Positions 1 to 64,000 of a stretch of DNA of 64,000 nt are shown here, piece after piece (the first letter of the stretch is position 1; each line of letters begins with the position of its first letter). The position numbers and the translations under genes were made by a program. The notes under the pieces are model-generated. The model saw only the letters and a list, made by a program, of their open reading frames with translations. It was not told the origin of the DNA and searched no databases. This DNA is from Leucobacter rhizosphaerae (GTDB lineage Bacteria; Actinomycetota; Actinomycetes; Actinomycetales; Microbacteriaceae): contig NZ_CP095043.1 of assembly GCF_022919175.1 (NCBI RefSeq), forward strand, positions 372,001-436,000, in the 5' to 3' direction.

Positions 1-1
1 C

Positions 2-925
2 CGGCTCGAGGCCGGGGCACTGCCCGAGGTGCATGACAACGGCACGCGGGTGCTGTGGCCCGCGTCGACGGCCACGCGCACGCTCACCGTGATCGAGCAG
101 TCGAGTGCGCTGCGCTCGCTCGGCCACGTCGACGCGGTGCTGCCGATGCTGCACGGGCCGTACGGCGAGGACGGCACGGTGCAGGGCATGCTCGACCTCG
201 TCGACCTGCCGTACGTCGGGAGCGGGGTGCTCGGGTCGGCGCTCTGCATGGACAAGCACGCCGTGAAGACGGTGCTCGCGGACGCGGGGATCGCCGTGGC
301 GCCGTGGCGCACGGTGACGCAGTCGCAGATCACGCGGGATCCCTCGCTCGCGGAGACGCTCGACGAGGGGCTGCAGTATCCGCTCTTCGTGAAGCCGGCG
401 CGTGCGGGTTCGAGCGTGGGGGTGAGCCGGGTGACGGACGCCTCCGAGATCCCGGCCGCCCTGGAACTGGCCTTCGCCGAGGACCGCACCGTACTCATCG
501 AGTCCGGTGTGACCGGCCGCGAGGTGGAGATCGCCGTGCTTGAGGGACGCGGGCAGGACGGGCCGCGCACGAGCAGCGTGATCGGCGAGATCGTGTTCAC
601 GGGCCGCGACTTCTACGATTTCGAGGCGAAGTACCTCGGTGCCGCGGGCGTGGAGCTCGAGCTGCCGGCACGCGTCACGGAGGGGGAGTTCGCGTCGATC
701 CGGGATGCCGCGGTGCGGGCGTTCGAGGTGACGCAGTGCGCGGGGCTCGCGCGGATCGACTTCTTCCTGACCGCGGACGGGCCGGTGCTGAACGAGATCA
801 ACACGCTCCCCGGGTTCACCCCCATCTCGATGTATCCGCGGCTGTGGCAGGAGTCGGGTCTCGGGTACACGGAGCTGATCACGGAGCTCGTGGAGCTCGC
901 GATCGAGAAGTCCGCCGCGTATTAG
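2..925 (+). CDS. ddl: D-alanine--D-alanine ligase, 5'-truncated by window edge
   Basis: Cytoplasmic ATP-grasp ligase that joins two D-alanines for the peptidoglycan stem peptide. The frame is open from base 2 with no start, so the N-terminus lies outside the window. Visible motifs are HGPYGEDGTVQG (substrate loop), FVKPARAGSSVGV (ATP-grasp) and, near the C-terminus, GLARIDFF followed by LNEINTLPGFTPISMYPRLW (Mg-ATP and D-Ala binding, typical of Ddl). The stop codon at 923-925 runs directly into a 7-bp tandem repeat. In related actinobacteria ddl is commonly followed by the DUF3515 gene and thiL; here a DUF559 gene sits between. Confidence 0.95.
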   Translation, partial: RLEAGALPEVHDNGTRVLWPASTATRTLTVIEQSSALRSLGHVDAVLPMLHGPYGEDGTVQGMLDLVDLPYVGSGVLGSALCMDKHAVKTVLADAGIAVAPWRTVTQSQITRDPSLAETLDEGLQYPLFVKPARAGSSVGVSRVTDASEIPAALELAFAEDRTVLIESGVTGREVEIAVLEGRGQDGPRTSSVIGEIVFTGRDFYDFEAKYLGAAGVELELPARVTEGEFASIRDAAVRAFEVTQCAGLARIDFFLTADGPVLNEINTLPGFTPISMYPRLWQESGLGYTELITELVELAIEKSAAY

Positions 926-955
926 GGCTGCGGGCTGCGGGCTGCGGGCTGCGGG
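925..955. repeat. 7-bp tandem repeat (GGGCTGC x4)
   Basis: Four perfect copies of GGGCTGC plus a partial fifth begin on the last base of the ddl stop codon. No function is visible; it may be slippage-prone and could mark an insertion joint. Confidence 0.85.
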
Positions 956-986
956 TCCTGGGCTCCGAGCCGCGTGCCGCGTCACG

Positions 987-1058
987 CCATGCGGTGGTCA
1001 CTCGTCATGCGGTTAAAGAGGCAGGTTCCTGACCGCATGAGCTGCGACAACCGCATGA
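987..1058. repeat. Symmetric four-half-site element, upstream copy
   Basis: Four 9-bp half-sites: CCATGCGGT (987-995), TCATGCGGT (1005-1013), ACCGCATGA (1032-1040), ACCGCATGA (1050-1058). Spacers are 9, 18 and 9 bp, giving a 72-bp element with perfect dyad symmetry around 1022/1023. A second element with the same geometry lies at 2036-2107, on the other side of the DUF559 gene. It could be an operator array, a recombination or nuclease target, or the ends of a cassette. Confidence 0.85.
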
Positions 1059-1185
1059 GTGGACGCGGGCCCGGACACCGCCACGCCGCTGACGGCATTC
1101 GTCGCTCCAGGCTGCGGACGGCGTACGCGGAAGTCTGATTTCTCCACTGTTCTCGAGAGCTGTTCACCGCTCCACCGGACTCGGG

Positions 1186-1191
1186 CACGCT
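1186..1191 (+). promoter_or_regulatory. Putative leaderless -10 of the DUF559 gene
   Basis: CACGCT lies 6 nt before the ATG at 1198. It is a one-base variant of the TANNNT boxes found at the same distance before many other genes here. Confidence 0.45.
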
Positions 1192-1197
1192 GCAACC

Positions 1198-2070
1198 ATG
1201 AGCTCGCTCTTCGACCTGCTCCGCGCGCGTGATGGCATTGCGCGCACGAGCCTGCTGCGTGACGCGGGGGTCACCCGTCGTGACATCGATCGTGCGTTCG
1301 CGGCTGGTGCAGTGGTGCGTCCGCGACGCGGGTGGATCGCATTGCCGGCGGCCGATCCGGCATTGCTGCTCGCCGCGCGCCAGCACGTGGTGCTGAGCTG
1401 TGTGACGCAGGCGAAACGACTCGGGCTGTGGGTGCGCGAGCCGTCTCCGGTGCCGCACGTCGCCGCGCCACGTGCGAATGCGCACGTGCGTGGGGTCGGA
1501 GTCGTGGTCCATTGGAAGCGGCCTGTCGTGCCACGACCGCCGTTCTTGTTGGCGGACGGGATCGAGAACCTGCTGTGCCACGTGGCTGAGTGCCAACCTT
1601 CGGAGGATGCGCTCGTGATCTGGGAGTCCGCGCTCAACGCCCGGCTCGTCACGCACGGGCACCTGGCGACGCTCCCGCTCGGACGCGCGGCTCGGCGCAT
1701 CCTGGACGCCAGTAGCCCGTTTGCGGACTCAGGACTTGAGTCGATCGTGCACGCGCGCCTGCGGTGGATCCCGGCGCGGATCCGACAGCAGGTGGTCATC
1801 GCCGGGCATCGCGTCGACTTCTTGATCGGCTCGCGGCTCGTTCTGCAGATCGACGGAGCTCATCACACGGGCGCCCAGCGCACGAGCGACATCGCACACG
1901 ACGCCCGGCTGCTCCAACTCGGGTACACCGTGATCCGGGTGTCGTATTCCCAAGTGATGTTCGCGTGGGAAGAGGTGCAGGATTCGGTGCTGCAAGCGAT
2001 GGCACGGGACAGACACCTCGTCGCAGCCGGGCACACTCTGCGGCCCTCACACCTCACGCGGTCGCTGTAA
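1198..2070 (+). CDS. DUF559 (Vsr-like nuclease fold) protein with N-terminal winged-helix domain
   Basis: A 290-residue protein. Residues about 5-70 resemble the AbiEi-type antitoxin winged helix (start LFDLLRARDGIARTSLLRDA, then RRGWIAL). The C-terminal third has the DUF559 / very-short-patch-repair endonuclease pattern: a VDFLIG strand, LQIDGAHH, a D/R-rich helix and LGYTVIRVS. Proteins of this build are common in Microbacteriaceae but their role is not settled; DNA binding or nicking is plausible from the fold. The gene sits between ddl and DUF3515, is preceded by CACGCT 6 nt upstream (possible leaderless start), and is bracketed by two copies of a symmetric 72-bp element. The downstream copy overlaps its last codons. 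It could be one half of a toxin-antitoxin-like module, but no partner gene is present. Confidence 0.75.
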   Translation: MSSLFDLLRARDGIARTSLLRDAGVTRRDIDRAFAAGAVVRPRRGWIALPAADPALLLAARQHVVLSCVTQAKRLGLWVREPSPVPHVAAPRANAHVRGVGVVVHWKRPVVPRPPFLLADGIENLLCHVAECQPSEDALVIWESALNARLVTHGHLATLPLGRAARRILDASSPFADSGLESIVHARLRWIPARIRQQVVIAGHRVDFLIGSRLVLQIDGAHHTGAQRTSDIAHDARLLQLGYTVIRVSYSQVMFAWEEVQDSVLQAMARDRHLVAAGHTLRPSHLTRSL

Positions 2071-2107
2071 CCCGATTCGAACCGCCTGACGCGCAGCAAC
2101 CGCGTGA
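2036..2107. repeat. Symmetric four-half-site element, downstream copy
   Basis: Half-sites CTCTGCGGC (2036-2044, weakest), TCACGCGGT (2054-2062), ACCGCCTGA (2081-2089), ACCGCGTGA (2099-2107), with the same 9/18/9 spacing and 72-bp length as the copy at 987-1058. The half-sites are diverged versions of TCATGCGGT. The left half lies inside the 3' end of the DUF559 gene. Confidence 0.75.
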
Positions 2108-2108
2108 C

Positions 2109-2145
2109 GCGCCGGGACACCGGCGACCGCGCCGGGACACCGGCG
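2109..2145. repeat. Two direct copies of a GC-rich hairpin
   Basis: The 17-mer GCGCCGGGACACCGGCG occurs at 2109-2125 and 2129-2145. Each copy folds as CGCCGG/CCGGCG around a 4-nt loop. They lie between two convergent genes and could act as terminators without a U-tract. Confidence 0.6.
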
Positions 2146-2151
2146 GCGACT

Positions 2152-2658
2152 CTACATCCCCAGGTTCTCGGCGAGGCTGGTGCACTTGCGCTCCTGAGGA
2201 AGCTCGCGGGCCACCGCGCTCAGGTCGTTCACCACATCGGTGCCGCTGAGCTGCTCGGATTCCACGAATACCTCGAGGCCGGGGCTGCGCCCGTACGCCT
2301 CGAAACGGTAGAGCGGGGCAGCGCTCTCGTCGATGATCCAGTCGACGCCGTTCACGTTCACGCACGTGTCGGTCGTGGGACCGCTGGGCTCGATCCCGCA
2401 CCGCAACTGCACCACGGCCGGATCGCCCCAGGCGCCCGTCGACTGCGCGTTCGTCGTGCGGCGGTCGAGCTCGGCCACGGTGTCGGGCAGCCGCACGATC
2501 ACATCGGCGCACGCCGGGCTGTTCGCGTCCGCGGCCGGCTCCATCGGCACCTCTCCGGCACACGCCGCGAGCAGCGGTGCGAGCGCGACCCCCGCAATAC
2601 CCGCGGCCAACATCCGTCGTGCACGCGTGCGGCGCGGCCTGATCTCGTGCGAAGTCAC
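2152..2658 (-). CDS. DUF3515 family lipoprotein
   Basis: A 168-residue secreted lipoprotein. After a basic start (residues 1-15) comes a hydrophobic segment ending in the lipobox LLAAC, with Cys33 as the lipidated residue. The rest matches DUF3515: ACADVIVRLPDTVAEL, WGDPAVVQLRCG and TDTCVNVNGVDWI, with several cysteines that may form disulfides. Family function is unknown; its constant place beside ddl and thiL in actinobacteria suggests an envelope role but proves nothing. The GTG start at 2658 is favoured because TAGGCT lies exactly 6 nt upstream. It is divergent from thiL, with 47 bp between the start codons. Confidence 0.88.
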   Translation of the reverse strand: MTSHEIRPRRTRARRMLAAGIAGVALAPLLAACAGEVPMEPAADANSPACADVIVRLPDTVAELDRRTTNAQSTGAWGDPAVVQLRCGIEPSGPTTDTCVNVNGVDWIIDESAAPLYRFEAYGRSPGLEVFVESEQLSGTDVVNDLSAVARELPQERKCTSLAENLGM

Positions 2659-2664
2659 CCCATC

Positions 2665-2670
2665 AGCCTA
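2665..2670 (-). promoter_or_regulatory. Leaderless -10 of the DUF3515 gene
   Basis: TAGGCT read on the minus strand, 6 nt before the GTG start at 2658. It lies back to back with the thiL -10. Confidence 0.7.
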
Positions 2671-2693
2671 GCCACTGCAACTGAACGTCACGG

Positions 2694-2699
2694 TAACGT
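2694..2699 (+). promoter_or_regulatory. Leaderless -10 of thiL
   Basis: TAACGT, then 6 nt, then the GTG start of thiL at 2706. Confidence 0.7.
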
Positions 2700-2705
2700 G
2701 GGGGC

Positions 2706-3827
2706 GTGAGCAGCAGGCGTACGGAGACCGGAACCGGAGTACCGACCGGTGCCGACACGGGATCCGATACTGTCGGCATTGCCGGTGAGGCGGGTGTGCT
2801 CCGGCGTGTCCTCGCGCAGCTGGCGCCCTCGGAGGCCGCCGTGGTCGGCCCCGGGGACGACTCGGCAGTGCTGCGGGTCCGGGGTGACCTGGTGGTGACG
2901 AGCGACACCATGATCGAGGGGCCGGACTTTCGCCGCGCCTGGCACCGCGGCTTCGATCTGGGCTGGAAGCTCGCCGCCACGAACCTCTCCGATGTCGCGG
3001 CCATGGGTGCGCGGCCGACCGGCCTCACCGTCTCGCTCGCGGTGCCTCGCGACACACCGGTCGCGCTGCTCGAGGAGATCGCCCGCGGCCTGACGGCGGC
3101 CTGCGCGGCGCTCGCACCGGGCTGCGGGGTCGTCGGAGGCGACCTCGGCACCGCTCCCGTGATCACGGCCGCCGTGACCGCGATCGGTGAGCTCGACGGC
3201 ACTCCGCCCGTGCTGCGGAGTGAGGCTCGGGCGGGGGATCAGGTCGCGTACGCCGGGGATCTCGGTCTCGCGGGCCTGGGGCTCACCCTGCTGTTCAGCG
3301 ATGGCGTAGACGCAGACGGCGTTGCGCACGCCCGCGGGATCGCGCGGCACTTGGCCACGCACCCTCGATTGCTCGCGGCCCAACTCGCCCCGACCCCGCC
3401 GATCGCTCTCGGCCGCATCGCGGCGCAGGCCGGGGCGACGGCGATGATGGACGTCTCCGACTCCCTGTCCCTCGACGCGGACCGACTCGCGCGGGCGAGT
3501 AGTCGCGACCCGGAGGCGGCAGAGACCTCATCCACGAAACGCTCGCAGGCCGTCACGATCGATCTCGATTCGGCGGGGCTGCTGCACGCGTTCGGCGAGC
3601 AGCACGGAGAGTCGGTCCCACTGGAGGCCATGCTGGCCGGGGGAGAGGATCACGGTCTGCTCGCCGCATTCCCGGCCGATACGACGCTGCCGGCGGGCTT
3701 CCACCGCATCGGCAGCGTCGTTCCCGCGGTTGCAAGATCCGCGGCACTCACCCTGGACGGCGACCCGACCGAGCCCCGCGGGTGGGATCCCTTCACCGTG
3801 CGGCTCCCGGGCCTCGGCGAGGTGTAG
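2706..3827 (+). CDS. thiL: Thiamine-monophosphate kinase
   Basis: ATP-dependent kinase converting thiamine monophosphate to thiamine diphosphate, last step of thiamine cofactor synthesis. A 373-residue member of the AIR synthase-related (PurM-like) family: GPGDDSAVLRV and the TSDTMIEGPDF Mg/substrate loop near the N-terminus, LAATNLSDVAAMGARP, VVGGDLGTAP, and the C-terminal lobe with MMDVSDSLSLDADRLA and LAGGEDHGLLAAFP. It is longer than many ThiL proteins (about 320-340) because of an N-terminal Ser/Thr/Gly-rich stretch and a loop near residues 263-280. The GTG start is set by the -10 box 6 nt upstream. Confidence 0.94.
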   Translation: MSSRRTETGTGVPTGADTGSDTVGIAGEAGVLRRVLAQLAPSEAAVVGPGDDSAVLRVRGDLVVTSDTMIEGPDFRRAWHRGFDLGWKLAATNLSDVAAMGARPTGLTVSLAVPRDTPVALLEEIARGLTAACAALAPGCGVVGGDLGTAPVITAAVTAIGELDGTPPVLRSEARAGDQVAYAGDLGLAGLGLTLLFSDGVDADGVAHARGIARHLATHPRLLAAQLAPTPPIALGRIAAQAGATAMMDVSDSLSLDADRLARASSRDPEAAETSSTKRSQAVTIDLDSAGLLHAFGEQHGESVPLEAMLAGGEDHGLLAAFPADTTLPAGFHRIGSVVPAVARSAALTLDGDPTEPRGWDPFTVRLPGLGEV

Positions 3828-3852
3828 CGCACTCGGAACCGCGCCCCAGCGG

Positions 3853-3877
3853 CGCCGAGCACTTCGCTCACTCGGCG
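3853..3877. terminator. Weak hairpin between convergent genes
   Basis: CGCCGAG (3853-3859) and CTCGGCG (3871-3877) form a 7-bp stem with an 11-nt loop just past thiL, overlapping the 3' end of the convergent regulator gene. There is no U-tract, so a terminator role is only possible. Confidence 0.3.
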
Positions 3878-5466
3878 TCGTCCACCAGCCGCAGCGCCGC
3901 CCAGAGCTCGGCGCGCGTGTCGGGGGAATCGAGGTCGCTCTGCAGCAGGTTCGCTGCGGTCTGCACGCGTGTGCGGAGCGTATGCCGATGCACGCCGAGC
4001 TCCGCCGCCGCCGGGCTCGTCTGCCCGTGATGCGCGAGCCAGGTCCGCAGGCTCGCCTCGATGTGGTCGCCGTGCCGCGTGTCGTGGTGCCGGATCGGCG
4101 CCAGCAACCCCTCCGCACGTCGTCGCGCCTCGGGGTGCGTCCCCAGCAGGTGCAGCACCCCGTCATGCAGTGCTGGCAGGTAGTCGACGGGTCCGTCCGC
4201 ATCGCTCGCGAGCGCGTGCTCGAGCGCACGCTCGGCCTCGCCGAGGAGCGTCGTCAGGTCGTCGATCGGCCCGCGCTCCGAGATGCCGGCGGGCACCCGA
4301 TGCGCGAGCAGCAACCGTCGCAGGCCCGGAAGGTGGCGGGTCTCCGCGAAGACCACGGGCCCGCCATCGAGCTCCGCACGGAGAAGCCCGGGGCTCCCGG
4401 CATCGAACGACTCCAGATCCGGTAGAAACGCCGCGTCGATCCGCTGCGGGAGCGCGAACCGGATCACGACGACGGGGCCGCGCGGCACCCGGGCGAGCAC
4501 ACCCGTGGCGAGCTTTTCCGCGAGCACCGCATCCCCGGTGAGCAGCAGCTGCGCGATGGCGGTGCGCAGGGTCGCTTCAGCCGCATCGAGCCCGCTGCGG
4601 TGCTCCAGCTGCACAGTGGCGAGGGCCGCGACGAGACCGAGCAGCGCCCGCTCCGCGTGATCCGGCGCACCCTGGTCCTCCACCACGAGCACCCCGAGCA
4701 CCTTGCCCTCGCGACCGAGCGCCTGCATCTGCAGGCCGTGCCCATCGTGGCCCCCGCTGTGGTCGGCGCCGATGCGTCCGGAGCTCAGCCCGCGTTCGAT
4801 GAGCTGGCGGGTCTCGCGGCGGATCCACTCGGGATGCGCGCGCGGTCGGGCCGACTGCGGCGCGAACTCGACGATCCGCCCCGAACGGTCCGTGATCCCG
4901 ACCCATCGACCCAGCCGGCTGGCGGCCTCGCGCACCGCGGCACCGAGACCATCCCGGTGCATCGACGCGTTCGACACGGCGCGCTGCGAGTCGAGCGCCC
5001 AGATATCGCGTTCCCGCAGTTGCGCGTCGAGGAGGCGCGCGGCGCCCTGCACGATCGCGATGAAGGAGGTGTCGTACGGCACGCGGAAGAGAGGCAGCCC
5101 CAACCGGTCGCAGGCGCTCACGAACGTCGCGGGCACGCGGTCCCAGTGCAGGCCGACGGCAATGCCGAGTGCGGTCGTGCCGGCATCGATGAGGCGTTGC
5201 ACGTAGGCGTCCGCCGCCTGTTGATCCCGGATCCCCGAGAAGCGCGCGCCCGTGGTGAGCAGCACGGTGCGCGGGGGGAGGAACGGCGTGGGATCCTCGA
5301 GCTCGCTGCTGTGCACCCACTGCACAGGGCGCGAGGGGGTGTCGGCATCGGATCCTGCGATCAGCACGAGCCCGAGGGTGTACTGGTGGAGCAGCGACCC
5401 GAGCTCGATGGTCGGGTACGAGGATCCGGCCGCGCTCCCGCGCGGGACCGCCATCGGTGCTGCCAT
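3868..5466 (-). CDS. PucR-family transcriptional regulator (likely gabTD regulator)
   Basis: A 532-residue regulator. Residues about 18-165 form the PucR N-terminal sensory domain (ELEDPTPFLPPRTVLL, then LGIAVGLHWDRVPATF, LPLFRVPYDTSFIAI). The middle resembles the degenerate GGDEF-like region, and the C-terminus is the PucR helix-turn-helix (AELGVHRHTLRTRVQTAANLL). The start at 5466 is preceded by GGGAGGCGGAGCAGC. It is divergent from gabT-gabD. In Corynebacterium glutamicum a PucR-type protein (GabR) controls gabTDP, so control of the neighbouring GABA genes is a reasonable inference. No effector can be read from sequence. Confidence 0.88.
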   Translation of the reverse strand: MAAPMAVPRGSAAGSSYPTIELGSLLHQYTLGLVLIAGSDADTPSRPVQWVHSSELEDPTPFLPPRTVLLTTGARFSGIRDQQAADAYVQRLIDAGTTALGIAVGLHWDRVPATFVSACDRLGLPLFRVPYDTSFIAIVQGAARLLDAQLRERDIWALDSQRAVSNASMHRDGLGAAVREAASRLGRWVGITDRSGRIVEFAPQSARPRAHPEWIRRETRQLIERGLSSGRIGADHSGGHDGHGLQMQALGREGKVLGVLVVEDQGAPDHAERALLGLVAALATVQLEHRSGLDAAEATLRTAIAQLLLTGDAVLAEKLATGVLARVPRGPVVVIRFALPQRIDAAFLPDLESFDAGSPGLLRAELDGGPVVFAETRHLPGLRRLLLAHRVPAGISERGPIDDLTTLLGEAERALEHALASDADGPVDYLPALHDGVLHLLGTHPEARRRAEGLLAPIRHHDTRHGDHIEASLRTWLAHHGQTSPAAAELGVHRHTLRTRVQTAANLLQSDLDSPDTRAELWAALRLVDDAE

Positions 5467-5501
5467 GCTGCTCCGCCTCCCGGGAACGGCACGCCGTGCC
5501 G

Positions 5502-5536
5502 CATTGTCGAATCTTCTGGTTCGAATACTCCATTGT
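5502..5536. promoter_or_regulatory. Direct repeats in the pucR-gabT divergent region
   Basis: CATTGT occurs at 5502-5507 and 5531-5536, and TCGAAT at 5507-5512 and 5521-5526. This is an AT-richer patch about 115-150 bp before gabT and 35-70 bp before the regulator gene. Candidate binding sites for the PucR-type protein. Confidence 0.4.
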
Positions 5537-5564
5537 GGCACGAAGTCCGACCGATGGTGGGGTC

Positions 5565-5570
5565 TAGGCT
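5565..5570 (+). promoter_or_regulatory. Candidate gabT -10 box
   Basis: TAGGCT, a TANNNT hexamer, would start transcription about 75 nt before gabT. No good -35 hexamer is visible at 17-18 bp, which fits activator dependence. Confidence 0.4.
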
Positions 5571-5649
5571 GATCCCGAACCCAATCGGCCGAGAACCCTC
5601 GCGACAGCGCGATCATCGAGCCGAACGCCGTCACCCAAAGGAGAATCCC

Positions 5650-6993
5650 ATGGCCGATGTCACCGTCACCGGTGGTCCCTCGCTTCCGCAGGAGCGCAAG
5701 CTCGTCACCAGCATCCCCGGGCCGAAGTCGCTCGAGCTGATCGCGCGGAAGAACGCCGCCGTCGCGGCCGGTGTGGGTGTCGCGCTGCCCGTTTCGATCG
5801 TCGCGGCCGGTGGCGGCGTCATGATCGACGCCGACGGTAACTCGCTCATCGACCTCGGCTCCGGCATCGCCGTGACCGGCGTCGGCAACTCGGCCCCCGC
5901 GGTCGTCGAGGCCGTGATCAACCAGGTGCAGCAGTTCACGCACACCTGCTTCACCGTCACGCCCTACGACGGCTACGTCGCCGTCGCCGAGAAGCTCAAC
6001 TCGCTCATTCCGGGCGACCACGAGAAGCGCTCCGCACTCTTCAACTCGGGTGCCGAGGCCGTCGAGAACGCGATCAAGATCGCACGTCACTACACGAAGA
6101 AGAACGCCGTCGTCGTCTTCGACCACGCGTACCACGGTCGCACCAACCTGACCATGGGCATGACCGCGAAGAACATCCCCTACAAGGACGGCTTCGGCCC
6201 CTTCGCTCCCGAGATCTACCGGGTGCCGACCTCCTACCCGTTCCGCGACGGGCTCAGCGGTGCCGAGGCGGCCAAGGTCGCGCTCACCCAGATCGAGAAG
6301 CAGGTCGGTGCCTCGAACCTGGCCGCGATCATCATCGAGCCCATTCAGGGCGAGGGTGGCTTCATCGCTCCCGCCGAGGGCTTCCTCCCCGCACTCCAGG
6401 AGTGGGCGACCGCGAACGGCGTCGTGTTCATCCTCGACGAGGTGCAGACCGGCTTCGCCCGCACGGGCGACCTGTTCGCGGCGAACCACGAGGGTGTCGT
6501 CGCAGACCTCGTCACGACCGCCAAGGGCATCGCGGGCGGGCTGCCGCTCTCCGCAGTGACCGGCCGCGCCGAGATCATGGATTCTGCGCACGCCGGTGGC
6601 CTCGGTGGCACCTACGCGGGCAGCCCGATCGCCTGCGCCGCCGCGCTCGCGACGATCGACACCTACGAGAAGGAGAACCTCACCGAGCGCGCCCGCGAGA
6701 TCGGCGCCATCATCGATGAGTTCTTCGGCGAGATTGCGAAGTCCGACGACCGCATCGGCGAGATCCGCGGTCGCGGTGCGCTGAAGGCCATCGAGTTCGT
6801 GGAGTCGGGATCGAAGACCCCGAACGCCGCCATCACCGGTGCGATCGCGAAGGCGGCCGGCGAGAACGGCGTCATCGTGCTGACCTGCGGCACCTACGGC
6901 AACGTGGTCCGCTTCCTCCCGCCGCTCTCCATCTCGGACGAGCTGCTCCGCGAGGGCCTCCAGGTCGTCGCCGACGCCCTGGCCGCCAACTAA
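5650..6993 (+). CDS. gabT: 4-aminobutyrate--2-oxoglutarate aminotransferase
   Basis: Class-III PLP aminotransferase that moves the amino group of GABA to 2-oxoglutarate, giving succinate semialdehyde and glutamate. 447 residues, normal for GabT. Motifs: LFNSGAEAVENAIKIAR (cofactor phosphate binding), IIEPIQGEGGF, VFILDEVQTGFARTG (Asp for the PLP ring nitrogen), and TTAKGIAGGLPLSAVTG with Lys292 as the Schiff-base lysine. The start is supported by AAAGGAG 8 nt upstream. It forms an operon with gabD, 29 bp downstream, and faces a PucR-type regulator. No GABA permease gene is nearby. Confidence 0.95.
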   Translation: MADVTVTGGPSLPQERKLVTSIPGPKSLELIARKNAAVAAGVGVALPVSIVAAGGGVMIDADGNSLIDLGSGIAVTGVGNSAPAVVEAVINQVQQFTHTCFTVTPYDGYVAVAEKLNSLIPGDHEKRSALFNSGAEAVENAIKIARHYTKKNAVVVFDHAYHGRTNLTMGMTAKNIPYKDGFGPFAPEIYRVPTSYPFRDGLSGAEAAKVALTQIEKQVGASNLAAIIIEPIQGEGGFIAPAEGFLPALQEWATANGVVFILDEVQTGFARTGDLFAANHEGVVADLVTTAKGIAGGLPLSAVTGRAEIMDSAHAGGLGGTYAGSPIACAAALATIDTYEKENLTERAREIGAIIDEFFGEIAKSDDRIGEIRGRGALKAIEFVESGSKTPNAAITGAIAKAAGENGVIVLTCGTYGNVVRFLPPLSISDELLREGLQVVADALAAN

Positions 6994-7022
6994 TTCCGCG
7001 TTTCTGAAGGGACACTAGACCT

Positions 7023-8492
7023 ATGGCACTGAAGCCCAACGAGCAGGATCTGCTCGATCGCGTCCAGTCCGGCCTCGGGATCGGGGGCACTTGGGAGCCC
7101 TCGACGTCGGGTGCGACGCTCGACGTGCAGGATCCCGCGACCGGCGAGACCATCAAGTCCATCGCGGACGCGACCGTCGAGGACGCCGTGCGCGCGCTCG
7201 ACGCGGCCGTCGCCGCTCAGGACTCCTGGGCCGCGACGCCGTCCCGCGAGCGCTCGAACATCCTGCGCCGCGCGTTCGACCTCCTCATGGAGCGCAAGGA
7301 GGACTTCGCGCTGCTCATGAGCATGGAGATGGGCAAGCCCATCGCCGAGGCGCGCGGTGAGGTGAACTACGGCGGCGAGTTCCTCCGGTGGTTCTCGGAG
7401 GAGGCCGTGCGGGTGCGCGGCGACTACCGCGACAACCCGGAGGGCACCGGCCATATGGTCGTCTCCCACATCCCCGTGGGCCCGACCTACTTCATCACGC
7501 CGTGGAACTTCCCGCTCGCGATGGCGACCCGCAAGATCGCTCCGGCGCTGGCCGCCGGCTGCACGGTCGTCATCAAGCCCGCTGCGCTCACCCCGCTCAC
7601 CACCATCTTCTTCGCGCAGCTGCTCGAGGAGGCCGGGGTGCCGGCGGGTGTGGTGAACGTGGTCGCCACCTCGAAGTCGAGTGCGCAGTCGAGTGCGCTG
7701 CTGTCTGACTCGCGTCTGCGCAAGCTGAGCTTCACCGGTTCCACGCCCGTCGGCGTGAAGCTGCTCGAGGCGTCAGCGCAGAACGTGCTGCGCACGTCGA
7801 TGGAGCTCGGCGGCAACGCGCCGTTCGTGGTGTTCGAGGACGCGGATCTCGACCGTGCGGTCGAGGGAGCGCTGCTCGCGAAGTTCCGCAACATCGGCCA
7901 GGCCTGCACCGCCGCCAACCGCGTGATCGTGCACGAGTCGGTCGCCGACGAGTTCGCCCGCCGTGTGGGCGAGAAGGTCGCCGCGATGACGATCGGTCGT
8001 GGCGCGGAGGAGGGCAACGACATCGGCGCGCTCGTCGACGACAAGGCGGTCACCAACACCGCTCGCCTCGTCGCGGACGCGATCGAGACCGGCGCGACGA
8101 TCGTCACCGGTGGCGAGACCATCGACGGCCCGGGCAACTTCTTCCAGCCCACGGTCATCGACAACCTCAGCCCGCAGTCGGCGATCATGCGCGAGGAGAT
8201 CTTCGGCCCGGTGCTCGGGATCATCCGCTTCTCGACCGAGGACGAGGCCGTGGAGATCGCGAACAACACCGAGTACGGTCTCGTGAGCTACGTCTTCACC
8301 GAGAACATCCACCGCGGGCACCGCATGATCGAGAAGCTCGAGACCGGCATGATGGGCCTGAACACCGGCATCGTGTCGAACGCCGCTGCGCCGTTCGGCG
8401 GCATCAAGCAGTCGGGCATCGGCCGCGAGGGCGGCTTCGAGGGGATCCACGAGTTCCTCTCGACGAAGTACACCCTGATCCCGCGGACCTAG
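7023..8492 (+). CDS. gabD: Succinate-semialdehyde dehydrogenase (NADP+ type)
   Basis: Aldehyde dehydrogenase oxidising succinate semialdehyde to succinate, completing the GABA shunt into the TCA cycle. 489 residues. It has the ALDH core: TPWNFPLAMATRKIAPALAAG (nucleotide-binding entry), FTGSTPVG, MELGGNAPFVV with general base Glu261, and GQACTAANR with catalytic Cys295; the 34-residue spacing is standard for ALDH. EEIFGPVLGI and the C-terminal PFGGIKQSGIGREGG are typical of GabD. Translated from ATG with GAAGGGA upstream, it follows gabT closely and ends before a strong terminator. Confidence 0.93.
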   Translation: MALKPNEQDLLDRVQSGLGIGGTWEPSTSGATLDVQDPATGETIKSIADATVEDAVRALDAAVAAQDSWAATPSRERSNILRRAFDLLMERKEDFALLMSMEMGKPIAEARGEVNYGGEFLRWFSEEAVRVRGDYRDNPEGTGHMVVSHIPVGPTYFITPWNFPLAMATRKIAPALAAGCTVVIKPAALTPLTTIFFAQLLEEAGVPAGVVNVVATSKSSAQSSALLSDSRLRKLSFTGSTPVGVKLLEASAQNVLRTSMELGGNAPFVVFEDADLDRAVEGALLAKFRNIGQACTAANRVIVHESVADEFARRVGEKVAAMTIGRGAEEGNDIGALVDDKAVTNTARLVADAIETGATIVTGGETIDGPGNFFQPTVIDNLSPQSAIMREEIFGPVLGIIRFSTEDEAVEIANNTEYGLVSYVFTENIHRGHRMIEKLETGMMGLNTGIVSNAAAPFGGIKQSGIGREGGFEGIHEFLSTKYTLIPRT

Positions 8493-8511
8493 TCCGCAGA
8501 TCGCCCGTCGG

Positions 8512-8569
8512 ATCGGCGTGATCTCATCGGCTCTCTCCGGAGAGACGGCGAGATCACGCCGATCTTTTC
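8512..8569 (+). terminator. Rho-independent terminator of gabTD
   Basis: Perfect 15-bp arms GATCGGCGTGATCTC (8512-8526) and GAGATCACGCCGATC (8551-8565), with a small inner palindrome in the loop, followed by TTTT at 8566-8569. Confidence 0.92.
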
Positions 8570-8579
8570 GGTGTCCGGG

Positions 8580-9365
8580 CTACTCCATCCCGTCGAGCAG
8601 GTTGGAGAGGTCGTTCGGCGTCGCACCGGAGGCCTCCGCCAGCTCAGCGAAGCGCTCGTCGGAGGCCGCGTTCGCGACGTCGCCCGCGTTCACGAAGAGG
8701 GAGAGGTACTCCGCGTCGCCCCCGGTCTCCTCGACCGACTGCACGCGAATGAGCCAGCAGGTCGCGTCCGGGGTGAAGCCGGCATGGACCTCCCACGCGA
8801 GGGCGAGCGCCCCGATGCAGACGTTGTTGGCGTCGAGCAGCTCGGCGGTCGTGGCGTCGTCCTGCACCACCGCCAACTCGAACAGGTCGGCCATCGTGTG
8901 GGTGGGGGAGATGCTCGTGTCGTTCGAGAGGAACTCGTCCGCGGCCTCGCGGTGCTCACCGCAGAGGAATCGGGCTGCGAGCCAGGTCATCGCCGGATCC
9001 TCGAGCCCCGAGTCCCCGCTCGCCTCGTCCGCCCGGGTGCACGCGTCGAGTCCCATCTCCACGACGGTGTCGCGCACCGAAGCGTCGGCCTCATCCCAGG
9101 CCGCCGGTTCGACCGACGCCCAGGACGACGCGGGGTCGAGGCTCGCCACCATCGGCACCATGAGCATCACGTTGTCGAAGAACTCCTCCTGCGCTGCCGC
9201 GTCGCCGCGCGCGTCCGCGGTACCGGACTCCGACGGAGCGCCCGCCGGGGTGTCTTCCGTGACAAAGCTCGGCAGCATTCCGCAGCCGCTCAGGAGCAGG
9301 GATCCCGCTATCGTCGCGCCGGCGACCCACGCCGATCCCGTCCGCCTCGATCGTGCTGTCAACAC
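8580..9365 (-). CDS. Predicted lipoprotein of unknown function
   Basis: A 261-residue exported protein. A basic N-terminus (about residues 1-10) is followed by a hydrophobic stretch and the lipobox LLSGC with Cys28. The mature part is acidic and alanine-rich, mostly helical in appearance, with Cys residues in DACTRADE, RFLCGEHR, NVCIGALAL and ATCWLIRV. I do not recognise a family. The GTG start at 9365 is chosen because it keeps a complete signal peptide and has GGGGAG 7 nt upstream; a TAGGGT -10 candidate about 75 nt further upstream overlaps the rsmD stop codon. It lies between gabD (convergent) and rsmD (same strand). Confidence 0.72.
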   Translation of the reverse strand: MLTARSRRTGSAWVAGATIAGSLLLSGCGMLPSFVTEDTPAGAPSESGTADARGDAAAQEEFFDNVMLMVPMVASLDPASSWASVEPAAWDEADASVRDTVVEMGLDACTRADEASGDSGLEDPAMTWLAARFLCGEHREAADEFLSNDTSISPTHTMADLFELAVVQDDATTAELLDANNVCIGALALAWEVHAGFTPDATCWLIRVQSVEETGGDAEYLSLFVNAGDVANAASDERFAELAEASGATPNDLSNLLDGME

Positions 9366-9439
9366 CGGTGCTCTCCCCACTCCTGGTACTTCCGCTCGCC
9401 CTGACGGGCCTCGGAACCACGACTCATCCGTTCCCTTGC

Positions 9440-9445
9440 ACCCTA
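9440..9445 (-). promoter_or_regulatory. Candidate -10 overlapping the rsmD stop codon
   Basis: TAGGGT on the minus strand contains the TAG stop of rsmD and could drive the downstream lipoprotein gene through a leader of roughly 70 nt. Confidence 0.4.
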
Positions 9446-10048
9446 TCGCGGCGCAGATCCGCTCGCCGTGGAGTCCACTTCGCCGGCCGGCTCCGCCCAC
9501 CACAGCACGGTCTCGCCGTACGCCTTCTTCCGGACCAGTCCGAGGCCGTCGGGCCAGCCCGGCTCGGGCGAACGGCTGCTGCGCTCCACGAGCACTGCGG
9601 CGTCCGGCGCGAGCACGGGGACGAGGGCCCGGAGGTTCGCGGAGAGCTCGGTCTCGCCCAGATCGTAGGGAGGATCGATGAGTACGACGTCCCAGCGGGG
9701 TGCGGGCGCGACCGTCTCGAGATAGGTCTGGACGGTCTGGCGGATCACCTCTGCGTGCGCGCCGCCGCCGAGCGCCTCGGACACGGTACGCGCGTTGCGA
9801 CCGGCGACCTGGGCGGCCTGGGGATGCTTCTCCACGAGGGTGACCTCGGCGGCGCCGCGGCTCAGGGCCTCGAGCCCCAGCGCTCCCGATCCCGCGTAGA
9901 GATCGAGGACCCGAGTGCCCTCGACGAACCCCCACGCATCGAGCGTCGAGAAGATGGCCTCGCGCACCCGATCGCTCGTCGGACGAGTGCCCGACTTCGG
10001 AACCTCGAGCCGCCGCGATCCGGCCGCTCCGGCGATGATTCTGGTCAT
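9443..10048 (-). CDS. rsmD: 16S rRNA (guanine(966)-N(2))-methyltransferase
   Basis: SAM-dependent methyltransferase acting on G966 of 16S rRNA in the assembling small subunit. 201 residues. It starts MTRIIAGAAGSRRL, as RsmD proteins do, followed by RPTSDRVREAIFSTL, the SAM motif LDLYAGSGALGLEALSRGA, and catalytic motif DVVLIDPPYD (NPPY class). It is divergent from recG with 53 bp between start codons, whereas the two are often co-directional in relatives. A TACCCT box lies 6 nt before the ATG, suggesting a leaderless mRNA. Confidence 0.94.
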   Translation of the reverse strand: MTRIIAGAAGSRRLEVPKSGTRPTSDRVREAIFSTLDAWGFVEGTRVLDLYAGSGALGLEALSRGAAEVTLVEKHPQAAQVAGRNARTVSEALGGGAHAEVIRQTVQTYLETVAPAPRWDVVLIDPPYDLGETELSANLRALVPVLAPDAAVLVERSSRSPEPGWPDGLGLVRKKAYGETVLWWAEPAGEVDSTASGSAPR

Positions 10049-10054
10049 TCGAAA

Positions 10055-10060
10055 AGGGTA
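10055..10060 (-). promoter_or_regulatory. Leaderless -10 of rsmD
   Basis: TACCCT on the minus strand, 6 nt before the ATG at 10048. Confidence 0.7.
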
Positions 10061-10089
10061 GCGCGATCCCCGGTGTCAGCGGTCACCGC

Positions 10090-10095
10090 TACGCT
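10090..10095 (+). promoter_or_regulatory. Leaderless -10 of recG
   Basis: TACGCT, then 6 nt, then the ATG at 10102. It lies back to back with the rsmD promoter. Confidence 0.7.
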
Positions 10096-10101
10096 GAACG
10101 C

Positions 10102-12297
10102 ATGACATCCGCGTCGCTCGGCACCCGCCTAGACGGAGTGATCGGCGCGCGCACCGCAAAACCTCTGGAGAAGGCCTTCGGTGTGCGCACCGTGGGCGAT
10201 CTGCTGTGGCATCTTCCTCGGCGCTACTCGCGCCGGGGCGAACTGACCCCGCTCCTCGGCCTGCCCATCGGCGAGCAGATCACCGTGGTGGCGCAGGTGC
10301 TGGACGTGCGCGAGCGCACCATGCAGCGGCGGCGCGGCAGCATCCTCGAGGTCCGGATCACCGACGGTACCGGCACACTGACCCTGACGTTCTTCAACCA
10401 GAACTGGCGGGCGCACGAACTCGTCGCCGGTCGCCGGGGCATCTTCGCGGGCAAGGTCAGCGCCTACCGCAGTCAACTGCAGCTCCAGCACCCCGACTAC
10501 GAGCTCTTCGAGCACCGGGACGAGGCACCGGGCGGGGAGCAGCTCGACAAGGCCGCCGCTCTCGCGTGGGCGGAGACCCCGGTGCCGATCTACCCGGCGA
10601 CCGCGCAGCTCACGAGCTGGAACATCCAGCGCGCCGTCGAACTCGCGCTCGACGCGGTCGGCCCGATCGAGGATCCGCTGCCGGCCGAGATCCGGAATGC
10701 GGAGGAGATCATCGCCCTTGACCCCGCGTTCGAACTCATCCATCGCCCGCAGACCGACGCCGACTGGAAACGAGCGCGCGACAGCCTCCGCTTCCGCGAG
10801 GCGTTCGACCTGCAGCTCGCACTCCTCGACCGACGTCGCCGGAGCGGCCTCGAAGCCAGCACGCCGCGCCCTCGGGGCAGCAGCACCGGTCCACTGGCGC
10901 GGTTCGACGCGGCCCTGCCCTTTGCGCTCACCGGGGATCAGGAGCGCGCCGGCGCCACGCTCGCCGACGAGCTCGCCGCGCCCCACCCGATGCACCGTCT
11001 CCTGCAGGGCGAGGTCGGCTCGGGAAAGACGCTCGTCGCACTCCGGGCGATGCTGCAGGTCGCGGAGAGCGGCGGCCAGAGCGCGCTGCTCGCTCCCACC
11101 GAAGTGCTGGCGGCTCAGCACTTCCGCTCGATCGTCGAGGCCCTCGGGCCCGATCTGAGCGCGGAACTCGCACCCGTGCTGGTCACGGGCCGAATGCCCG
11201 TCGCGGAGCGGAAGAGGGCGCTGCTCTCGCTCGCATCGGGCAATGCGAGTATCGCGGTCGGCACCCACGCCCTGCTGAGCGAGGGAGTCAGCTTCTACGA
11301 TCTGGGGTGCATCGTCGTCGACGAGCAGCACCGCTTCGGCGTCGAACAGCGCGAGGCGCTCCGTCGCAAGGGCACGCAACCGCACGTGCTCGCGATGACG
11401 GCGACGCCGATCCCGCGCACTGTGGCACTCACCGCCTTCGGCGACCTGGAGGTGACCACGATCCGAGAGCTGCCGCCCGGTCGCAAGGGGATCGAGACCT
11501 TCGTCGTCCCCGAGCTGGAGATGCCGAATCGGGCCGCCCGCGTGTGGGCGCGTGCGGCGGAAGACCTCGCCGCCGGACGGCAACTGTACGTCGTCTGCCC
11601 GGCGATCTCGTCGAGCGAGCCCGATCCCGAGCTCGAGACCGAAGAGGCGTCCGACGCAGCGGATTCGGGCGGCGGCGCCCGACCTCTCGCGAACGTCACC
11701 GACACCGTCGCCGAGCTGCGGGCTCGCCCGGAGTTCGCTGGGGTGAGTATCGAGGCGCTCACGGGCGGCATGCCATCGGCCGAGAAGGACCGGGTCATGC
11801 GCGGGTTCGCCGCGGGCGATATCCGCATGCTCGTCGCGACCACCGTGATCGAGGTCGGCGTGAACGTGCCGAACGCCTCCATCATGATCGTGCGCGACGC
11901 CGACCGATTCGGGATCTCCCAGCTGCATCAGCTCCGCGGCCGAGTGGGTCGAGGGGAGCACGCCGGGTTGTGCCTGCTCATGACCACCGCGGAGCAGGGC
12001 AGCCTCGCCCGCGAGCGCATCGAGGCGATCGCCGCGACCTCCGACGGCTTCGAGCTGGCGGAGATCGATCTCACCCTGCGGCGCGAGGGCGACATTCTCG
12101 GAACCGCGCAGTCGGGCGGCCGCTCCACGCTCCGGCTCTTGCGGGTGGCGGAGCACGGCGAGCTCATCGCGCATGCCCGTGAGGTCGCCGGTGACCTGCT
12201 CGATCGGGATCCCGAGTTGACGACGGCTCCGGGGCTCGCCGCCATGATCACGGAGGCCCGCGAGGCCCAGCTCCTCGACAACCTCGCGAAGTCCTAG
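10102..12297 (+). CDS. recG: ATP-dependent DNA helicase RecG
   Basis: Superfamily-2 helicase that regresses stalled forks and branch-migrates recombination intermediates. 731 residues. The N-terminal wedge/OB domain (about 1-200) contains LPRRYSRR and ITDGTGTLTLTFFNQNW. The helicase core follows: LLQGEVGSGKTLVAL (Walker A, about residue 305), IVVDEQHRFGVEQR (DEQH box, about residue 405), AMTATPIPRT (motif III), then ATTVIEVGVNVPNAS and QLRGRVGRGEHAGLC (motifs V and VI). A Ser/Asp/Glu-rich loop near residues 508-530 is an insertion in the C-terminal helicase lobe. Confidence 0.96.
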   Translation: MTSASLGTRLDGVIGARTAKPLEKAFGVRTVGDLLWHLPRRYSRRGELTPLLGLPIGEQITVVAQVLDVRERTMQRRRGSILEVRITDGTGTLTLTFFNQNWRAHELVAGRRGIFAGKVSAYRSQLQLQHPDYELFEHRDEAPGGEQLDKAAALAWAETPVPIYPATAQLTSWNIQRAVELALDAVGPIEDPLPAEIRNAEEIIALDPAFELIHRPQTDADWKRARDSLRFREAFDLQLALLDRRRRSGLEASTPRPRGSSTGPLARFDAALPFALTGDQERAGATLADELAAPHPMHRLLQGEVGSGKTLVALRAMLQVAESGGQSALLAPTEVLAAQHFRSIVEALGPDLSAELAPVLVTGRMPVAERKRALLSLASGNASIAVGTHALLSEGVSFYDLGCIVVDEQHRFGVEQREALRRKGTQPHVLAMTATPIPRTVALTAFGDLEVTTIRELPPGRKGIETFVVPELEMPNRAARVWARAAEDLAAGRQLYVVCPAISSSEPDPELETEEASDAADSGGGARPLANVTDTVAELRARPEFAGVSIEALTGGMPSAEKDRVMRGFAAGDIRMLVATTVIEVGVNVPNASIMIVRDADRFGISQLHQLRGRVGRGEHAGLCLLMTTAEQGSLARERIEAIAATSDGFELAEIDLTLRREGDILGTAQSGGRSTLRLLRVAEHGELIAHAREVAGDLLDRDPELTTAPGLAAMITEAREAQLLDNLAKS

Positions 12298-12312
12298 GCG
12301 AACGTCGTACTC

Positions 12313-12334
12313 AGGTACCCCGCTCCCGGTACCT
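12313..12334. promoter_or_regulatory. Inverted repeat before the ABC-exporter/TCS module
   Basis: AGGTACC (12313-12319) and GGTACCT (12328-12334) form a 7-bp dyad with an 8-bp spacer, about 85-105 bp before the exporter ATPase gene. It could be an operator or a recG terminator remnant; there is no U-tract. Confidence 0.4.
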
Positions 12335-12417
12335 CGGAGGGACGTGTCACGCGCCGTCGGTTCCTACCGTTGGAGTATCGCTGAAATTCGGCGTTCTCGG
12401 AACGGGAGGGTGACACC

Positions 12418-13329
12418 ATGATCGAGGCACGCGGACTGACCAAGGTCTACGGCAACAAGACGGCCGTGCGCGAGGTGAGCTTCTCCATCGCGCCGGGCCA
12501 GGTGACCGGGTTCCTCGGCCCGAACGGGGCGGGCAAATCGACGTGCATGCGGCTCATGGTGGGGCTCGACCGCCCGTCGGCCGGCACGGTGACCGTGCAG
12601 GGTCAGCGGTACGCGGACCTGTCGGCGCCGATGGCCGAAGTGGGCGCCCTGCTCGACGCGAAGGGTGTGCATCCCGGGCGCAGCGCACGGAGCCACCTGC
12701 GAGCCCTCGCGGCGACGCACGGCATCTCCGACCGGCGCGTGCACGAGGTGCTCGAGCAGACCGGGCTCTCCGCCGTCGCGAACCGCCGGGTCGGCGGGTT
12801 CTCGCTCGGTATGGGGCAGCGGCTCGGCATCGCCTCCGCGCTGCTCGGGGACCCGAGGGTGCTGATCCTCGACGAGCCGATCAACGGGCTCGATCCCGAC
12901 GGGGTGCTGTGGGTGCGGAAGCTCCTCCGGCACCTGGCGAGCGAGGGTCGCACGGTGCTGCTCTCGAGCCACCTGATGAGCGAGATGGCGCAGACCGCCG
13001 ATCACGTCATCGTGCTCGGTCGTGGCGAGGTCGTCGCCGATGCGCCGATCCAGGAGTTCATCTCGGGCGGGCAGCACGACCGGGTGACGGTGCGCACGCC
13101 CGACGCCGCCCGGTTCGCCTCCCTGCTGCTCTCGACCGAGGATCCCGCGATCCGGCTCGAACCCCTCGCGGAGGAGGGCTTCGAGGCGCACGGGATCACA
13201 GCCGCGGAGCTCGGTCGCCTCGCCGCCGAGCACGGATTCGTGCTCCACGAGCTCAGCCCGATCCGCACGAGTCTCGAGGACGCCTACCTCGCCCTCACCC
13301 GCGACCACGTCGAATACGTCGCCGCCTAG
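12418..13329 (+). CDS. ABC-2 type exporter ATP-binding protein
   Basis: 303-residue ATPase energising the permease encoded next. Motifs: FLGPNGAGKSTCMRLM (Walker A, about residues 32-47), FSLGMGQRLGIASAL (signature; the usual LSGGQ is altered to SLGMGQ, as in many bacitracin/lantibiotic-type exporters), LILDEPINGLDP (Walker B), LLSSHLMSEMAQTADHV (H-loop). A domain of about 90 residues follows the ATPase core. GGGAGGG sits 6 nt before the ATG. With the permease and a two-component system it forms a four-gene module resembling antibiotic/stress-sensing exporters; the substrate is unknown. Confidence 0.9.
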   Translation: MIEARGLTKVYGNKTAVREVSFSIAPGQVTGFLGPNGAGKSTCMRLMVGLDRPSAGTVTVQGQRYADLSAPMAEVGALLDAKGVHPGRSARSHLRALAATHGISDRRVHEVLEQTGLSAVANRRVGGFSLGMGQRLGIASALLGDPRVLILDEPINGLDPDGVLWVRKLLRHLASEGRTVLLSSHLMSEMAQTADHVIVLGRGEVVADAPIQEFISGGQHDRVTVRTPDAARFASLLLSTEDPAIRLEPLAEEGFEAHGITAAELGRLAAEHGFVLHELSPIRTSLEDAYLALTRDHVEYVAA

Positions 13330-13357
13330 TCCGTATCGCTCACGAAGGAGCCAGATC

Positions 13358-14245
13358 ATGACCTCGACCATTCTCATCGACGCCAGCACGGCGCCCGTCG
13401 CCGCGGGCGACCACGTGGCGCGGAAGTCCCGGCCAGCCGGGCCCGCACCGCGACTGACCACCGCAGGAGTGCTCCGCTCGGAGTGGATCAAACTCGCCTC
13501 ACTTCGGAGCATCCGCGTCACGATCCTCGTGACGGTGCTCGCCGGGCTCGGCTTCAGCGCCATGATCGGGATGCTGTGGAGCGGCGAGCTCACCGGCGCG
13601 GGCACGACTCCGGACCCCGCTGCGCTCGAGGCCTACCTGTTGACGGTGTCCACGGCCTCGGCGTCCTTCCTCGCGCTCGTGTTCGGTGTGCTCGGGGTGT
13701 TCGCCGTGGCGAGCGAGTACTCCAGTGGCATGATCCTCTCGACGCTGACCGCGGTGCCGAGGCGCACCCCCGTCGCGATCGCGAAGATGGTCGTCCTCGC
13801 CACCATCTCCGCGATCACGGCGCTGACTGTGGTGGTCGGCGGTCTCGGGATCGCCGCACTCTGCCTGCCGGCCGCGGGTCCGTCGCTCCTCGCGATGCCC
13901 GTCGTCTCCGGGGTGCTCGGCACGATCGTCTACCTGGTGCTGTTCGCGCTCTTCGCGGCCGGCATCGCGGGATTGCTCCGCTCGACCGCGGGCGGGATCG
14001 CCGTGGTCGCCGGGGTCGCGTTCGTGCTGCCGATCGGGTTCCAGGTGCTCAGCCTGACCGGTTGGGAGTGGGTGCCCGTCGCCGCGCAGTACCTGCCCTC
14101 CTCGCTCGGCGCAGTGATCTCGCAGGGCATGGTCGACGTGGCGAGCGGGCCCACCTTCTGGGGGGCGCTCGGCGCGATGCTGGCCTGGGCCGTGGTGGTC
14201 CTGATCCCGGCACTCCTCGGCTTCCTGCGGCGTGACGCGCGATAG
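13358..14245 (+). CDS. ABC-2 type permease
   Basis: 295-residue membrane partner of the preceding ATPase, 28 bp downstream with AAGGAG before the ATG. A hydrophilic N-terminus ends in the typical LRSEWIKLASLRS motif of ABC-2 permeases. About six membrane segments follow, starting at ITILVTVLAGLGF (read here as VTILVTVLAGLGF), then FLALVFGVLGVFAVASEYSSGMI, a pair near residues 140-175, and three in the C-terminal half. Substrate cannot be deduced. Confidence 0.87.
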   Translation: MTSTILIDASTAPVAAGDHVARKSRPAGPAPRLTTAGVLRSEWIKLASLRSIRVTILVTVLAGLGFSAMIGMLWSGELTGAGTTPDPAALEAYLLTVSTASASFLALVFGVLGVFAVASEYSSGMILSTLTAVPRRTPVAIAKMVVLATISAITALTVVVGGLGIAALCLPAAGPSLLAMPVVSGVLGTIVYLVLFALFAAGIAGLLRSTAGGIAVVAGVAFVLPIGFQVLSLTGWEWVPVAAQYLPSSLGAVISQGMVDVASGPTFWGALGAMLAWAVVVLIPALLGFLRRDAR

Positions 14246-14302
14246 TCGCGGAACGGGCCGCCGGTCGATGGCGGCCCGGGGGCCCGATCCCGCGCCGGCC
14301 AG

Positions 14303-14308
14303 TAGGGT
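14303..14308 (+). promoter_or_regulatory. Leaderless -10 of the histidine kinase gene
   Basis: TAGGGT, then 6 nt, then GTG at 14315. It suggests that the two-component genes have their own promoter apart from the exporter genes. Confidence 0.65.
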
Positions 14309-14314
14309 GAGAGG

Positions 14315-15766
14315 GTGATGCCGTCGATCGAAGCCGAGGTCCGTCTGCCTCGCCCGCCGGGAGTGATCCGGCGGGCGTTCGCGGCCCACCCGCGCGCCGT
14401 CGACGTCTCGATCGTCGTCTGCTACCTGTTCGGCTGCTTCCTCATGGCGTTCATCGACAGCGCCCAGGTGGCGGTCTCGGACGCGATGGGGAGCGAGGGG
14501 TCGATCGATTCCTGGTTCGGGGTGCCGGCGTACCTCGACGGGCCCATCGCCGTCTACAGCGTCTTCCGGGTGCTCGTCGTTTCCGCGGCCCTCTTCTTCC
14601 GCCGCCGATTCCCGCTCACCGGGCTGATCGCCGTGTCGCTCATGCTCTTCGGCGATCACGGCGCGCAGATGGTCGCCACCTCCGTCGCGCAGTACTTCCT
14701 GCTCTACGCGGTGCCGGTGTACCGCAGTGTCGCGGCCGGGTGGGTGGCGTTCGGGATCGCATTGAGTTCCAACATCCTGATCTACCTGCTGCAGTTCGGT
14801 CTGCCGACACCCGGCGTGACGAGTGTGGTGCTCGCGGGGCCGTCGGACTGGGGAGTCGCGGTGATGGCGTCCATCATGAACGCGCTCTGGCTCCTCGCGG
14901 TCATGATGCTCGGTGTGAATCTCGGCAATCGACGCAGGTACCTCCAGGCGATCATCGACCGCGCGCACCAGCTCGCCCGGGAGCGCGATCAGCTCGCGCA
15001 ACTCGCGGTGGCCGAGGAGCGCAGCCGCATCGCCCGGGAAATGCACGACATCGTGGCGCACTCCGTGTCGGTGATGATCGCGCTCTCCGAGGGCGCCTCC
15101 CGCGCGGTGCAGGCGGCACCCGATGCCGCCGCCGAGGCGATGCAGCGCAGCGCGGAAACCGGACGGACGGCGCTCGCGGAGATGCGCCGCCTGCTCGGCG
15201 CCCTGCAGGCCTCCGGTGACGACGCGGCCGAGCTCGCGCCGCAACCCGTGGTCGCCGACATTCCGGAGCTCGTCCAGGGCTTCCGCGACGCGGGGCTGAG
15301 TCTCGCGCTCGACCTCGACGTGGGGGAGTTCGGAGATCGCGGCCAGGAACTCGCGATCTACCGGGTGGTGCAGGAGTCGCTCACGAACGTGCTGCGCTAC
15401 GCCGGGCTCGACGCCTCCGCGATGGTCGGGATCCGCGGCACGCAGGCCGGGGTGATCGTCCACGTCCGTGACTACGGTCGGAGGCCCGGAAGCCCGGGAC
15501 CCACGAGCGGCGTGGGATCCGGTCGCGGTCTCGCCGGACTCGCCGAGCGGGTCCGGGTTTTCGGCGGCCGCATCGAGTCCGGGCCCGCGGCCGACGGGCC
15601 GGGCTGGATCGTGGAGGCGAGTTTCCCCGTGCATCAGGCGGCACGCCAGTCCGAGCCACCCATGCCGATGCCGCAGTCGACGGCGCCGCCCGCACAACCG
15701 CCGAGCGAGCGTCCGACCGCGCACCCCCACCCGACGACCCCGACCGAGAACGAGGGAACCCCATGA
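14315..15766 (+). CDS. Sensor histidine kinase, NarL/DesK type
   Basis: 483-residue membrane kinase. The N-terminal half has about five hydrophobic segments (from VDVSIVVCYLFGCFLMAF to NALWLLAVMMLGVNL) with short loops and no large extracellular domain, as in intramembrane-sensing kinases. A helix carries the HisKA_3 box EERSRIAREMHDIVAHSVSV with phospho-acceptor His244; the ATPase has VVQESLTNVLRYAG (N box) and GSGRGLAGLAERV (G box). The C-terminal 45 residues are Pro/Thr-rich. Start is GTG at 14315 by promoter spacing; an ATG follows directly. The stop overlaps the regulator start by 4 bp. Confidence 0.9.
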   Translation: MMPSIEAEVRLPRPPGVIRRAFAAHPRAVDVSIVVCYLFGCFLMAFIDSAQVAVSDAMGSEGSIDSWFGVPAYLDGPIAVYSVFRVLVVSAALFFRRRFPLTGLIAVSLMLFGDHGAQMVATSVAQYFLLYAVPVYRSVAAGWVAFGIALSSNILIYLLQFGLPTPGVTSVVLAGPSDWGVAVMASIMNALWLLAVMMLGVNLGNRRRYLQAIIDRAHQLARERDQLAQLAVAEERSRIAREMHDIVAHSVSVMIALSEGASRAVQAAPDAAAEAMQRSAETGRTALAEMRRLLGALQASGDDAAELAPQPVVADIPELVQGFRDAGLSLALDLDVGEFGDRGQELAIYRVVQESLTNVLRYAGLDASAMVGIRGTQAGVIVHVRDYGRRPGSPGPTSGVGSGRGLAGLAERVRVFGGRIESGPAADGPGWIVEASFPVHQAARQSEPPMPMPQSTAPPAQPPSERPTAHPHPTTPTENEGTP

Positions 15767-16482
15767 CCGAGACACCGATCCGCGTGATGCTCGTCGACGA
15801 CCAGGAGCTGATCCGGACCGGATTCCGACTCGTGCTGCTGTCGGAGCCGGGTATCGCCGTCGTCGCCGAGGCGAGCGACGGGCATACCGCCCTCGCCGAG
15901 CTGTCGCGCTTGGAGTCCGAGGGATCCGGCTGCGACATCGTGCTCATGGACGTCCGGATGCCCGGCATGAACGGCATCGAGGCCACGGCGCGAGTCGTCG
16001 AGGCGCACCCCGACACGCGCGTGCTCGTGCTCACCACCTTCGACCTCGACGAGTACGCGGCGGGTGCGATTCACGCCGGCGCCAGCGGTTTCCTGCTCAA
16101 GGATGCGCGGCCCACGGAGCTCGTGGACGCGATCCGACGGGTCGCGAACGGCGATGCCACCATGGCGCCGAGTGTCACGCGTCGACTGCTCGAGCAGCTG
16201 CGGGGCAGCGAGACCGCCGCGGTGTTGTCGTTCGCGGGAGTGTCCGGATTGGGGGCGGCCGCGCCTGCTGCCGCCCAGGCGTCCGCAGAGCTGGAGGTGC
16301 TGACGGAGCGCGAGCTCGAGGTGCTGCGGCTCATCGCGGAGGGGAAGAACAACGGGGAGATCGGGAGCACCCTCTTCCTGTCGGAGTCCACGGTGAAGAC
16401 CCACGTCGGTCGCGTGCTCTCGAAACTGCAGCTCCGGGATCGCGTGCACGCCGTGATCTTCGCGAAGCAGCACGGTCTGTAG
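15763..16482 (+). CDS. LuxR/NarL-type response regulator
   Basis: 239-residue regulator paired with the upstream kinase (ATGA overlap). The receiver domain (1-125) has the acidic pair VDDQ (residues 11-13), phospho-acceptor Asp63 in LMDVRMPGMNG, Thr/Thr in VLTTFDLDEY and Lys in FLLKDARP. A long Ala/Ser-rich linker of about 45 residues precedes the LuxR helix-turn-helix: LTERELEVLRLIAEGKNNGEI and LSESTVKTHVGRVLSKL. It probably controls the adjacent ABC exporter and its own operon. Confidence 0.92.
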   Translation: MTETPIRVMLVDDQELIRTGFRLVLLSEPGIAVVAEASDGHTALAELSRLESEGSGCDIVLMDVRMPGMNGIEATARVVEAHPDTRVLVLTTFDLDEYAAGAIHAGASGFLLKDARPTELVDAIRRVANGDATMAPSVTRRLLEQLRGSETAAVLSFAGVSGLGAAAPAAAQASAELEVLTERELEVLRLIAEGKNNGEIGSTLFLSESTVKTHVGRVLSKLQLRDRVHAVIFAKQHGL

Positions 16483-16521
16483 CTCGCGGCGAATTGACGG
16501 GGTTCGAGCCGGCGCACCGAA

Positions 16522-16527
16522 TAGGGT
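16522..16527 (+). promoter_or_regulatory. Leaderless -10 of coaD
   Basis: TAGGGT, then AGAGGC (6 nt), then the ATG at 16534. Confidence 0.7.
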
Positions 16528-16533
16528 AGAGGC

Positions 16534-17028
16534 ATGACCAAGATCGCCGTAGTACCCGGATCCTTCGACCCGGTCACCCGGGGGCACCTCGACGTCATTC
16601 GTCGCGCCGCGGCCCTCTTCGACCAGGTGCACGTGCTCGTCGTGCACAACCCCGGCAAGGACGCGATGCTCCCGATCACGGAGCGCGTGAACCTGATTCA
16701 GAAGTCCCTCGATGAGGATCCCGACGCGCCCTCCAACATCATCGTCGCGTCGTGGTCGATGGGGCTGCTCGTCGACTACTGCACGGAGGTCGGCGCCACG
16801 GTGCTCGTGAAGGGCATCCGCTCGCAGATCGACGTCGCGTACGAGACCCCGATGGTGCTCATGAACCGCAGCCTCGCCGGGGTCGAGACGATCTTCATGC
16901 TTCCGGATCCCGGACACGCGCACGTCTCGAGCACGCTGGTCCGCCAGGTCGCCTCGCTCGGCGGCGACGTCAGCCCATACGTGCCGCCGGCCGTGGCTCG
17001 GTTCCTCAACGCCGCGAGGCCCGCCTGA
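16534..17028 (+). CDS. coaD: Phosphopantetheine adenylyltransferase
   Basis: Transfers AMP from ATP to 4'-phosphopantetheine, giving dephospho-CoA, the fourth step of CoA synthesis. 164 residues, the usual size. Motifs: [20 protein letters not shown] with the TxGH nucleotidyltransferase box at residues 15-18, [17 protein letters not shown], and [22 protein letters not shown] (ISSTxxR box). Its stop overlaps the next start (TGATG), coupling it to the DUF177 gene. Confidence 0.95.
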
Positions 17029-17606
17029 TGTCCGGGGTCAGCCCGGTCGCGGCCTCAGCCCGTCGCCGCTACGAGGAGAACATCCGGGACATTCTGAACC
17101 GGCCCGGTGAGATGCGGGAGCGCTCGCGCACCTTCGAGGTGCCCGAGAAACTGGGCGAGGCACTCGCGGAGGTGCCCGCCGGCGTCGACATGACCCTCGA
17201 TCTGCGTCTCGAGTCCGTGCACGAGGGGATCCTCGTCTCCGCGCAGGTCGAGACGACCATGGCTGCGGAGTGCGGGCGGTGCCTCAAAAATTTCACCACG
17301 CCGTTTCAAGTCGAGTTTCAAGAGCTTTTCGCGTATACTCCTACGGAGGCCGACGAGTATGGGGTTCACGGTGATCACGTGGATCTTGAACCTCCGCTCC
17401 GAGACGCGGTAGTGCTTGCACTGCCGTTTCAGCCTGTGTGTCGCCCGGACTGCCCGGGACTCGATCCCGAGTCCGGTGAGCTGCGCGAGACCGAGGCTGC
17501 AGCGGTGCCCGAGGCGGAGATTGATCCGCGCTGGGCAGCGCTGGCTGGCTTTGAAGCTGAAGATGAACCTGATTCGGACGGCACGTCCGGATCGACACGC
17601 AACTAG
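17028..17606 (+). CDS. YceD/DUF177 family protein
   Basis: 192-residue protein that nearly always precedes rpmF in bacteria; in plants and E. coli the family is linked to 23S rRNA accumulation, so a ribosome-assembly role is likely. Features: [36 protein letters not shown], and [14 protein letters not shown], the two cysteine pairs plausibly holding a metal. The C-terminus is acidic. It overlaps coaD by 1 base. Its middle (about 17285-17340) is strikingly AT-rich and contains a TATACT hexamer that may be an internal promoter for rpmF. Confidence 0.88.
17333..17338 (+). promoter_or_regulatory. Candidate internal -10 for rpmF
   Basis: TATACT inside the DUF177 gene, within an AT-rich patch about 280 bp before rpmF. 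The -35 match is poor, so this is tentative. Confidence 0.35.
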
Positions 17607-17619
17607 GAAAGAGAACATC

Positions 17620-17823
17620 ATGGCTGTTCCCAAGCGGAAGATGTCGCGCTCGAACACCCGTCACCGCCGTTCGGCGTGGAAGGCCTCGGTCCCCACGCTC
17701 GTCAAGACCGTTGAGAACGGGAAGACTGTCTACAGCCTCCCGCACCGCGCTCGTGTGGTCGAGGACTCGCAGGGCACCCCCCTGTTCCTCGAGTACAAGG
17801 GCCGCAAGGTCGCCGACGCCTGA
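17620..17823 (+). CDS. rpmF: 50S ribosomal protein L32
   Basis: 67-residue large-subunit protein. The N-terminus [20 protein letters not shown] is the L32 signature. It has no cysteine, so it cannot bind zinc through the CxxC motifs found in many bacterial L32 proteins; this form seems normal for Microbacteriaceae. It follows the DUF177 gene by 13 bp with AGGAAAGAG as ribosome binding site. Confidence 0.96.
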
Positions 17824-17895
17824 GCCTGCGGAACCGCGTCGTGAGACGCTGCTGCTGCAGCCGACACGATGCCTCGATCGCACGGTGAGTCGCAT

Positions 17896-18624
17896 ATGAC
17901 TTCACAGACTGAGATGCCGCCGGGATCCCCACACGGGGAGCTCGGCGGTTTTCTTGACCCGTTCGGGGTCGTGGTGGATCCGGAGCTGCTCGCTCTGGCG
18001 CTCACGCATCGCTCCTGGGCGTACGAGCACGGCGGAGCCCCGCACAACGAGCGACTCGAGTTCCTCGGCGACTCGATCCTCGGGCAAGCCGTGACGGTGC
18101 AGCTGTACCGCGACTTTCCCTCACTCAGCGAGGGGGAGCTCGCGAAGCGCCGGGCCGCCCTCGTCTCGACGGTGGCACTGGCGGAGATCGCTCGCGGCCT
18201 CGGCCTCGGGGAGTCTGTTCGCCTGGGCCGCGGGGAAGAACTCACGGGTGGACGCGAAAAGGACTCGATCCTCGCCGACACCGTTGAAGCGGTCATCGGT
18301 GCGGTTTTCCTCTCGACCGACGCCGCGATCGCCACCCGGTTCGTGCTCGACCTCATCGCGCCGCTGCTGTCGGACCCCGAGCGGTTCATGGACGCATTGA
18401 ACGCGCTCGACCCCAAGACGTCGCTGCAGCAGGAGGCCTCGAATCGATCGCTGCCGCACCCGCAGTACGTGACCACCGGCAGCGGTCCGGATCATGATCG
18501 CCGGTACACCTCACGTGTGGAACTCGCCGGGGTGACGGGGCGCGGCGTCGGCAAGAGTAAAAAGACGGCCGAGCTCGCCGCCGCGCAGGACGCGGTGACC
18601 CGACTGCAGTCGACCGCTCACTGA
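17896..18624 (+). CDS. rnc: Ribonuclease III
   Basis: Double-strand-specific endoribonuclease for rRNA and mRNA processing. 242 residues from the chosen ATG. The catalytic domain has THRSWAYEH and the signature NERLEFLGDSILG (residues 51-63), then KDSILADTVEAVIGAVFL with the second acidic cluster. The dsRNA-binding domain starts near DPKTSLQQEASNRSLPHPQY and ends GVGKSKKTAELAAAQDAV. The start at 17896 has GGTGAG upstream; an in-frame ATG at 17869 lacks one and is less likely. It is followed after one base by mutM. Confidence 0.94.
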   Translation: MTSQTEMPPGSPHGELGGFLDPFGVVVDPELLALALTHRSWAYEHGGAPHNERLEFLGDSILGQAVTVQLYRDFPSLSEGELAKRRAALVSTVALAEIARGLGLGESVRLGRGEELTGGREKDSILADTVEAVIGAVFLSTDAAIATRFVLDLIAPLLSDPERFMDALNALDPKTSLQQEASNRSLPHPQYVTTGSGPDHDRRYTSRVELAGVTGRGVGKSKKTAELAAAQDAVTRLQSTAH

Positions 18625-18625
18625 C

Positions 18626-19606
18626 GTGCCCGAACTTCCCGAGGTCGAGGTGGTCCGGGCGGGCCTCGCGCCCGCCGTCACGGGCGCGCAGATCGCCGGG
18701 GTGGAGGTGCGCGACGCGCGTGCGCTGAAACGGCACGTCCCGATCGGCGGCTCCGCAGCGGACGGCGGCCACGGGGTCACGCTCGACGCCGGTGAGCAGT
18801 TGCGGCGGGCCGCCGACTTCGAGCGCCGTGCGCAGTCGCTCGTGCTGCAGGCTCCGCGCCGCAGGGGCAAGTTCCTCTGGGTGCCGGTCGCCGACGCGGT
18901 CGCAGCTGACGCGCCGAGCCCCGAGCTCGGTGCCGTTGCGGCGCCCGCCCGCGCACTGCTCGTGCACCTCGGCATGAGCGGGCAGATGCTGCTGCGCGCG
19001 CCGGATGCGCCCGACGATCGTTTCGTCCGGATCCGGCTCTGGATCGAGCACGCCGAACACGGCGAGCTGCGACTCGACTTCGCGGACCAGCGGCTGTTCG
19101 GCTCGCTCGCCCTGGACACCCTGATCGACGACGACGGTGAGCCGGCCGCGCTCCCGGCGCAGGCCGGACACATCGCCCGTGATCCGCTCGACCCGCGATT
19201 CGACGATGCCGCGTTCGTTGTTGCGCTGCGTCGTCGCAATTCTGGTGTGAAGCGCGCGCTGCTCGACCAGACGCTCGTGAGCGGCGTCGGCAACATCTAC
19301 GCCGACGAGGCGCTGTGGCGGGCGCGGATCCACCCGGAGACCCTCGGCCGATCGGTCAGTGTGCGCGGCGCGCGGGCGCTGCTCGCCGAGCTGCGTGCGG
19401 TCTTCGGCAAGGCGCTCGCGGAGGGCGGTACGAGCTTCGATGCTCAGTACGTGAACGTCAACGGGCAGGCTGGGTACTTCGCGCACTCGCTCAACGCGTA
19501 CGGTCGCACGGGGGAGCCGTGCCCGCGCTGCGGGGGCTCGATCAAGCGGATCGCCTTTGGAGGTCGAGGATCGCATTTCTGCCCGCGGTGCCAGCGCAAG
19601 CGCTGA
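18626..19606 (+). CDS. mutM: Formamidopyrimidine-DNA glycosylase (Fpg)
   Basis: Bifunctional glycosylase/AP lyase that removes 8-oxoguanine and other oxidised purines. 326 residues. It begins MPELPEVEVVRAGL: Pro2 is the catalytic nucleophile after Met removal, Glu3 the helper. HLGMSGQMLL and VSGVGNIYADEALWRARIHP (helix-two-turns-helix) are present, and the C-terminal zinc finger is CPRCGG...HFCPRCQRKR. The GTG start is fixed by the requirement for Pro2. It is longer than many Fpg proteins (about 270-290) because of loops near residues 35-50 and 90-115. Confidence 0.95.
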   Translation: MPELPEVEVVRAGLAPAVTGAQIAGVEVRDARALKRHVPIGGSAADGGHGVTLDAGEQLRRAADFERRAQSLVLQAPRRRGKFLWVPVADAVAADAPSPELGAVAAPARALLVHLGMSGQMLLRAPDAPDDRFVRIRLWIEHAEHGELRLDFADQRLFGSLALDTLIDDDGEPAALPAQAGHIARDPLDPRFDDAAFVVALRRRNSGVKRALLDQTLVSGVGNIYADEALWRARIHPETLGRSVSVRGARALLAELRAVFGKALAEGGTSFDAQYVNVNGQAGYFAHSLNAYGRTGEPCPRCGGSIKRIAFGGRGSHFCPRCQRKR

Positions 19607-19753
19607 GAGGCTAGACCCCGTCCAAAACGGCTTGCTAGGGTTGTTGGTCGCCTCCGCTTCTGAACGGAGCGATCCGTGCTCACTCGCTCCTCGTGTGATT
19701 GCTGAACGGTCAGGCTGCGCGCCGGGACGACAGGGACCGCGTCGGGTGCACTG
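19607..19753. other. Intergenic boundary of a lower-GC segment
   Basis: No gene is seen. A 7-bp inverted repeat GGAGCGA/TCGCTCC (19666-19672, 19684-19690) could terminate mutM transcripts. CTGAACGG occurs twice (19660-19667 and 19702-19709). Base composition falls here compared with mutM and stays lower through nhaA. Confidence 0.45.
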
Positions 19754-20320
19754 CTAGAGCACCTGCTCTGCCATGACCTCGTGGATCGGCTGAAGCTCGG
19801 CATCGTGCCAGTCGAGCAAGATCGTCGACCACGTACTCGCGGGGAGGTGCATCACCTCGTCGATTCGCCGACGGAGAAGGTTGAGGTCCTGACAACCCGT
19901 GATGTCCAGGTACACAAACGGCACGTCGCGAGAACGTTCCCGCTCGAGGTCGTTGTGGAGCTTGACCGCACGTCGTTCCGGCACCTTCAGGTCGGCGAAC
20001 ACGTTCCGCTGTTCGGGGAGTCGAAATGCCACGACGACCTTCTTCACGGAGGTGAACTGATCGAGGCACCCTCGCAGCTCCGCCTCGGACTCCTGCAGGC
20101 ATGCCTTGCCGAGTTGCTTGGAGGTGCATCGGGACAGATCGATTCCCCAGAGCAATCCAGTAGGACTCTCGAGATCACTGGACGAGTCGCGCGGCTGCAG
20201 CACGGGGTCGCCGCACTCGGGGTAGCTGGTCTTCATCGGGTTCCATTTCGGGTCGGGTGTTCCTTCGCCGACCAGTCTTCCCGGCACACCCAGCGCTGCG
20301 ATCGTCTGCAGCGCACCCAT
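19754..20320 (-). CDS. Hypothetical protein
   Basis: About 188 residues from the ATG at 20320; an in-frame GTG at 20389 would add 23 residues but overlaps the nhaA promoter region. No family recognised. The protein is mixed-charge and soluble in appearance, with a cysteine-bearing N-terminal part (YPECGDPV, LSRCTSKQLGKACL, LRGCLDQF) and a hydrophobic core in VKKVVVAFRLPEQRNVFADL and VPFVYLDITGCQDLNLL. It is opposite in direction to mutM and nhaA and shows lower GC than the backbone, consistent with transfer. No ribosome binding site is convincing. Confidence 0.5.
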   Translation of the reverse strand: MGALQTIAALGVPGRLVGEGTPDPKWNPMKTSYPECGDPVLQPRDSSSDLESPTGLLWGIDLSRCTSKQLGKACLQESEAELRGCLDQFTSVKKVVVAFRLPEQRNVFADLKVPERRAVKLHNDLERERSRDVPFVYLDITGCQDLNLLRRRIDEVMHLPASTWSTILLDWHDAELQPIHEVMAEQVL

Positions 20321-20376
20321 GGTACACACACGGATCGCTCGTCGCGCAAGGGCCAGTGGAAGCGGGCGAATCCAGA

Positions 20377-20382
20377 TACAAT
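20377..20382 (+). promoter_or_regulatory. Candidate nhaA -10 box
   Basis: TACAAT gives a start of transcription about 55 nt before nhaA. The -35 region is weak. Confidence 0.5.
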
Positions 20383-20406
20383 GAATCACGGTGCGTCGGG
20401 AAGTCT

Positions 20407-20431
20407 GGTCGACAGTTCACGTCAGTCGACC
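20407..20431 (+). promoter_or_regulatory. Leader hairpin just before the nhaA ribosome binding site
   Basis: GGTCGAC (20407-20413) pairs perfectly with GTCGACC (20425-20431), directly followed by CCGGGGAGA, the likely Shine-Dalgarno sequence. It may influence translation; it does not resemble a known riboswitch that I can identify. Confidence 0.4.
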
Positions 20432-20442
20432 CCGGGGAGACC

Positions 20443-21762
20443 ATGTCAGACAACTCATTCCTCCGCACGCCCAGATGGCCAGGATACGCAGAAGTCGGCC
20501 GAGTCACGACGCTGCTGCGCAAGGAAGCCGTCGGTGGCATGCTGCTGGTCATCGCCGCAGTCGTGGCACTCGTGTGGGCGAATTCGCCACTCTCGGAGTC
20601 GTACTTCGCATTGCGAGACTTCACTGTCGGATACGAGCCGTGGCATCTCGAGCTGAGCCTGGGTGCCTGGGCAGCTGACGGCCTCCTCGCCATCTTCTTC
20701 TTCCTCGTCGGTCTCGAGCTCAAACGAGAGGTCGTCTCTGGAAGCCTTCGATCGTTCAACACCGCGATCGTCCCGATCACCGCCGCCGCCGCGGGTGTTG
20801 CGGTACCCGCGCTCATCTACGTCGCCGTCGTATGGTCCCAGCCGTCGCTGCTCGCGGGGTGGGCAATCCCGGCGGCAACGGACATCGCGTTTGCGGTCGC
20901 CGTGCTCGCGCTGGTCGGATCGCACCTCCCCGGTCCGCTGCGGATCTTTCTGCTGACGCTCGCCGTCGTCGATGACCTCATCGCCATCGCGATCATCGCG
21001 ATGTTCTACACGAGCGACATCCAACTGGTGCCGCTGGGGGTCGCCATCGCGATCATCGTGCTCTACGGGTTCATCGCTCAACGCTTCCGGCGAGCGTTCG
21101 TGCGTCACGCGTTCGCGCCCTGGATCATCCTCCTGCCGATCGGATTCGCTGCGTGGGCGTTCCTGCACGCGTCGGGCATTCACGCCACCATCGCCGGTGT
21201 CGCACTGGCCTTCACCATCCCAGTGCGTCCGTCCAAGCGGAACTCGGCATTGGGCGCGCCCGATCTCGCCGAGATCTTCGAGCACCGGTTCCGGCCTCTC
21301 TCGTCCGGTTTCGCGGTTCCCGTCTTTGCCTTCTTCGCGGCCGGGGTGTCCGTCGGCGGTGGCGAGGGGCTCCTGCGCGCAGTGTCGGATCCCGTGACGA
21401 TCGGAGTGGTCGCAGGGCTCGTCATCGGCAAACCCCTCGGTATTCTCCTCGGTGTGTGGCTTCTGACGCTCATCACGAAGATCCGGCTCGATCCGGCACT
21501 GAAATGGGTTGATCTCGTCGGAGTCGGGCTTCTCGCCGGCATCGGATTCACCGTTTCGCTGTTGATTGCGGAGCTCAGTTTCACGACGGAACCGCAGCAC
21601 AACGACGACGCGAAGATCGCCATCATGGTCGCGTCGGTGATCGCAGCGACGCTTGCCTCGATCGTGCTCGCGACCCGCAACCGCCGCTACAAGCAGATCG
21701 CGGTTGAGGAGTCCGTGGACGCCGACGGGGACGACATCCCTGATATCTATCAGCAGAGGTGA
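20443..21762 (+). CDS. nhaA: Na+/H+ antiporter NhaA
   Basis: 439-residue inner-membrane antiporter exporting sodium (or lithium) in exchange for protons, used for pH and salt homeostasis. About twelve membrane segments. The hallmark acidic residues are visible: PAATDIAFAVAVLAL (Asp matching E. coli D133) and LTLAVVDDLIAIAIIA (the D163/D164 pair). IGKPLGILLGVWLL and the C-terminal GVGLLAGIGFTVSLLIAELSF (Lys300-region context) are also typical. It ends with an acidic cytoplasmic tail DADGDDIPDIYQQR. GGGGAGACC precedes the ATG. Codon use is less GC-biased than in neighbours. Confidence 0.94.
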   Translation: MSDNSFLRTPRWPGYAEVGRVTTLLRKEAVGGMLLVIAAVVALVWANSPLSESYFALRDFTVGYEPWHLELSLGAWAADGLLAIFFFLVGLELKREVVSGSLRSFNTAIVPITAAAAGVAVPALIYVAVVWSQPSLLAGWAIPAATDIAFAVAVLALVGSHLPGPLRIFLLTLAVVDDLIAIAIIAMFYTSDIQLVPLGVAIAIIVLYGFIAQRFRRAFVRHAFAPWIILLPIGFAAWAFLHASGIHATIAGVALAFTIPVRPSKRNSALGAPDLAEIFEHRFRPLSSGFAVPVFAFFAAGVSVGGGEGLLRAVSDPVTIGVVAGLVIGKPLGILLGVWLLTLITKIRLDPALKWVDLVGVGLLAGIGFTVSLLIAELSFTTEPQHNDDAKIAIMVASVIAATLASIVLATRNRRYKQIAVEESVDADGDDIPDIYQQR

Positions 21763-22225
21763 CACCATCGACGGCGGCACCCGACGACGTGTCTGAGCAC
21801 TCGGGCTCTGCTCCCGTTCGAGGCCGACCGCCTCGAACGCAACATCACGACGACTGACGAATGCCGCCTCGCCGAGAGGTTTCGCCGGTCAATCCCTCCG
21901 GAGATCTCAGGCATTCCGGAGGGACTTCCGTCGGATGATCCTGTAAGCGTGACGTCTCCGCCGCGATTGCCGCGACCTGCAGCATCACGAACCCGTTGTC
22001 CACCTCGGCCCGCACGGTGCATCACCGAATCCATACGGGTCCGCAACGACACCGCAACGGCTGCGCTTCGACTCATTCATTTTCCGATTCTTCCAGGGTG
22101 CAGAAATACGCGCGTTCTTCACCCCTGAAATGGCCGGATTGATGTCACATGGGGGTGCAGAGTGAGAAGTAGCCCAGTGAGGCCGCCACCGGAGGCGGTC
22201 CCACCATCACACCGGAGGAGACACC
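21763..22225. other. Long intergenic region between nhaA and aceA
   Basis: 463 bp without a convincing gene. It holds two perfect 9-bp stem-loops: GTTCGAGGC/GCCTCGAAC (21816-21838, loop 5) and CCCTCCGGA/TCCGGAGGG (21894-21923, loop 12). Either could end nhaA transcription, though neither has a U-tract. The last 150 bp, with an AT-rich patch at 22070-22100, should contain the aceA promoter; CAGGGTG and CACCCCTG (near 22095-22130) form a loose inverted pair. No clear -10/-35 pair could be assigned. Confidence 0.55.
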
Positions 22226-23821
22226 ATGACCGCGTACCGTGACGACATCGATGCCGTGGAGGCGCTGAAGGCCGAGCACGGCTCCAGCTGGGACCGGATC
22301 AACCCCGAGCACGTCGCCCGCATGCGCGCCCAGAACCGCTTCAAGACCGGTCTCGAGATCGCCCAGTACACGGCCGACATCATGCGACGCGACATGGAGG
22401 AGTACGACGCCGACTCGTCCGTCTACACCCAGTCGCTCGGCGTCTGGCACGGGTTCATCGGACAGCAGAAGCTGATCTCGATCAAGAAGCACCTGAAGAC
22501 CACGAACAAGCGCTACCTCTACCTCTCGGGCTGGATGGTCGCCGCGCTGCGCTCGGAGTTCGGCCCGCTGCCCGATCAGTCGATGCACGAGAAGACCTCG
22601 GTGCCGGCCCTGATCGAAGAGCTCTACACGTTCCTGCGCCAGGCCGACGCACGCGAGCTCGACCTGCTCTTCACGCAGCTCGACGAGGCGCGCCTCGCCG
22701 GAGACGAGACCGCGGTCGAGTTCGTCCAGTCGCAGATCGACAACTACGAGACGCACGTCGTGCCGATCATCGCCGACATCGATGCCGGCTTCGGCAACCC
22801 CGAGGCGACCTACCTGCTCGCGAAGAAGATGATCGAGGCCGGCGCCTGTGCGCTGCAGGTCGAGAACCAAGTCTCCGACGAGAAGCAGTGCGGTCACCAG
22901 GACGGCAAGGTAACGGTGCCCCACGAGGACTTCATCGCCAAGATCAACGCGATCCGCTACGCGTTCCTCGAGCTCGGGATCGACAACGGCATCATCGTCT
23001 CGCGCACCGACTCGCTGGGCGCGGGCCTCACCCAGAAGCTCGCGGTGAGCCACACCCCGGGCGATCTGGGCGACCAGTACAACTCCTTCCTCGACGTCGA
23101 GGAGATCTCCGAGGCCGACCTCGGCGACGGCGACGTCATCATCAAGCGCGACGGCAAGCTCGTGCGCCCCAAGCGGCTCGCCAGCAACCTGTACCAGTTC
23201 CGCCCCGGAACCGGTGAGGACCGCTGCGTGCTCGACAGCATCACTTCGCTGCAGCACGGCGCCGATCTGCTCTGGATCGAGACCGAGAAGCCGCACGTCG
23301 AGCAGATCGCGGGCATGGTCGATCGGATCCGCGAGGTGATCCCGAACGCGAAGCTCGTCTACAACAACAGCCCCTCCTTCAATTGGACCCTGAGCTTCCG
23401 TCAGCAGGCCTACGATCAGCTCGTCGAGCAGGGCGCCGACGTGTCGGCGTACCAGCGCGACAACCTCATGAGCGTGGACTACGACGGCACCGAACTGGCG
23501 CAGCTCGCCGATGAGAAGATCCGCACGTTCCAGCGCGACGGCTCGGCCCGGGCCGGGATCTTCCACCACCTCATCACGCTGCCGACCTACCACACGGCCG
23601 CACTCTCGACCGACAACCTCGCCAAGGGTTACTTCGGCGACGAGGGCATGCTGGCCTACGTGCGGGACGTGCAGCGCCGCGAGATCCGCGAGGGTATCGC
23701 CACCGTCAAGCACCAGAACATGGCGGGCAGCGACATCGGCGACAACCACAAGGAGTACTTCGCCGGCGACGCCGCGCTCAAGGCCGGCGGCAAGGACAAC
23801 ACGATGAACCAGTTCAACTAG
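22226..23821 (+). CDS. aceA: Isocitrate lyase
   Basis: Splits isocitrate into glyoxylate and succinate, the entry step of the glyoxylate shunt used on acetate or fatty acids. 531 residues, the longer class of isocitrate lyases (the E. coli-type enzyme is about 430). Motifs: LSGWMVAA near the N-terminus, PIIADIDAGFGNPEATYLL (metal site), VENQVSDEKQCGHQDGK with catalytic Cys222 in KQCGH, VSRTDSLGAG, and LVYNNSPSFNWTLSF. GGAGGAGACACC gives a strong ribosome binding site. No malate synthase gene is in the window. Confidence 0.93.
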   Translation: MTAYRDDIDAVEALKAEHGSSWDRINPEHVARMRAQNRFKTGLEIAQYTADIMRRDMEEYDADSSVYTQSLGVWHGFIGQQKLISIKKHLKTTNKRYLYLSGWMVAALRSEFGPLPDQSMHEKTSVPALIEELYTFLRQADARELDLLFTQLDEARLAGDETAVEFVQSQIDNYETHVVPIIADIDAGFGNPEATYLLAKKMIEAGACALQVENQVSDEKQCGHQDGKVTVPHEDFIAKINAIRYAFLELGIDNGIIVSRTDSLGAGLTQKLAVSHTPGDLGDQYNSFLDVEEISEADLGDGDVIIKRDGKLVRPKRLASNLYQFRPGTGEDRCVLDSITSLQHGADLLWIETEKPHVEQIAGMVDRIREVIPNAKLVYNNSPSFNWTLSFRQQAYDQLVEQGADVSAYQRDNLMSVDYDGTELAQLADEKIRTFQRDGSARAGIFHHLITLPTYHTAALSTDNLAKGYFGDEGMLAYVRDVQRREIREGIATVKHQNMAGSDIGDNHKEYFAGDAALKAGGKDNTMNQFN

Positions 23822-23837
23822 CGCTCGGGATCACCTG

Positions 23838-23868
23838 CGGGGGTTCGGCTTCGGCCGGGCCCCCGTTT
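23838..23868 (+). terminator. Terminator of aceA
   Basis: CGGGGG (23838-23843) pairs with CCCCCG (23860-23865), extended inward through GU pairs, followed by TTT and a T-rich stretch to 23876. Confidence 0.75.
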
Positions 23869-23907
23869 CGTGTTTTCGTGCGGAAGAAGACCGCTGTCCG
23901 TGCGATG

Positions 23908-24444
23908 TCACGATGCGTCGAGTGCCGCGCGAGCGCGATGGCGGCGCACTGCCGCACGGTTTGCGCAGCGCACCGAGCAGTAGCGTTGTCGGCCGTTGCG
24001 GGTGACGTCGACGACCACCGCGGTGCAGGGGTCACCCGCGGCGCAGCGGCGCAGTCGGTGCATGCCGCGGGTCGTGAGGTGGAGCGCGGTGCCGACACTG
24101 ATCACGGCGGCGAGCACGCGGGGCAGCGTCGTGCGAGTGTCGTCGCGGTAGTGCAGGTGCCATCCCTCGCCGTCGTGGTCCGTCAAGCGCGGGATCGCGG
24201 TCGCCGCTTCCATCTGCTCGTTCAGGATCAGTGCACGCGCGTGCGGATCCTCGGCGTCGACGACCCGTAGCCACTCTTGGAGCACCTGTCGCACCCCGCT
24301 CGGGTCGTCGGGACCTTCGGAGAAGGTCATGGTCATGCCGTACTCGCGCGTCCGGTCGACGATATCTTCCCGGTTCTTCGGAGGATCGTTGGCGAGTGAC
24401 GCGGCCAGCAGCACGGCGTACTCACCGTAAGGGTTGAGATGCAT
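23908..24444 (-). CDS. CGNR zinc-finger / ABATE-domain protein
   Basis: 178-residue putative transcription regulator. The N-terminal part fits the ABATE (putative stress-responsive) domain. The C-terminus has the CGNR-type zinc finger: [20 protein letters not shown] followed by RYCSVRCANRAAVRRHRAR, with four cysteines and the C-x-N-R motif. It is probably a DNA-binding protein; target unknown. It is divergent from a small zinc-ribbon gene, with start codons 25 bp apart. TGTAAT lies 6 nt before its ATG, suggesting leaderless transcription. Confidence 0.85.
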   Translation of the reverse strand: MHLNPYGEYAVLLAASLANDPPKNREDIVDRTREYGMTMTFSEGPDDPSGVRQVLQEWLRVVDAEDPHARALILNEQMEAATAIPRLTDHDGEGWHLHYRDDTRTTLPRVLAAVISVGTALHLTTRGMHRLRRCAAGDPCTAVVVDVTRNGRQRYCSVRCANRAAVRRHRARAALDAS

Positions 24445-24450
24445 AAGGCC

Positions 24451-24456
24451 ATTACA
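24451..24456 (-). promoter_or_regulatory. Leaderless -10 of the CGNR gene
   Basis: TGTAAT on the minus strand, 6 nt before the ATG at 24444. Confidence 0.6.
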
Positions 24457-24457
24457 T

Positions 24458-24463
24458 CATGCT
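24458..24463 (+). promoter_or_regulatory. Leaderless -10 of the small zinc-ribbon gene
   Basis: CATGCT, then 6 nt, then the ATG at 24470. It is only 1 bp from the opposing CGNR -10, so the two promoters must compete for polymerase. Confidence 0.5.
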
Positions 24464-24469
24464 GAGAGC

Positions 24470-24727
24470 ATGAACGCTCCAGAGACCGACACCCGATCCC
24501 ACACCGCACAGACTCCATCGCCCGAGCGCCCGTCCGCCACCCGCGCACCCGTCCGCCACGAGCACGGCTGGCAACTCGAATCGCGACACCCGACGTCGGA
24601 GGGTGTGGTCCGCTACGTGCGGTGCGGGATCTGCGGCACGATGCGGGTGGATGTCGAACGCCCCGATGCGCTCCCGCCGTCCGCGCTGAGCCGTGAACTC
24701 GGGCACGCGTCGTACCTGTCCGAGTAG
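24470..24727 (+). CDS. Small zinc-ribbon-like protein, function unknown
   Basis: 85 residues. The N-terminal 35 are polar and probably disordered (Thr/Pro/Ser-rich). The C-terminal half has HGWQLESRHPTSEG, then YVRCGICGTMRVD, a CxxC knuckle that could bind zinc together with nearby histidines. I know of no assigned role for such proteins. It is divergent from the CGNR gene and its -10 box lies 6 nt from its ATG. Codon use agrees with a real gene. Confidence 0.65.
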   Translation: MNAPETDTRSHTAQTPSPERPSATRAPVRHEHGWQLESRHPTSEGVVRYVRCGICGTMRVDVERPDALPPSALSRELGHASYLSE

Positions 24728-24796
24728 GCTCGCTGCAGAGCGCCGACCGGCTCCGATGCGAGACCGGCGCCACCCGACGAGCTGAAGGAACCCGCC

Positions 24797-25426
24797 GTGA
24801 TCCCGACCGAACTCTGGACCCACATCCACACCGAACGAGGCCGGGTGCTGGATCTGCTCGAGAGCCTCGAACCCGCTGACTGGTCGACCATGTCAGAGTG
24901 CAGCGTGTGGACGGTCGAGCAGGTCACCGCGCACCTCACCGCAGCGGCGAACACCGGGACCTGGGCGTGGATCCGGAGTATCGTGCGTGCGCGATTCAAC
25001 GCGGACGTCCATAACGATCGGCTGCTGGCGCGTCGTCTCGGCCCGACGCCCGAGGCCACCCGAGATCGCTTCCGGGCGTCGGTGCCCCTGACGATCGCGC
25101 CCACGAAGGACCTCCCCGCGTTCCTCGGTGAGGTCATCGTCCACGGCCAGGACATGGCTCGTCCCCTCGGGCGGACCCTCGTGCCGGATCCCGCAGCCGT
25201 GCGTGAGGTGGCGCGGTTCTACGCCGCCAAGGACTTCGCCGTCAACAGCCATCGCATGGTGCGCGGGCTCCGCCTGGAAGCCGACGACGATGCGTTCACG
25301 ACCGGCGACGGCCCGATCGTCTCCGGTCCGCTGGTCGATCTTGTGCTCGCCATGGCGGGCCGGCGCAGTGGGCTCGATCGACTGCGTGGACCGGGCGTCG
25401 ATGGTTTGCGGGAACGCCTGAGCTGA
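24797..25426 (+). CDS. Maleylpyruvate isomerase-family (DinB-like, mycothiol-dependent) protein
   Basis: 209 residues. The N-terminal half is the four-helix DinB-like/MDMPI domain: LWTHIHTERGRVLDLLESL, SECSVWTVEQVTAHLTAAA (the His matches a metal ligand), EVIVHGQDMARPLG (second His). Enzymes of this family use mycothiol, but most members have no known substrate. AAGGAAC lies 5-6 nt before the GTG; a TAGGCT about 65 nt upstream, overlapping the stop of the previous gene, may be the promoter. It is the last gene of the accessory segment before smc. Confidence 0.83.
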   Translation: MIPTELWTHIHTERGRVLDLLESLEPADWSTMSECSVWTVEQVTAHLTAAANTGTWAWIRSIVRARFNADVHNDRLLARRLGPTPEATRDRFRASVPLTIAPTKDLPAFLGEVIVHGQDMARPLGRTLVPDPAAVREVARFYAAKDFAVNSHRMVRGLRLEADDDAFTTGDGPIVSGPLVDLVLAMAGRRSGLDRLRGPGVDGLRERLS

Positions 25427-25502
25427 TCGCGGTCACCTGCGAGGACGCCGCGGCGGGGTCGGCGCCGCGGCGGGTCAGCCGGGCGCGCGACACGGCGTCG
25501 GG

Positions 25503-25508
25503 TACGCT
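25503..25508 (+). promoter_or_regulatory. Candidate -10 of smc
   Basis: TACGCT, implying a leader of about 60 nt before the smc GTG. The leader contains the 12-bp tandem repeats. Confidence 0.5.
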
Positions 25509-25523
25509 GACGATGGTCGATCG

Positions 25524-25559
25524 GCAATCGGCCGCGCAATCAGCCTGGCAATCGGCGGA
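25524..25559 (+). repeat. Three 12-bp tandem repeats in the smc leader
   Basis: Units GCAATCGGCCGC, GCAATCAGCCTG and GCAATCGGCGGA, immediately before the GGAGAGGAGGAGG ribosome binding site. They lie in the predicted untranslated leader and may bind protein or shape translation. Confidence 0.7.
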
Positions 25560-25573
25560 GAGGAGGAGGCTGC

Positions 25574-28500
25574 GTGCATCTCAAGAGCCTCACGCTCCGA
25601 GGATTCAAGTCCTTCGCGCAGCCGACCACCTTCCAGTTCGAACCGGGGGTGACCGCCATCGTCGGGCCGAACGGCTCCGGCAAGTCCAACGTCGTTGATG
25701 CTCTGGCCTGGGTGATGGGCGAACAGGGCGCGAAGACGCTGCGCGGCGGCAAGATGGAGGACGTCATCTTCGCCGGCACCTCGACGCGGGGACCGCTCGG
25801 CCGCGCGGAGGTGCGCCTCACCATCGATAACGCGGACGGTGCGCTCCCCATCGAATACTCCGAGGTCACGATCAGCCGCACGCTCTTCCGCAACGGATCC
25901 AGCGAGTACGCGATCAACGGCGAGGGCTGCCGACTGCTCGACGTGCAGGAGCTGCTCAGCGACTCCGGCCTCGGCCGTGAGATGCACGTGATCGTCGGGC
26001 AGGGGCAGCTGGACGCGGTGCTCCGCGCCACACCCGAGGATCGCCGCGGGTTCATCGAAGAGGCCGCCGGAATCCTGAAGCACCGTCGCCGTAAGGAGCG
26101 CACCCTCCGCAAGCTCGATGCGATGGAGACCAATCTCACCCGCCTCAACGATCTCGCGGGCGAGATCCGACGCCAGCTGAAGCCGCTGGGACGCCAGGCC
26201 GAGGTCGCGCGCGCGGCACAGGGGATCGCGGCGGAGGTGCGGGACGCCAAAGCCCGTCTGCTCGCCGACGACGTGGCACGCCTCCGCGCAGAGCTCGACG
26301 AGCTCGCTCGCGACGAATCCGAACGGCACTCCGAGCGGATCGTGCTGCAGGAGCAGGTGGAGCAGAAGCAGCTCAGGATCCAGCGCCTCGAACAGGAGCA
26401 ACAGGGGGACGAGCTCGACGCCGCCCGTCGCGTCACGCTCGGCCTCGAGGCCGTGCAGGCCAAACTCCGCGGACTGTTCTCGCAGACGCAGCAGCGCCTC
26501 ACCTTCCTGGCCACCCAGGCCGAGGCGCCCGAGCAGATGCACCGGACCAGCCACGGAACGGTCCAGGAGGCCGCGGATGAGGCCCGTCGGCTCGAGGCGC
26601 TGATCCCCGAGGTCGAGGCCGGGTGGCAGCGGGCCGGTCTCGTCACGCGCCAGGCGCAACAGGCCCTCGACGCGACCGACGAGCACATTGCCGCACAGAG
26701 CGCGCTCGTCTCCCGCCACGACCTGCGACTGTCGCAACTCCGCGGCCAGGCGGAGGCTGCCGAGCAGAAGCGGGCAACATTGGCGCAGGAGATCTCGCGC
26801 CGCGAGCAGGCCGTGGAGCAGGCCGTCGCACGCGCCGACGAAGCCGAACGCGAACTCGCGGCGTTCTCCGACCAGGCCGAGACGGGGGAGACTCCGGAGG
26901 TCGGCCTCGACGACCACTACCGTGCCGCGCAAGAGGCCCAGTCCGTAGCTGAGCAACGGCGTGACGAGACGCGGGAACGGTTGCACACCCTCGAGCAGGA
27001 GCGGGCCGGCCTGGCCGCGCGCGTCAGCGCGCTCACCCGATCGCTCGATCAGCGCGATGCGTCGGCCGCCGTGCTCGCCGAGGCCCCGCGCGGCATTCGC
27101 GGACGGGTGTCGGATGCGGTCCGGGTTCGGGATGGACACGAGGCGGCGGTCGGCGCGGCGCTCGGGGCCTTCGCCGAGGCGCTTCTGGCGGACACCGCTG
27201 ACGCGGCCCGAGGCTCCGTCGAGACCGCGCACGCACAGGATCTCGGTCGGGTGCGCACGGTCGTGGCCGCCTCGGAGCCAGCGGATCCGGCCCCGACGAT
27301 CGCGGACGCGACTCGCGCTGTCGACGTGATCGAAGCGGCGCCCGAGGGGGTGCTCGGTCTGCTTACGGGGTGCTACATCGCGGAGGATCTCGATGCCGCG
27401 CTGCGGGCGGCCGCGGAGCTCCGCGTCAGCTGGCCCTCCGGCTCCTTCACGGTGGTGACGAGCCGCGGCGACGTGCTGACGCCGCACACGGTGAGCGGCG
27501 GCTCCGGTCTCGCCCCGTCTCGCATCGAGCTGACCGCCGATCTCGAGCAGGCCCGGGACCGGCACGACATCGTGGCGCGGGAGGCGGAGGAGGCCGAGGC
27601 GGAGCTCGCCGAACTCAGATCGGTCGCGCAGCGCGCGAAAATGGACGCGCAGCAGGCGTACGCGGATCTGCGCGCCGCCGACGCGCAGCTCGCCGAAGTG
27701 GCGAAGGAGCGTCACCGGCTGTCGGCCCGGGCGGAGTCCGCGCGCGCCGAGGCCGAGCGGGCGCGGCAGACCCTCACCGGCGTGGCGGAGAGCGCGACCG
27801 GTGCCGCGCGCGATGCCGAGACGGCCGCACAGGCGCTGGCCGAGGCGGAGGCGTCGCCCCGCCCGATGCTCGACGCGAGCGAGCGCGAGCGCCTGTTCGC
27901 CGAGCTGGAGCAGGCGCGCACCCAGGAGGTGGAGCTCCGACTCGCGCTCGAGACGGCGCGTGAACGCGCTCGCGCCGGTGCCTCGCACGAGCGGACACTG
28001 ACGGAGCAGTTCGAGGCCGAGCGTCGCGCAGCCGAGGAGTCGGCCCGTCGCTCCGTGCTGCGCGCTCGGCAGGTCGCGCAGGCCGAACGGGTGGCCCAGC
28101 TGCTGCCCGCGATCCTCGACGCTTGCGATCGCTCCCTGGGGGAGGCCCGCCTCGCTCAGCAGCGCGCCGAGCAGGAGCGCGCCCGCCACAGCCAGGAGCT
28201 CACGCTCCTGCGCTCCGAGGAATCCGAGGTGCGGCAGCGCCTGCACGGGTTGACGGAGCTGGTGCACGGCGCGGAGCTCAAGAGCTACGAGCGCAAGCTC
28301 CAACTCTCGTCGCTCCTCGAACGGTCGGGCAATGAGCTGGGTCTGGTGGAGGACGTGCTCATCGCGGAGTACGGGCCGGAGCAGCCGATCCCCGTGGCCG
28401 CCGCGGAGTCGGCACCGGAATCGAGTTCGGGGGCCGGATCAGACGCCGGACCTCCGCCTGACGCGGGCGACGCCGAACTCGAAACTCCGGCGACCGCACT

Positions 28501-29236
28501 CGAGGCAGAACTCGCCGCGGAACTTCGGGCGGCGTCCGCGGAGCGCTCGCGACGCGAGGCATCGACGATCCCGTTCGTCCGGGCGGAGCAGGAGCGCCGT
28601 CTCGCACGAGCCGAGAAGCGACTGGGGGAGCTCGGGCGGATCAACCCGCTCGCGCTCGAGGAGTTCGCCGCACTCGAGCAGCGGCACCTCTTCCTGACGG
28701 AGCAGCTCGCGGATCTCACGAAGACCCGGGCCGATCTGCTCTCTATCATCGAGGAGCTCGACCAGAAGATGCAGGGCATCTTCGCCGCCGCGTTCGAGGA
28801 CACCAAGGCCGCGTTCGCCGAGGTCTTCCCGATTCTCTTCCCGGGCGGATCCGGCGAGGTGGCCCTCTCCGATCCCGACGATCTGCTCACCACCGGGATC
28901 GAGATGGCGGTGCGGCCGGCCGGGAAGAAGGTCGAGCGCCTCTCGCTCCTCTCCGGCGGCGAACGGTCTCTCGCCGCGGTCGCGTGGCTCATCGCGATCT
29001 TCCAGGCGCGGCCGAGCCCGTTCTACATCGTCGACGAGGTCGAGGCGGCCCTCGACGATGCCAACCTGGGCCGATTACTGCAGGTGTTCGAGCGCCTGCG
29101 CGAGAACTCCCAGCTCATCATCATCACCCATCAAAAGCGCACCATGGAGATCGCCGACGCGCTGTACGGGGTCTCGATGCGGCAGGACGGCATCTCCGCG
29201 GTGGTCGGGCAGCGCATCACGCGCGACGACGAATAG
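25574..29236 (+). CDS. smc: Chromosome segregation protein SMC
   Basis: Condensin ATPase of 1220 residues. The N-terminal head has MHLKSLTLRGFKSF and Walker A GPNGSGKS (residues 31-38). Two long coiled coils flank the hinge (about residues 490-620; GIRGRVSDAVRV, VGAALGAFAEALL, GVLGLLTGCYIAEDL). The C-terminal head has the signature LSGGERSLAAVAWL (from residue 1126) and Walker B/D-loop FYIVDEVEAALDDANL. A Ser/Pro/Gly-rich stretch near residues 940-970 interrupts the second coil. GTG start with a purine-rich GGAGAGGAGGAGG. In many relatives smc directly follows mutM and precedes ftsY; both joints are occupied here. Confidence 0.96.
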   Translation: MHLKSLTLRGFKSFAQPTTFQFEPGVTAIVGPNGSGKSNVVDALAWVMGEQGAKTLRGGKMEDVIFAGTSTRGPLGRAEVRLTIDNADGALPIEYSEVTISRTLFRNGSSEYAINGEGCRLLDVQELLSDSGLGREMHVIVGQGQLDAVLRATPEDRRGFIEEAAGILKHRRRKERTLRKLDAMETNLTRLNDLAGEIRRQLKPLGRQAEVARAAQGIAAEVRDAKARLLADDVARLRAELDELARDESERHSERIVLQEQVEQKQLRIQRLEQEQQGDELDAARRVTLGLEAVQAKLRGLFSQTQQRLTFLATQAEAPEQMHRTSHGTVQEAADEARRLEALIPEVEAGWQRAGLVTRQAQQALDATDEHIAAQSALVSRHDLRLSQLRGQAEAAEQKRATLAQEISRREQAVEQAVARADEAERELAAFSDQAETGETPEVGLDDHYRAAQEAQSVAEQRRDETRERLHTLEQERAGLAARVSALTRSLDQRDASAAVLAEAPRGIRGRVSDAVRVRDGHEAAVGAALGAFAEALLADTADAARGSVETAHAQDLGRVRTVVAASEPADPAPTIADATRAVDVIEAAPEGVLGLLTGCYIAEDLDAALRAAAELRVSWPSGSFTVVTSRGDVLTPHTVSGGSGLAPSRIELTADLEQARDRHDIVAREAEEAEAELAELRSVAQRAKMDAQQAYADLRAADAQLAEVAKERHRLSARAESARAEAERARQTLTGVAESATGAARDAETAAQALAEAEASPRPMLDASERERLFAELEQARTQEVELRLALETARERARAGASHERTLTEQFEAERRAAEESARRSVLRARQVAQAERVAQLLPAILDACDRSLGEARLAQQRAEQERARHSQELTLLRSEESEVRQRLHGLTELVHGAELKSYERKLQLSSLLERSGNELGLVEDVLIAEYGPEQPIPVAAAESAPESSSGAGSDAGPPPDAGDAELETPATALEAELAAELRAASAERSRREASTIPFVRAEQERRLARAEKRLGELGRINPLALEEFAALEQRHLFLTEQLADLTKTRADLLSIIEELDQKMQGIFAAAFEDTKAAFAEVFPILFPGGSGEVALSDPDDLLTTGIEMAVRPAGKKVERLSLLSGGERSLAAVAWLIAIFQARPSPFYIVDEVEAALDDANLGRLLQVFERLRENSQLIIITHQKRTMEIADALYGVSMRQDGISAVVGQRITRDDE

Positions 29237-29406
29237 CAGGCGATCTTCAAGCAATATTGTGGATCAGGCATGGAATAGGACTCGGTTTCCTAACAAGTTT
29301 ATTTCGCATGTCCACAGCGGCGCGGCTGGGGTGCCCAGCCCCACTATGCTCGGTCCCAGCGCCTCGACGTACGAGGTGTCCTCACTCATCTGAGAAAGGT
29401 GTACCA
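29237..29406 (+). other. AT-richer leader before livK
   Basis: No gene is seen. The first 70 bp are AT-rich for this genome, then a hairpin GGCTGGG/CCCAGCC (about 29325-29341) is followed by TATGCT (29345-29350), a possible -10. GAAAGG precedes the livK ATG. Confidence 0.4.
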
Positions 29407-30693
29407 ATGAAGGTTCACTCAAGAAAGGCCGCGGGTGCGTTCGCGCTCGTTGCGACTGCAGCACTGGTGCTCTCAGGCTGCTCCACCAGCAGCGAGTCGG
29501 AGCCGGCAGGCGGATCATCCGAGGCGAGCGGCGATGCGCTCAAGATCGCCACGCTGCTCCCGCAGACGGGCTCCCTCGGGTTTCTGATGCCCCCGGTGCA
29601 GGCCGGCATCGCTCAGGCCCTGGCCGACATCAACGACGCCGGTGGCGTTCTCGGCCAGCCCGTCGAGATCGTCGCGAACGCCAACGAGGGCGACGCCAGC
29701 GACCTCACCGTGGTCGAGAAGGGTGCCGACGACGTCATCGCTAGCGGCGCGCAGTTCGTGCTCGGCGCCATGGGCTCCGGCCGCAGCCAGCACGTGGTCG
29801 ACAAGATCGCCGAGGCCGGCATCCTCATGGGCTCGCCGTCGAACACCTCCGCAGACCTCAGCGGCATCAGCCCGAACTACTTCCGCACCGCTCCGCCGGA
29901 CACGGTCCAGGGCGACGCGCTCGGCAACCAGATCCTCGCCGACGGCGTCACCTCCGTCGCGTTCCTGACGTTCAACGACCCCTACGGTCTCGGTCTGCGC
30001 GACGTGATCCAGGAGACCGTCGAGGCCGGCGGCGCCGAGGTCGTCTACGGCGGCAAGGGGGACGGCAACGAGTTCCCGGTCGAGCAGACCTCGTTCGCGT
30101 CGGAGGTGACCGCGGCAAAGGATTCCGGTGCCGAGGCCATCGTCGTCGTGACCTACGATCAGTTCAAGCAGATCGTCCCCGAAGCGGTCAACCAGGGCGT
30201 CGACACCTCGACCTTCTATCTCGTCGACGGCAATGCGAACGGTTACGACGCCGATTTCGAGCCCGGCACGCTCGAGGGTGCACAGGGGTCGATCCCGGGC
30301 GCGCAGTCCAACGATGAGTTCAAGACCCAGCTGCAGGACATCTACGCGGCTGAGTTCGACGGCGAGCTCGACAGCTTTACCTACGCGCCCGAGGCGTACG
30401 ACCTCGTGACGCTGGTGGCGCTCGCGGCGACCAAGGCCGGCGCGACCGACTCGGCAGCCATCCAGGAGAACCTGCACGCGGTCTCCGGCTCCGACGGTGG
30501 CGAGGAGTGCAGCTCCTTCGGTGACTGCGCCAAGCTGATCGAAGACGGCAAGGACATCCAGTACGTCGGCAAGGCTGGCACCGGCCCGCTGAACGACAAC
30601 AACGATCCGTCGTCGGCCTTCATCGGCATCTACAAGTACGACAACACCAACATCCCGGTCTTCCAGAAGGCCGTCGAGGGGCAGACCGAGTAG
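29407..30693 (+). CDS. Branched-chain amino-acid-type ABC transporter substrate-binding lipoprotein
   Basis: 428-residue exported binding protein. Signal peptide with lipobox VLSGC (Cys25), then a Ser/Gly/Glu linker. The type-I periplasmic binding fold starts at ALKIATLLPQTGSLGFLMPP and continues with AGIAQALADINDAGGVLGQP, ASGAQFVLGAMGSG, MGSPSNTSADLSG, FFRTAPPD-like NYFRTAPPDTVQG, and the C-terminal lobe APEAYDLVTLVALA. It belongs to the LivK/amide-urea binding family; the true ligand cannot be told from sequence. It faces the convergent livHMGF genes, from which two strong hairpins separate it. Confidence 0.88.
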   Translation: MKVHSRKAAGAFALVATAALVLSGCSTSSESEPAGGSSEASGDALKIATLLPQTGSLGFLMPPVQAGIAQALADINDAGGVLGQPVEIVANANEGDASDLTVVEKGADDVIASGAQFVLGAMGSGRSQHVVDKIAEAGILMGSPSNTSADLSGISPNYFRTAPPDTVQGDALGNQILADGVTSVAFLTFNDPYGLGLRDVIQETVEAGGAEVVYGGKGDGNEFPVEQTSFASEVTAAKDSGAEAIVVVTYDQFKQIVPEAVNQGVDTSTFYLVDGNANGYDADFEPGTLEGAQGSIPGAQSNDEFKTQLQDIYAAEFDGELDSFTYAPEAYDLVTLVALAATKAGATDSAAIQENLHAVSGSDGGEECSSFGDCAKLIEDGKDIQYVGKAGTGPLNDNNDPSSAFIGIYKYDNTNIPVFQKAVEGQTE

Positions 30694-30707
30694 GTCCCGC
30701 TCGAAGC

Positions 30708-30747
30708 GAAGCGCCCCGGCCGAACGGCCGGGGCGCTTCTGCGTTTG
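30708..30747 (+). terminator. Terminator of livK
   Basis: Perfect 14-bp arms (30708-30721 and 30726-30739, GC-rich) with a 4-nt loop, followed by TGCGTTT. Confidence 0.88.
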
Positions 30748-30784
30748 CGGGGTCCGATGTCCAGATTCAACGGTTCCCGCGCGA

Positions 30785-30829
30785 CAGAGCCCCCTGGGTC
30801 ACGGAGCATCCGTGACCCAGGGGGCTCTG
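30785..30829 (-). terminator. 21-bp perfect hairpin ending the liv transporter operon
   Basis: Arms 30785-30805 and 30809-30829 are exact complements over 21 bp with a 3-nt loop. It lies 10 bp past the livF stop and would act on minus-strand transcripts; it could also act as a second stop for livK. There is no long U-tract. Confidence 0.82.
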
Positions 30830-30838
30830 CTGTGACCG

Positions 30839-31612
30839 CTACGGCGCGGGGTGGTCGGCCGAGGCTTTCGCCTCCACGTCGGTCGCGAGGGTGCCGAGGT
30901 AGAGCTCGATCACCTTTGGATCGTTCGCCAGCTCGCGACCCGGACCCTCGTAGGAGTTCCGGCCCTGATCCAGCACGTATGCCCGATCGCAGATCTGCAG
31001 GCAGCGCCGGGCGTTCTGCTCGACCATGATGATCGTGACGCCCGTCTTGTTGATCTGCCGGGTACGGATGAAGGTCTCGTCCTGACGGACGGGGGAGAGG
31101 CCGGCGCTCGGCTCGTCGAGCAGCAGCACCTTCGGATTCATCATGAGCGCACGCGCCATCGCAACGGACTGGCGCTCACCACCCGATAGCGATCCGGCCC
31201 GCTGCTTGCGGCGATCGGCGAGCATGGGGAAGAGTTCCCACATGTCGGCCGCGCGCGACGCGAACTCCTTGGGCTTCAGGAAGAGGCCCATCTGCAGGTT
31301 CTCCTCGATGCTGAGCGAGGGGAACACGTTGTTCGTCTGCGGCACGAACCCGATGCCCTTGCGCACGAGCTTGTTCGTCGAGGCGTTGGTGATGTCCTCA
31401 CCGTCGAGGGTGACAGCACCGTCGCGGATGTCGACGAGTCCGAACAGCGCCTTCAAGAGGGTCGACTTGCCCGCGCCGTTCGGCCCGATGATGCCGATGA
31501 GCTCACCGGCGTAGGCTTCGAGCGTGCAGCCGTTGAGGATATTGATCCCGGGCAGGTAGCCGGCCGTCAGATTGTCGGCCTTGACCACCAGCCGTGGTGC
31601 GTCAGCGTTCAT
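30839..31612 (-). CDS. livF: ABC transporter ATP-binding protein, LivF type
   Basis: 257-residue ATPase of a branched-chain amino-acid-type importer. Walker A IIGPNGAGKSTLLKAL, Q-loop FVPQTNNVFPSLSI, signature SLSGGERQSVAMARAL, Walker B LLLDEPSAGLSP, H-loop normally His but here IIMVEQNARRC, the form usual in LivF. It is the last gene of the minus-strand operon livH-livM-livG-livF, overlapping livG by 4 bp. The N-terminus is slightly extended compared with E. coli LivF. Confidence 0.92.
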   Translation of the reverse strand: MNADAPRLVVKADNLTAGYLPGINILNGCTLEAYAGELIGIIGPNGAGKSTLLKALFGLVDIRDGAVTLDGEDITNASTNKLVRKGIGFVPQTNNVFPSLSIEENLQMGLFLKPKEFASRAADMWELFPMLADRRKQRAGSLSGGERQSVAMARALMMNPKVLLLDEPSAGLSPVRQDETFIRTRQINKTGVTIIMVEQNARRCLQICDRAYVLDQGRNSYEGPGRELANDPKVIELYLGTLATDVEAKASADHPAP

Positions 31613-32592
31613 CGGACTTCCTCCTCGACCTCTGCGGCGATGGCGCGGATCACGCCGGTGGTGAGTACATCGTCGTCACCGAGGTCACGGTCGTGATGGG
31701 CGCCGAGGTAGGCGTCGACCACGGCCTCGCTCGCCATGACATCCTCGGGCTCGCCCTCGGCGATGATCGAGCCCTGCGCCATCACGACCACCCAGTCGGA
31801 GATGTGGCGCACCATGTGCATGTCGTGCTCGACGAAGAGCACGGTCGTGCCTTCGTCGCGGAGCGCCTGGATGTGATCGAGCAGACTCTGCGTGAGTGCG
31901 GGGTTCACGCCCGCCATCGGCTCGTCGAGCATGATCATCGAGGGGTTCGACATCAGCGCTCGGGCCATTTCGAGGAGCTTCTTCTGCCCGCCGGAGAGGT
32001 CGCCCGCCATGTCGTCCTTCTTGGCGTCCAGCTTGAAGCGGGTGAGCAGTTCCTCGGCACGCGCGATGTTCTCCTGCTCGCGCTTCGCCCAGAGCGGCTT
32101 GAACAGACCGACGAACAGGTTCTCGCCCGGTTGATTGTTCGCCCCGATGAGCATGTTCTCGAGCACCGTCATGCGCGAGAGCGCCTTCGTGAGCTGGAAC
32201 GTGCGGACCATCCCGGTGCGCGCCACTTGCGATGCACCGGTGCGGTTGAGCACGCGGCCGTTGAAGGTCCAAGAAGCGTCGCCGCCCCCGATGAGGCGCT
32301 TGCCGTTCGACGGGCGGTCGAATCCCGTGATGAGGTTGAAGAACGTCGTCTTGCCGGCGCCGTTCGGGCCGATGAGCGCGGTGATCGCTCCGCGCTGCAC
32401 CTCGAGGTGCTCGACGTCGACGGCCTTGAGGCCGCCGAACTGGCGCTCGATGCGATCGACCGAGAGGATCGGGTCCGGCTTCGCGACGCCCGGCACCTGC
32501 TCGAGAGTGGCGAGCTCGGCACGGAGCGCGGCGCGGTCGTACGGATAGTTCGGATCTGCCGACGGATGGGTCGGCGCTGTGTGATCAGACAT
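31609..32592 (-). CDS. livG: ABC transporter ATP-binding protein, LivG type
   Basis: 327-residue ATPase, partner of LivF. An N-terminal extension of about 45 residues (SDHTAPTHPSADPNYPYDRA) precedes the core, unusual beside the typical 255-residue LivG. Core: LIGPNGAGKTTFFNLITGFDRPSNG, MVRTFQLTKALSRMTV, signature DLSGGQKKLLEMARAL, MIMLDEPMAGVNP, and VLFVEHDMHMVRHISD. It overlaps livM by 8 bp and livF by 4 bp, indicating translational coupling. Confidence 0.92.
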   Translation of the reverse strand: MSDHTAPTHPSADPNYPYDRAALRAELATLEQVPGVAKPDPILSVDRIERQFGGLKAVDVEHLEVQRGAITALIGPNGAGKTTFFNLITGFDRPSNGKRLIGGGDASWTFNGRVLNRTGASQVARTGMVRTFQLTKALSRMTVLENMLIGANNQPGENLFVGLFKPLWAKREQENIARAEELLTRFKLDAKKDDMAGDLSGGQKKLLEMARALMSNPSMIMLDEPMAGVNPALTQSLLDHIQALRDEGTTVLFVEHDMHMVRHISDWVVVMAQGSIIAEGEPEDVMASEAVVDAYLGAHHDRDLGDDDVLTTGVIRAIAAEVEEEVR

Positions 32593-33571
32593 TGAACGAC
32601 AGCTCCTTTTTATTGCCGAGTATGCCTTGCGGTCTGAAGACCACCAGCAGGATGAGTGAGATGCCGATCAGCACCCAGGCGAGCTGCTCCGTCTGCTGCG
32701 CGTTCAGGATCGAGTCCGGGATGAACTCGCCCGCGAAGCTCGTCAGGATCAGGCGCACGATGAAGAACAGCAGGCTGCCGAGGAGCGGCCCGAAGATCGT
32801 CGCCGCACCGCCGAGAAGCATGATCATCCAGATGTTGAAGGTGGTCGGACGACCCATCGAGTCCGGCTGCATCGCGGCGGGGAGCGCCATGACGATCCCG
32901 CCGAATGCGCCCATCACGCCACCGAGGACGAGCGCCTGCATCTTGTAGGCGTACGAGCTCTTGCCGAGGCTGCGCACGGCGTCCTCGTCCTCGCGAATGC
33001 CCTTCAGGACCCGACCCCAGGGGCTCCGGATGAGTGCCCAGGTGATCAGGATGAAGAGGGCGACGAGGCCCCAGGCCACGATGCGGGTCCACCAGTCGTC
33101 GACTCCCGTGTTCGCGTAGGTGAGGCCGAGGATCGTGGTCTTGCCCTCGGGGAGCGGCGAGAGCTCGGTGAAGACGTGCCGGTACTTCTGCCCCGGGATC
33201 CCGGTCGGCCCGCCGGTGATGTCCTGCAGCGCCGCGAGTTTCACGACCATGCGGATGATCTCCGCGGCGGAGATCGTGACGATCGCCAGGTAGTCGCCGC
33301 GGAGCTTGAGGGTGGGGATGCCGAGGATCAGGCCGAACAGCACGGCGGCCAGGATCGCGACGAGCAGCGCCGGCCAGAAGCCGAGCCCCATCACCACCGA
33401 GACGCCGAAGCCGTAGGCGCCGACGAGCATGAAGCCCGCCTGCCCCATGTTCATGAGGCCGGTGAAGCCGAAGTGCACGTTGAGGCCGATCGCGGCGAGC
33501 ACGAAGGCCGCCGTGGTCGGAGAGAGCGCGGTCTGCAGGATGCTCTGCAGGAGTCCAGTCCAGAAATCCAT
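32585..33571 (-). CDS. livM: ABC transporter permease, LivM type
   Basis: 328-residue inner-membrane permease. About eight to nine membrane segments, with the LivM fingerprints NVHFGFTGLMNMGQAGFMLVGAYG, GDYLAIVTISAAEIIRM and SPWGRVLKGIREDEDAVRSLG (cytoplasmic EAA-like loop contacting the ATPases). It pairs with LivH. GGGGCATCAC separates it from livH by 9 bp. Confidence 0.91.
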   Translation of the reverse strand: MDFWTGLLQSILQTALSPTTAAFVLAAIGLNVHFGFTGLMNMGQAGFMLVGAYGFGVSVVMGLGFWPALLVAILAAVLFGLILGIPTLKLRGDYLAIVTISAAEIIRMVVKLAALQDITGGPTGIPGQKYRHVFTELSPLPEGKTTILGLTYANTGVDDWWTRIVAWGLVALFILITWALIRSPWGRVLKGIREDEDAVRSLGKSSYAYKMQALVLGGVMGAFGGIVMALPAAMQPDSMGRPTTFNIWMIMLLGGAATIFGPLLGSLLFFIVRLILTSFAGEFIPDSILNAQQTEQLAWVLIGISLILLVVFRPQGILGNKKELSFNV

Positions 33572-33580
33572 GTGATGCCC

Positions 33581-34957
33581 CTAGCCGATTCGCTCTTTGC
33601 GACCGAAGATGCCCTGCGGACGGATCAGCAGGATCAGGATGAGGAGAAGCAGCGCCGTCGCGTACTTCAGGTCGCCCGGGAGCCAGATGTTCGTGAGCTC
33701 GACCATCATGCCGATGATCATGGAGCCCACGAAGGCGCCGAACGCGGTGCCCAGTCCACCCAGCGTGACCGCTGCGAAGAAGAGCAGCAGCATGGTGCCA
33801 CCGGTGAACCAGTTGAGTCCGTTGAAGACCAGGCCGAAGAAGACGCCCGCGAGGCCGGCGAGTCCGCCGCCCACGACCCAGACGATGTTGATCACCCGGT
33901 CGACGTCGATGCCCGAGGCCCGGGCCAGCGCCGGGTTGTCGGAGATCGCTCGGGTGGCGCGGCCGAAGCGCGTGTACATCAGTCCGAGCCCGACCGCGAT
34001 GATCGCGAGCAGCGAGATGCCCATCGCGACGTAGGACTGGGTCGTGAGGGTGACGCCCGCGATCGTGATCGTCTCCGCGGTGCTCTTGTCGATTCGGATC
34101 ACGCCCGAGCCGAACAGGAATTGGAAGGTGTACTGCAGGGTGATCGAGAGACCGATGGAGACGATCATCATCTGCATGAGACTGAGCCGTCGTTTCCTGA
34201 GCGGTTTCCACAGCACCTTGTCCTGCGCCCAGCCGAATCCGGCCGAGGCCACCACCGCCAGGAGGCCGGCCATCCAGAGGTTGCCGGTCAGCCCCATGAA
34301 GACGGCGGCGAGCAGGCCGCCCATGGTCACCATCTCACCCTGCGCGAAGTTGCTGAGCCCCGTGGTGCCGAAGATCAACGAGAGCCCGAGGGAGGCGAGG
34401 GCGATGAGCAGGCCCATGCGGATGCCCGACACGAACTGCTGCCAGAACCGGGGCCACGAGAACGAGTTCGCCGACTCCTTCGCCGGTGCGCTCGCGGCGT
34501 CATCGGTATCCGGCTTCTCCGCCGCCGCCGCGGCGTCGGCGGCGTTCGGATCATCGGTCAGCGGGAACAGTGCGCTGGCCTGGCTGTTCAGCTCGACCAC
34601 GACGTCGCGAGTGCCGACGCTCTTGAGGAACTGGCCCTCCGGGAGCGTCGCCTCGTCGATGGTCACGGTGTAGTCGCCGGCCTCCGTGACGGGGAACGCC
34701 CAGCGACCGGCGTCATCCGTGGTTGCGGTCTCGTCGCCGCCACCCCCGGAGAGCGTGACGTCGACACCGGGCGCGGGGTCTCCGGTGCTCGCCTTGACGA
34801 CGCCCTGAACACAGGCGGTCGATGCGTCAGGCACGCAATCCGCGGCGAACGCCGGAGCGGCGAGACTCGAGACGCCTAACACGGCCAGGAACGTGGAAAG
34901 CAGTAGGAGTATCAAGCCGCGTGTGGGCCCTCTCCTGCTTCGAATGGTGGGGTTCAC
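33581..34957 (-). CDS. livH: LivH-type permease fused to a secreted CarboxypepD_reg/transthyretin-like domain
   Basis: 458 residues; E. coli LivH is about 308. Residues 1-38 are a cleavable-looking signal peptide ending APAFA-AD. Residues about 45-130 look like a carboxypeptidase-regulatory (beta-sandwich) domain: CVQGVVKASTGDPAPGVDVTL, TDDAGRWAFPV, AGDYTVTIDEATLP. A Thr/Asp/Ala linker leads to the LivH permease from about 165: GLSLIFGTTGLSNFAQGEMVTMGG, FGRATRAISDNPALARASGID, and the C-terminal LIRPQGIFG. The GTG start has GGAGG upstream. The extra domain would lie outside the membrane, where the substrate-binding protein docks. Confidence 0.88.
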   Translation of the reverse strand: MNPTIRSRRGPTRGLILLLLSTFLAVLGVSSLAAPAFAADCVPDASTACVQGVVKASTGDPAPGVDVTLSGGGGDETATTDDAGRWAFPVTEAGDYTVTIDEATLPEGQFLKSVGTRDVVVELNSQASALFPLTDDPNAADAAAAAEKPDTDDAASAPAKESANSFSWPRFWQQFVSGIRMGLLIALASLGLSLIFGTTGLSNFAQGEMVTMGGLLAAVFMGLTGNLWMAGLLAVVASAGFGWAQDKVLWKPLRKRRLSLMQMMIVSIGLSITLQYTFQFLFGSGVIRIDKSTAETITIAGVTLTTQSYVAMGISLLAIIAVGLGLMYTRFGRATRAISDNPALARASGIDVDRVINIVWVVGGGLAGLAGVFFGLVFNGLNWFTGGTMLLLFFAAVTLGGLGTAFGAFVGSMIIGMMVELTNIWLPGDLKYATALLLLILILLIRPQGIFGRKERIG

Positions 34958-35029
34958 CGGACCTCCATTGGTCGTAACGCATTGCATGACACGCACTGCC
35001 GTCCTCCCCAGGACTGCAGCGTCGCCCAA

Positions 35030-35037
35030 ATATATAC
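35030..35037 (-). promoter_or_regulatory. Candidate promoter region of the liv operon
   Basis: An AT-rich tract containing TATATA on the minus strand, about 75 bp before the livH GTG, in an otherwise GC-rich region. The -35 match is poor. Confidence 0.4.
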
Positions 35038-35168
35038 CGACTCTCGGCACCCCGGTGGCCATTTCTGCCTGTCATCCCAGATTGTTGTCGAGATAAAACA
35101 TGCGGGTCCGATCTATGCGGTTCCCGATTGGACGTTCCGTCGCGTCGGCGTAGGCGAGAGCGCGACGC

Positions 35169-35174
35169 TAGTCT
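35169..35174 (+). promoter_or_regulatory. Near-leaderless -10 of ftsY
   Basis: TAGTCT, then 7 nt, then the ATG at 35182. Confidence 0.65.
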
Positions 35175-35181
35175 TGTCGGT

Positions 35182-36057
35182 ATGGCAGAACGATCGTGGT
35201 CGATTTCGAACGTGTTCCGCGGGATCTTCACCGGACCCGAGCAGATCACCGATGACACCTGGGACGATCTCGAGACCGCCCTCATCACGGCGGACTTCGG
35301 CCCGGACGTCACGGAGTCGATCCTCAACCGCTTGCGCGAGGAGGTCGGGCGGCACCGGGTGACCGAGGTCAAGGAGATGAAACGCATGCTTCGCGACGCG
35401 ATCGAGGAGCGACTGGCCGCGTACGATCCGACGCTGCAGCTCACCGAGCGACCCGCGGTCATCCTCGTCGTCGGAGTGAACGGCGTCGGCAAGACCACCA
35501 CGATCGGCAAGTTCGCGAACTACCTGAAGACCTTCGACAAGCGGATCATCGTGGGCGCCGCAGACACCTTCCGCGCCGCGGCGGTCGAGCAGCTCACGAC
35601 CTGGACCGATCGAGCCGGGGTCGACATCGTGCGGCCGCAGCAGCAGGGTCAGGATCCCGCGTCCGTCGCCTTCCAGACCGTGCAGCGCGCCATTGCAGAG
35701 TCCTACGAGGTCGCGATCATCGATACCGCCGGCCGGCTGCAGACCAAGGGCGGCCTCATGGACGAGCTCGGCAAGATCCGGCGCGTCGTCGAAAAGCAGG
35801 CACCGGTGTCCGAGGTGCTGCTCGTGCTCGATGCGACGACCGGCCAGAACGGGTTGGCGCAGGCCGAAGCCTTCATCGAACACGCGGGGGTCACCGGGCT
35901 CGTGCTGACCAAACTCGATGGCTCGGCGAAGGGCGGGTTCGTGCTCTCGGTCCAGGAGAAGACCGGACTGCCGATCAAACTCATCGGTCAGGGCGAGGGG
36001 ATCGCCGACCTCACCGGCTTCACCCCGCACGTCTTCGCGCAGCAGCTCGTGGGCTGA
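35182..36057 (+). CDS. ftsY: Signal recognition particle receptor FtsY
   Basis: SRP-type GTPase that receives the SRP-ribosome complex at the membrane. Only 291 residues: it starts almost directly with the N domain (WSISNVFRGIFTGPEQITDD) and lacks the acidic A domain or membrane helix of many FtsY proteins. GTPase motifs: VVGVNGVGKTTTIGKFANYL (G1), AADTFRAAAVEQL, IIDTAGRLQTKGGLMDEL (G3), LTKLDGSAKGG (G4), and GQGEGIADLTGF. The position at 35182 is set by a -10 box 7 nt upstream. 28 bp later comes a large TPR gene, then ffh. Confidence 0.95.
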   Translation: MAERSWSISNVFRGIFTGPEQITDDTWDDLETALITADFGPDVTESILNRLREEVGRHRVTEVKEMKRMLRDAIEERLAAYDPTLQLTERPAVILVVGVNGVGKTTTIGKFANYLKTFDKRIIVGAADTFRAAAVEQLTTWTDRAGVDIVRPQQQGQDPASVAFQTVQRAIAESYEVAIIDTAGRLQTKGGLMDELGKIRRVVEKQAPVSEVLLVLDATTGQNGLAQAEAFIEHAGVTGLVLTKLDGSAKGGFVLSVQEKTGLPIKLIGQGEGIADLTGFTPHVFAQQLVG

Positions 36058-36085
36058 GCCGGTCGGCAGAACGCGCAGCGGCGAC

Positions 36086-39000
36086 ATGGCACCGGACCCG
36101 GGCGATCCCCTCGACCCCGACTCCGACTTGCGGGGTGCCTGGGCGGCGGTCGAGAGCGGAGACCCGGCGCGCATCGCCGAGGCCGTGGCGGACCTGCCCG
36201 CGCTGATCCCTGTGGTCGTGGCCGAGGACGGGGAGGGGAGCTCGGCGCACCGGTCCGCGCTGCGCGCCCTCGCCTACGGGCTCGACGAGCTCGGCGACCG
36301 CGCGTCCTCCCGGGAGATGTACGGCATGCTCGCCGAACTGCTGTCGGATCTCCGCGACGGGGCCGCGTCCGACTCCGGCCTGCTCGAGGAGGAGTTGTAC
36401 GCGCGCGCCCTCGCCGCGCTCATCGGCGCGTCGGGACCGGAAGAGCGGGCGGCGCTGTCCGTCCTCGACGGGCTCGTCGCGACGTCCGAGGTCGAGCTCG
36501 GGCCCGTGCACCGGCGAACCCTCTGGTTGCTCGCGCGGCGCGCGCAGTGGATGGTGCGCGTGCACGGCGCGGCGGGCCTGGAGGGCTTCGAGCTGCTCGT
36601 CGCTCGGGCCGCCTCGATCGCCGAGGGCGGGCCCGAGCACCTGGCGGCCCTGGCCGATCAGGCGACCGAGCTGTCCCGCCTCGATCTCGATGCCGACTCG
36701 GCACTGCTGTGGGAGCGGATCACCGCCGGACGACGACACATATATGGACTCGACCACGGTGAGACGCTGACCGCCTGGTGGTGGCTCGTCCGGACCCTCA
36801 CCTGGTCGGGTGACATCGCGCGCGCGGACCGTGAGCTCGCGCAATTGATTCCCGCGCTCGGGCGGCTGCTGGGTGAGGACGACGCGGAGACGATCGCGGC
36901 CCTGCGGTTCCGTGTGCAGTTGCTCCGGCAGCGGCGCGACGACCCGGGGGACACTGGTGCTGTGGACGATCCGCTCGAACTCGCCGAACAGATCCTCGTG
37001 TACGAGACGGCCCGCTACGGGCCGGACAGCCCCGAGGTGTTCCGCACCCGCGACGTGATGGTCGAGATCGAGCGCGGAACCTGGGCGGCGATGCGGGATC
37101 CCGATCGGGATCCCCGGCCCGTGCTGGTCGAGGCCCGGTCCCTCGTGATCGACGCCACGGCCGAGCTCGGTGCGTTCAGCGACGCGGCGATCCACGCCCG
37201 TCGCACGGAGCAGCGACTCCTGCGCACGCTCAGCGAGCTCCCGGACGGGAGCGTTCCGCAGGCGATCCGGCGGGGCCCGGAGCTCGCGCGGGAGTGGCGG
37301 GAGCAGCTCGGGCAGCACTGCAGCGATCTGCACGGCGCGACCCCGGCTGATCCGGAGCACCTGGAGCGCTTCCTCGAGGAGCTGCGGCTCGCCTGGCAGG
37401 CGGAGGCCGAGTGGTTCGACGAGGGCTCGGAGCCGCGCCTGTCGACCCTGCGCGACTGCGTTACCGACCTCGCGGCGTTCGGGCGCCCCGGGAGGGGCGT
37501 CGAGATCCACGCCCGCGACACGCTGGCCCGCGAGCTCTTCGCCGCCGAACACGCCGAGGCCGCCCTCGCCGAGTACGAGCGGGTGCTGGTGCTCGAACGG
37601 GCGCGTGCCGACCAACCGGGCGCTCCGGCCGACCTGCCCACGCGCGTCGCCCGCTCGGTGCAGGCCGTCGGCGCCGCTTTGCGCCGCGTGGGCCGCCCGA
37701 GCGACGCCGAGGCGGCCCTAGCGCGCGGGATCGAGGACGCGCGGGCGGAGGGTGTGGACGAGGCCGTGCTGTGGGACCTCCGGAACGCCCGGGCGCTCGC
37801 GCTGCAGGACCTCGATCGTTTCGACGAGGCAGCAGTGGAGATGCGCGCGCTCGTCGAGGCGACGGGAACGGTGGGGCACACGATCGATCTGGCGGCGGTG
37901 TATCTCAACGGCGATCGTCCGCACGAGGCGGAGGCAGTGCTCCGACCGGCGCTCGCACGACTCGAGGCCGCCGGGCAGGGACGCAGCCTGCAGGCGATGC
38001 GGATCATGGGCAACCTGGCTCTCGCGGCCTGCAAGCTCGACCGCGACGCGGACGCGGCGGCGGCCTACGATCAGCTCCAGGAGATCCAGGCGACTGTTCT
38101 GGGTCCGGCGCACCGAGACACCCTCATCACCCAGAACAACCGTGCGCTCGAGGAGCAGCACCTCGGACGCTTCGGCGAGGCGGCCCGGCGCTTCGAACAG
38201 GTTCACCGCGCCCGTGCGGAGGCGCTCGGGGAACGCGACCCCCAGACGCTCAGCTCACTCGCCAACTGGGCGCAGGCGCTCCAGTCCACCGGAGATCTCG
38301 ACGCGGCTCGTCGCACCTCGGAGCGGGCGGTTGAACTCTCCCGGGAAGTGCTGGGCGCCGCGCATCCGAGTACGCTCAGCCGAATCCGGGTGCTCGATCG
38401 CACGCTCGAGCTGCTCGGGGCGCCGGCTGAGGAGCGCGGCGAACTGGCGTCTGCAGTGCGGGCCGGCTTCTCGGAGGCGGCGCGCACTGATTCAGACGGC
38501 GATCGCTCGGGGCTGAACGCACTGGCGTACGCGGATCACCTGGCGGAGCAGGGCCGGCACCTGGACGCGCTCGTCGAGTACACCCGCGCGCGCGACGCGT
38601 TCGCGGACGACGCCGGATTGCGCTGGTTGCGGGCCGAGCGCGGGATCGCCGCGAGCCATCACGCACTGCACGCCGACCAGGAGGCGTCCGAGGGGTACGC
38701 GCGGATCGTGCCGCAGCTCGAGCGCCTGCTGCCCGAAGACCTCTGGGCCCTGGCCGACGCGCTCAACCTGCTGAGCCTCTCGTACTCCCGGATCGGTCGG
38801 GCCGACCTGCTCGAGGCACCGCAGCGGCGGGCGATCGAGGTCGCGGATGCGATCGGCACCGACCCGGAACGCGCCGTGCTGTTCCGCGTCTGGCTCGGTC
38901 GGAGACTGGCGACGAACGCGATGCACGAGGCGGCCCTCGCGGCGGTCACCGACGCGGTGGCGCAGGGGGAGGAGCGCCTCGGGGCCGGGCATCGCGTCAC

Positions 39001-39253
39001 GGTGGACGCACGGGACGACGTCGCGGAGGCGCTGATCGCACTCGGTCGGGATCGAGAGGCGCTGCAGATCTACCGGTCGAACATTCCGGTGATGGAGCGA
39101 GTGTTCGGCCCGACGTCTCCGCAGGTGTCCCGCGCCCTGGAGAAGCAGCGGGCCGCCGCGAAGCGTTCCGGGCCGCGTTCCGGCGCCTGGGTCGCCGGAG
39201 CCATCGGAGCCGTCGTGCTCGCGGTGATCCTGTGGAACGAGCTCGGACTCTGA
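36086..39253 (+). CDS. Large tail-anchored tetratricopeptide-repeat protein
   Basis: About 1055 residues, almost entirely Ala/Glu/Arg/Leu-rich helix pairs. The clearest TPR units, of the 42-residue kinesin-light-chain type, are around residues 610-770: LGPAHRDTLITQNNRAL, LGERDPQTLSSLANWAQAL and LGAAHPSTLSRIRVL, each followed by an amphipathic helix. Further degenerate repeats fill the N-terminal 500 and the C-terminal part. The only membrane segment is at the extreme C-terminus (AWVAGAIGAVVLAVILW) with three to four residues after it, predicting a cytoplasmic scaffold held by a tail anchor. No catalytic motif is seen. It lies between ftsY and ffh in the same direction. The ATG is a best guess; the ribosome binding site is weak. 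Confidence 0.8.
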   Translation: MAPDPGDPLDPDSDLRGAWAAVESGDPARIAEAVADLPALIPVVVAEDGEGSSAHRSALRALAYGLDELGDRASSREMYGMLAELLSDLRDGAASDSGLLEEELYARALAALIGASGPEERAALSVLDGLVATSEVELGPVHRRTLWLLARRAQWMVRVHGAAGLEGFELLVARAASIAEGGPEHLAALADQATELSRLDLDADSALLWERITAGRRHIYGLDHGETLTAWWWLVRTLTWSGDIARADRELAQLIPALGRLLGEDDAETIAALRFRVQLLRQRRDDPGDTGAVDDPLELAEQILVYETARYGPDSPEVFRTRDVMVEIERGTWAAMRDPDRDPRPVLVEARSLVIDATAELGAFSDAAIHARRTEQRLLRTLSELPDGSVPQAIRRGPELAREWREQLGQHCSDLHGATPADPEHLERFLEELRLAWQAEAEWFDEGSEPRLSTLRDCVTDLAAFGRPGRGVEIHARDTLARELFAAEHAEAALAEYERVLVLERARADQPGAPADLPTRVARSVQAVGAALRRVGRPSDAEAALARGIEDARAEGVDEAVLWDLRNARALALQDLDRFDEAAVEMRALVEATGTVGHTIDLAAVYLNGDRPHEAEAVLRPALARLEAAGQGRSLQAMRIMGNLALAACKLDRDADAAAAYDQLQEIQATVLGPAHRDTLITQNNRALEEQHLGRFGEAARRFEQVHRARAEALGERDPQTLSSLANWAQALQSTGDLDAARRTSERAVELSREVLGAAHPSTLSRIRVLDRTLELLGAPAEERGELASAVRAGFSEAARTDSDGDRSGLNALAYADHLAEQGRHLDALVEYTRARDAFADDAGLRWLRAERGIAASHHALHADQEASEGYARIVPQLERLLPEDLWALADALNLLSLSYSRIGRADLLEAPQRRAIEVADAIGTDPERAVLFRVWLGRRLATNAMHEAALAAVTDAVAQGEERLGAGHRVTVDARDDVAEALIALGRDREALQIYRSNIPVMERVFGPTSPQVSRALEKQRAAAKRSGPRSGAWVAGAIGAVVLAVILWNELGL

Positions 39254-39317
39254 GCCGCCTCGGGTGAACCCGGTCGAACCGCGGGCCGGCCGCGCGGCGG
39301 AACCGGAACGGGCCGGG

Positions 39318-39323
39318 TAGACT
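39318..39323 (+). promoter_or_regulatory. Candidate -10 of ffh
   Basis: TAGACT, 9 nt before the ATG at 39333, so the leader would be only 2-3 nt. Confidence 0.55.
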
Positions 39324-39332
39324 GTCCCTGCT

Positions 39333-40901
39333 ATGGCTACTTTCGGAAATCTGTCCTCGCGGCTCACCGACACCTTCAAGAACCTTCGCGCGAAGGGGAA
39401 GCTGACGGCGTCCGACGTCGACAGCACGGTGCGGGAGATCCGGCGTGCGCTGCTCGAGGCCGACGTCGCGCTCGACGTGGTCAAGGAGTTCACGGGCCGC
39501 GTGCGCGAGCGGGCGCTGGGCGACGAGGTCAACAAGGCGTTGAATCCTGCACAGCAGGTCGTGCAGATCGTGAACGAGGAGCTCGTCACGATCCTCGGCG
39601 GCGAGCAGCGCCGGCTGGAGTTCGCGAAGAACCCGCCGACCATCATCATGCTGGCCGGCCTGCAGGGTGCCGGCAAGACGACACTCGCGGGCAAGCTCGC
39701 GAAATGGTTGCGGGATCAGGGACACACCCCGCTGCTCGTAGCCTGCGACCTCCAGCGCCCGAACGCCGTCACCCAGCTCGGCGTGGTCGCCGAGCAGGCC
39801 GGCGTCGCCATCTACGCCCCCGAGCCGGGCAACGGGGTCGGCGATCCCGTGAAGGTCGCGAAGAACGGCGTCGCCGAGGCGAAGTCGAAGCAGTACGACT
39901 TCGTCATCGTCGACACGGCGGGTCGCCTCGGCGTCGACGCGGAGCTCATGCAGCAGGCTGCGAACATCCGCAAGGCGATCGATCCCGACGAGGTGCTCTT
40001 CGTCATCGACGCGATGATCGGTCAGGACGCCGTGACGACCGCGCAGGCATTCCAGCAGGGTGTCGACTTCACCGGTGTGGTGCTGACGAAGCTCGACGGC
40101 GACGCCCGCGGCGGTGCCGCACTCTCGATCCGAAGCGTCACCGGCCGCCCGATCCTGTTCGCGTCGACCGGCGAGGGGCTCGGCGACTTCGAGCCGTTCC
40201 ACCCCGACCGCATGGCCAGCCGGATCCTCGACCTCGGCGACATCCTCACGCTCATCGAGCAGGCCCAGCAGAGCTTCGATGAGGACGAGGCGCGCAAGGT
40301 CGCGGAGAAGATCGCCAAGGATCAGTTCACCCTCGACGACTTCCTCGGCCAGATGCAGCAGCTGCGCGGCGCCGGCTCCATCAAGAAGATGATGGGCATG
40401 CTCCCGGGCATGGGCAAGATGAAGGATCAGCTCGAGAACTTCGACGAGCGCGAGATCGTCCGCACCGAGGCGATCATCCAGTCCATGACCAAGGACGAGC
40501 GGCAGAACCCGAAGATCCTGAACGGGTCGCGCCGGTTGCGCATCGCCAAGGGCTCGGGCATGACCGTGACCGACGTGAATGCGCTCGTGCAGCGCTTTGA
40601 GCAGGCCGCGAAGATGATGAAGACCGTGGCGCGCGGCGGCGTGCCGCAGATCCCGGGCATGGGAGCGGTCCCCGGCATGGGCGGCCACGGCGGCAAGAAG
40701 AAGCAGGTCGCCAAGGGCAAGGGCGCGAAGCGCTCGGGCAATCCCGCGAAGCGTGCACAGGAGGGCGGCGCGGCTGCGGCGGCAGCCCCCGCGACCGGTT
40801 CCGGCTTCGGGCTCGGCGGTGGTGCTGCCGGCCCCGGCGGCGCTCCCAGCGAGGAGGAGCTGGCGAAGCTGCAGCAGATGCTGGGCCGCGGGCTCCGGTA
40901 A
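39333..40901 (+). CDS. ffh: Signal recognition particle protein Ffh
   Basis: SRP54-type GTPase binding signal sequences and 4.5S RNA. 522 residues. The N domain is followed by the G domain: MLAGLQGAGKTTLAGKLAKWL (G1), ACDLQRPNAVTQL, FVIVDTAGRLGVDAEL (G3), VLTKLDGDARGGAALSI (G4), STGEGLGDFEPFHPDRM. The methionine-rich M domain begins around residue 330 (FLGQMQQLRGAGSIKKMMGM) and includes the RNA-binding SRRLRIAKGSGM. The C-terminal 70 residues are Gly/Ala/Lys-rich low complexity. No 4.5S RNA gene was recognised in the window. Confidence 0.96.
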   Translation: MATFGNLSSRLTDTFKNLRAKGKLTASDVDSTVREIRRALLEADVALDVVKEFTGRVRERALGDEVNKALNPAQQVVQIVNEELVTILGGEQRRLEFAKNPPTIIMLAGLQGAGKTTLAGKLAKWLRDQGHTPLLVACDLQRPNAVTQLGVVAEQAGVAIYAPEPGNGVGDPVKVAKNGVAEAKSKQYDFVIVDTAGRLGVDAELMQQAANIRKAIDPDEVLFVIDAMIGQDAVTTAQAFQQGVDFTGVVLTKLDGDARGGAALSIRSVTGRPILFASTGEGLGDFEPFHPDRMASRILDLGDILTLIEQAQQSFDEDEARKVAEKIAKDQFTLDDFLGQMQQLRGAGSIKKMMGMLPGMGKMKDQLENFDEREIVRTEAIIQSMTKDERQNPKILNGSRRLRIAKGSGMTVTDVNALVQRFEQAAKMMKTVARGGVPQIPGMGAVPGMGGHGGKKKQVAKGKGAKRSGNPAKRAQEGGAAAAAAPATGSGFGLGGGAAGPGGAPSEEELAKLQQMLGRGLR

Positions 40902-41188
40902 GGAGCCTCCCGCTGCGATGCATCGGCGTCGCGCGATCGGACGTGCGTGCACGTCAAGCGGACGCTGCGCTGCAAGCGGCCAGAATCGGGAGATCTGGAC
41001 CGTTTGGGCGGTGAGATCCGCGCGACGTGTTCCGTGTCAGGCGATAAAATCCCTGATCGGAACAAAAATTGCATTTCCCGCGCGTGTGTGCCAGGATTGA
41101 TGAGTTCGCGCCGGTGGCGCGTTGATGCTTCCGTTCCGGACTCGGGGCGGTGTTTCTCTCTGCAGTACTCAACACATAGGAGTCATTC
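40902..41188 (+). other. Intergenic region before the rpsP operon
   Basis: 287 bp with no gene seen. The AT-rich core at 41045-41100 carries the promoter proposed separately; about 90 nt of leader follow before rpsP, ending in ATAGGAGTC as ribosome binding site. Confidence 0.6.
41069..41097 (+). promoter_or_regulatory. Promoter of the rpsP-khpA-rimM-trmD operon
   Basis: TTGCAT (-35, 41069-41074) and CAGGAT (-10, 41092-41097) with a 17-bp spacer, preceded by an A-tract (AACAAAAA) that could act as an UP-like element. Confidence 0.6.
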
Positions 41189-41608
41189 ATGGCTGTCAAG
41201 ATCCGTCTGAAGCGCCTCGGCAAGATCCGCGCACCGTTCTACCGCATCGTCGTCGCCGACTCGCGCACCAAGCGCGACGGTCGTGTGATCGAGGAGATCG
41301 GCAAGTACCACCCCACCGAGCACCCCTCCTTCATCGAGGTCGACTCGGAGCGCGCGCAGTACTGGCTCAAGGTCGGCGCGCAGCCCACCGAGCAGGTCGC
41401 AGCGATCCTGAAGCTGACCGGCGACTGGGCCAAGTTCACGGGCGAGGGCGACACCGAGTCCAAGGTGCTCGCACCCGAGCCCAAGCCCGTCTTCGAGGCC
41501 GACGCCAAGAAGAAGCCCGTGCTGCGCCCGAAGGCTGAGAAGCCGGCCGCCGCGCCCGCTGAAGAAGCACCGGCCGAAGAGGCTGCTGCCGAGACCACCG
41601 AGGCCTAA
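41189..41608 (+). CDS. rpsP: 30S ribosomal protein S16
   Basis: 139-residue small-subunit protein. The first 80 residues are canonical S16: [40 protein letters not shown], and [20 protein letters not shown]. The C-terminus is a long Ala/Glu/Lys/Pro tail, as in many actinobacterial S16 proteins. TAGGAG precedes the ATG. First gene of the rpsP-khpA-rimM-trmD operon. Confidence 0.97.
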
Positions 41609-41613
41609 TTCTC

Positions 41614-41931
41614 TTGGCTGAGCAGGCACTTGCAGAGGCGCTCGAGCACCTCGTGAAGGGAATCGTCGAACACCCGGATCGGGTGCGCGTCGCCTCTCGC
41701 GAGGCCGCTCGCGGTGACATCCTCGAGGTGCGGGTGCACCCGAGCGACCTCGGCCGTGTGATCGGTCGAGGCGGGCGCACCGCACAGTCCCTGCGCACGA
41801 TCGTGTCTTCCCTCGCGGTGGGTGATCGTGTGCGCGTCGACGTCGTCGACACCGATGAGGTCGATGCCGATGACGCCGACGGGCTCACCGACGACCGCAT
41901 CGCGACGCACCGACCGGAGGGCGAGGCCTGA
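41614..41931 (+). CDS. khpA: KH-domain RNA-binding protein KhpA
   Basis: 105-residue single-KH-domain protein, found between rpsP and rimM across Gram-positive bacteria, where it acts in RNA metabolism with KhpB. LEHLVKGIVEHPDRVRV is followed by the KH loop VIGRGGRTAQSLRTIV (GxxG). It has about 25 extra acidic residues at the C-terminus (DTDEVDADDADGLTDDR) beyond the usual 75-80. The start is TTG at 41614, 5 bp after the rpsP stop. It overlaps rimM by 1 base. Confidence 0.9.
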   Translation: MAEQALAEALEHLVKGIVEHPDRVRVASREAARGDILEVRVHPSDLGRVIGRGGRTAQSLRTIVSSLAVGDRVRVDVVDTDEVDADDADGLTDDRIATHRPEGEA

Positions 41932-42596
41932 TGGCCGACGCGCCGAAGCGTGCGCAGGCTCCCCGTCCCGCTAGCGGGGCGGGGAGTTTGCGTGTCGGCC
42001 GACTCTCGAAGCCGCACGGCTTGAAGGGCGGCATCAAACTCGAGCTGTTCACCGACAACCCCGAACTCCGATTCGTCCCCGGCGCGGTCTTCCACCTGCA
42101 GGTGCCCGAGGACTCCCCGTGGTTCGGTCGCACGATCGTGATGCGCGAGCTCCGCTGGTTCAACGCGTCTCCCGTCGGCTTCTTCACGGAGATCACCGAT
42201 CGCACGGCGGCCGAGGGGATCGTGAAGGCGATCCTGTGGATCGACGAGGAAACGGTGGCGCAGGGCGAAGAGGAGAATGCCTGGTACGACCACCAGCTGG
42301 TGGGTCTCGACGTCGTACGCGACGACGTCAAGGTCGGTTCCGTGGCCGAGGTGCAGCACTTCCCGGCGCAGGATCTGCTCGTCGTCTCGACGGATCGCGG
42401 CCAGGTGATGGTGCCGTTCGTCGAGGCCATCGTGCCGAGCGTGGACATGGAGGCCGGGGTGGTCCGGGTGACTCCGCCCACGGGGCTGTTCGAGGAGGCG
42501 CCGGAGATCCCGATCCCCGAGACCGACGGGTCCACGGGCGCTGCCGACGGCCCCGAGGACCTTTCCCGCGGAGAGCACGGCACCCGTGAAGATTGA
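41931..42596 (+). CDS. rimM: Ribosome maturation factor RimM
   Basis: 221-residue 16S rRNA processing factor that binds S19 during 30S head assembly. N-terminal RimM barrel: [21 protein letters not shown] and [24 protein letters not shown]. The PRC-barrel half has [27 protein letters not shown] and [18 protein letters not shown]. Acidic C-terminal extension of about 30 residues. It overlaps trmD by 11 bp. Confidence 0.94.
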
Positions 42597-43323
42597 TGTC
42601 GTCACGATCTTCCCGGGCTACTTCGACGCGCTCGAGCTCTCATTGCTCGGCAAGGCGAAGACCCGGGGCCTGATCGACGTGCAGGTCCACGATCTGCGCG
42701 ATTCCGCCCGTGACAAGCATCGCACCGTCGATGACACTCCCTCCGGCGGCGGCGCGGGCATGGTCATGAAACCCGAGCCCTGGGGCGCGGCGCTGGACGG
42801 AATCCTTTCGGCAGCCGACGGGAGCGACCACGACCCGCTCATCATCTTCCCCTCGCCCGCGGGCGACGTGTTCACCCAGCGCATGGCGCGCGAGCTCGCC
42901 ACCGAGTCCCACCTCGTCTTCGGTTGCGGTCGGTACGAGGGGATCGATCAGCGGGTCTTCGACGAGTACGCCGAGCGCGGTCGGGTGCGGCTCGTCAGCA
43001 TCGGTGACTACGTGCTCAACGGGGGAGAGGTCGCGTCGATCGCGATGATCGAAGCGATCGCACGGCTCATTCCCGGCGTCGTCGGCAATCCCGAGAGCCT
43101 GGTCGAGGAGTCGCACGAGGACGGGCTGCTCGAGTACCCGAGCTACACCAAACCGGCCGAGTGGCGGGATCGCGCGGTGCCGCCCGTGCTCCTGAGCGGA
43201 AACCACGCCGCCATCGAGTCGTGGCGCCGTGAGCAGAGCATCGAGCGCACGCGGCGGGTCCGCCCGGAGCTGCTGCCGGCGGAGCTCGGCGGCGAGCGGC
43301 GCGGACGCCACGCGGCGCCGTAG
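42586..43323 (+). CDS. trmD: tRNA (guanine-N(1)-)-methyltransferase
   Basis: 245-residue SPOUT methyltransferase forming m1G37 in tRNAs, which prevents frameshifting. [20 protein letters not shown] start, [36 protein letters not shown] (knot and catalytic Asp region), [21 protein letters not shown] (SAM-binding knot), and [19 protein letters not shown]. The GTG start lies inside rimM. In many genomes rplS follows; here murT follows instead, from its own promoter. Confidence 0.96.
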
Positions 43324-43331
43324 CACGCCGG

Positions 43332-43337
43332 TAGGCT
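43332..43337 (+). promoter_or_regulatory. Leaderless -10 of murT
   Basis: TAGGCT, then GGGTGT (6 nt), then the ATG at 43344. Confidence 0.72.
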
Positions 43338-43343
43338 GGGTGT

Positions 43344-44669
43344 ATGCGTGATGTTCTCTCAGCCGTCATCGGCAAAGCGGTACGGCAGGTGGCGCGATTG
43401 CGCGGCGGCGGTTCGGCTCTGCCCGGACTGGTGATCGAGCGCATCGATCCCGGATTCCTCGCGCGCGTGCTCGGGCGACTGCCCTACGGGGTGATCGCCG
43501 TCAGCGGCACCAACGGCAAGACCACCACCACGAAGATGATCGTCGAGATCCTCGAGGCCAGCGGTCTGCGGGTGTTCACGAACCGCACCGGGTCGAACTT
43601 CTCGCGCGGCGTGGTCGCAGCGGCGATTCAGGAGTGCTCGGTCACCGGCCGACTCGACGCGGACGTGGCGGTCCTCGAGCTCGATGAGGCGCACGCGATG
43701 TACTTCATCGACCGGGTGCGCCCGCGATTCACGCTGCTGCTGAACGTGCTGCGAGATCAACTGGATCGCTTCGGCGAGATCGACGCCACGGCGCGGCTGC
43801 TGCAGCGCATCGCGGATGCCACGACCGAGGGGCTCATCGTCAATCGGGAGGATCGGCTCGTCGCGGCGATCGGACAGCAGACCCGGGAGCGCCTCTCCGA
43901 CACTGCCGAGGTCCGCGAGTTCGGGCTGTCCGATGCGCTGCTGTCGACGTTCCCGAGCGACGATGACTTCCACGCCGCCGCGCTCCCGGTTCGCGAGGTC
44001 ACCGCGGACGCCGACGTCACTCTCATCGGCCTCGGCGACCACGAGGCAACCTTCCTGATCGACGGCGAGTCGCATCACACCGGGTTGAAACTCGAAGGCC
44101 TCTACAACACCTTCAACGCCGCCGCGGCGCTCTCAACGGTGCGCATGGTGCTCGAGCGAGGTCCGATTGCGGGCCGAACGGCCGAGGCCCATCCCTCTGC
44201 CTCGATCCCGGATCTGCTCCAGGCGCTGGCCGAAGTGCGCCCGGCCTTCGGCCGCGGCGAGCAGCTGCAGCTCGACGGCCAGCCGCTCGAACTGGTGCTC
44301 GTCAAGAACCCCGCCGGGTTCCGGCTCGGCCTCGCCTCGTTCGACCCCGAGGGGGTCTCCGCGATGATCGCGATCAACGATCAGTACGCGGATGGGCGCG
44401 ACATGTCGTGGCTCTGGGACGTCGAATTCGGGTCCCTCGCCTCCGCCGGGGTGGACATGGTGAGCGGGACGCGAGCCTGGGACATGGCGCTCCGGCTCGA
44501 GCACGACGAGGTGCCCGTCGCGGCGGTCGAGGAGGACCTGTCGCGGGCACTGCAGGCGTTCCGGTCGGCGACCACCGGACGGCCGCGGCGGATCTACTGC
44601 ACTTACACGGCGATGCTTGCACTCCGCAAGGAGCTCGCCGTGCTGACCGACGTGGAGGACATCTGGTGA
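43344..44669 (+). CDS. murT: Lipid II isoglutaminyl synthase, MurT subunit
   Basis: 441-residue Mur-ligase-like subunit that with GatD amidates the alpha-carboxyl of D-Glu in lipid II. ATP site VIAVSGTNGKTTTTKMIVEIL; NRTGSNFSRGVVAAA; LELDEAHAMYF; LNVLRDQLDRFGEIDATARLL; LYNTFNAAAALSTVRM. The C-terminal DUF1727 domain has LVLVKNPAGFRLGLASF, NDQYADGRDMSWLWDVEF (Asp proposed for the amidotransferase triad) and SGTRAWDMALRLEHDEV. Oddity: the middle domain lacks the four-cysteine zinc ribbon of Staphylococcus/Streptococcus MurT; only two Cys occur in the whole protein. It overlaps gatD by 4 bp. Confidence 0.93.
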   Translation: MRDVLSAVIGKAVRQVARLRGGGSALPGLVIERIDPGFLARVLGRLPYGVIAVSGTNGKTTTTKMIVEILEASGLRVFTNRTGSNFSRGVVAAAIQECSVTGRLDADVAVLELDEAHAMYFIDRVRPRFTLLLNVLRDQLDRFGEIDATARLLQRIADATTEGLIVNREDRLVAAIGQQTRERLSDTAEVREFGLSDALLSTFPSDDDFHAAALPVREVTADADVTLIGLGDHEATFLIDGESHHTGLKLEGLYNTFNAAAALSTVRMVLERGPIAGRTAEAHPSASIPDLLQALAEVRPAFGRGEQLQLDGQPLELVLVKNPAGFRLGLASFDPEGVSAMIAINDQYADGRDMSWLWDVEFGSLASAGVDMVSGTRAWDMALRLEHDEVPVAAVEEDLSRALQAFRSATTGRPRRIYCTYTAMLALRKELAVLTDVEDIW

Positions 44670-45388
44670 GCACCCCCGAACTCGTCATCGCCTCGCTCTA
44701 CCCGCGCGACATGAACATCTACGGCGATCGTGGCAACGTGCTGGCGCTGAGCCGGCGCGCGGAGGCCCAGGGCTTCTCCCCGCGCGTCGTCGAAGTCAAC
44801 CCGGGTGATCCACTGCCCGCCGACCTGGATATCGTCATCGGCGGTGGCGGACAGGATTCCGGGCAGGGGCGCGTGGCGCTCGATCTCGCGGCACGCGGCG
44901 ATCAGGTGCGGGATCTCGCAGCCGACGGGACCCCCATGCTCATGGTGTGCGGGCTCTACCAGCTCTTCGGTCATCGCTTCACCACCTACACGGGGGAGGA
45001 GCTGGTCGGCATCGGGGTGCTCGACGTCGAAACCCGCGGTGGCGACACCCGCATGATCGGCAACATCGTGCTCGAGTCGGCCGAGTTCGGGGAGATCATC
45101 GGATACGAGAATCACAGCGGCGACACGACGCTCGGCCCCGGGTCGCAGCCGCTCGGCCGGGTCGTGCAGGGTGCCGGCAACAATCCGCGCGACGGCGTCG
45201 AGGGGGCGCGGACCGCCAATGTCATTGGCAGCTACCTGCACGGGTCCCTGCTGCCGAAGAACCCCGCGCTCAGCGACTTCCTGATCGGGGAGGCTGCGCG
45301 GCGTCGCTACGGGAAATTCACTCCGGTCGCCGAGGTGAACGAGACCGTCACCCGCGCTCGTGCCAGCGCCAAGCGGCGCCCGCGGTGA
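44666..45388 (+). CDS. gatD: Lipid II isoglutaminyl synthase, GatD glutaminase subunit
   Basis: 240-residue class-I glutamine amidotransferase that supplies ammonia to MurT. PRDMNIYGDRGNVLAL is the GatD/CobQ-like start; VIGGGGQDSGQG forms the oxyanion loop; the nucleophile is Cys95 in MLMVCGLYQLFG and the base His192 in GSYLHGSLLPKNP. The GTG start overlaps the murT stop by 4 bp (GTGA). Confidence 0.94.
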   Translation: MSTPELVIASLYPRDMNIYGDRGNVLALSRRAEAQGFSPRVVEVNPGDPLPADLDIVIGGGGQDSGQGRVALDLAARGDQVRDLAADGTPMLMVCGLYQLFGHRFTTYTGEELVGIGVLDVETRGGDTRMIGNIVLESAEFGEIIGYENHSGDTTLGPGSQPLGRVVQGAGNNPRDGVEGARTANVIGSYLHGSLLPKNPALSDFLIGEAARRRYGKFTPVAEVNETVTRARASAKRRPR

Positions 45389-45470
45389 CGCGTTGACGGG
45401 GCCCGATATCGCCCGCATCGCGCGCATTTCCGCGGCCTGATCGGATCCGTCAGAAAAAGTTCGTCACACT

Positions 45471-45497
45471 GGGAATATCCACGCGCATGTAATAGTT
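45471..45497 (+). promoter_or_regulatory. Sigma-R/SigH-like ECF promoter of yceI
   Basis: GGGAAT at 45471-45476, an 18-bp spacer, then GTT at 45495-45497 (GTTG). This equals the GGGAAT-N18-GTT consensus known for Streptomyces sigma-R, the thiol-oxidative stress factor. About 40 bp separate it from the yceI ATG. Confidence 0.6.
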
Positions 45498-45536
45498 GAC
45501 CCACTGTGAACCTCACACTTCGACGAAAGGCCAACC

Positions 45537-46094
45537 ATGAGCATCACCGCTGAGCAGATCCCCGGCTACCGCACCGGCACCTGGACGATCGACCCCACGC
45601 ACTCCGAGGTGGGCTTCTCGGTCCGTCACCTCGCGATCAGCAAGGTCAAGGGCAAGTTCGAGAACTTCGACGCCACGTTCGTCACCGCGGAGAACCCGCT
45701 CGACTCGACCGTCACCGCTTCGGCAGAGGTCGCCTCCGTGAACACCAACGAGAAGAACCGCGACGGTCACCTGCGCACCGGCGATTTCTTCGCTGCTGAG
45801 GAGTTCCCCCAGCTCACCTTCGTCTCCACCGGTGCACGCGAGGACGGCGGGGACTTCCTGGTCGACGGCGATCTCACGCTGCGCGGCGTGACGAAGCCCG
45901 TCACCTTCACGCTCGAGTTCGGCGGCTTCGGCGAGGACGCCTACGGCAACTACAAGGCGGGCTTCACCGCCTCGACCGTGATCAAGCGCGAGGACTTCGG
46001 TCTGAGCTGGAACGCACCCCTCGAAAAGGGCGGCCTCCTCCTCGGCTCCGACGTCACCATCACGCTCGACGTCCAGGCCGCACTCCAGGCCTAG
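45537..46094 (+). CDS. YceI-family protein
   Basis: 185 residues, lipocalin-like barrel that binds polyisoprenoid or other lipids in family members. GTWTIDPTHSEVGFSVRHLAISKVKG, TASAEVASVNTNEKNRDGHLRTGDFF, FPQLTFVSTG, LRGVTKPVTFTLEF and LSWNAPLEKGGLLLGSDVTI are typical. No signal peptide is present, so it appears cytoplasmic here. It has AAAGG before the ATG and ends at a 20-bp perfect hairpin. The upstream sigma-R-like promoter suggests induction by thiol or heat stress. Confidence 0.92.
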   Translation: MSITAEQIPGYRTGTWTIDPTHSEVGFSVRHLAISKVKGKFENFDATFVTAENPLDSTVTASAEVASVNTNEKNRDGHLRTGDFFAAEEFPQLTFVSTGAREDGGDFLVDGDLTLRGVTKPVTFTLEFGGFGEDAYGNYKAGFTASTVIKREDFGLSWNAPLEKGGLLLGSDVTITLDVQAALQA

Positions 46095-46107
46095 ACCTCA
46101 TCGCGAC

Positions 46108-46151
46108 GCACGCAGCGGGCCCGGATCCATCGATCCGGGCCCGCTGCGTGC
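46108..46151. terminator. Bidirectional terminator between yceI and the FUSC gene
   Basis: 20-bp perfect arms (46108-46127 and 46132-46151) with a 4-nt loop. It sits 14 bp past the yceI stop and 10 bp past the convergent FUSC gene stop. Confidence 0.85.
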
Positions 46152-46160
46152 GTGCGGAGC

Positions 46161-47231
46161 CTAGAGCTCGAGGTCCCCGGTGATCCGGCCGCGCACCCGG
46201 CGCAGATCCTCCATGAGCGAACCGATCAGGACCCAGTGGTCCGGGTGCGGGCGCGGGATCGTGTACGGCGCGGTGAGTGCTGCGGGTTCGGGGGCGCGGT
46301 CGTCCGGGGCGTCCGGGTGGACGAGCAGCTCGAGATCGTGCGCGGCGCGGCGCATCTCCTCGGCCATGCCGACCACCGACGGATCCGTCACGAGATCGGC
46401 GGCATACAGATCGTAGAGTGCTCGCGCCATGCCGATCACCTGCGTCACGATGGGCTGCAGGCGCTGGAACAGCGCGTCGTCGTCGGCGAGGCCCTGGCGG
46501 TGGCGGCTGCTGCGCGGATTCAGGCGGAGGCTCTCGCGGGCCTGCCGCAGCAGACCGTGCACCCGCGTCCGCTCGGTCTGCAGCTGCCGCGCCTCGGCGT
46601 ACATCTCGGCGAGCCAGGCCTCATCCCGGGCTTCAGCCAGGCTGTCGGCCAGTCGGCGCAGCACGAGCGCGGTCTGCTCGGTCAGACCCGCGATCGCCGT
46701 GTGCACCGAGGAGGTGCGGACCGGGGCGACCACGAGCGCGTTGATCGCCACGCCGATTGCCGCACCGATGGCGGTCTCGATGAGGCGCTCGAATCCGTAG
46801 CCGAGCTGCAGGCCGCCGAGCGCAATCATGAGCAGTGCGCTGATCGCGACCTGGTTCGTGGAGGTAGGGGTCATGCGGAAGAGCCAGCCGACGCCCATCG
46901 AGACGATGATCGCTGCGATGAAGAGCCACGCCTGCGGACCGAACACCGCCCCGGCGCCGAGGGCCACCGAGACCCCTAGCAGCACACCCACGACCCGCTC
47001 GATGCCGCGGGTGAGCGACTGGTCGATGTTGTCCTGCATCACGATGAGCGCGGCGATGGCGCCGAAGATCGGCAGCTGCTCGGGGAAGATCGCGAGGCAT
47101 ACGAACCAGGTGAGGATCGCGGACGCCGCGCCCTTCAGCAACTGCAGCAGCGAGGGCCGCATCGGCACCGTGAACCGCCCCGTGAGGCGACGCTCGACGC
47201 GTCGCCAGGGCCGGGTCGGCGGACCGCTCAC
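46161..47231 (-). CDS. FUSC / aromatic-acid-exporter-like membrane protein
   Basis: 356 residues. The N-terminal half has about six membrane segments (ILTWFVCLAIF, LPIFGAIAALIVMQDNI, GVLLGVSVALGAGAVFG, AWLFIAAIIVSMGVGWLF, VAISALLMIALGG, AIGAAIGVAINALVVAPV), as in FUSC/ArAE proteins; ALIVMQDNIDQSLTRGIERVVGVLLG matches the family's first conserved block. The C-terminal half is a charged helical cytoplasmic domain. GTG at 47231 overlaps the stop of the upstream App1-like gene (GTGA), so the two are co-translated. Confidence 0.85.
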   Translation of the reverse strand: MSGPPTRPWRRVERRLTGRFTVPMRPSLLQLLKGAASAILTWFVCLAIFPEQLPIFGAIAALIVMQDNIDQSLTRGIERVVGVLLGVSVALGAGAVFGPQAWLFIAAIIVSMGVGWLFRMTPTSTNQVAISALLMIALGGLQLGYGFERLIETAIGAAIGVAINALVVAPVRTSSVHTAIAGLTEQTALVLRRLADSLAEARDEAWLAEMYAEARQLQTERTRVHGLLRQARESLRLNPRSSRHRQGLADDDALFQRLQPIVTQVIGMARALYDLYAADLVTDPSVVGMAEEMRRAAHDLELLVHPDAPDDRAPEPAALTAPYTIPRPHPDHWVLIGSLMEDLRRVRGRITGDLEL

Positions 47232-48277
47232 AGCAGGCCCAGTTTGCGCAGTTCTTCTCGCAGCCGCGCGCCGTCCGGGCCGTAGACCCACGGCACTCCG
47301 CTCGTGCTCCGGTGCAGTCGCGCCTTCGAGCGACCACCGGCGAGCACGGCCTCACCGACCGTCAGCTGCCGGATCGCGACGGCCGCGACGTTCTCCGGGT
47401 GCGCCGTGGCGAACTCGTGGTACAGCGACTCGTCGTGCTGCCCATCGTCGCCGAAGAGCACCCAGCTGACGTCGGGGAACTCGGACGCGAGCCGCTTCAG
47501 CTCGCGCTGCTTGTGCTCGCGACCGCTGCGGAACCAGCGGTCATGCGTCGGCCCCCAGTCGGTGAGGAGGAGCGGCCCCATCGGATACAGGTTGCGCGCG
47601 AGGAAGCGGCTGAGCGCCGGCGCGGCGTTCCAGGCGCCCGTGGAGAGGTACAGCACGGGGGAGCCCGGGTGGGCGGCGACGAGGTGATCGAGCATCACGG
47701 CCATGCCGGGGGTGGCGGATCGCGCGTGCTCGTCGAGCACAAAACTGTTCCAGGCCGCAACGAACGGCTTCGGGAGCGCCGTGGTCAGGATCGTGTCGTC
47801 GACGTCGGAGATGATCCCGATCCGCGCGGACGGGTCGATGATGTTCACGGGGGCGTCCGCCGCTTCGCTGTCGCCCGCCTGCAGCGTCACGGTGTGCCAG
47901 CCGGGGGCGAGGGACACGGGGATGTTCGCGTCGATCACCCCACCGCGATCCGCGACCACCTCGGTCACGGGCGTGCCATCGATCAGCACGCGCACGGGCT
48001 GGTGCGGCACCGAGAGGCTCGTGAAGGTCCGCCAGCCGCGCACTCGGGACACCTCGGCCACGTCGGGTCGGAACCGCGTGTGCTCACGCGTCTCCGGCTT
48101 CAGGTAGAGCACCCGGCCGAGCACGCGCACCCATTCGGTCGAGCCGTACCCGATGTAGGGGATCACGGAGGGGGTCTTGCCCCGCGAGATCGCTCGGCGC
48201 GCACGACGGCCGTGCAGCCAGTCCTCCAGCCGCGCCGCGAATCGAGGCCGCGTATCGGGCTGGTCGGGCGAAGTCAC
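47228..48277 (-). CDS. App1/DUF2183-family phosphatidate phosphatase-like protein
   Basis: 349 residues. App1-type HAD phosphatases of yeast dephosphorylate phosphatidate. IPYIGYGSTEWVRVLGRVL opens the conserved region; the HAD motif is GIISDVDDTILTT (DxDxT); later blocks are VLYLSTGAWNAAPALSRFL, LLLTDWGPT and SWVLFGDDGQHDESLYHEFA (acidic motif). The GTG at 48277 is preferred over GTG 48283 because TAGACT then lies exactly 6 nt upstream. No signal peptide. Its substrate in bacteria is untested. Confidence 0.88.
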   Translation of the reverse strand: MTSPDQPDTRPRFAARLEDWLHGRRARRAISRGKTPSVIPYIGYGSTEWVRVLGRVLYLKPETREHTRFRPDVAEVSRVRGWRTFTSLSVPHQPVRVLIDGTPVTEVVADRGGVIDANIPVSLAPGWHTVTLQAGDSEAADAPVNIIDPSARIGIISDVDDTILTTALPKPFVAAWNSFVLDEHARSATPGMAVMLDHLVAAHPGSPVLYLSTGAWNAAPALSRFLARNLYPMGPLLLTDWGPTHDRWFRSGREHKQRELKRLASEFPDVSWVLFGDDGQHDESLYHEFATAHPENVAAVAIRQLTVGEAVLAGGRSKARLHRSTSGVPWVYGPDGARLREELRKLGLL

Positions 48278-48283
48278 CCCCAC

Positions 48284-48289
48284 AGTCTA
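48284..48289 (-). promoter_or_regulatory. Leaderless -10 of the App1-like gene
   Basis: TAGACT on the minus strand, 6 nt before the GTG at 48277. It decides between two in-frame GTG codons. Confidence 0.68.
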
Positions 48290-48374
48290 CGGGGCGCTCA
48301 CCCGCGCGCCTGAGTGCGGTGCCGCGCGCCGCGCGCAGAGGCGGCCCGCACAACTAGCTTCACGTCGAGACGGA

Positions 48375-48404
48375 TTCGCAGCCAACTCTCAGAGAGATTA
48401 GAAT
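48375..48404 (+). promoter_or_regulatory. Promoter of the cyd operon
   Basis: TTCGCA (-35, 48375-48380), 18-bp spacer, TAGAAT (-10, 48399-48404), placing the start at about 48411 and leaving a leader of about 110 nt. Confidence 0.55.
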
Positions 48405-48411
48405 CGGGGTG

Positions 48412-48428
48412 ATCGGTCGCCGACCGAT
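48412..48428. promoter_or_regulatory. Palindrome at the cyd transcription start
   Basis: ATCGGTC/GACCGAT with a 3-bp centre directly after the predicted start site; a plausible repressor operator or leader hairpin. Confidence 0.5.
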
Positions 48429-48520
48429 AGCTCCGGCGAGAATGACCATCTCGTGGCGGATCTCACTAAGGGAGTGCTGCTCCTCGGGTGAGGCGCGGCG
48501 TTCTTCGTTCAGGAGCAACT

Positions 48521-49975
48521 ATGGACGAATTTCTCGACCCGCTGTCTCTCGCTCGCTGGCAGTTCGGGCTCACCACGCTCTACCACTTCATCTTCGTGCC
48601 GCTCACGATCGGCATGGCGCTCATCGTCGCGATCCTGCAGACCGTCTGGGTCCGCACCGGCAAGGAGAAGTACCTCCGGCTGACGCGACTCTTCGGCAAG
48701 ATCTTCCTGATCAACTTCGCGATGGGCGTCGTCACCGGCATCGTGCAGGAGTTCCAGTTCGGCATGAACTGGTCCAACTACTCCCGCTTCGTCGGCGACA
48801 TCTTCGGCGCGCCGCTCGCTATGGAGGGACTCATCGCCTTCTTCTTCGAGGCGACCTTCATCGGGCTCTGGATCTTCGGCTGGGACAAGCTGCCGAAGAA
48901 GATCCACCTGCTGACCATCTGGTTCGTGTGGCTCGGGAGCGTGGCCTCCGCCTACTTCATCCTGGCTGCGAACGCGTTCATGCAGAACCCGGTGGGCTTC
49001 GAGATCAACGAGGAGCGCGGCCGGGCCGAACTCCTCGACATCGGCGCCGTGCTCACGAACCCGGTCGCGGTGACCCAGTTCCCCCACACCATCTTCGCGG
49101 CGACGATGTTCGCCGGCACCGTGATGGTCGCGGTCGCCGCCTGGCACCTGCAGCGCGGGCAGTTCGTCGATGAGATGCGGACCACGCTCCGACTCGGCGC
49201 GTGGACGAACATCATCGCCTTCATGGGCGTCGGATTCACCGGTCACTCGCTCGGCATGGTCATGACCGAGACGCAGCCGATGAAGATGGCCGCGGCGGAG
49301 GCGCTCTACGACACGGCCTCCGGCGCAGACGCGTCCTTCTCCGTCTTCAGCCTCGGCACCCCCGATGGTGCGCACGAGATCTTCTCGATCCGGATCCCGT
49401 ACCTGCTCTCGTTCCTCTCCAACGGCACGTTCGACGGGTCCGTCGAGGGCATCCGGGATCTGCAGGCGGAATACACGGAGCTCTACTGCGGTGGTGCGGA
49501 CAGCCTCCTGACCTGCCCCACCGACGGGCAGTTCGCGCCCATCATCTGGGTCACGTACTGGGCCTTCCGCTGGATGATCGGCCTCGGCGCACTCGCCGCG
49601 CTCGTCTCCGCGGTGGGGCTCTGGATCACCCGCAAGAACACGGAGCTTCCGCGCTGGGTGTGGAAGGTCGCGATCTGGACCGCGCCGATCCCGATGCTCG
49701 CCTCGCTCGTCGGCTGGGTCTTCACGGAGATGGGGCGTCAGCCCTGGATCGTATTCGGTGTGATGACGACGGAGAACGGCGTGTCACCCGGTGTACCGGG
49801 CTGGGCGGTGCTGATCTCCCTCATCGTCTTCACGATCGTCTACGGCGGTCTCGCCGTGGTCGAGTTCAAGCTCATCACGAAGGCCGCGAAGGAAGGCCCA
49901 CCCGAGATCCCGCGGGCCTCGGGCGACGACACGACCGGCGAACCCGACCAGCAGCAGCTGGGCACGGTCTACTAG
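48521..49975 (+). CDS. cydA: Cytochrome bd ubiquinol/menaquinol oxidase subunit I
   Basis: 484-residue heme-binding subunit of the high-affinity terminal oxidase. Heme ligands: His22 in LYHFIFVPLTIGM (b595 side) and His189 in TQFPHTIFAATMFAG (b558). Also MGVVTGIVQEFQFGMNWSNYS, EGLIAFFFEATFIGLWIFGW, TGHSLGMVMTETQPMKMAAAE, and GWVFTEMGRQPW. The Q-loop is short, as in Gram-positive enzymes. AGGAG lies before the ATG at 48521; cydB follows after 12 bp. Confidence 0.95.
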   Translation: MDEFLDPLSLARWQFGLTTLYHFIFVPLTIGMALIVAILQTVWVRTGKEKYLRLTRLFGKIFLINFAMGVVTGIVQEFQFGMNWSNYSRFVGDIFGAPLAMEGLIAFFFEATFIGLWIFGWDKLPKKIHLLTIWFVWLGSVASAYFILAANAFMQNPVGFEINEERGRAELLDIGAVLTNPVAVTQFPHTIFAATMFAGTVMVAVAAWHLQRGQFVDEMRTTLRLGAWTNIIAFMGVGFTGHSLGMVMTETQPMKMAAAEALYDTASGADASFSVFSLGTPDGAHEIFSIRIPYLLSFLSNGTFDGSVEGIRDLQAEYTELYCGGADSLLTCPTDGQFAPIIWVTYWAFRWMIGLGALAALVSAVGLWITRKNTELPRWVWKVAIWTAPIPMLASLVGWVFTEMGRQPWIVFGVMTTENGVSPGVPGWAVLISLIVFTIVYGGLAVVEFKLITKAAKEGPPEIPRASGDDTTGEPDQQQLGTVY

Positions 49976-49987
49976 GAGGACAGGAAC

Positions 49988-51016
49988 ATGGAACTCACCA
50001 CCATTTGGTTCTTCATCGTCGGCGTGCTGCTCATCGGCTACTTCGTGCTCGACGGCTTCGACTTCGGCGTCGGCATGTCGCTCCCGTTCCTGGGGCGCGA
50101 CAACACCGACCGCCGGGTCATCATCAACACCATCGGGCCGGTCTGGGATCTCAACGAGACCTGGCTGATCGTCGCGGGCGCTTCGCTCTTCGCGGCCTTC
50201 CCCGAGTGGTACGCCACGATGTTCTCAGGCTTCTACCTCGCGCTGCTGGTGATCCTCGTCGCGCTCATCCTCCGCGGGGTGTCGTTCGAGTACCGCCACC
50301 TCGGGAAGGGGCAGCGCTGGACGCGCTGGTTCGACCAGTTTATCTTCTGGGGTTCCGTCGTCCCGCCGCTGCTCTGGGGTGTTGCCTTCGCGAACCTCGC
50401 GCAGGGCGTGCCGATCGTGCCGATGGACAACGGGGGATGGATCTACGAGGGCACCCTGCTCACGCTGCTGAACCCCTACGGCCTGCTGGGCGGCCTCACG
50501 ATGCTGCTCCTCACCTTCACGCACGGGCTCGTATTCATCTCCCTGAAGACCGCGGGCGACATCCGCGACCGGGCGCGCGCGATGGCGAAGGGCGTGGGCC
50601 TCGTGACGATCGTGGCGGGCGCCGGTTTCTTGATCTGGACCGTGCTGCAGCACCTCGACAGCCCGACCCTCTGGGTCATCGTGCTCTGCGCGATCGTCGC
50701 TGCGGTGTCGCTGATCGGCGCCTGGGTCGCGAACGCCGTCGGTCGCGAGGGCTGGGCCTTCACGGGCAACGCCACGGCGATCGTCTTCGCGCTGCTCGCG
50801 ATCTTCATGTCGATGTTCCCGTACCTCATGCACTCCAGCGTCGATCCGGCGTACTCGATGTCGATCGAGGGTGCGGCCAGCTCGCCCCGGACCCTGGAGC
50901 TCATGACCTGGGTCGCGGTGTTCACGCTGCCGCTGGTGCTCGCGTACCAAGCGTGGACGTACTGGATCTTCCGCAAGCGCCTCACCCGGGAGTCGATCCC
51001 GGTCGACGCGCACTGA
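49988..51016 (+). CDS. cydB: Cytochrome bd oxidase subunit II
   Basis: 342-residue membrane partner of CydA. It starts MELTTIWFFIVGVLLIGYFVLDGFDFGVGM, the CydB hallmark, then INTIGPVWDLNETWLIVAGASLFAAFP, RGVSFEYRH and NPYGLLGGLTMLLLTFTHG. About eight to nine membrane segments. AGGAGGACAGGAAC provides the ribosome binding site. A long hairpin separates it from cydD. Confidence 0.95.
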   Translation: MELTTIWFFIVGVLLIGYFVLDGFDFGVGMSLPFLGRDNTDRRVIINTIGPVWDLNETWLIVAGASLFAAFPEWYATMFSGFYLALLVILVALILRGVSFEYRHLGKGQRWTRWFDQFIFWGSVVPPLLWGVAFANLAQGVPIVPMDNGGWIYEGTLLTLLNPYGLLGGLTMLLLTFTHGLVFISLKTAGDIRDRARAMAKGVGLVTIVAGAGFLIWTVLQHLDSPTLWVIVLCAIVAAVSLIGAWVANAVGREGWAFTGNATAIVFALLAIFMSMFPYLMHSSVDPAYSMSIEGAASSPRTLELMTWVAVFTLPLVLAYQAWTYWIFRKRLTRESIPVDAH

Positions 51017-51031
51017 GCCTGCGGTAGATTT

Positions 51032-51087
51032 GGTGCTGGATCCACTCGCGGAGCGGCCGCAGCGGCCCCCGCGATGGATCCGGCACC
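51032..51087 (+). promoter_or_regulatory. Long stem-loop between cydB and cydD
   Basis: The arm GGTGC-t-GGATCC-act-CGCGG (51032-51051) pairs with CCGCG-at-GGATCC-g-GCACC (51069-51087). It hides an alternative ATG at 51074 and may stabilise cydAB mRNA or lower cydDC expression. Confidence 0.6.
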
Positions 51088-51112
51088 GCTCCCAGGCGAG
51101 ACAGGACACGGC

Positions 51113-52771
51113 ATGAAACCCCTCGACCCGAGGCTGCTGCGCTATGCGCGGGCGGCGCGCGGTGTGTTCGCGGCGGGTGGAATCCTCGGTCTCCTTCGCA
51201 CGCTCGCGATCATCGTGTGGAGCTGGGCGCTCGCGCAGCTCATCACGATCGTGGTCCTGCCCATGATCGGAGCGCCGACCGGGCGCGTGGCCGAGGGGGC
51301 GTTCCCGACCTCGGATCTCTGGTGGGTGCTGCTCGTGGCCGGTGCGGCGCTGCTCCTGCGCTCCGCGGCCGCCTGGGGCATGGACACGGTCGCCGCACGC
51401 GGTGCGGTGCGGGTGAAGTCCCAGCTGCGCGGGGCCGCGCTCGACGCGCTCGACGCGGCATCACCTGAGCGTGAGGACGAACGCTCGGACGCGGAGCTCG
51501 CGACGTCGCTGGGGCGCGGCCTCGACGCCCTCGACGGGTACTTCTCGGGCTACGTGCCGCAGTTGATCCTGACCGCGATCGCAACGCCCCTGCTGATCCT
51601 CGTGCTCCTCCTCGCGGACCCGGTGAGCGCGATCACGGTCATCATCGTGTTCCCCATCATCCCGGTCTTCATGATCCTGATCGGGTTCGCGACCCAGGCG
51701 GTGCAGGATCGCCAGTGGGCGCAGCTGCAGCACCTCTCGGCGTCGTTCCTCGATGTCGTCACGGGGCTCGCCACACTCAAGATCTTCCGCCGGGAGGCTC
51801 GCCAGTCCGCGCGCATCGCCCGCGAGACGGAGGAGTACCGCTCGCGCACGATGACCGTGCTCCGCGTCACCTTCCTCTCGGGATTCGTGCTCGATCTCGC
51901 CGGTACTTTCTCCATCGCCCTCGTCGCGGTGACCGTGGGCACGCGCCTCGTCAACGGCGAGTTCCCGCTCGGGCTCGGCCTCTTCGTGCTGCTGCTCCTG
52001 CCCGAGGTGTTCATCCCGATCCGCCAGGTCGGCGCCGCGTTCCACGCGTCGACCGAGGGGCTCTCCGCCTCGACCGAGGTGTTCGAACTCATCGAGCGCG
52101 AGCGGCGCCCGCTCGACGCGCCGATCGCGGGGCACCCGGGTGCAGCCGCCGCTCGCACGGGCCTCCGCTTCGACGCGGTCGAGATCCTCCGCAGCGGCCG
52201 GCCGGTCTCGTCCCCGGTGTCGTTCTCGGTCGCGCCCGGAGAGGTCGTTGCGCTCGCCGGGCCCTCGGGAGCGGGCAAGTCCACACTCCTGGCCGGGGTG
52301 CTCGGGTTCGTCGCTCCCGCGCGCGGACGCATCTCGGGTCCGGCGGACATCGCCTGGTCCGGGCAGCGGCCCGGACTCCTGCAGGGATCGGTCGCGGAGA
52401 ACGTTGCGCTGGGCGATCCCGAACCCGATGATCTGCTCGTCGCACGGGCGCTCTCCGCCGCGGCGATCCCGGAGCTCGACCCCAGCACCTTGCTTGGCGC
52501 CGGCGGGGCCGGACTGTCCGGGGGTCAGGCTCAGCGGGTCGGGATCGCGCGGGCCCTCTATCGCGCGTGGCGGCGCGACGCCGACGTGCTGCTCCTCGAC
52601 GAGCCGACCTCCGCGTTGGACGCCGAGACGGAGGCCGCGGTGTGCCGCGCCCTCCGCGCTGAGGCCGAGGGCGGTCGCGGGGTGCTCGTCGTGAGCCATC
52701 GCCGGCCTGTGCTCGAGTCTGCAGACCGGGTCGTCGAGCTCACCGCCACCCCCTCGGGGGTGCACGCGTGA
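51113..52771 (+). CDS. cydD: ABC exporter for cytochrome bd assembly, subunit CydD
   Basis: 552-residue half-transporter; CydDC exports cysteine/glutathione-type thiols and is needed for heme insertion in cytochrome bd. N-terminal membrane domain (about 1-310; GYFSGYVPQLILTAIATP, FLDVVTGLATLKIFRR, LLPEVFIPIRQVGAAFHAS is the CydD-type block). ATPase: LAGPSGAGKSTLLAGVLG, AWSGQRPGLLQGSVAENV, GLSGGQAQRVGIARAL, LLLDEPTSALDAET. The ATG at 51113 is preferred over 51074, which lies inside a stable hairpin. It overlaps cydC by 4 bp. Confidence 0.92.
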   Translation: MKPLDPRLLRYARAARGVFAAGGILGLLRTLAIIVWSWALAQLITIVVLPMIGAPTGRVAEGAFPTSDLWWVLLVAGAALLLRSAAAWGMDTVAARGAVRVKSQLRGAALDALDAASPEREDERSDAELATSLGRGLDALDGYFSGYVPQLILTAIATPLLILVLLLADPVSAITVIIVFPIIPVFMILIGFATQAVQDRQWAQLQHLSASFLDVVTGLATLKIFRREARQSARIARETEEYRSRTMTVLRVTFLSGFVLDLAGTFSIALVAVTVGTRLVNGEFPLGLGLFVLLLLPEVFIPIRQVGAAFHASTEGLSASTEVFELIERERRPLDAPIAGHPGAAAARTGLRFDAVEILRSGRPVSSPVSFSVAPGEVVALAGPSGAGKSTLLAGVLGFVAPARGRISGPADIAWSGQRPGLLQGSVAENVALGDPEPDDLLVARALSAAAIPELDPSTLLGAGGAGLSGGQAQRVGIARALYRAWRRDADVLLLDEPTSALDAETEAAVCRALRAEAEGGRGVLVVSHRRPVLESADRVVELTATPSGVHA

Positions 52772-54465
52772 GCGGGGCACCGAGGGCCGACTCGACGGGC
52801 ACGGGCCGCGAGGCAGTGCTCGCGCGAGCGATGCCGCGGCTCGGGCGCCGCCTGCCCGGTCTGAGTTTCGGCGTGCTCGCCGATCTGTCGGTGGTGGGGC
52901 TGCTCGCGCTCAGCATGTGGCTCATCGTGCGCGCGGGGGATCAGCCCCCGATCCTGCACCTGACGTTTGCGATCGTGGGGGTGCGCGCACTGGCGATCGG
53001 GCGGGCGGTCTTCCGCTACACCGAGCGTCTGTTCAGCCACGATGCGGCGCTCGCGCAGCTGGCGACGCTCCGCGCGGAGACCTTCACGGCGCTCATTCCG
53101 CGCGTGCCGGGTGCGATCGAGGGGCAGCGTCGCGGCGAGGTGCTGGCCGCGTTCGTGGACGACGTCGACCAGCTGCAGGACGAGCCGCTCCGGGTGCGCC
53201 AGCCGCTGATCGTCAGCGGGATCGTCGTGGGGCTCAGCCTCGTGCTCGTCGCGCTCGTGTCCGTTCCGGCGGCGCTCGTGCTGACCGGACTGCTCGGGGC
53301 GTCGCTGGCCGTGGCCGTCTGGTGCTCCGAGCGGATCGCGGGGGCCAGCGATCGGGAGCTGAGCGCGGCCCGCGCCGCACTTGTCGATTCTCTGCTCGAG
53401 CGCTTCGCCGCCGCCGAGGTGCTGGCCGCGTTCGGCGCGATCGGGGAGCAGCGCGCTCGGATCGCGGCCTGCGAATCCCGGCTCGCGCGGGCCCAGCTGC
53501 GCCGGAGCCGGGCTGCGGGACTCACCGGGGCCGTGCTCGCGCTCGGGTCGGGGGCGGCGTCACTGGCCGTGCTCTGGCTCCTCATGCCCCGGGTGGGCGA
53601 CAGCCTGAGCACCGCCCTCTTCGCCGCCGCGGTCGTCGTGCCCGCGGCCGTCTTCGAGATCAGCGCTCAGATTCCCGCGGCGCTGGCCGCCCGTCGCGCG
53701 GTGCGATCGAGCGCGGACCGGGTGGCGTCGCTCACCGAGGCACCATTGCCCGCGGAGATCCCGCACGAGCCCGGCGCGGTCGATGATGTTCCGTCGCAGG
53801 TCGCCGGTGATCCCGCAGCACCCCTCGTTGCGGTCGCGTCGCTGGCCGCCCGCCACCCGGGAGCGTCGGCAGATGCGGTGCGCGACGTGTCGTTCGAACT
53901 CCGCGCGGGGGAGACGCTCGTGATCACCGGGGAGAGCGGGGCGGGCAAGAGCACGCTTGCCCTCGCCCTCGTGCGGTTCCTCGCGTATCGCGGCAGCTAT
54001 CGACTGCGCGGTGTCGAGGCCGACACGCTCTCGGGGCCGCAGGTCCGCGCGATCGTCGGGCTGTGCGAGCAGTCGCCGCACCTCTTCGATGCGGATCTGC
54101 GGCAGAACCTGAAGTTCGCGCGTGAGGGCGCAAGCGACGACGAGCTGCTCGCGGTGCTCGCGCGTGTGGGGCTGGCGGAGTGGGCCACCGATCGCGGTGG
54201 GCTCGACACACGGGTGGGGGAGCAGGGGGCGCTCGTCTCCGGCGGTCAGGCGCAGCGCATCGCACTGGCCCGCGCGATCCTCGCGGACTTCCCGGTGGTC
54301 GTGCTCGACGAACCGACGGCCGGCGTCGATCGTGAGGTGGCGGACCGTCTGCTGCGCGACCTGCTCGGCGCCGTGCCCGATGATCGTGCGGTGATCCTGA
54401 TCACGCACACCGAACTCCCCGCGGAGATCCAGAGCGCCCGGCTGCACCTACCGAGCCGTCGGTAG
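52768..54465 (+). CDS. cydC: ABC exporter for cytochrome bd assembly, subunit CydC
   Basis: 565-residue partner of CydD. Membrane domain with FGVLADLSVVGLLALSMWLIVRAG, VFRYTERLFSHDAALAQLATLR (CydC signature region) and RRGEVLAAFVDDVDQLQDEPLR. ATPase: VITGESGAGKSTLALALVRFL, VGLCEQSPHLFDADLRQNL, LVSGGQAQRIALARAIL, VVLDEPTAGVDREVADRLL. The signature is SGGQ. Its last 18 bases overlap the 3' end of the convergent pabC-like gene. Confidence 0.92.
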   Translation: MSGAPRADSTGTGREAVLARAMPRLGRRLPGLSFGVLADLSVVGLLALSMWLIVRAGDQPPILHLTFAIVGVRALAIGRAVFRYTERLFSHDAALAQLATLRAETFTALIPRVPGAIEGQRRGEVLAAFVDDVDQLQDEPLRVRQPLIVSGIVVGLSLVLVALVSVPAALVLTGLLGASLAVAVWCSERIAGASDRELSAARAALVDSLLERFAAAEVLAAFGAIGEQRARIAACESRLARAQLRRSRAAGLTGAVLALGSGAASLAVLWLLMPRVGDSLSTALFAAAVVVPAAVFEISAQIPAALAARRAVRSSADRVASLTEAPLPAEIPHEPGAVDDVPSQVAGDPAAPLVAVASLAARHPGASADAVRDVSFELRAGETLVITGESGAGKSTLALALVRFLAYRGSYRLRGVEADTLSGPQVRAIVGLCEQSPHLFDADLRQNLKFAREGASDDELLAVLARVGLAEWATDRGGLDTRVGEQGALVSGGQAQRIALARAILADFPVVVLDEPTAGVDREVADRLLRDLLGAVPDDRAVILITHTELPAEIQSARLHLPSRR

Positions 54466-55305
54466 CGTTGCCTCGACGGGCTCCCAGCTGCGGTCGAGTG
54501 CCGCCCGGAACCAGGCGAGGCGATCCTGATCCGCGTCACGCGTCGGATGGCCGTCGACCGTCGTGACCACGCGGATGCCGTGCAGCGCGTTCACGGCCCA
54601 GACCTCGGCGTCGCCCAACTCCGCCGGCGAGACGGCGGCCTCGCGAAGTGAGCCGTCCTCGAGCGGGGAGCGCCGTGCGGCGTCGGTGATGAGCGACTCG
54701 GTGACCGAAGGCACCCGCGCACCGGGCCCGTCCTGCGGGTCGGCGACGCGCACGCCGCGCGCATCACCAGGCCGCCACCAGATCAGGCTCGTGGTCGCGC
54801 CCTCGAGCACGTTCCCCTCCGCGTCGATCAGCAGCGCCTCCGCTCCGAGCGTTCGGTTGAGAGCCGCCAGTCGCTCCAGATTCGGTCCCTTCCGCCCGGG
54901 ATCGACGAGTGCGACGCCGGGTGCCGTGCGCAGCGCGAGTTCGCGTCCGAGAGGCGGTGCGGGGCGCAGCGTGAGGCCGAGCTCCGGGGCACCGGCGGTG
55001 CGACGGGCCTCGAGTCGCGGAAAGCCGGGACCGAACGCGGCGATGCGGTGTGCGGCGTCCCGCAGAAACGCGTCGAGCTCCGCGTCTGACGGGGCCGAGG
55101 CCGCGTCGGTCGAACCCGCGGTCGCGGCGGTGACGGCGCGGCGGAAGCGCGCGAGGTGCCGAGTCCAGCCTCGTACCTCCGCGGCGCCGGTCACCGGGTG
55201 GGTGCGCACGCGGAAGGAGTCCGCGGCCACGAATCCAGATGTGGGGTCCGAAGAGGCGGCTGTCGGTGTCCTGGGATCCGGGGACACGGGTTCTGAAGCT
55301 GTCAT
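54448..55305 (-). CDS. Class-IV PLP aminotransferase / aminodeoxychorismate lyase-like
   Basis: 285 residues. Fold-type-IV PLP enzyme: the Schiff-base Lys is in DPGRKGPNLERLAALNR, the cofactor-binding block in ALLIDAEGNVLEGATTSLIWW, and the phosphate loop around VPSVTESLI. Branched-chain aminotransferases share the fold, but a nearby pabB makes 4-amino-4-deoxychorismate lyase (PabC; p-aminobenzoate for folate) the best guess. It runs in an operon with the MDMPI-family gene (4-bp overlap) and convergently overlaps cydC by 18 bp. Confidence 0.75.
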   Translation of the reverse strand: MTASEPVSPDPRTPTAASSDPTSGFVAADSFRVRTHPVTGAAEVRGWTRHLARFRRAVTAATAGSTDAASAPSDAELDAFLRDAAHRIAAFGPGFPRLEARRTAGAPELGLTLRPAPPLGRELALRTAPGVALVDPGRKGPNLERLAALNRTLGAEALLIDAEGNVLEGATTSLIWWRPGDARGVRVADPQDGPGARVPSVTESLITDAARRSPLEDGSLREAAVSPAELGDAEVWAVNALHGIRVVTTVDGHPTRDADQDRLAWFRAALDRSWEPVEATLPTAR

Positions 55306-56018
55306 GCGTCCGCCGCATCGGTGACGGGGGCGAGCACCGAATAGTCGCGCGGCATCGGCGTGCGGCCGGTGAGCGCGAGCAGCAGGTCGGGTCCGTCGCC
55401 GCGTTGGATCGCGAGGCTCGTGGCAGTCCGCGTGGCATCGCGCAGCGACGCAGCTGGGAGCGCGGGGAGCGGGACTTCGTCGGTGATGCGGTGCACGGCC
55501 GCCCGGAGATCCAGGCCGTGGACGACGAGTTCGAAGGTCCGCGTGCGCACGTACTCCCGCAGGGGCATGCCCCCGACGATGGTGGTGACGCTGGGTTCCT
55601 GCCCTGCCGCAGCTCCGTCGCGACGCGCGTTCGCGAGATCCACCCGGGCGGTGCGCACAAGATCGCTGATGGCCGCCGCGGGATCCGATCCGAGCGCTCG
55701 ACCCGCGGTCACTCCGCGGGCGTACACGGAATCACCGTCCGACTCCGCGTCGGTGGTCGCGGCGTCGCGTGCCGCAGCGCGTGCCGCGGTCGCGACGAAG
55801 TACGCCTCCGCGCTCGGGCACTCCACGTGCGGGGCCGGCGTTCCGAGCGCCCGAGTCAGTGTGGAGAGCGCGCGACCCGTGTGACCGACGAGGTCGCGCA
55901 CGCACCAGTCGCCCAGACCGGGGGCCGTCCACCCGTCACTCGGGATGCGCTGGACCAGCGCCGCGAACCACGCGGCCGCATCGCCGAAGCTCTCGTCGAT
56001 CTCCGCAGCCGGGTCCAT
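55302..56018 (-). CDS. Maleylpyruvate isomerase-family (mycothiol-dependent) protein
   Basis: 238 residues. N-terminal MDMPI/DinB-like bundle: WFAALVQRIPSDGWTAPGLGDWCVRDLVGHTGRALSTL (metal-binding His in GHT) and TFELVVHGLDLRAAVH (second His). The C-terminal part is an SCP2-like tail truncated to LLLALTGRTPMPRDYSVL, common in this family. It is divergent from pabB (start codons 39 bp apart) and coupled to the pabC-like gene. Substrate unknown. Confidence 0.83.
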   Translation of the reverse strand: MDPAAEIDESFGDAAAWFAALVQRIPSDGWTAPGLGDWCVRDLVGHTGRALSTLTRALGTPAPHVECPSAEAYFVATAARAAARDAATTDAESDGDSVYARGVTAGRALGSDPAAAISDLVRTARVDLANARRDGAAAGQEPSVTTIVGGMPLREYVRTRTFELVVHGLDLRAAVHRITDEVPLPALPAASLRDATRTATSLAIQRGDGPDLLLALTGRTPMPRDYSVLAPVTDAADA

Positions 56019-56045
56019 GCGGCGAGCGTATCATCGCGCAGCCAC

Positions 56046-56051
56046 TACGCT
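56046..56051 (+). promoter_or_regulatory. Leaderless -10 of pabB
   Basis: TACGCT, then GGGAGC (6 nt), then the GTG at 56058. Confidence 0.7.
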
Positions 56052-56057
56052 GGGAGC

Positions 56058-57485
56058 GTGGAAGAGCCGCAGCAGCGCGGGCCCGCGGTGCGCGAGGTGC
56101 CCTACCCCGACGACGTCGCCGCGATCGCACGCCGTCTCGAGTCGGCTCCGGCCTGGTGCTGGCTCGACGGCGGGTTCGGTGATGACGCCGACTGGAGCTA
56201 CCTCGCCATCGCCTCGGAGGTGCGGACGGCTGCGAGGGGCGGAGAGCAGCGCTTTCTCGAGGATCTGCGTGCGGCGGCGTCGGTTTCTTCGGCTCCCGTC
56301 GAGCCCTCGGCGTTCTCAGCTTCTTCTGCCGCCGACCTCACCGGGTTTACCGGCGGCTGGGTCGCGGCCCTCGGGTACGAGTTCGGGGTGGCGTTGCTCG
56401 GCCTCGACCCTGCCGAGGACGACGCCGAGCCCGCGTTTGCACTGCGGATCGAGACCGTGCTCGCGATCCACCACGCGACTCGTCGAGCGGAGCTCCGTGG
56501 CACCGATGCTGCGTCCCTCGATCGGTGGTGGGTGCGGTTCGGAGCGGAACTGCCGAGTTCAGAGCTGGGGGAGGTCTCCACGGGGCAACGGTCCTGGGCG
56601 TCGGACCTGCCGCGTGCGAAACCCACCGCGGCGCACTGGCGACAGTCCGATGCGTCCTACGCGGCCCAGGCCTCCGCGTGCCAGCGGAAGATCGTGGACG
56701 GGGAGTCGTATGTGCTGTGCCTCACCGACACCGCCGAGCTGGAGGGCGTGTCGACCCCGCCCCTCGACCTCTTTCTGCGCCTTCGCGGCCGCGGGGGTGC
56801 CATCCGTGGTGCCGTCATCGTCGCGGGCGACCGTGCTCTCGTCAGCGCGAGCCCCGAGCGCTTCCTGAGCGTGCAGGACCGCACCGTGTCGACGCACCCC
56901 ATCAAGGGCACGCGCCCGCGCAGCGCTGATCCCGCAGCCGACGCCCGACTGGCCGCAGACCTTGCCGCCGACCCGAAGGAGCGGGCCGAGAACCTGATGA
57001 TCGTGGACCTCATGCGCAACGACCTCAGCCGGGTGTGCGAACCCGGTTCCGTGGGGGTCGACGGCTTCCTCCGGGTCGAGTCCCACCCGCACGTGCATCA
57101 GCTCGTGAGCACGGTCTCGGGCCAGCTGCGCGCGGGCCTCGACGCGGTCGACGCCATCGCTGCCGCGTTCCCCGGGGGATCGATGACGGGTGCGCCGAAG
57201 CGTCGGGCCGTCGAGATCCTCGGCGCCCTGGAGGGGGGCCCGCGCGGCCTCTACTCGGGATGCTTCGGGTGGGTCGATGCGCGAGGGGACCTCGAACTCG
57301 CCATGACGATCCGCTCGATCGAGCTTCGTGGACTACGCGGACCGGCGGCCGACCGAAGTGCGCGCGTCGGAGCCGGTGGTGGGGTGACGGCGGACTCGGA
57401 TCCCGAGTCCGAGCTTCGGGAGAAGCACCTGAAAGCCGCGCCACTCCTCGCCGCGCTCCGCGGGGCCGACCCGAGCAGCGAATAA
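56058..57485 (+). CDS. pabB: Aminodeoxychorismate synthase component I / chorismate-binding enzyme
   Basis: 475-residue member of the anthranilate-synthase/PabB family; with a glutaminase it makes 4-amino-4-deoxychorismate for folate. The chorismate-binding half (about residues 205-465) contains YVLCLTDTAEL, SASPERFLSVQDRTVSTHPIKGTRPR, ERAENLMIVDLMRNDLSRVCEPGSV, VHQLVSTVSGQL and AAFPGGSMTGAPKRRAVEIL, then GLYSGCFGWVDARGDLELAMTIR. PIKGT (rather than PLAGT) points to PabB over TrpE. The partner glutaminase (PabA) is not in the window. Confidence 0.88.
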   Translation: MEEPQQRGPAVREVPYPDDVAAIARRLESAPAWCWLDGGFGDDADWSYLAIASEVRTAARGGEQRFLEDLRAAASVSSAPVEPSAFSASSAADLTGFTGGWVAALGYEFGVALLGLDPAEDDAEPAFALRIETVLAIHHATRRAELRGTDAASLDRWWVRFGAELPSSELGEVSTGQRSWASDLPRAKPTAAHWRQSDASYAAQASACQRKIVDGESYVLCLTDTAELEGVSTPPLDLFLRLRGRGGAIRGAVIVAGDRALVSASPERFLSVQDRTVSTHPIKGTRPRSADPAADARLAADLAADPKERAENLMIVDLMRNDLSRVCEPGSVGVDGFLRVESHPHVHQLVSTVSGQLRAGLDAVDAIAAAFPGGSMTGAPKRRAVEILGALEGGPRGLYSGCFGWVDARGDLELAMTIRSIELRGLRGPAADRSARVGAGGGVTADSDPESELREKHLKAAPLLAALRGADPSSE

Positions 57486-57488
57486 CGG

Positions 57489-57494
57489 TAGTCT
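57489..57494 (+). promoter_or_regulatory. Candidate -10 of leuS
   Basis: TAGTCT, 8 nt before an in-frame GTG at 57503 and 56 nt before the GTG at 57551 used in this annotation. Confidence 0.5.
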
Positions 57495-57550
57495 GGGTGT
57501 GAGTGTGCCTGCGGCGCGGGCACGGTGAGTTCAACCAGATCGAGGTGTGT

Positions 57551-60079
57551 GTGACCGAGCAGCAGGGCCGCGAGGCCGAGGGCTACGACTTCCAGGCGAT
57601 CCAGGATCGCTGGCTTCCCGTCTGGGAGCAGTTGAAGCCTTTTGAGGTCGGCCAGGACGCGGGTGCCGACGGTGCCGCGGCCAAGCCGACGAAGTACGTG
57701 CTCGACATGTTCCCGTACCCCTCCGGCGACCTCCACATGGGCCACGCTGAGGCGTTCTGCTTCGGCGACGTTCTTGCGCGATACTGGCGCGGGCAGGGCT
57801 ACGACGTGCTGCACCCGATCGGCTGGGACTCGTTCGGACTGCCGGCGGAGAACGCGGCGATCAAGCGCGGCGTCGATCCGCGCGACTGGACCTACGCGAA
57901 CATCGACCAGCAGAAGGCGTCCTTCCGGGTCTACGCGCCGTCGTTCGACTGGAGCCGCGTGCTGCACACGAGCGACCCCGAGTACTACAAGTGGAACCAG
58001 TGGATCTTCTTGAAGATGTACGAGAAGGGCCTCGCCTACCGGAAGGCCAGCTGGGTCAACTGGGACCCGATCGATCAGACCGTGCTCGCGAACGAGCAGG
58101 TGCTGCCCGACGGCACCTCGGAGCGCTCGGGTGCGATGGTCGTGAAGAAGAAGCTGACGCAGTGGTACTTCCGCATCACGGACTACGCGGATCGTCTGCT
58201 CGACGACCTCGACCAGCTCGAGGGCAAGTGGCCGACCAAGGTGCTCAACATGCAGCGCAACTGGATCGGCCGCTCGCGTGGCGCGGAGGTCGAGTTCGAG
58301 ATCGAGGGCCGCAGCGCGAAGGTGCCCGTGTTCACGACGCGTCCCGACACGCTCCACGGTGCGACCTTCATGGTCGTGGCCCCCGATGCCGATCTCGCCG
58401 CTGAGCTCGCCGCCGGTGCGTCGCCGGAGGTGCGCATGCAGTTCCAGGCATATCTGGAGCAGACGCAAAAGCAGACCGAGATCGAGCGGCAGAATGCGGA
58501 CCGCGAGAAAACCGGTGTGTTCCTCGACCACTTCGCCGTGAACCCGGTCAACGGGGAGCGCATTCCCGTGTGGGCATCCGACTACGTGCTCGCCGATTAC
58601 GGCCACGGTGCGATCATGGCGGTCCCGGCGCACGATCAGCGCGACCTCGACTTCGCGCGGACGTTCGAGCTGCCCGTCCGGGTCGTGGTCGACGTGCGTG
58701 ACGCCGACGGTGCCCAGCTCGCGGATCCGGCGGAGAGCGGGATCGCGACGTCTGGCGACGGTGTGGTGGTGAACTCCGGTGAGCTCGACGGCCTCGGCAA
58801 AACGGAGGCCATCGCGCGGGCGATCGAGATCCTCGAGGCCCGCGGCACCGGCCGCGCGACCACGACCTACCGGCTCCGCGACTGGCTCATCTCGCGGCAG
58901 CGCTACTGGGGCACGCCGATCCCGATCCTGCACGCCGAGGACGGTTCGATGCAGCCGGTGCCCGAGGCCGCGCTGCCCGTCGAACTGCCGTCCACGGAGG
59001 GGCTCGACCTGAAGCCGAAGGGCACCTCGCCCCTCGGCGGTGCCGAACGGTGGTCGACGGTGATCGACCCGGAGACCGGCGCCAAACTCACTCGCGACCC
59101 GGACACGATGGACACCTTCGTCGACAGCTCCTGGTACTACTTCCGGTTCCTCTCGGCGAACGACAGCACGCAGGCGTTCGATCCGGAGCAGGCGAAGAAG
59201 TGGGCCCCCGTCGATCAGTACGTGGGTGGAGTGGAGCATGCGATCCTCCACCTGCTGTACTCGCGCTTCATCACGAAGGTGATGCACGACCTCGGGTACA
59301 TCGACTTCGAAGAGCCGTTCATCGAAATGCTCAACCAGGGCATGGTGCTGCTCGACGGTGCGAAGATGTCGAAGTCCAAGGGCAACCTCGTGGAGTTCGC
59401 GTCGGAGCTGCGGGATCACGGCGCCGATGCGCTGCGGGTGACCCTCGCCTTCGCCGGGCCGCCGGAAGACGACATCGACTGGGCCGACGTCTCGGTGCAG
59501 GGATCCGCGAAGTTCCTCGCCCGCGCGTGGCGCGTGGCAGACGACGTGGCGAGCCCGGCTGGGGTCGACTTCGCGGGCGGCGACGCCGGACTGCGCAAGC
59601 ACACCCACCACCTGCTCGCGGACGCCCCCGGGCTCATCGAGTCGTACAAGTTCAACGTGGTCGTGGCGCGCCTCATGGATCAGGTCAACGTGACCCGCAA
59701 GGCGATCGACTCCGGAGCCGGCGCGGCGGACCCCGCCGTCCGCGAGTCGGCCGAGGCGATCGCCGTGATCCTCTCGCTCTTCGCGCCGTACGCGGCGGAG
59801 GACATGTGGGCGAAGCTCGGTCACGAGCCGACCGTGGCGCTCGTGACGTGGCCGACTGCGGACCCGGCGCTGCTCGTGGAGAACGAGGTGACGATGGTCG
59901 TCCAGGTCGACGGCAAGGTGCGGGATCGGCTCACGCTGCCCGCCTCCGTGAACGAGGCGGAGGCGGAGGCCGCTGCTCGTGCATCGGCCGGGGTGCAGCG
60001 CGCGATCGGGGACCGTCAGGTGGTCAACGTCGTGGTGCGCGTGCCGAAGATCGTGAGCATCGCGACGAAGCCGGCGTAG
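57551..60079 (+). CDS. leuS: Leucyl-tRNA synthetase
   Basis: 842-residue class-Ia synthetase charging tRNA-Leu. HIGH box as HMGH in [17 protein letters not shown], then [17 protein letters not shown], the editing domain ([30 protein letters not shown]), [30 protein letters not shown] and KMSKS in [14 protein letters not shown]. The C-terminal anticodon domain is complete. The start is uncertain: GTG 57551 has GAGG 5 nt upstream; GTG 57503 would add 16 residues and would be nearly leaderless. Confidence 0.96.
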
Positions 60080-60222
60080 GTTGGAGCGGTTCGGGCTGAC
60101 GTGAGGCCCGCACCGGTGCTGTTCCCGGGGGCGTTGTCCGCTCACCTGGGGTGATCTGTGCCGCACCGGTCTGCGGTGTCCACAGATGGGGTTCCGTCGA
60201 CCGCTCGGGCGCGATCGCCGCC
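60080..60222. other. leuS-comEA intergenic region with hairpin
   Basis: No gene is seen. ATCTGTG (60154-60160) and CACAGAT (60181-60187) enclose CACCG/CGGTG (60164-60168, 60174-60178), an imperfect stem-loop that may terminate leuS transcripts. Confidence 0.5.
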
Positions 60223-60228
60223 TAGCGT
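60223..60228 (+). promoter_or_regulatory. Leaderless -10 of comEA
   Basis: TAGCGT, then GGCGGC (6 nt), then the ATG at 60235. Confidence 0.7.
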
Positions 60229-60234
60229 GGCGGC

Positions 60235-61161
60235 ATGCGACTCTCACTGACACCCGACGCCGAGCTCACGACCCCTTCCGGCGGCCCACCGTCCGACGAC
60301 GTCCCATCGTCCGAGACGATCCTCGACCGGGGCCTGTGGCGGGCTCGCGAGAGCGCACCGTCGGGCTCTGGCGCGCCCGATCCGCTCGAGTGGGTACCTG
60401 CGCCGTCCCTCCGCGAGCGGATTTTCCGAGCGGTGTCGATCCCCGCGGTGGCGGGCGGCGCGGTGTTCGTCGCCGCGGTGGTGATCGCGATCATCGTGAC
60501 GGTGCTGCAGGTCCGCCCGGCCGAGTCGCTGTCGGCCGGGAACGGCGCCCTTGCTGAGTCCACGGGGGCGATGGTCGAAGCGGCACCGGGCGAGGGCAGT
60601 TCCGGCGGATCCGACGCCGGCACGACGACCGACTCGAACGCCCCGGTCGCCGCGCCTGCGAGCGGGGGCGGGGACGGCACGGGCGCGGCGGCCGGACGCG
60701 TGACCGTGCACGTGGTGGGTGAGGTCGTGCGTCCAGGCGTGTTGGAGGTCGCCGCGGGAACGCGTGTCGGGGAGCTCGTTGACGCAGCCGGTGGCGCCAC
60801 CGACGCGGCAGTGCTCGCCGCGGTCAATCTCGCTCGCCCGGTCGTCGACGGGGAGCAGGTCGTGATTCCGAATGCCGATTTGGTCGCGACGGGCGGCGGC
60901 GCGCTGGGCAGCTCGGCAGCGGCCGGTGCGCCTCCGGGGGCGGCATCTTCGGACTCCAATGGAGCTCCGACCGTCGTCAACCTGAACACCGCGGATCTCG
61001 GTGCGCTCGACACACTGCCGGGGGTCGGCCCCGCGATCGGGCAGCGCATTCTCGACTGGCGCCAGGCCAATGGAGTCTTCAGCTCCGTCGATCAGCTGCT
61101 GGACGTTCCCGGGGTCGGGGAGAAGATGCTGGGAGCGCTGCGCGCGCAGGTGACGGTGTGA
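60235..61161 (+). CDS. comEA: ComEA-like DNA-binding competence protein
   Basis: 308-residue membrane-anchored protein that binds incoming DNA outside the membrane. A cytoplasmic N-terminus (about 1-75), one membrane helix (AVSIPAVAGGAVFVAAVVIAIIVTVL region, about 65-90), a Ser/Gly/Ala linker, an SLBB domain (VTVHVVGEVVRPGVLEVAAG, about 157-220), and a C-terminal helix-hairpin-helix pair: VVNLNTADLGALDTLPGVGPAIGQRIL and SVDQLLDVPGVGEKML. It overlaps comEC by 4 bp. The cytoplasmic leader is longer than in Bacillus ComEA. Confidence 0.92.
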   Translation: MRLSLTPDAELTTPSGGPPSDDVPSSETILDRGLWRARESAPSGSGAPDPLEWVPAPSLRERIFRAVSIPAVAGGAVFVAAVVIAIIVTVLQVRPAESLSAGNGALAESTGAMVEAAPGEGSSGGSDAGTTTDSNAPVAAPASGGGDGTGAAAGRVTVHVVGEVVRPGVLEVAAGTRVGELVDAAGGATDAAVLAAVNLARPVVDGEQVVIPNADLVATGGGALGSSAAAGAPPGAASSDSNGAPTVVNLNTADLGALDTLPGVGPAIGQRILDWRQANGVFSSVDQLLDVPGVGEKMLGALRAQVTV

Positions 61162-63605
61162 ATCGGGCGCCGCCCGGGTCGTGGCGTCTCCTGAGTGCCG
61201 CAGCCGTGGCGTGGGCGCTGGCCGCGTGCGCAGTGACTGCGCAGAGCGCGGCGGGGAATGGTGGCGGCTTCGGGTTCGGTCCGTGGATCGCCGGGATCGC
61301 GGCGGCCCTCGGGTGCGTGCTGTGGAGATGGTTCCCCGGCGCCTGGCGCGTGACGGTACTCGGGTGCGCGGTACTCGTGCTCCTCGGTGCGCGCATCGGC
61401 GTGGCCGAGTGGCAGCGCGCGGACCCCGGGCTCGCTCGGGCTGCGGCGACGCGGGCCATGGTCGATCTGCAGGCGACCGTGCGCGGATACCCGGAGGACG
61501 TCGAGACCGGAGCCGACCGAGCGTCCGGGTCGTGGGTACGCGCCGACGTCGACACCCCGCGGGGGTTGGTGCCGGTGCTGCTGTGGCTCCGCGGTTCCGC
61601 TGCGGGAGCCTCGTCGTCAGCTTCCGGCGACGACGCGCTCGCACCCGGTGTGCAGCTGCGGGTGTCCGGCCGTATCGAGGCACTGGGGCCGGGGTCCAGT
61701 GCGGTGTACGGGGTGGCGGTCGCGGAGGGGACCGAGGCCGCCGGCACGGGTGGGAGCCGCGTCGCCGTGGCCCTGCGGCATGGGCTGCACGACGCCGCGG
61801 CCGAGGTGACGGGTGCCGAGCTGGTCCCCGGGTTCGCGGTGGGAGACACGAGTCTCGTCTCAGAGGCCCTCAACGAGCGGATGCGGCAGAGTTCGCTGAC
61901 GCACTTGGTCGCGGTGTCTGGGGCGAACTGCGCGCTCGTGACCAGCGCGCTCATCGCGGTCTCGGCGGGCCTCGGGGCGGGGCGGCGCGTCCGGCTCCTG
62001 GTCGCCGCCGTTGCGCTCGGCGGTTTCGTCGTTGTGGTCGGGCCCGACCCGAGTGTGCAGCGCGCTGCGATTATGGCCGTGGTCGTCCTCGTCTCCGGGT
62101 ACGGCGGCAAACGGGCGGTCGCGCTTCCGGCGCTCGGTCTCGCGATGATCACGCTGCTCATTGCGGACCCGTGGCAGGCGGTGCAGCCGGGCTTTGCGAT
62201 GTCCGTGGCTGCGACCGCTGGCATCCTCGTGCTGGTGCCGTCGCTCGTGCGGGCCGGGCGTCGGCTGACCCGGTTGCCGGTCTGGCTCGTCACACCCGTA
62301 GCGGTCGCGTTCGCCGCGCAGCTGGCATGCGGGCCGCTGCTCCTCCTGCTCGACCCGGGGCTCCCCGCCGTCGGCGTGCTCGCGAACGTCCTCGCCGGAC
62401 CGGCTGCGCCGCTCGGCACGGGGCTCGGGCTGCTCGCGCTGAGTGCGCTGCCGTTCTCTTCGGCACTCGGCACCGGATTCGTCCAGCTGGCCGCACTTCC
62501 CGCTCGATGGGTCGCCGCGACGGCGGAGGTCTGCGCGGGGCTGCCGCTGGCGCGCTGGGAGTGGCCGGGAGGGTGGAGCGGGGCGATCCTGCTCGCGACC
62601 GCGCAGGCCCTCTTCCTGCTCGGCTGGCTCGTCCGATCCGGCCGCGTGGCACTCCCGGATGGGACGCGCGCGGCGCTCAGGGGACCCTGGCACGAGCGTT
62701 CGAGCAGTCCTCGCAGTATTCGCACCGTCGCTGCCGTGCTGCTGTGCGGCGGCGCAGCGATCGTCGTAAGCATGTCGGCCGTCGGGCCGATGACCAGCCG
62801 CGCGACCACTGCGCGCGACTGGGCGATCGTCGCCTGCGATGTCGGACAGGGCGATGCCATCATGCTGCGGGACCCGGCACACCCTCAGCAGGTCGTGCTG
62901 GTCGACACGGGCGACGACCAGGAGCGCCTCCGGGCCTGCGTGCAGCGGTTCGGCGTGCAACGGATTGCGCTCCTCGTGCTGACCCACGACGACCGGGACC
63001 ACGTCGGAGCGCTCGACGCGGTGGGCGGGATCGTCCAGCGGGCGATCATCGCACCGGCAACGCGCGAAGACGAGAGCCGTGGCACCGAGCGTCCCGTCGT
63101 GGCGTCGCTCGATCGCCGCGGCATCCCGCACCGGATCGCCGCGGCCGGTGCCAGGAGCACGTCAGGTGATGCCGTCGGGTGGCGAGTGCTCGCCCCGCCG
63201 GTCGGGATCGCTCCGGCCGAGAGCAACGACGCGAGTCTGATCATTCGGGTGCAGGTGGGTGGGCTGAGCGTGCTCCTGCTCGGCGACTCCGGGCGAGACG
63301 AGCACGCGGCGCTGCTGGCTCGGGAGCCGAGTCTCACCGCGGACGTCGTCAAGATCGCGCACCACGGATCTCGGGACGCCGACATGCGGGTCGTGACCCA
63401 GACCGGAGCCGATGTTGCCCTCATCTCGGTCGGGGCGGACAACGGATACGGGCATCCCGCACCGGAGACGCTGCGCGCGCTGGATGTCGCGGGCACCGAG
63501 GCGCTTCGCACGGACGAGCGGGGATCCATCGCGATCTCCGGGAGTCCGGGGGACCTGCAGGTCTGGAGCGAGCGGAGCCCGCCGGATGTCCGAGGTGGCG
63601 AGTAG
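61158..63605 (+). CDS. comEC: ComEC/Rec2 DNA-uptake channel protein
   Basis: 815-residue polytopic membrane protein that takes single-stranded DNA across the membrane. The N-terminal region (about 1-220) has early membrane helices and a DUF4131-like soluble part. The competence domain (about 230-490) includes SSLTHLVAVSGANCALVTSAL and many membrane segments. The C-terminal metallo-beta-lactamase-like domain (about 555-800) has VDTGDD, LVLTHDDRDHVGAL with the HxxxDH motif near residue 610, LLLGDSGRDEH and VKIAHHGSRDAD. The GTG start overlaps comEA; the TAG stop lies within the holA -10 box. Confidence 0.93.
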   Translation: MNRAPPGSWRLLSAAAVAWALAACAVTAQSAAGNGGGFGFGPWIAGIAAALGCVLWRWFPGAWRVTVLGCAVLVLLGARIGVAEWQRADPGLARAAATRAMVDLQATVRGYPEDVETGADRASGSWVRADVDTPRGLVPVLLWLRGSAAGASSSASGDDALAPGVQLRVSGRIEALGPGSSAVYGVAVAEGTEAAGTGGSRVAVALRHGLHDAAAEVTGAELVPGFAVGDTSLVSEALNERMRQSSLTHLVAVSGANCALVTSALIAVSAGLGAGRRVRLLVAAVALGGFVVVVGPDPSVQRAAIMAVVVLVSGYGGKRAVALPALGLAMITLLIADPWQAVQPGFAMSVAATAGILVLVPSLVRAGRRLTRLPVWLVTPVAVAFAAQLACGPLLLLLDPGLPAVGVLANVLAGPAAPLGTGLGLLALSALPFSSALGTGFVQLAALPARWVAATAEVCAGLPLARWEWPGGWSGAILLATAQALFLLGWLVRSGRVALPDGTRAALRGPWHERSSSPRSIRTVAAVLLCGGAAIVVSMSAVGPMTSRATTARDWAIVACDVGQGDAIMLRDPAHPQQVVLVDTGDDQERLRACVQRFGVQRIALLVLTHDDRDHVGALDAVGGIVQRAIIAPATREDESRGTERPVVASLDRRGIPHRIAAAGARSTSGDAVGWRVLAPPVGIAPAESNDASLIIRVQVGGLSVLLLGDSGRDEHAALLAREPSLTADVVKIAHHGSRDADMRVVTQTGADVALISVGADNGYGHPAPETLRALDVAGTEALRTDERGSIAISGSPGDLQVWSERSPPDVRGGE

Positions 63606-63608
63606 TCT
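63603..63608 (+). promoter_or_regulatory. Leaderless -10 of holA overlapping the comEC stop
   Basis: TAGTCT: its first three bases are the comEC stop codon. Six nt later comes the holA GTG at 63615. Confidence 0.68.
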
Positions 63609-63614
63609 GGTGGG

Positions 63615-64000
63615 GTGGCAGCAGCACGAAGCACCAAGGCGAAGATCCCTCAGCTCGACTGGAGCGAGGCGCACCCCGCAGCTGTCGTGCTGATCACGGG
63701 GCCGGAGGGGTTTCTCGCCGACCGGGCCGGGCAGAGCGTTCGCGACGCGCTGAAGTCGGCTCACGCCGATCTTGAGGTCCACGACGTCGATGCGTCCTCG
63801 TACACCGCCGGGGAGCTCTTCACCTTCGCGAGCCCCTCGCTCTTCGCCGAGCCACGCCTGATTCGGGTCGACAGCGTCGAGAAGTGCTCAGACGCGTTCC
63901 TGGAGGACGCGAAGCGATACGTCGCGCAGCCTGCCGAAGAGACCACCCTGGTGCTTCGCCACGCCGGGGGCCAGCGCGGCAAGGCACTGCTCGACCTGAT
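63615..64000 (+). CDS. holA: DNA polymerase III delta subunit, 3'-truncated by window edge
   Basis: The first 128 codons of a clamp-loader subunit that opens the beta clamp. The frame is open to the window end. AVVLITGPEGFLADRAGQSVRDAL is the typical HolA start, followed by VHDVDASSYTAGELFTFASPSLFAEPRLIRVD and TLVLRHAGGQRGKALLDL. It follows comEC, the usual order in actinobacteria, and rpsT would be expected nearby outside the window. The GTG start is set by the -10 box 6 nt upstream. Confidence 0.88.
   Translation, partial: MAAARSTKAKIPQLDWSEAHPAAVVLITGPEGFLADRAGQSVRDALKSAHADLEVHDVDASSYTAGELFTFASPSLFAEPRLIRVDSVEKCSDAFLEDAKRYVAQPAEETTLVLRHAGGQRGKALLDL

Follow-up and report, generated by a model that had tools for sequence, protein, structure and literature searches.

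Four-part palindromes bracket AbiEi-DUF559 nuclease genes in Leucobacter and recur as dispersed copies with lineage-specific words

To our knowledge, REPIN/RAYT is the best-known long-lived partnership of a bacterial enzyme with dispersed palindromes. As described, a low-copy enzyme gene lies beside palindromes, copies of the same family are dispersed through the genome, each enzyme gene has a family of its own, and a long co-evolution has been proposed (PMC3116915, PMC8049555). An enzyme with dispersed palindromes is, as an idea, already known. Proteins of the AbiEi family are described as binding to their own promoter through sets of inverted repeats, which number two or, as with Rv2827c, four (PMC7319586); the EDxHD homing endonuclease I-Bth0305I is reported to dimerise on a target of nearly 60 bp (PMC3943268); and VsrA of Caulobacter, which has a DUF559 nuclease domain, is described as tied to a cytosine methyltransferase (PMC12907096).

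The window analysed here is a stretch of 64,000 nucleotides of Leucobacter rhizosphaerae (C1:372001-436000), whose genome, designated G000, is one contig of 3.34 Mb. The features around the locus, in window coordinates, are the following.

29..925, + strand: ddl (D-Ala-D-Ala ligase), left neighbour of the window gene
987..1058, no strand: upstream element; half-sites 987-995 and 1005-1013 forward, 1032-1040 and 1050-1058 inverted; spacers 9/18/9
1198..2070, + strand: window gene (DUF559 gene), 290 aa; AbiEi-like DNA-binding part and DUF559/I-Bth0305I-like nuclease
2036..2107, no strand: downstream element; half-sites 2036-2044 (degenerate), 2054-2062, 2081-2089 and 2099-2107; spacers 9/18/9
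2152..2658, - strand: DUF3515 gene, right neighbour of the window gene
2706..3827, + strand: AIRS-domain gene (read as thiL in an earlier note on this DNA), context

That earlier note had described a DUF559 gene interposed between ddl and the DUF3515 gene, and both points were borne out: the window gene splits the two neighbours, and its product matches DUF559 above the Pfam cut-off (E 8e-10). Matches to AbiEi_4 and REase_MTES_1575 lie below the Pfam cut-off, and the PADLOC AbiEi model matches with E 9e-6. The AbiEi-like, DNA-binding part covers about the first two thirds of the protein and the nuclease approximately residues 176-275. The predicted structure (mean pLDDT 93) matched the AbiEi antitoxin 6y8q (E 2.5e-5, 196 columns) and also 1zel, while the nuclease part of the model aligned with the catalytic domain of I-Bth0305I, 3r3p_B, over 93 columns (rmsd 2.3, TM 0.81 of target). 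The profile match of the nuclease domain to the homing-endonuclease family had E 0.0011.

Among 69 aligned relatives, all matched DUF559 and 45 matched AbiEi_4 (E 0.01). The residues invariant across the alignment include E181, D207, D219, H223, D231 and D235, which are putative catalytic residues. G000 has two further genes of the AbiEi-DUF559 kind, whose products share 56 and 50% identity with that of the window gene. No nucleotidyltransferase toxin gene of the AbiE type IV kind was found adjacent to the window gene, its neighbours being ddl and DUF3515, and positions 900-2750 of the window yielded no sigma-70-like promoter and no intrinsic-terminator consensus. The last ~15 residues of the window protein (2023-2070) overhang five aligned relatives and are partly encoded within the downstream element.

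Both 72-bp elements were recovered as first described, with four half-sites each and spacers of 9, 18 and 9 bp. The upstream element, with half-site words CCATGCGGT/TCATGCGGT, fitted 31 of the 32 template positions that were scored and reached a flank-scan score of 34; the downstream element, with words TCACGCGGT/TCAGGCGGT, fitted 28 of 32 and reached 25. The first half-site of the latter (CTCTGCGGC, 2036-2044) is badly degenerate, and the element overlaps the last codons of the window gene (stop 2068-2070). The two elements are far from identical, and their inverted alignment is better than the direct one. Across 640 kb generated with an order-1 Markov model the top template score was 22, a comparison that is not an independent test because the template was taken from the finding itself. 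A motif-free palindrome scan ranked the upstream element of the window gene (L001), both elements of L002 and both of L003 on top, and the downstream element of the window was absent from its best palindromes. Directly 3' of the downstream element, at 2108-2145, CGCGCCGGGACACCGGCG occurs in two exact copies 20 bp apart.

Each of the three AbiEi-DUF559 genes found in G000 lies between two elements, and the half-site word differs from gene to gene: TCATGCGGT-type for the window gene, TCATGCAGA (outer) and TCCTGCTGA (inner) for L002, and CATGCAGG-type for L003. At a uniform threshold of 26, four of these six flanks qualified, the window downstream element scoring 25 and the L003 upstream element 24. 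Across the genus, 44 of 54 genomes encode an AbiEi-DUF559 protein (E 1e-20), with 74 copies in total and 0-4 per genome. The flanks of these genes were scanned with variable spacing at the centre, which superseded a scan with fixed centre spacing. An element scoring at least 26 was found upstream of 30 of 72 genes (shuffles 0/216) and downstream of 27 of 71 (shuffles 4/213), compared with 1/122 and 5/120 for real 500-bp control segments at the same threshold. The 30 upstream elements begin 168-271 bp ahead of the projected gene start, with a median of ~204 bp.

The layout that the earlier note had proposed looking for at both ends of homologous genes recurs, with elements on both sides of 19 genes and on at least one side of 38 of the 72, but it is not universal. 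At the same score of at least 26, neither flank of the remaining 34 genes carries an element, and such homologues had been named in that note as evidence against its reading. Its other observation, of geometry preserved while half-sites diverge, was upheld, since such paired elements recur at the homologous genes. When the period was varied over 143 flanks, period 18 gave up to 34 flanks scoring at least 25 (at the best centre spacing), and every other period from 11 to 26 gave at most 7; the geometry is therefore non-random. Half-site similarity correlated with protein similarity over 37 genes (r 0.49, 0/2000 permutations), a relation that linkage alone could produce. Of 21 genes with elements scoring at least 25 on both sides, 10 have pairs that align better in direct orientation and 5 pairs that align better inverted (including the window pair), and 6 were undecided. 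The flanking pairs of highest similarity (L066, L034, L043, L037) are direct repeats.

Elements also occur away from the genes of this family. Solo copies, lying apart from such a gene, numbered 12 in G000, 11 in G017 and at least 25 in G051. In G000, 33 half-site pairs fit CANGCGGT-N10-CANGCGGT when a single mismatch is allowed, compared with 5 for the control. Twenty-two of them belong to four-part elements, 3 in the window pair and 19 in the 12 solos elsewhere; 9 others lie at loci without a four-part element and 2 at loci outside the examined set. The template scores of the 12 solos ranged from 26 to 31 of 32. A thirteenth, degenerate copy lies in the window itself.

40954..41025, no strand: degenerate 13th solo of G000, 25/32; the orthologous position in G051 holds an intact TCAGCCGGT solo

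The small cassette proposed earlier stands in so far as the gene is bracketed by elements, but not as a self-contained unit, the elements being dispersed through the genome. Of 51 solos placed against crude gene calls, 30 follow the end of a called gene within 60 bp, 2 are located between divergent genes, and 2 overlap a called gene by ~15 bp.

The words of the solo families match those of a resident gene mostly, though not always. Pairs of TCANGCGGT numbered 20 in G000, and none of the 53 other genomes had more than 2. Pairs of CAGCCGGT numbered 58 in G051, 27 in G017 and 15 in G045, where the genes carry CAGCCGGT, and at most 5 elsewhere; in G032 the gene carries the near word TCAGCCGGA, yet only 4 matches of CAGCCGGT were found there (control 6). 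For TCGGTGAG, 44 matches in G009 and 31 in G010 accompany the matching genes L058 and L101, and in G001 13 matches accompany gene flanks that contain the word without a full element at the threshold. The genes found in G002 (22 matches) and G023 (12 matches) have no paired matching flank, and G053 (8) and G005 (6) show no clear excess although their genes L067 and L064 carry the word; these TCGGTGAG counts are to be read against a background of 0-8, which the reversed-pattern control (0-1) fails to capture. In G002 the TCGGTGAG solos accompany a single gene without a matching flank and are possibly an orphan family.

Solos were compared at orthologous positions, the comparison set comprising all 11 solos of G017, 25 loci of G051 and 4 loci of G012. 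Five of the 12 G000 solos have an orthologously placed counterpart in at least one of G017, G051 and G012, with flanks 67-90% identical. The word had changed between these genomes: all 48 half-sites counted in G000 have G as base 5, and none of the 156 counted in G017, G051 and G012 does. The search patterns chose part of the half-sites counted, but in the other genomes each pattern fails to detect pairs of the other word. The 11 solos of G017 have exact half-sites throughout (44 of 44), and their spacers agree on average at ~20 of 36 positions. Spacers of solos at shared positions are modestly more alike than background, except for the glyS pair of G017 and G051 (12/36), and with agreement this modest some shared positions could represent separate insertions.

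In G012, three of the four loci have an element, with 7 of 12 half-sites exact. Decay in this genome is not demonstrated, because G051, which has the gene, is similar (56 of 100 half-sites exact), and the observation that G012 has fewer solos following the loss of the gene is no more than suggestive.

A comparison of ddl-DUF3515 junctions with and without the gene had been proposed earlier. The gene is present at this junction in G000, G017, G051, G032 and G045, whereas 22 gene-free junctions were counted at the loci extending as far as ddl (25 of 30); 21 of the 22 measure 31-239 bp and one 897 bp. Three of the gene-free junctions, L175, L177 and L182 (G023, G025 and G006), carry a four-part element with other words. 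Within the clade that has the gene, G012 is without it at this junction and has two other family genes elsewhere (L083, L089). With one and the same junction occupied in five genomes, the frequent movement expected of the mobile element suggested earlier is not seen for the window gene.

Single solo positions were also followed across genomes. The glyS tree contains the clade (G000,(G017,(G051,G012))) with supports of 0.83, 0.98 and 0.998, and a solo at the 3' end of glyS is present only in this clade, among the 30 of 52 loci examined. The generic glyS scan overlooked the G000 solo in favour of a higher-scoring stretch; this solo is known from the template search. Among 26 genomes without the solo, 2 reach a score of at least 26, in stretches that lie 124-142 bp past the stop codon and contain no known word. 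By eye, the glyS 3' ends of 8 outgroups (L321, L325, L327, L323, L329, L324, L341, L337) have ordinary terminator-like hairpins. The element may have replaced an outgroup-type hairpin at this gene end. Beside the solo at 1.86 Mb of G000 lies a transporter gene, and among its 30 loci (one of them too short) a solo within 350 bp is present only in G000; in G017 and G051, a solo lies farther from that gene than the scanned 350 bp.

Copies within a genome can be closer to each other than to their orthologs. The upstream and downstream elements flanking the G017 gene are identical at 71 of 72 positions, compared with 55 of 72 with the G051 ortholog. In G009 (L379, ~1300-2400), two elements of the same orientation enclose a DUF429 gene that occurs in 2 of 54 genomes; in G010 (L400), one element accompanies this gene. 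The G009 copies are identical to each other at 74 of 76 positions and to the G010 ortholog at 68 of 76, and the second of them has no counterpart in G010; as the DUF429 gene occurs in these two genomes alone, there is no outgroup and gain and loss are indistinguishable for this polymorphism. The pair at L380 is weak, its second element lying at a contig end. Taken as sequence comparisons, the likeness within genomes and the presence or absence between sisters point to copying or conversion of elements.

Folded as single-stranded DNA, four of five elements were more stable than shuffled sequences, with z below -4, and the window downstream element gave z -1.6. The central 18 bp covary within genomes (0/1000 permutations in G051, 19/1000 in G000, 28/1000 in G017), and the 9-bp spacers showed no significant within-genome covariation (z -1.4 in G017, 0.0 in G051 and 1.1 in G000). 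An Rfam search of 8 loci returned nothing but a tRNA.

These results are probably best explained by a nuclease and a dispersed family of target palindromes that belong to it and evolve along with it, a system similar in behaviour to REPIN/RAYT and unrelated to it. A protein that joins an AbiEi-type DNA-binding part to a Vsr/EDxHD-like nuclease would recognise four 9-bp half-sites, two per arm and 18 bp apart, which it would presumably bind as a multimer. Because AbiEi relatives bind sets of inverted repeats and the I-Bth0305I dimer spans nearly 60 bp, it is plausible that the fusion could bind four half-sites over 72 bp. The gene has one element on each side, and further solos occupy intergenic positions elsewhere, often close behind gene ends. 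The palindromes are long-lived and change from species to species along with the gene. Nicking or cutting at an element, with repair from another copy, might occasionally copy or convert elements. A bolder form of this explanation is put forward tentatively, at somewhat less than an even chance: that the fusion of AbiEi and homing endonuclease causes its four-part target to be copied and to evolve in concert across bacterial genomes, as a transposase-free counterpart of REPIN/RAYT, that its specificity and dozens of chromosomal sites shift together, and that the elements take over hairpins behind genes.

The main rival requires no cutting. The elements could be operators or chromosome-organising sites of a regulon, with half-sites kept by selection on binding and without copying by a nuclease. 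Rv2827c, the AbiEi relative with four inverted repeats in its promoter (PMC7319586), is a precedent; drifting spacers beside conserved half-sites and the joint difference at base 5 across shared positions also agree with it. An operator, however, needs no copy behind the gene, the upstream elements start well ahead of the projected gene start, solos lie far more often behind gene ends than between divergent genes (by the crude gene calls), and the putative catalytic residues of the protein are invariant. Together with copies that are closer within a genome than between orthologs, and with the sister polymorphism, which point to copying or conversion, these observations make a regulon unlikely. 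In another account, the palindromes are independent REP-like or terminator-like hairpins, spread by another enzyme or by recombination, with the DUF559 gene as a passenger. This agrees with the folding results and central covariation, the hairpins seen by eye in the glyS outgroups at the position of the clade's solo, the elements around the DUF429 gene of G009 and the solo families without a matching gene. It is nevertheless highly unlikely, given three genes with three words in one genome, each word on both sides of its gene. Moreover, the two cleanest solo families (TCANGCGGT and CAGCCGGT) track resident genes, word similarity follows protein similarity, and no Y1 transposase was found in the 54 genomes.

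A homing-type mobile gene, in which a unit of element, gene and element inserts into solos through nuclease-provoked repair, would account for the relationship of the nuclease domain to a homing endonuclease and for the most similar flanking pairs being direct repeats, as integration at a solo would leave them. The gene-free junction of G012, inside a clade having the gene there, would fit as well. Against this, the window gene has no near-identical copy elsewhere (G000 paralogs 50-56%, best aligned relative 62%), occupies one junction in five genomes and leaves its presumed target undisrupted, so that homing is decidedly unlikely here. Many short inverted repeats arise in high-GC DNA, but shuffles, real-sequence controls and recurrence at orthologous positions leave chance or base composition with a negligible share.

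The likeness to REPIN/RAYT lies in a low-copy enzyme gene (0-4 copies per genome, those of G000 being distinct from one another) beside palindromes that are cognate at 3 of 3 genes in G000 and present at 38 of 72 in the genus, in dispersed non-coding copies of the same palindrome, and in different palindrome families for different enzyme genes within G000. The enzyme, in contrast, is an AbiEi-DUF559 protein and not a Y1 transposase: a search with PF01797 for Y1 HUH transposases (IS200-like, RAYT-type) matched 0 of 54 genomes and 5 of 14 control genomes. The element differs as well, consisting of four 9-bp half-sites with an 18-bp period, with direct repeats as the most similar flanking pairs. 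The window protein shares its nuclease fold with I-Bth0305I, whose long dimer target is a precedent (PMC3943268), but is encoded by a chromosomal gene between ddl and DUF3515 and has an AbiEi-type DNA-binding part. Unlike in homing genes, the presumed target elements flank the gene, with intact copies on both sides and elsewhere, and the gene disrupts no target. The first two thirds share the fold of AbiEi antitoxins and Rv2827c (6y8q, 1zel), from which the protein differs in its fusion to a nuclease and in sites that also lie behind the gene and dispersed. With VsrA it shares the DUF559 nuclease domain, its partner being a palindrome family and not a cytosine methyltransferase (PMC12907096).

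Because RAYT fails on the enzyme, homing on target disruption and AbiE on the missing neighbour toxin, the arrangement appears to be a partnership of repeat and enzyme that has not been described before. In the open-access literature, covered by titles and abstract starts, no description of a DUF559/AbiEi gene with such palindromes was found. If the preferred explanation is true, an unrelated actinobacterial enzyme acts similarly to RAYT, and the arrangement has arisen more than once; DUF559 proteins with AbiEi-type DNA-binding parts would also gain a concrete substrate. As the words vary between lineages while the geometry is fixed, the genomes provide a natural series for the joint change of specificity of a protein and many chromosomal sites.

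The spacing was also determined at 61 loci (122 flanks) of Microbacterium and others, a count that includes L266 (labelled Planococcus) and L287/L292, whose elements have identical letters. Period 18 gave 42 and period 19 gave 40 flanks scoring at least 26, with at most 4 flanks for each of the periods 12-17 and 20-25. The copy at L266 lies on a Planococcus-labelled contig among matches that are otherwise from Microbacterium and Leucobacter, and the record may be mislabelled. At L397 and L398 of G010, one arm has four half-sites at the 18-bp period, so the number of units can vary.
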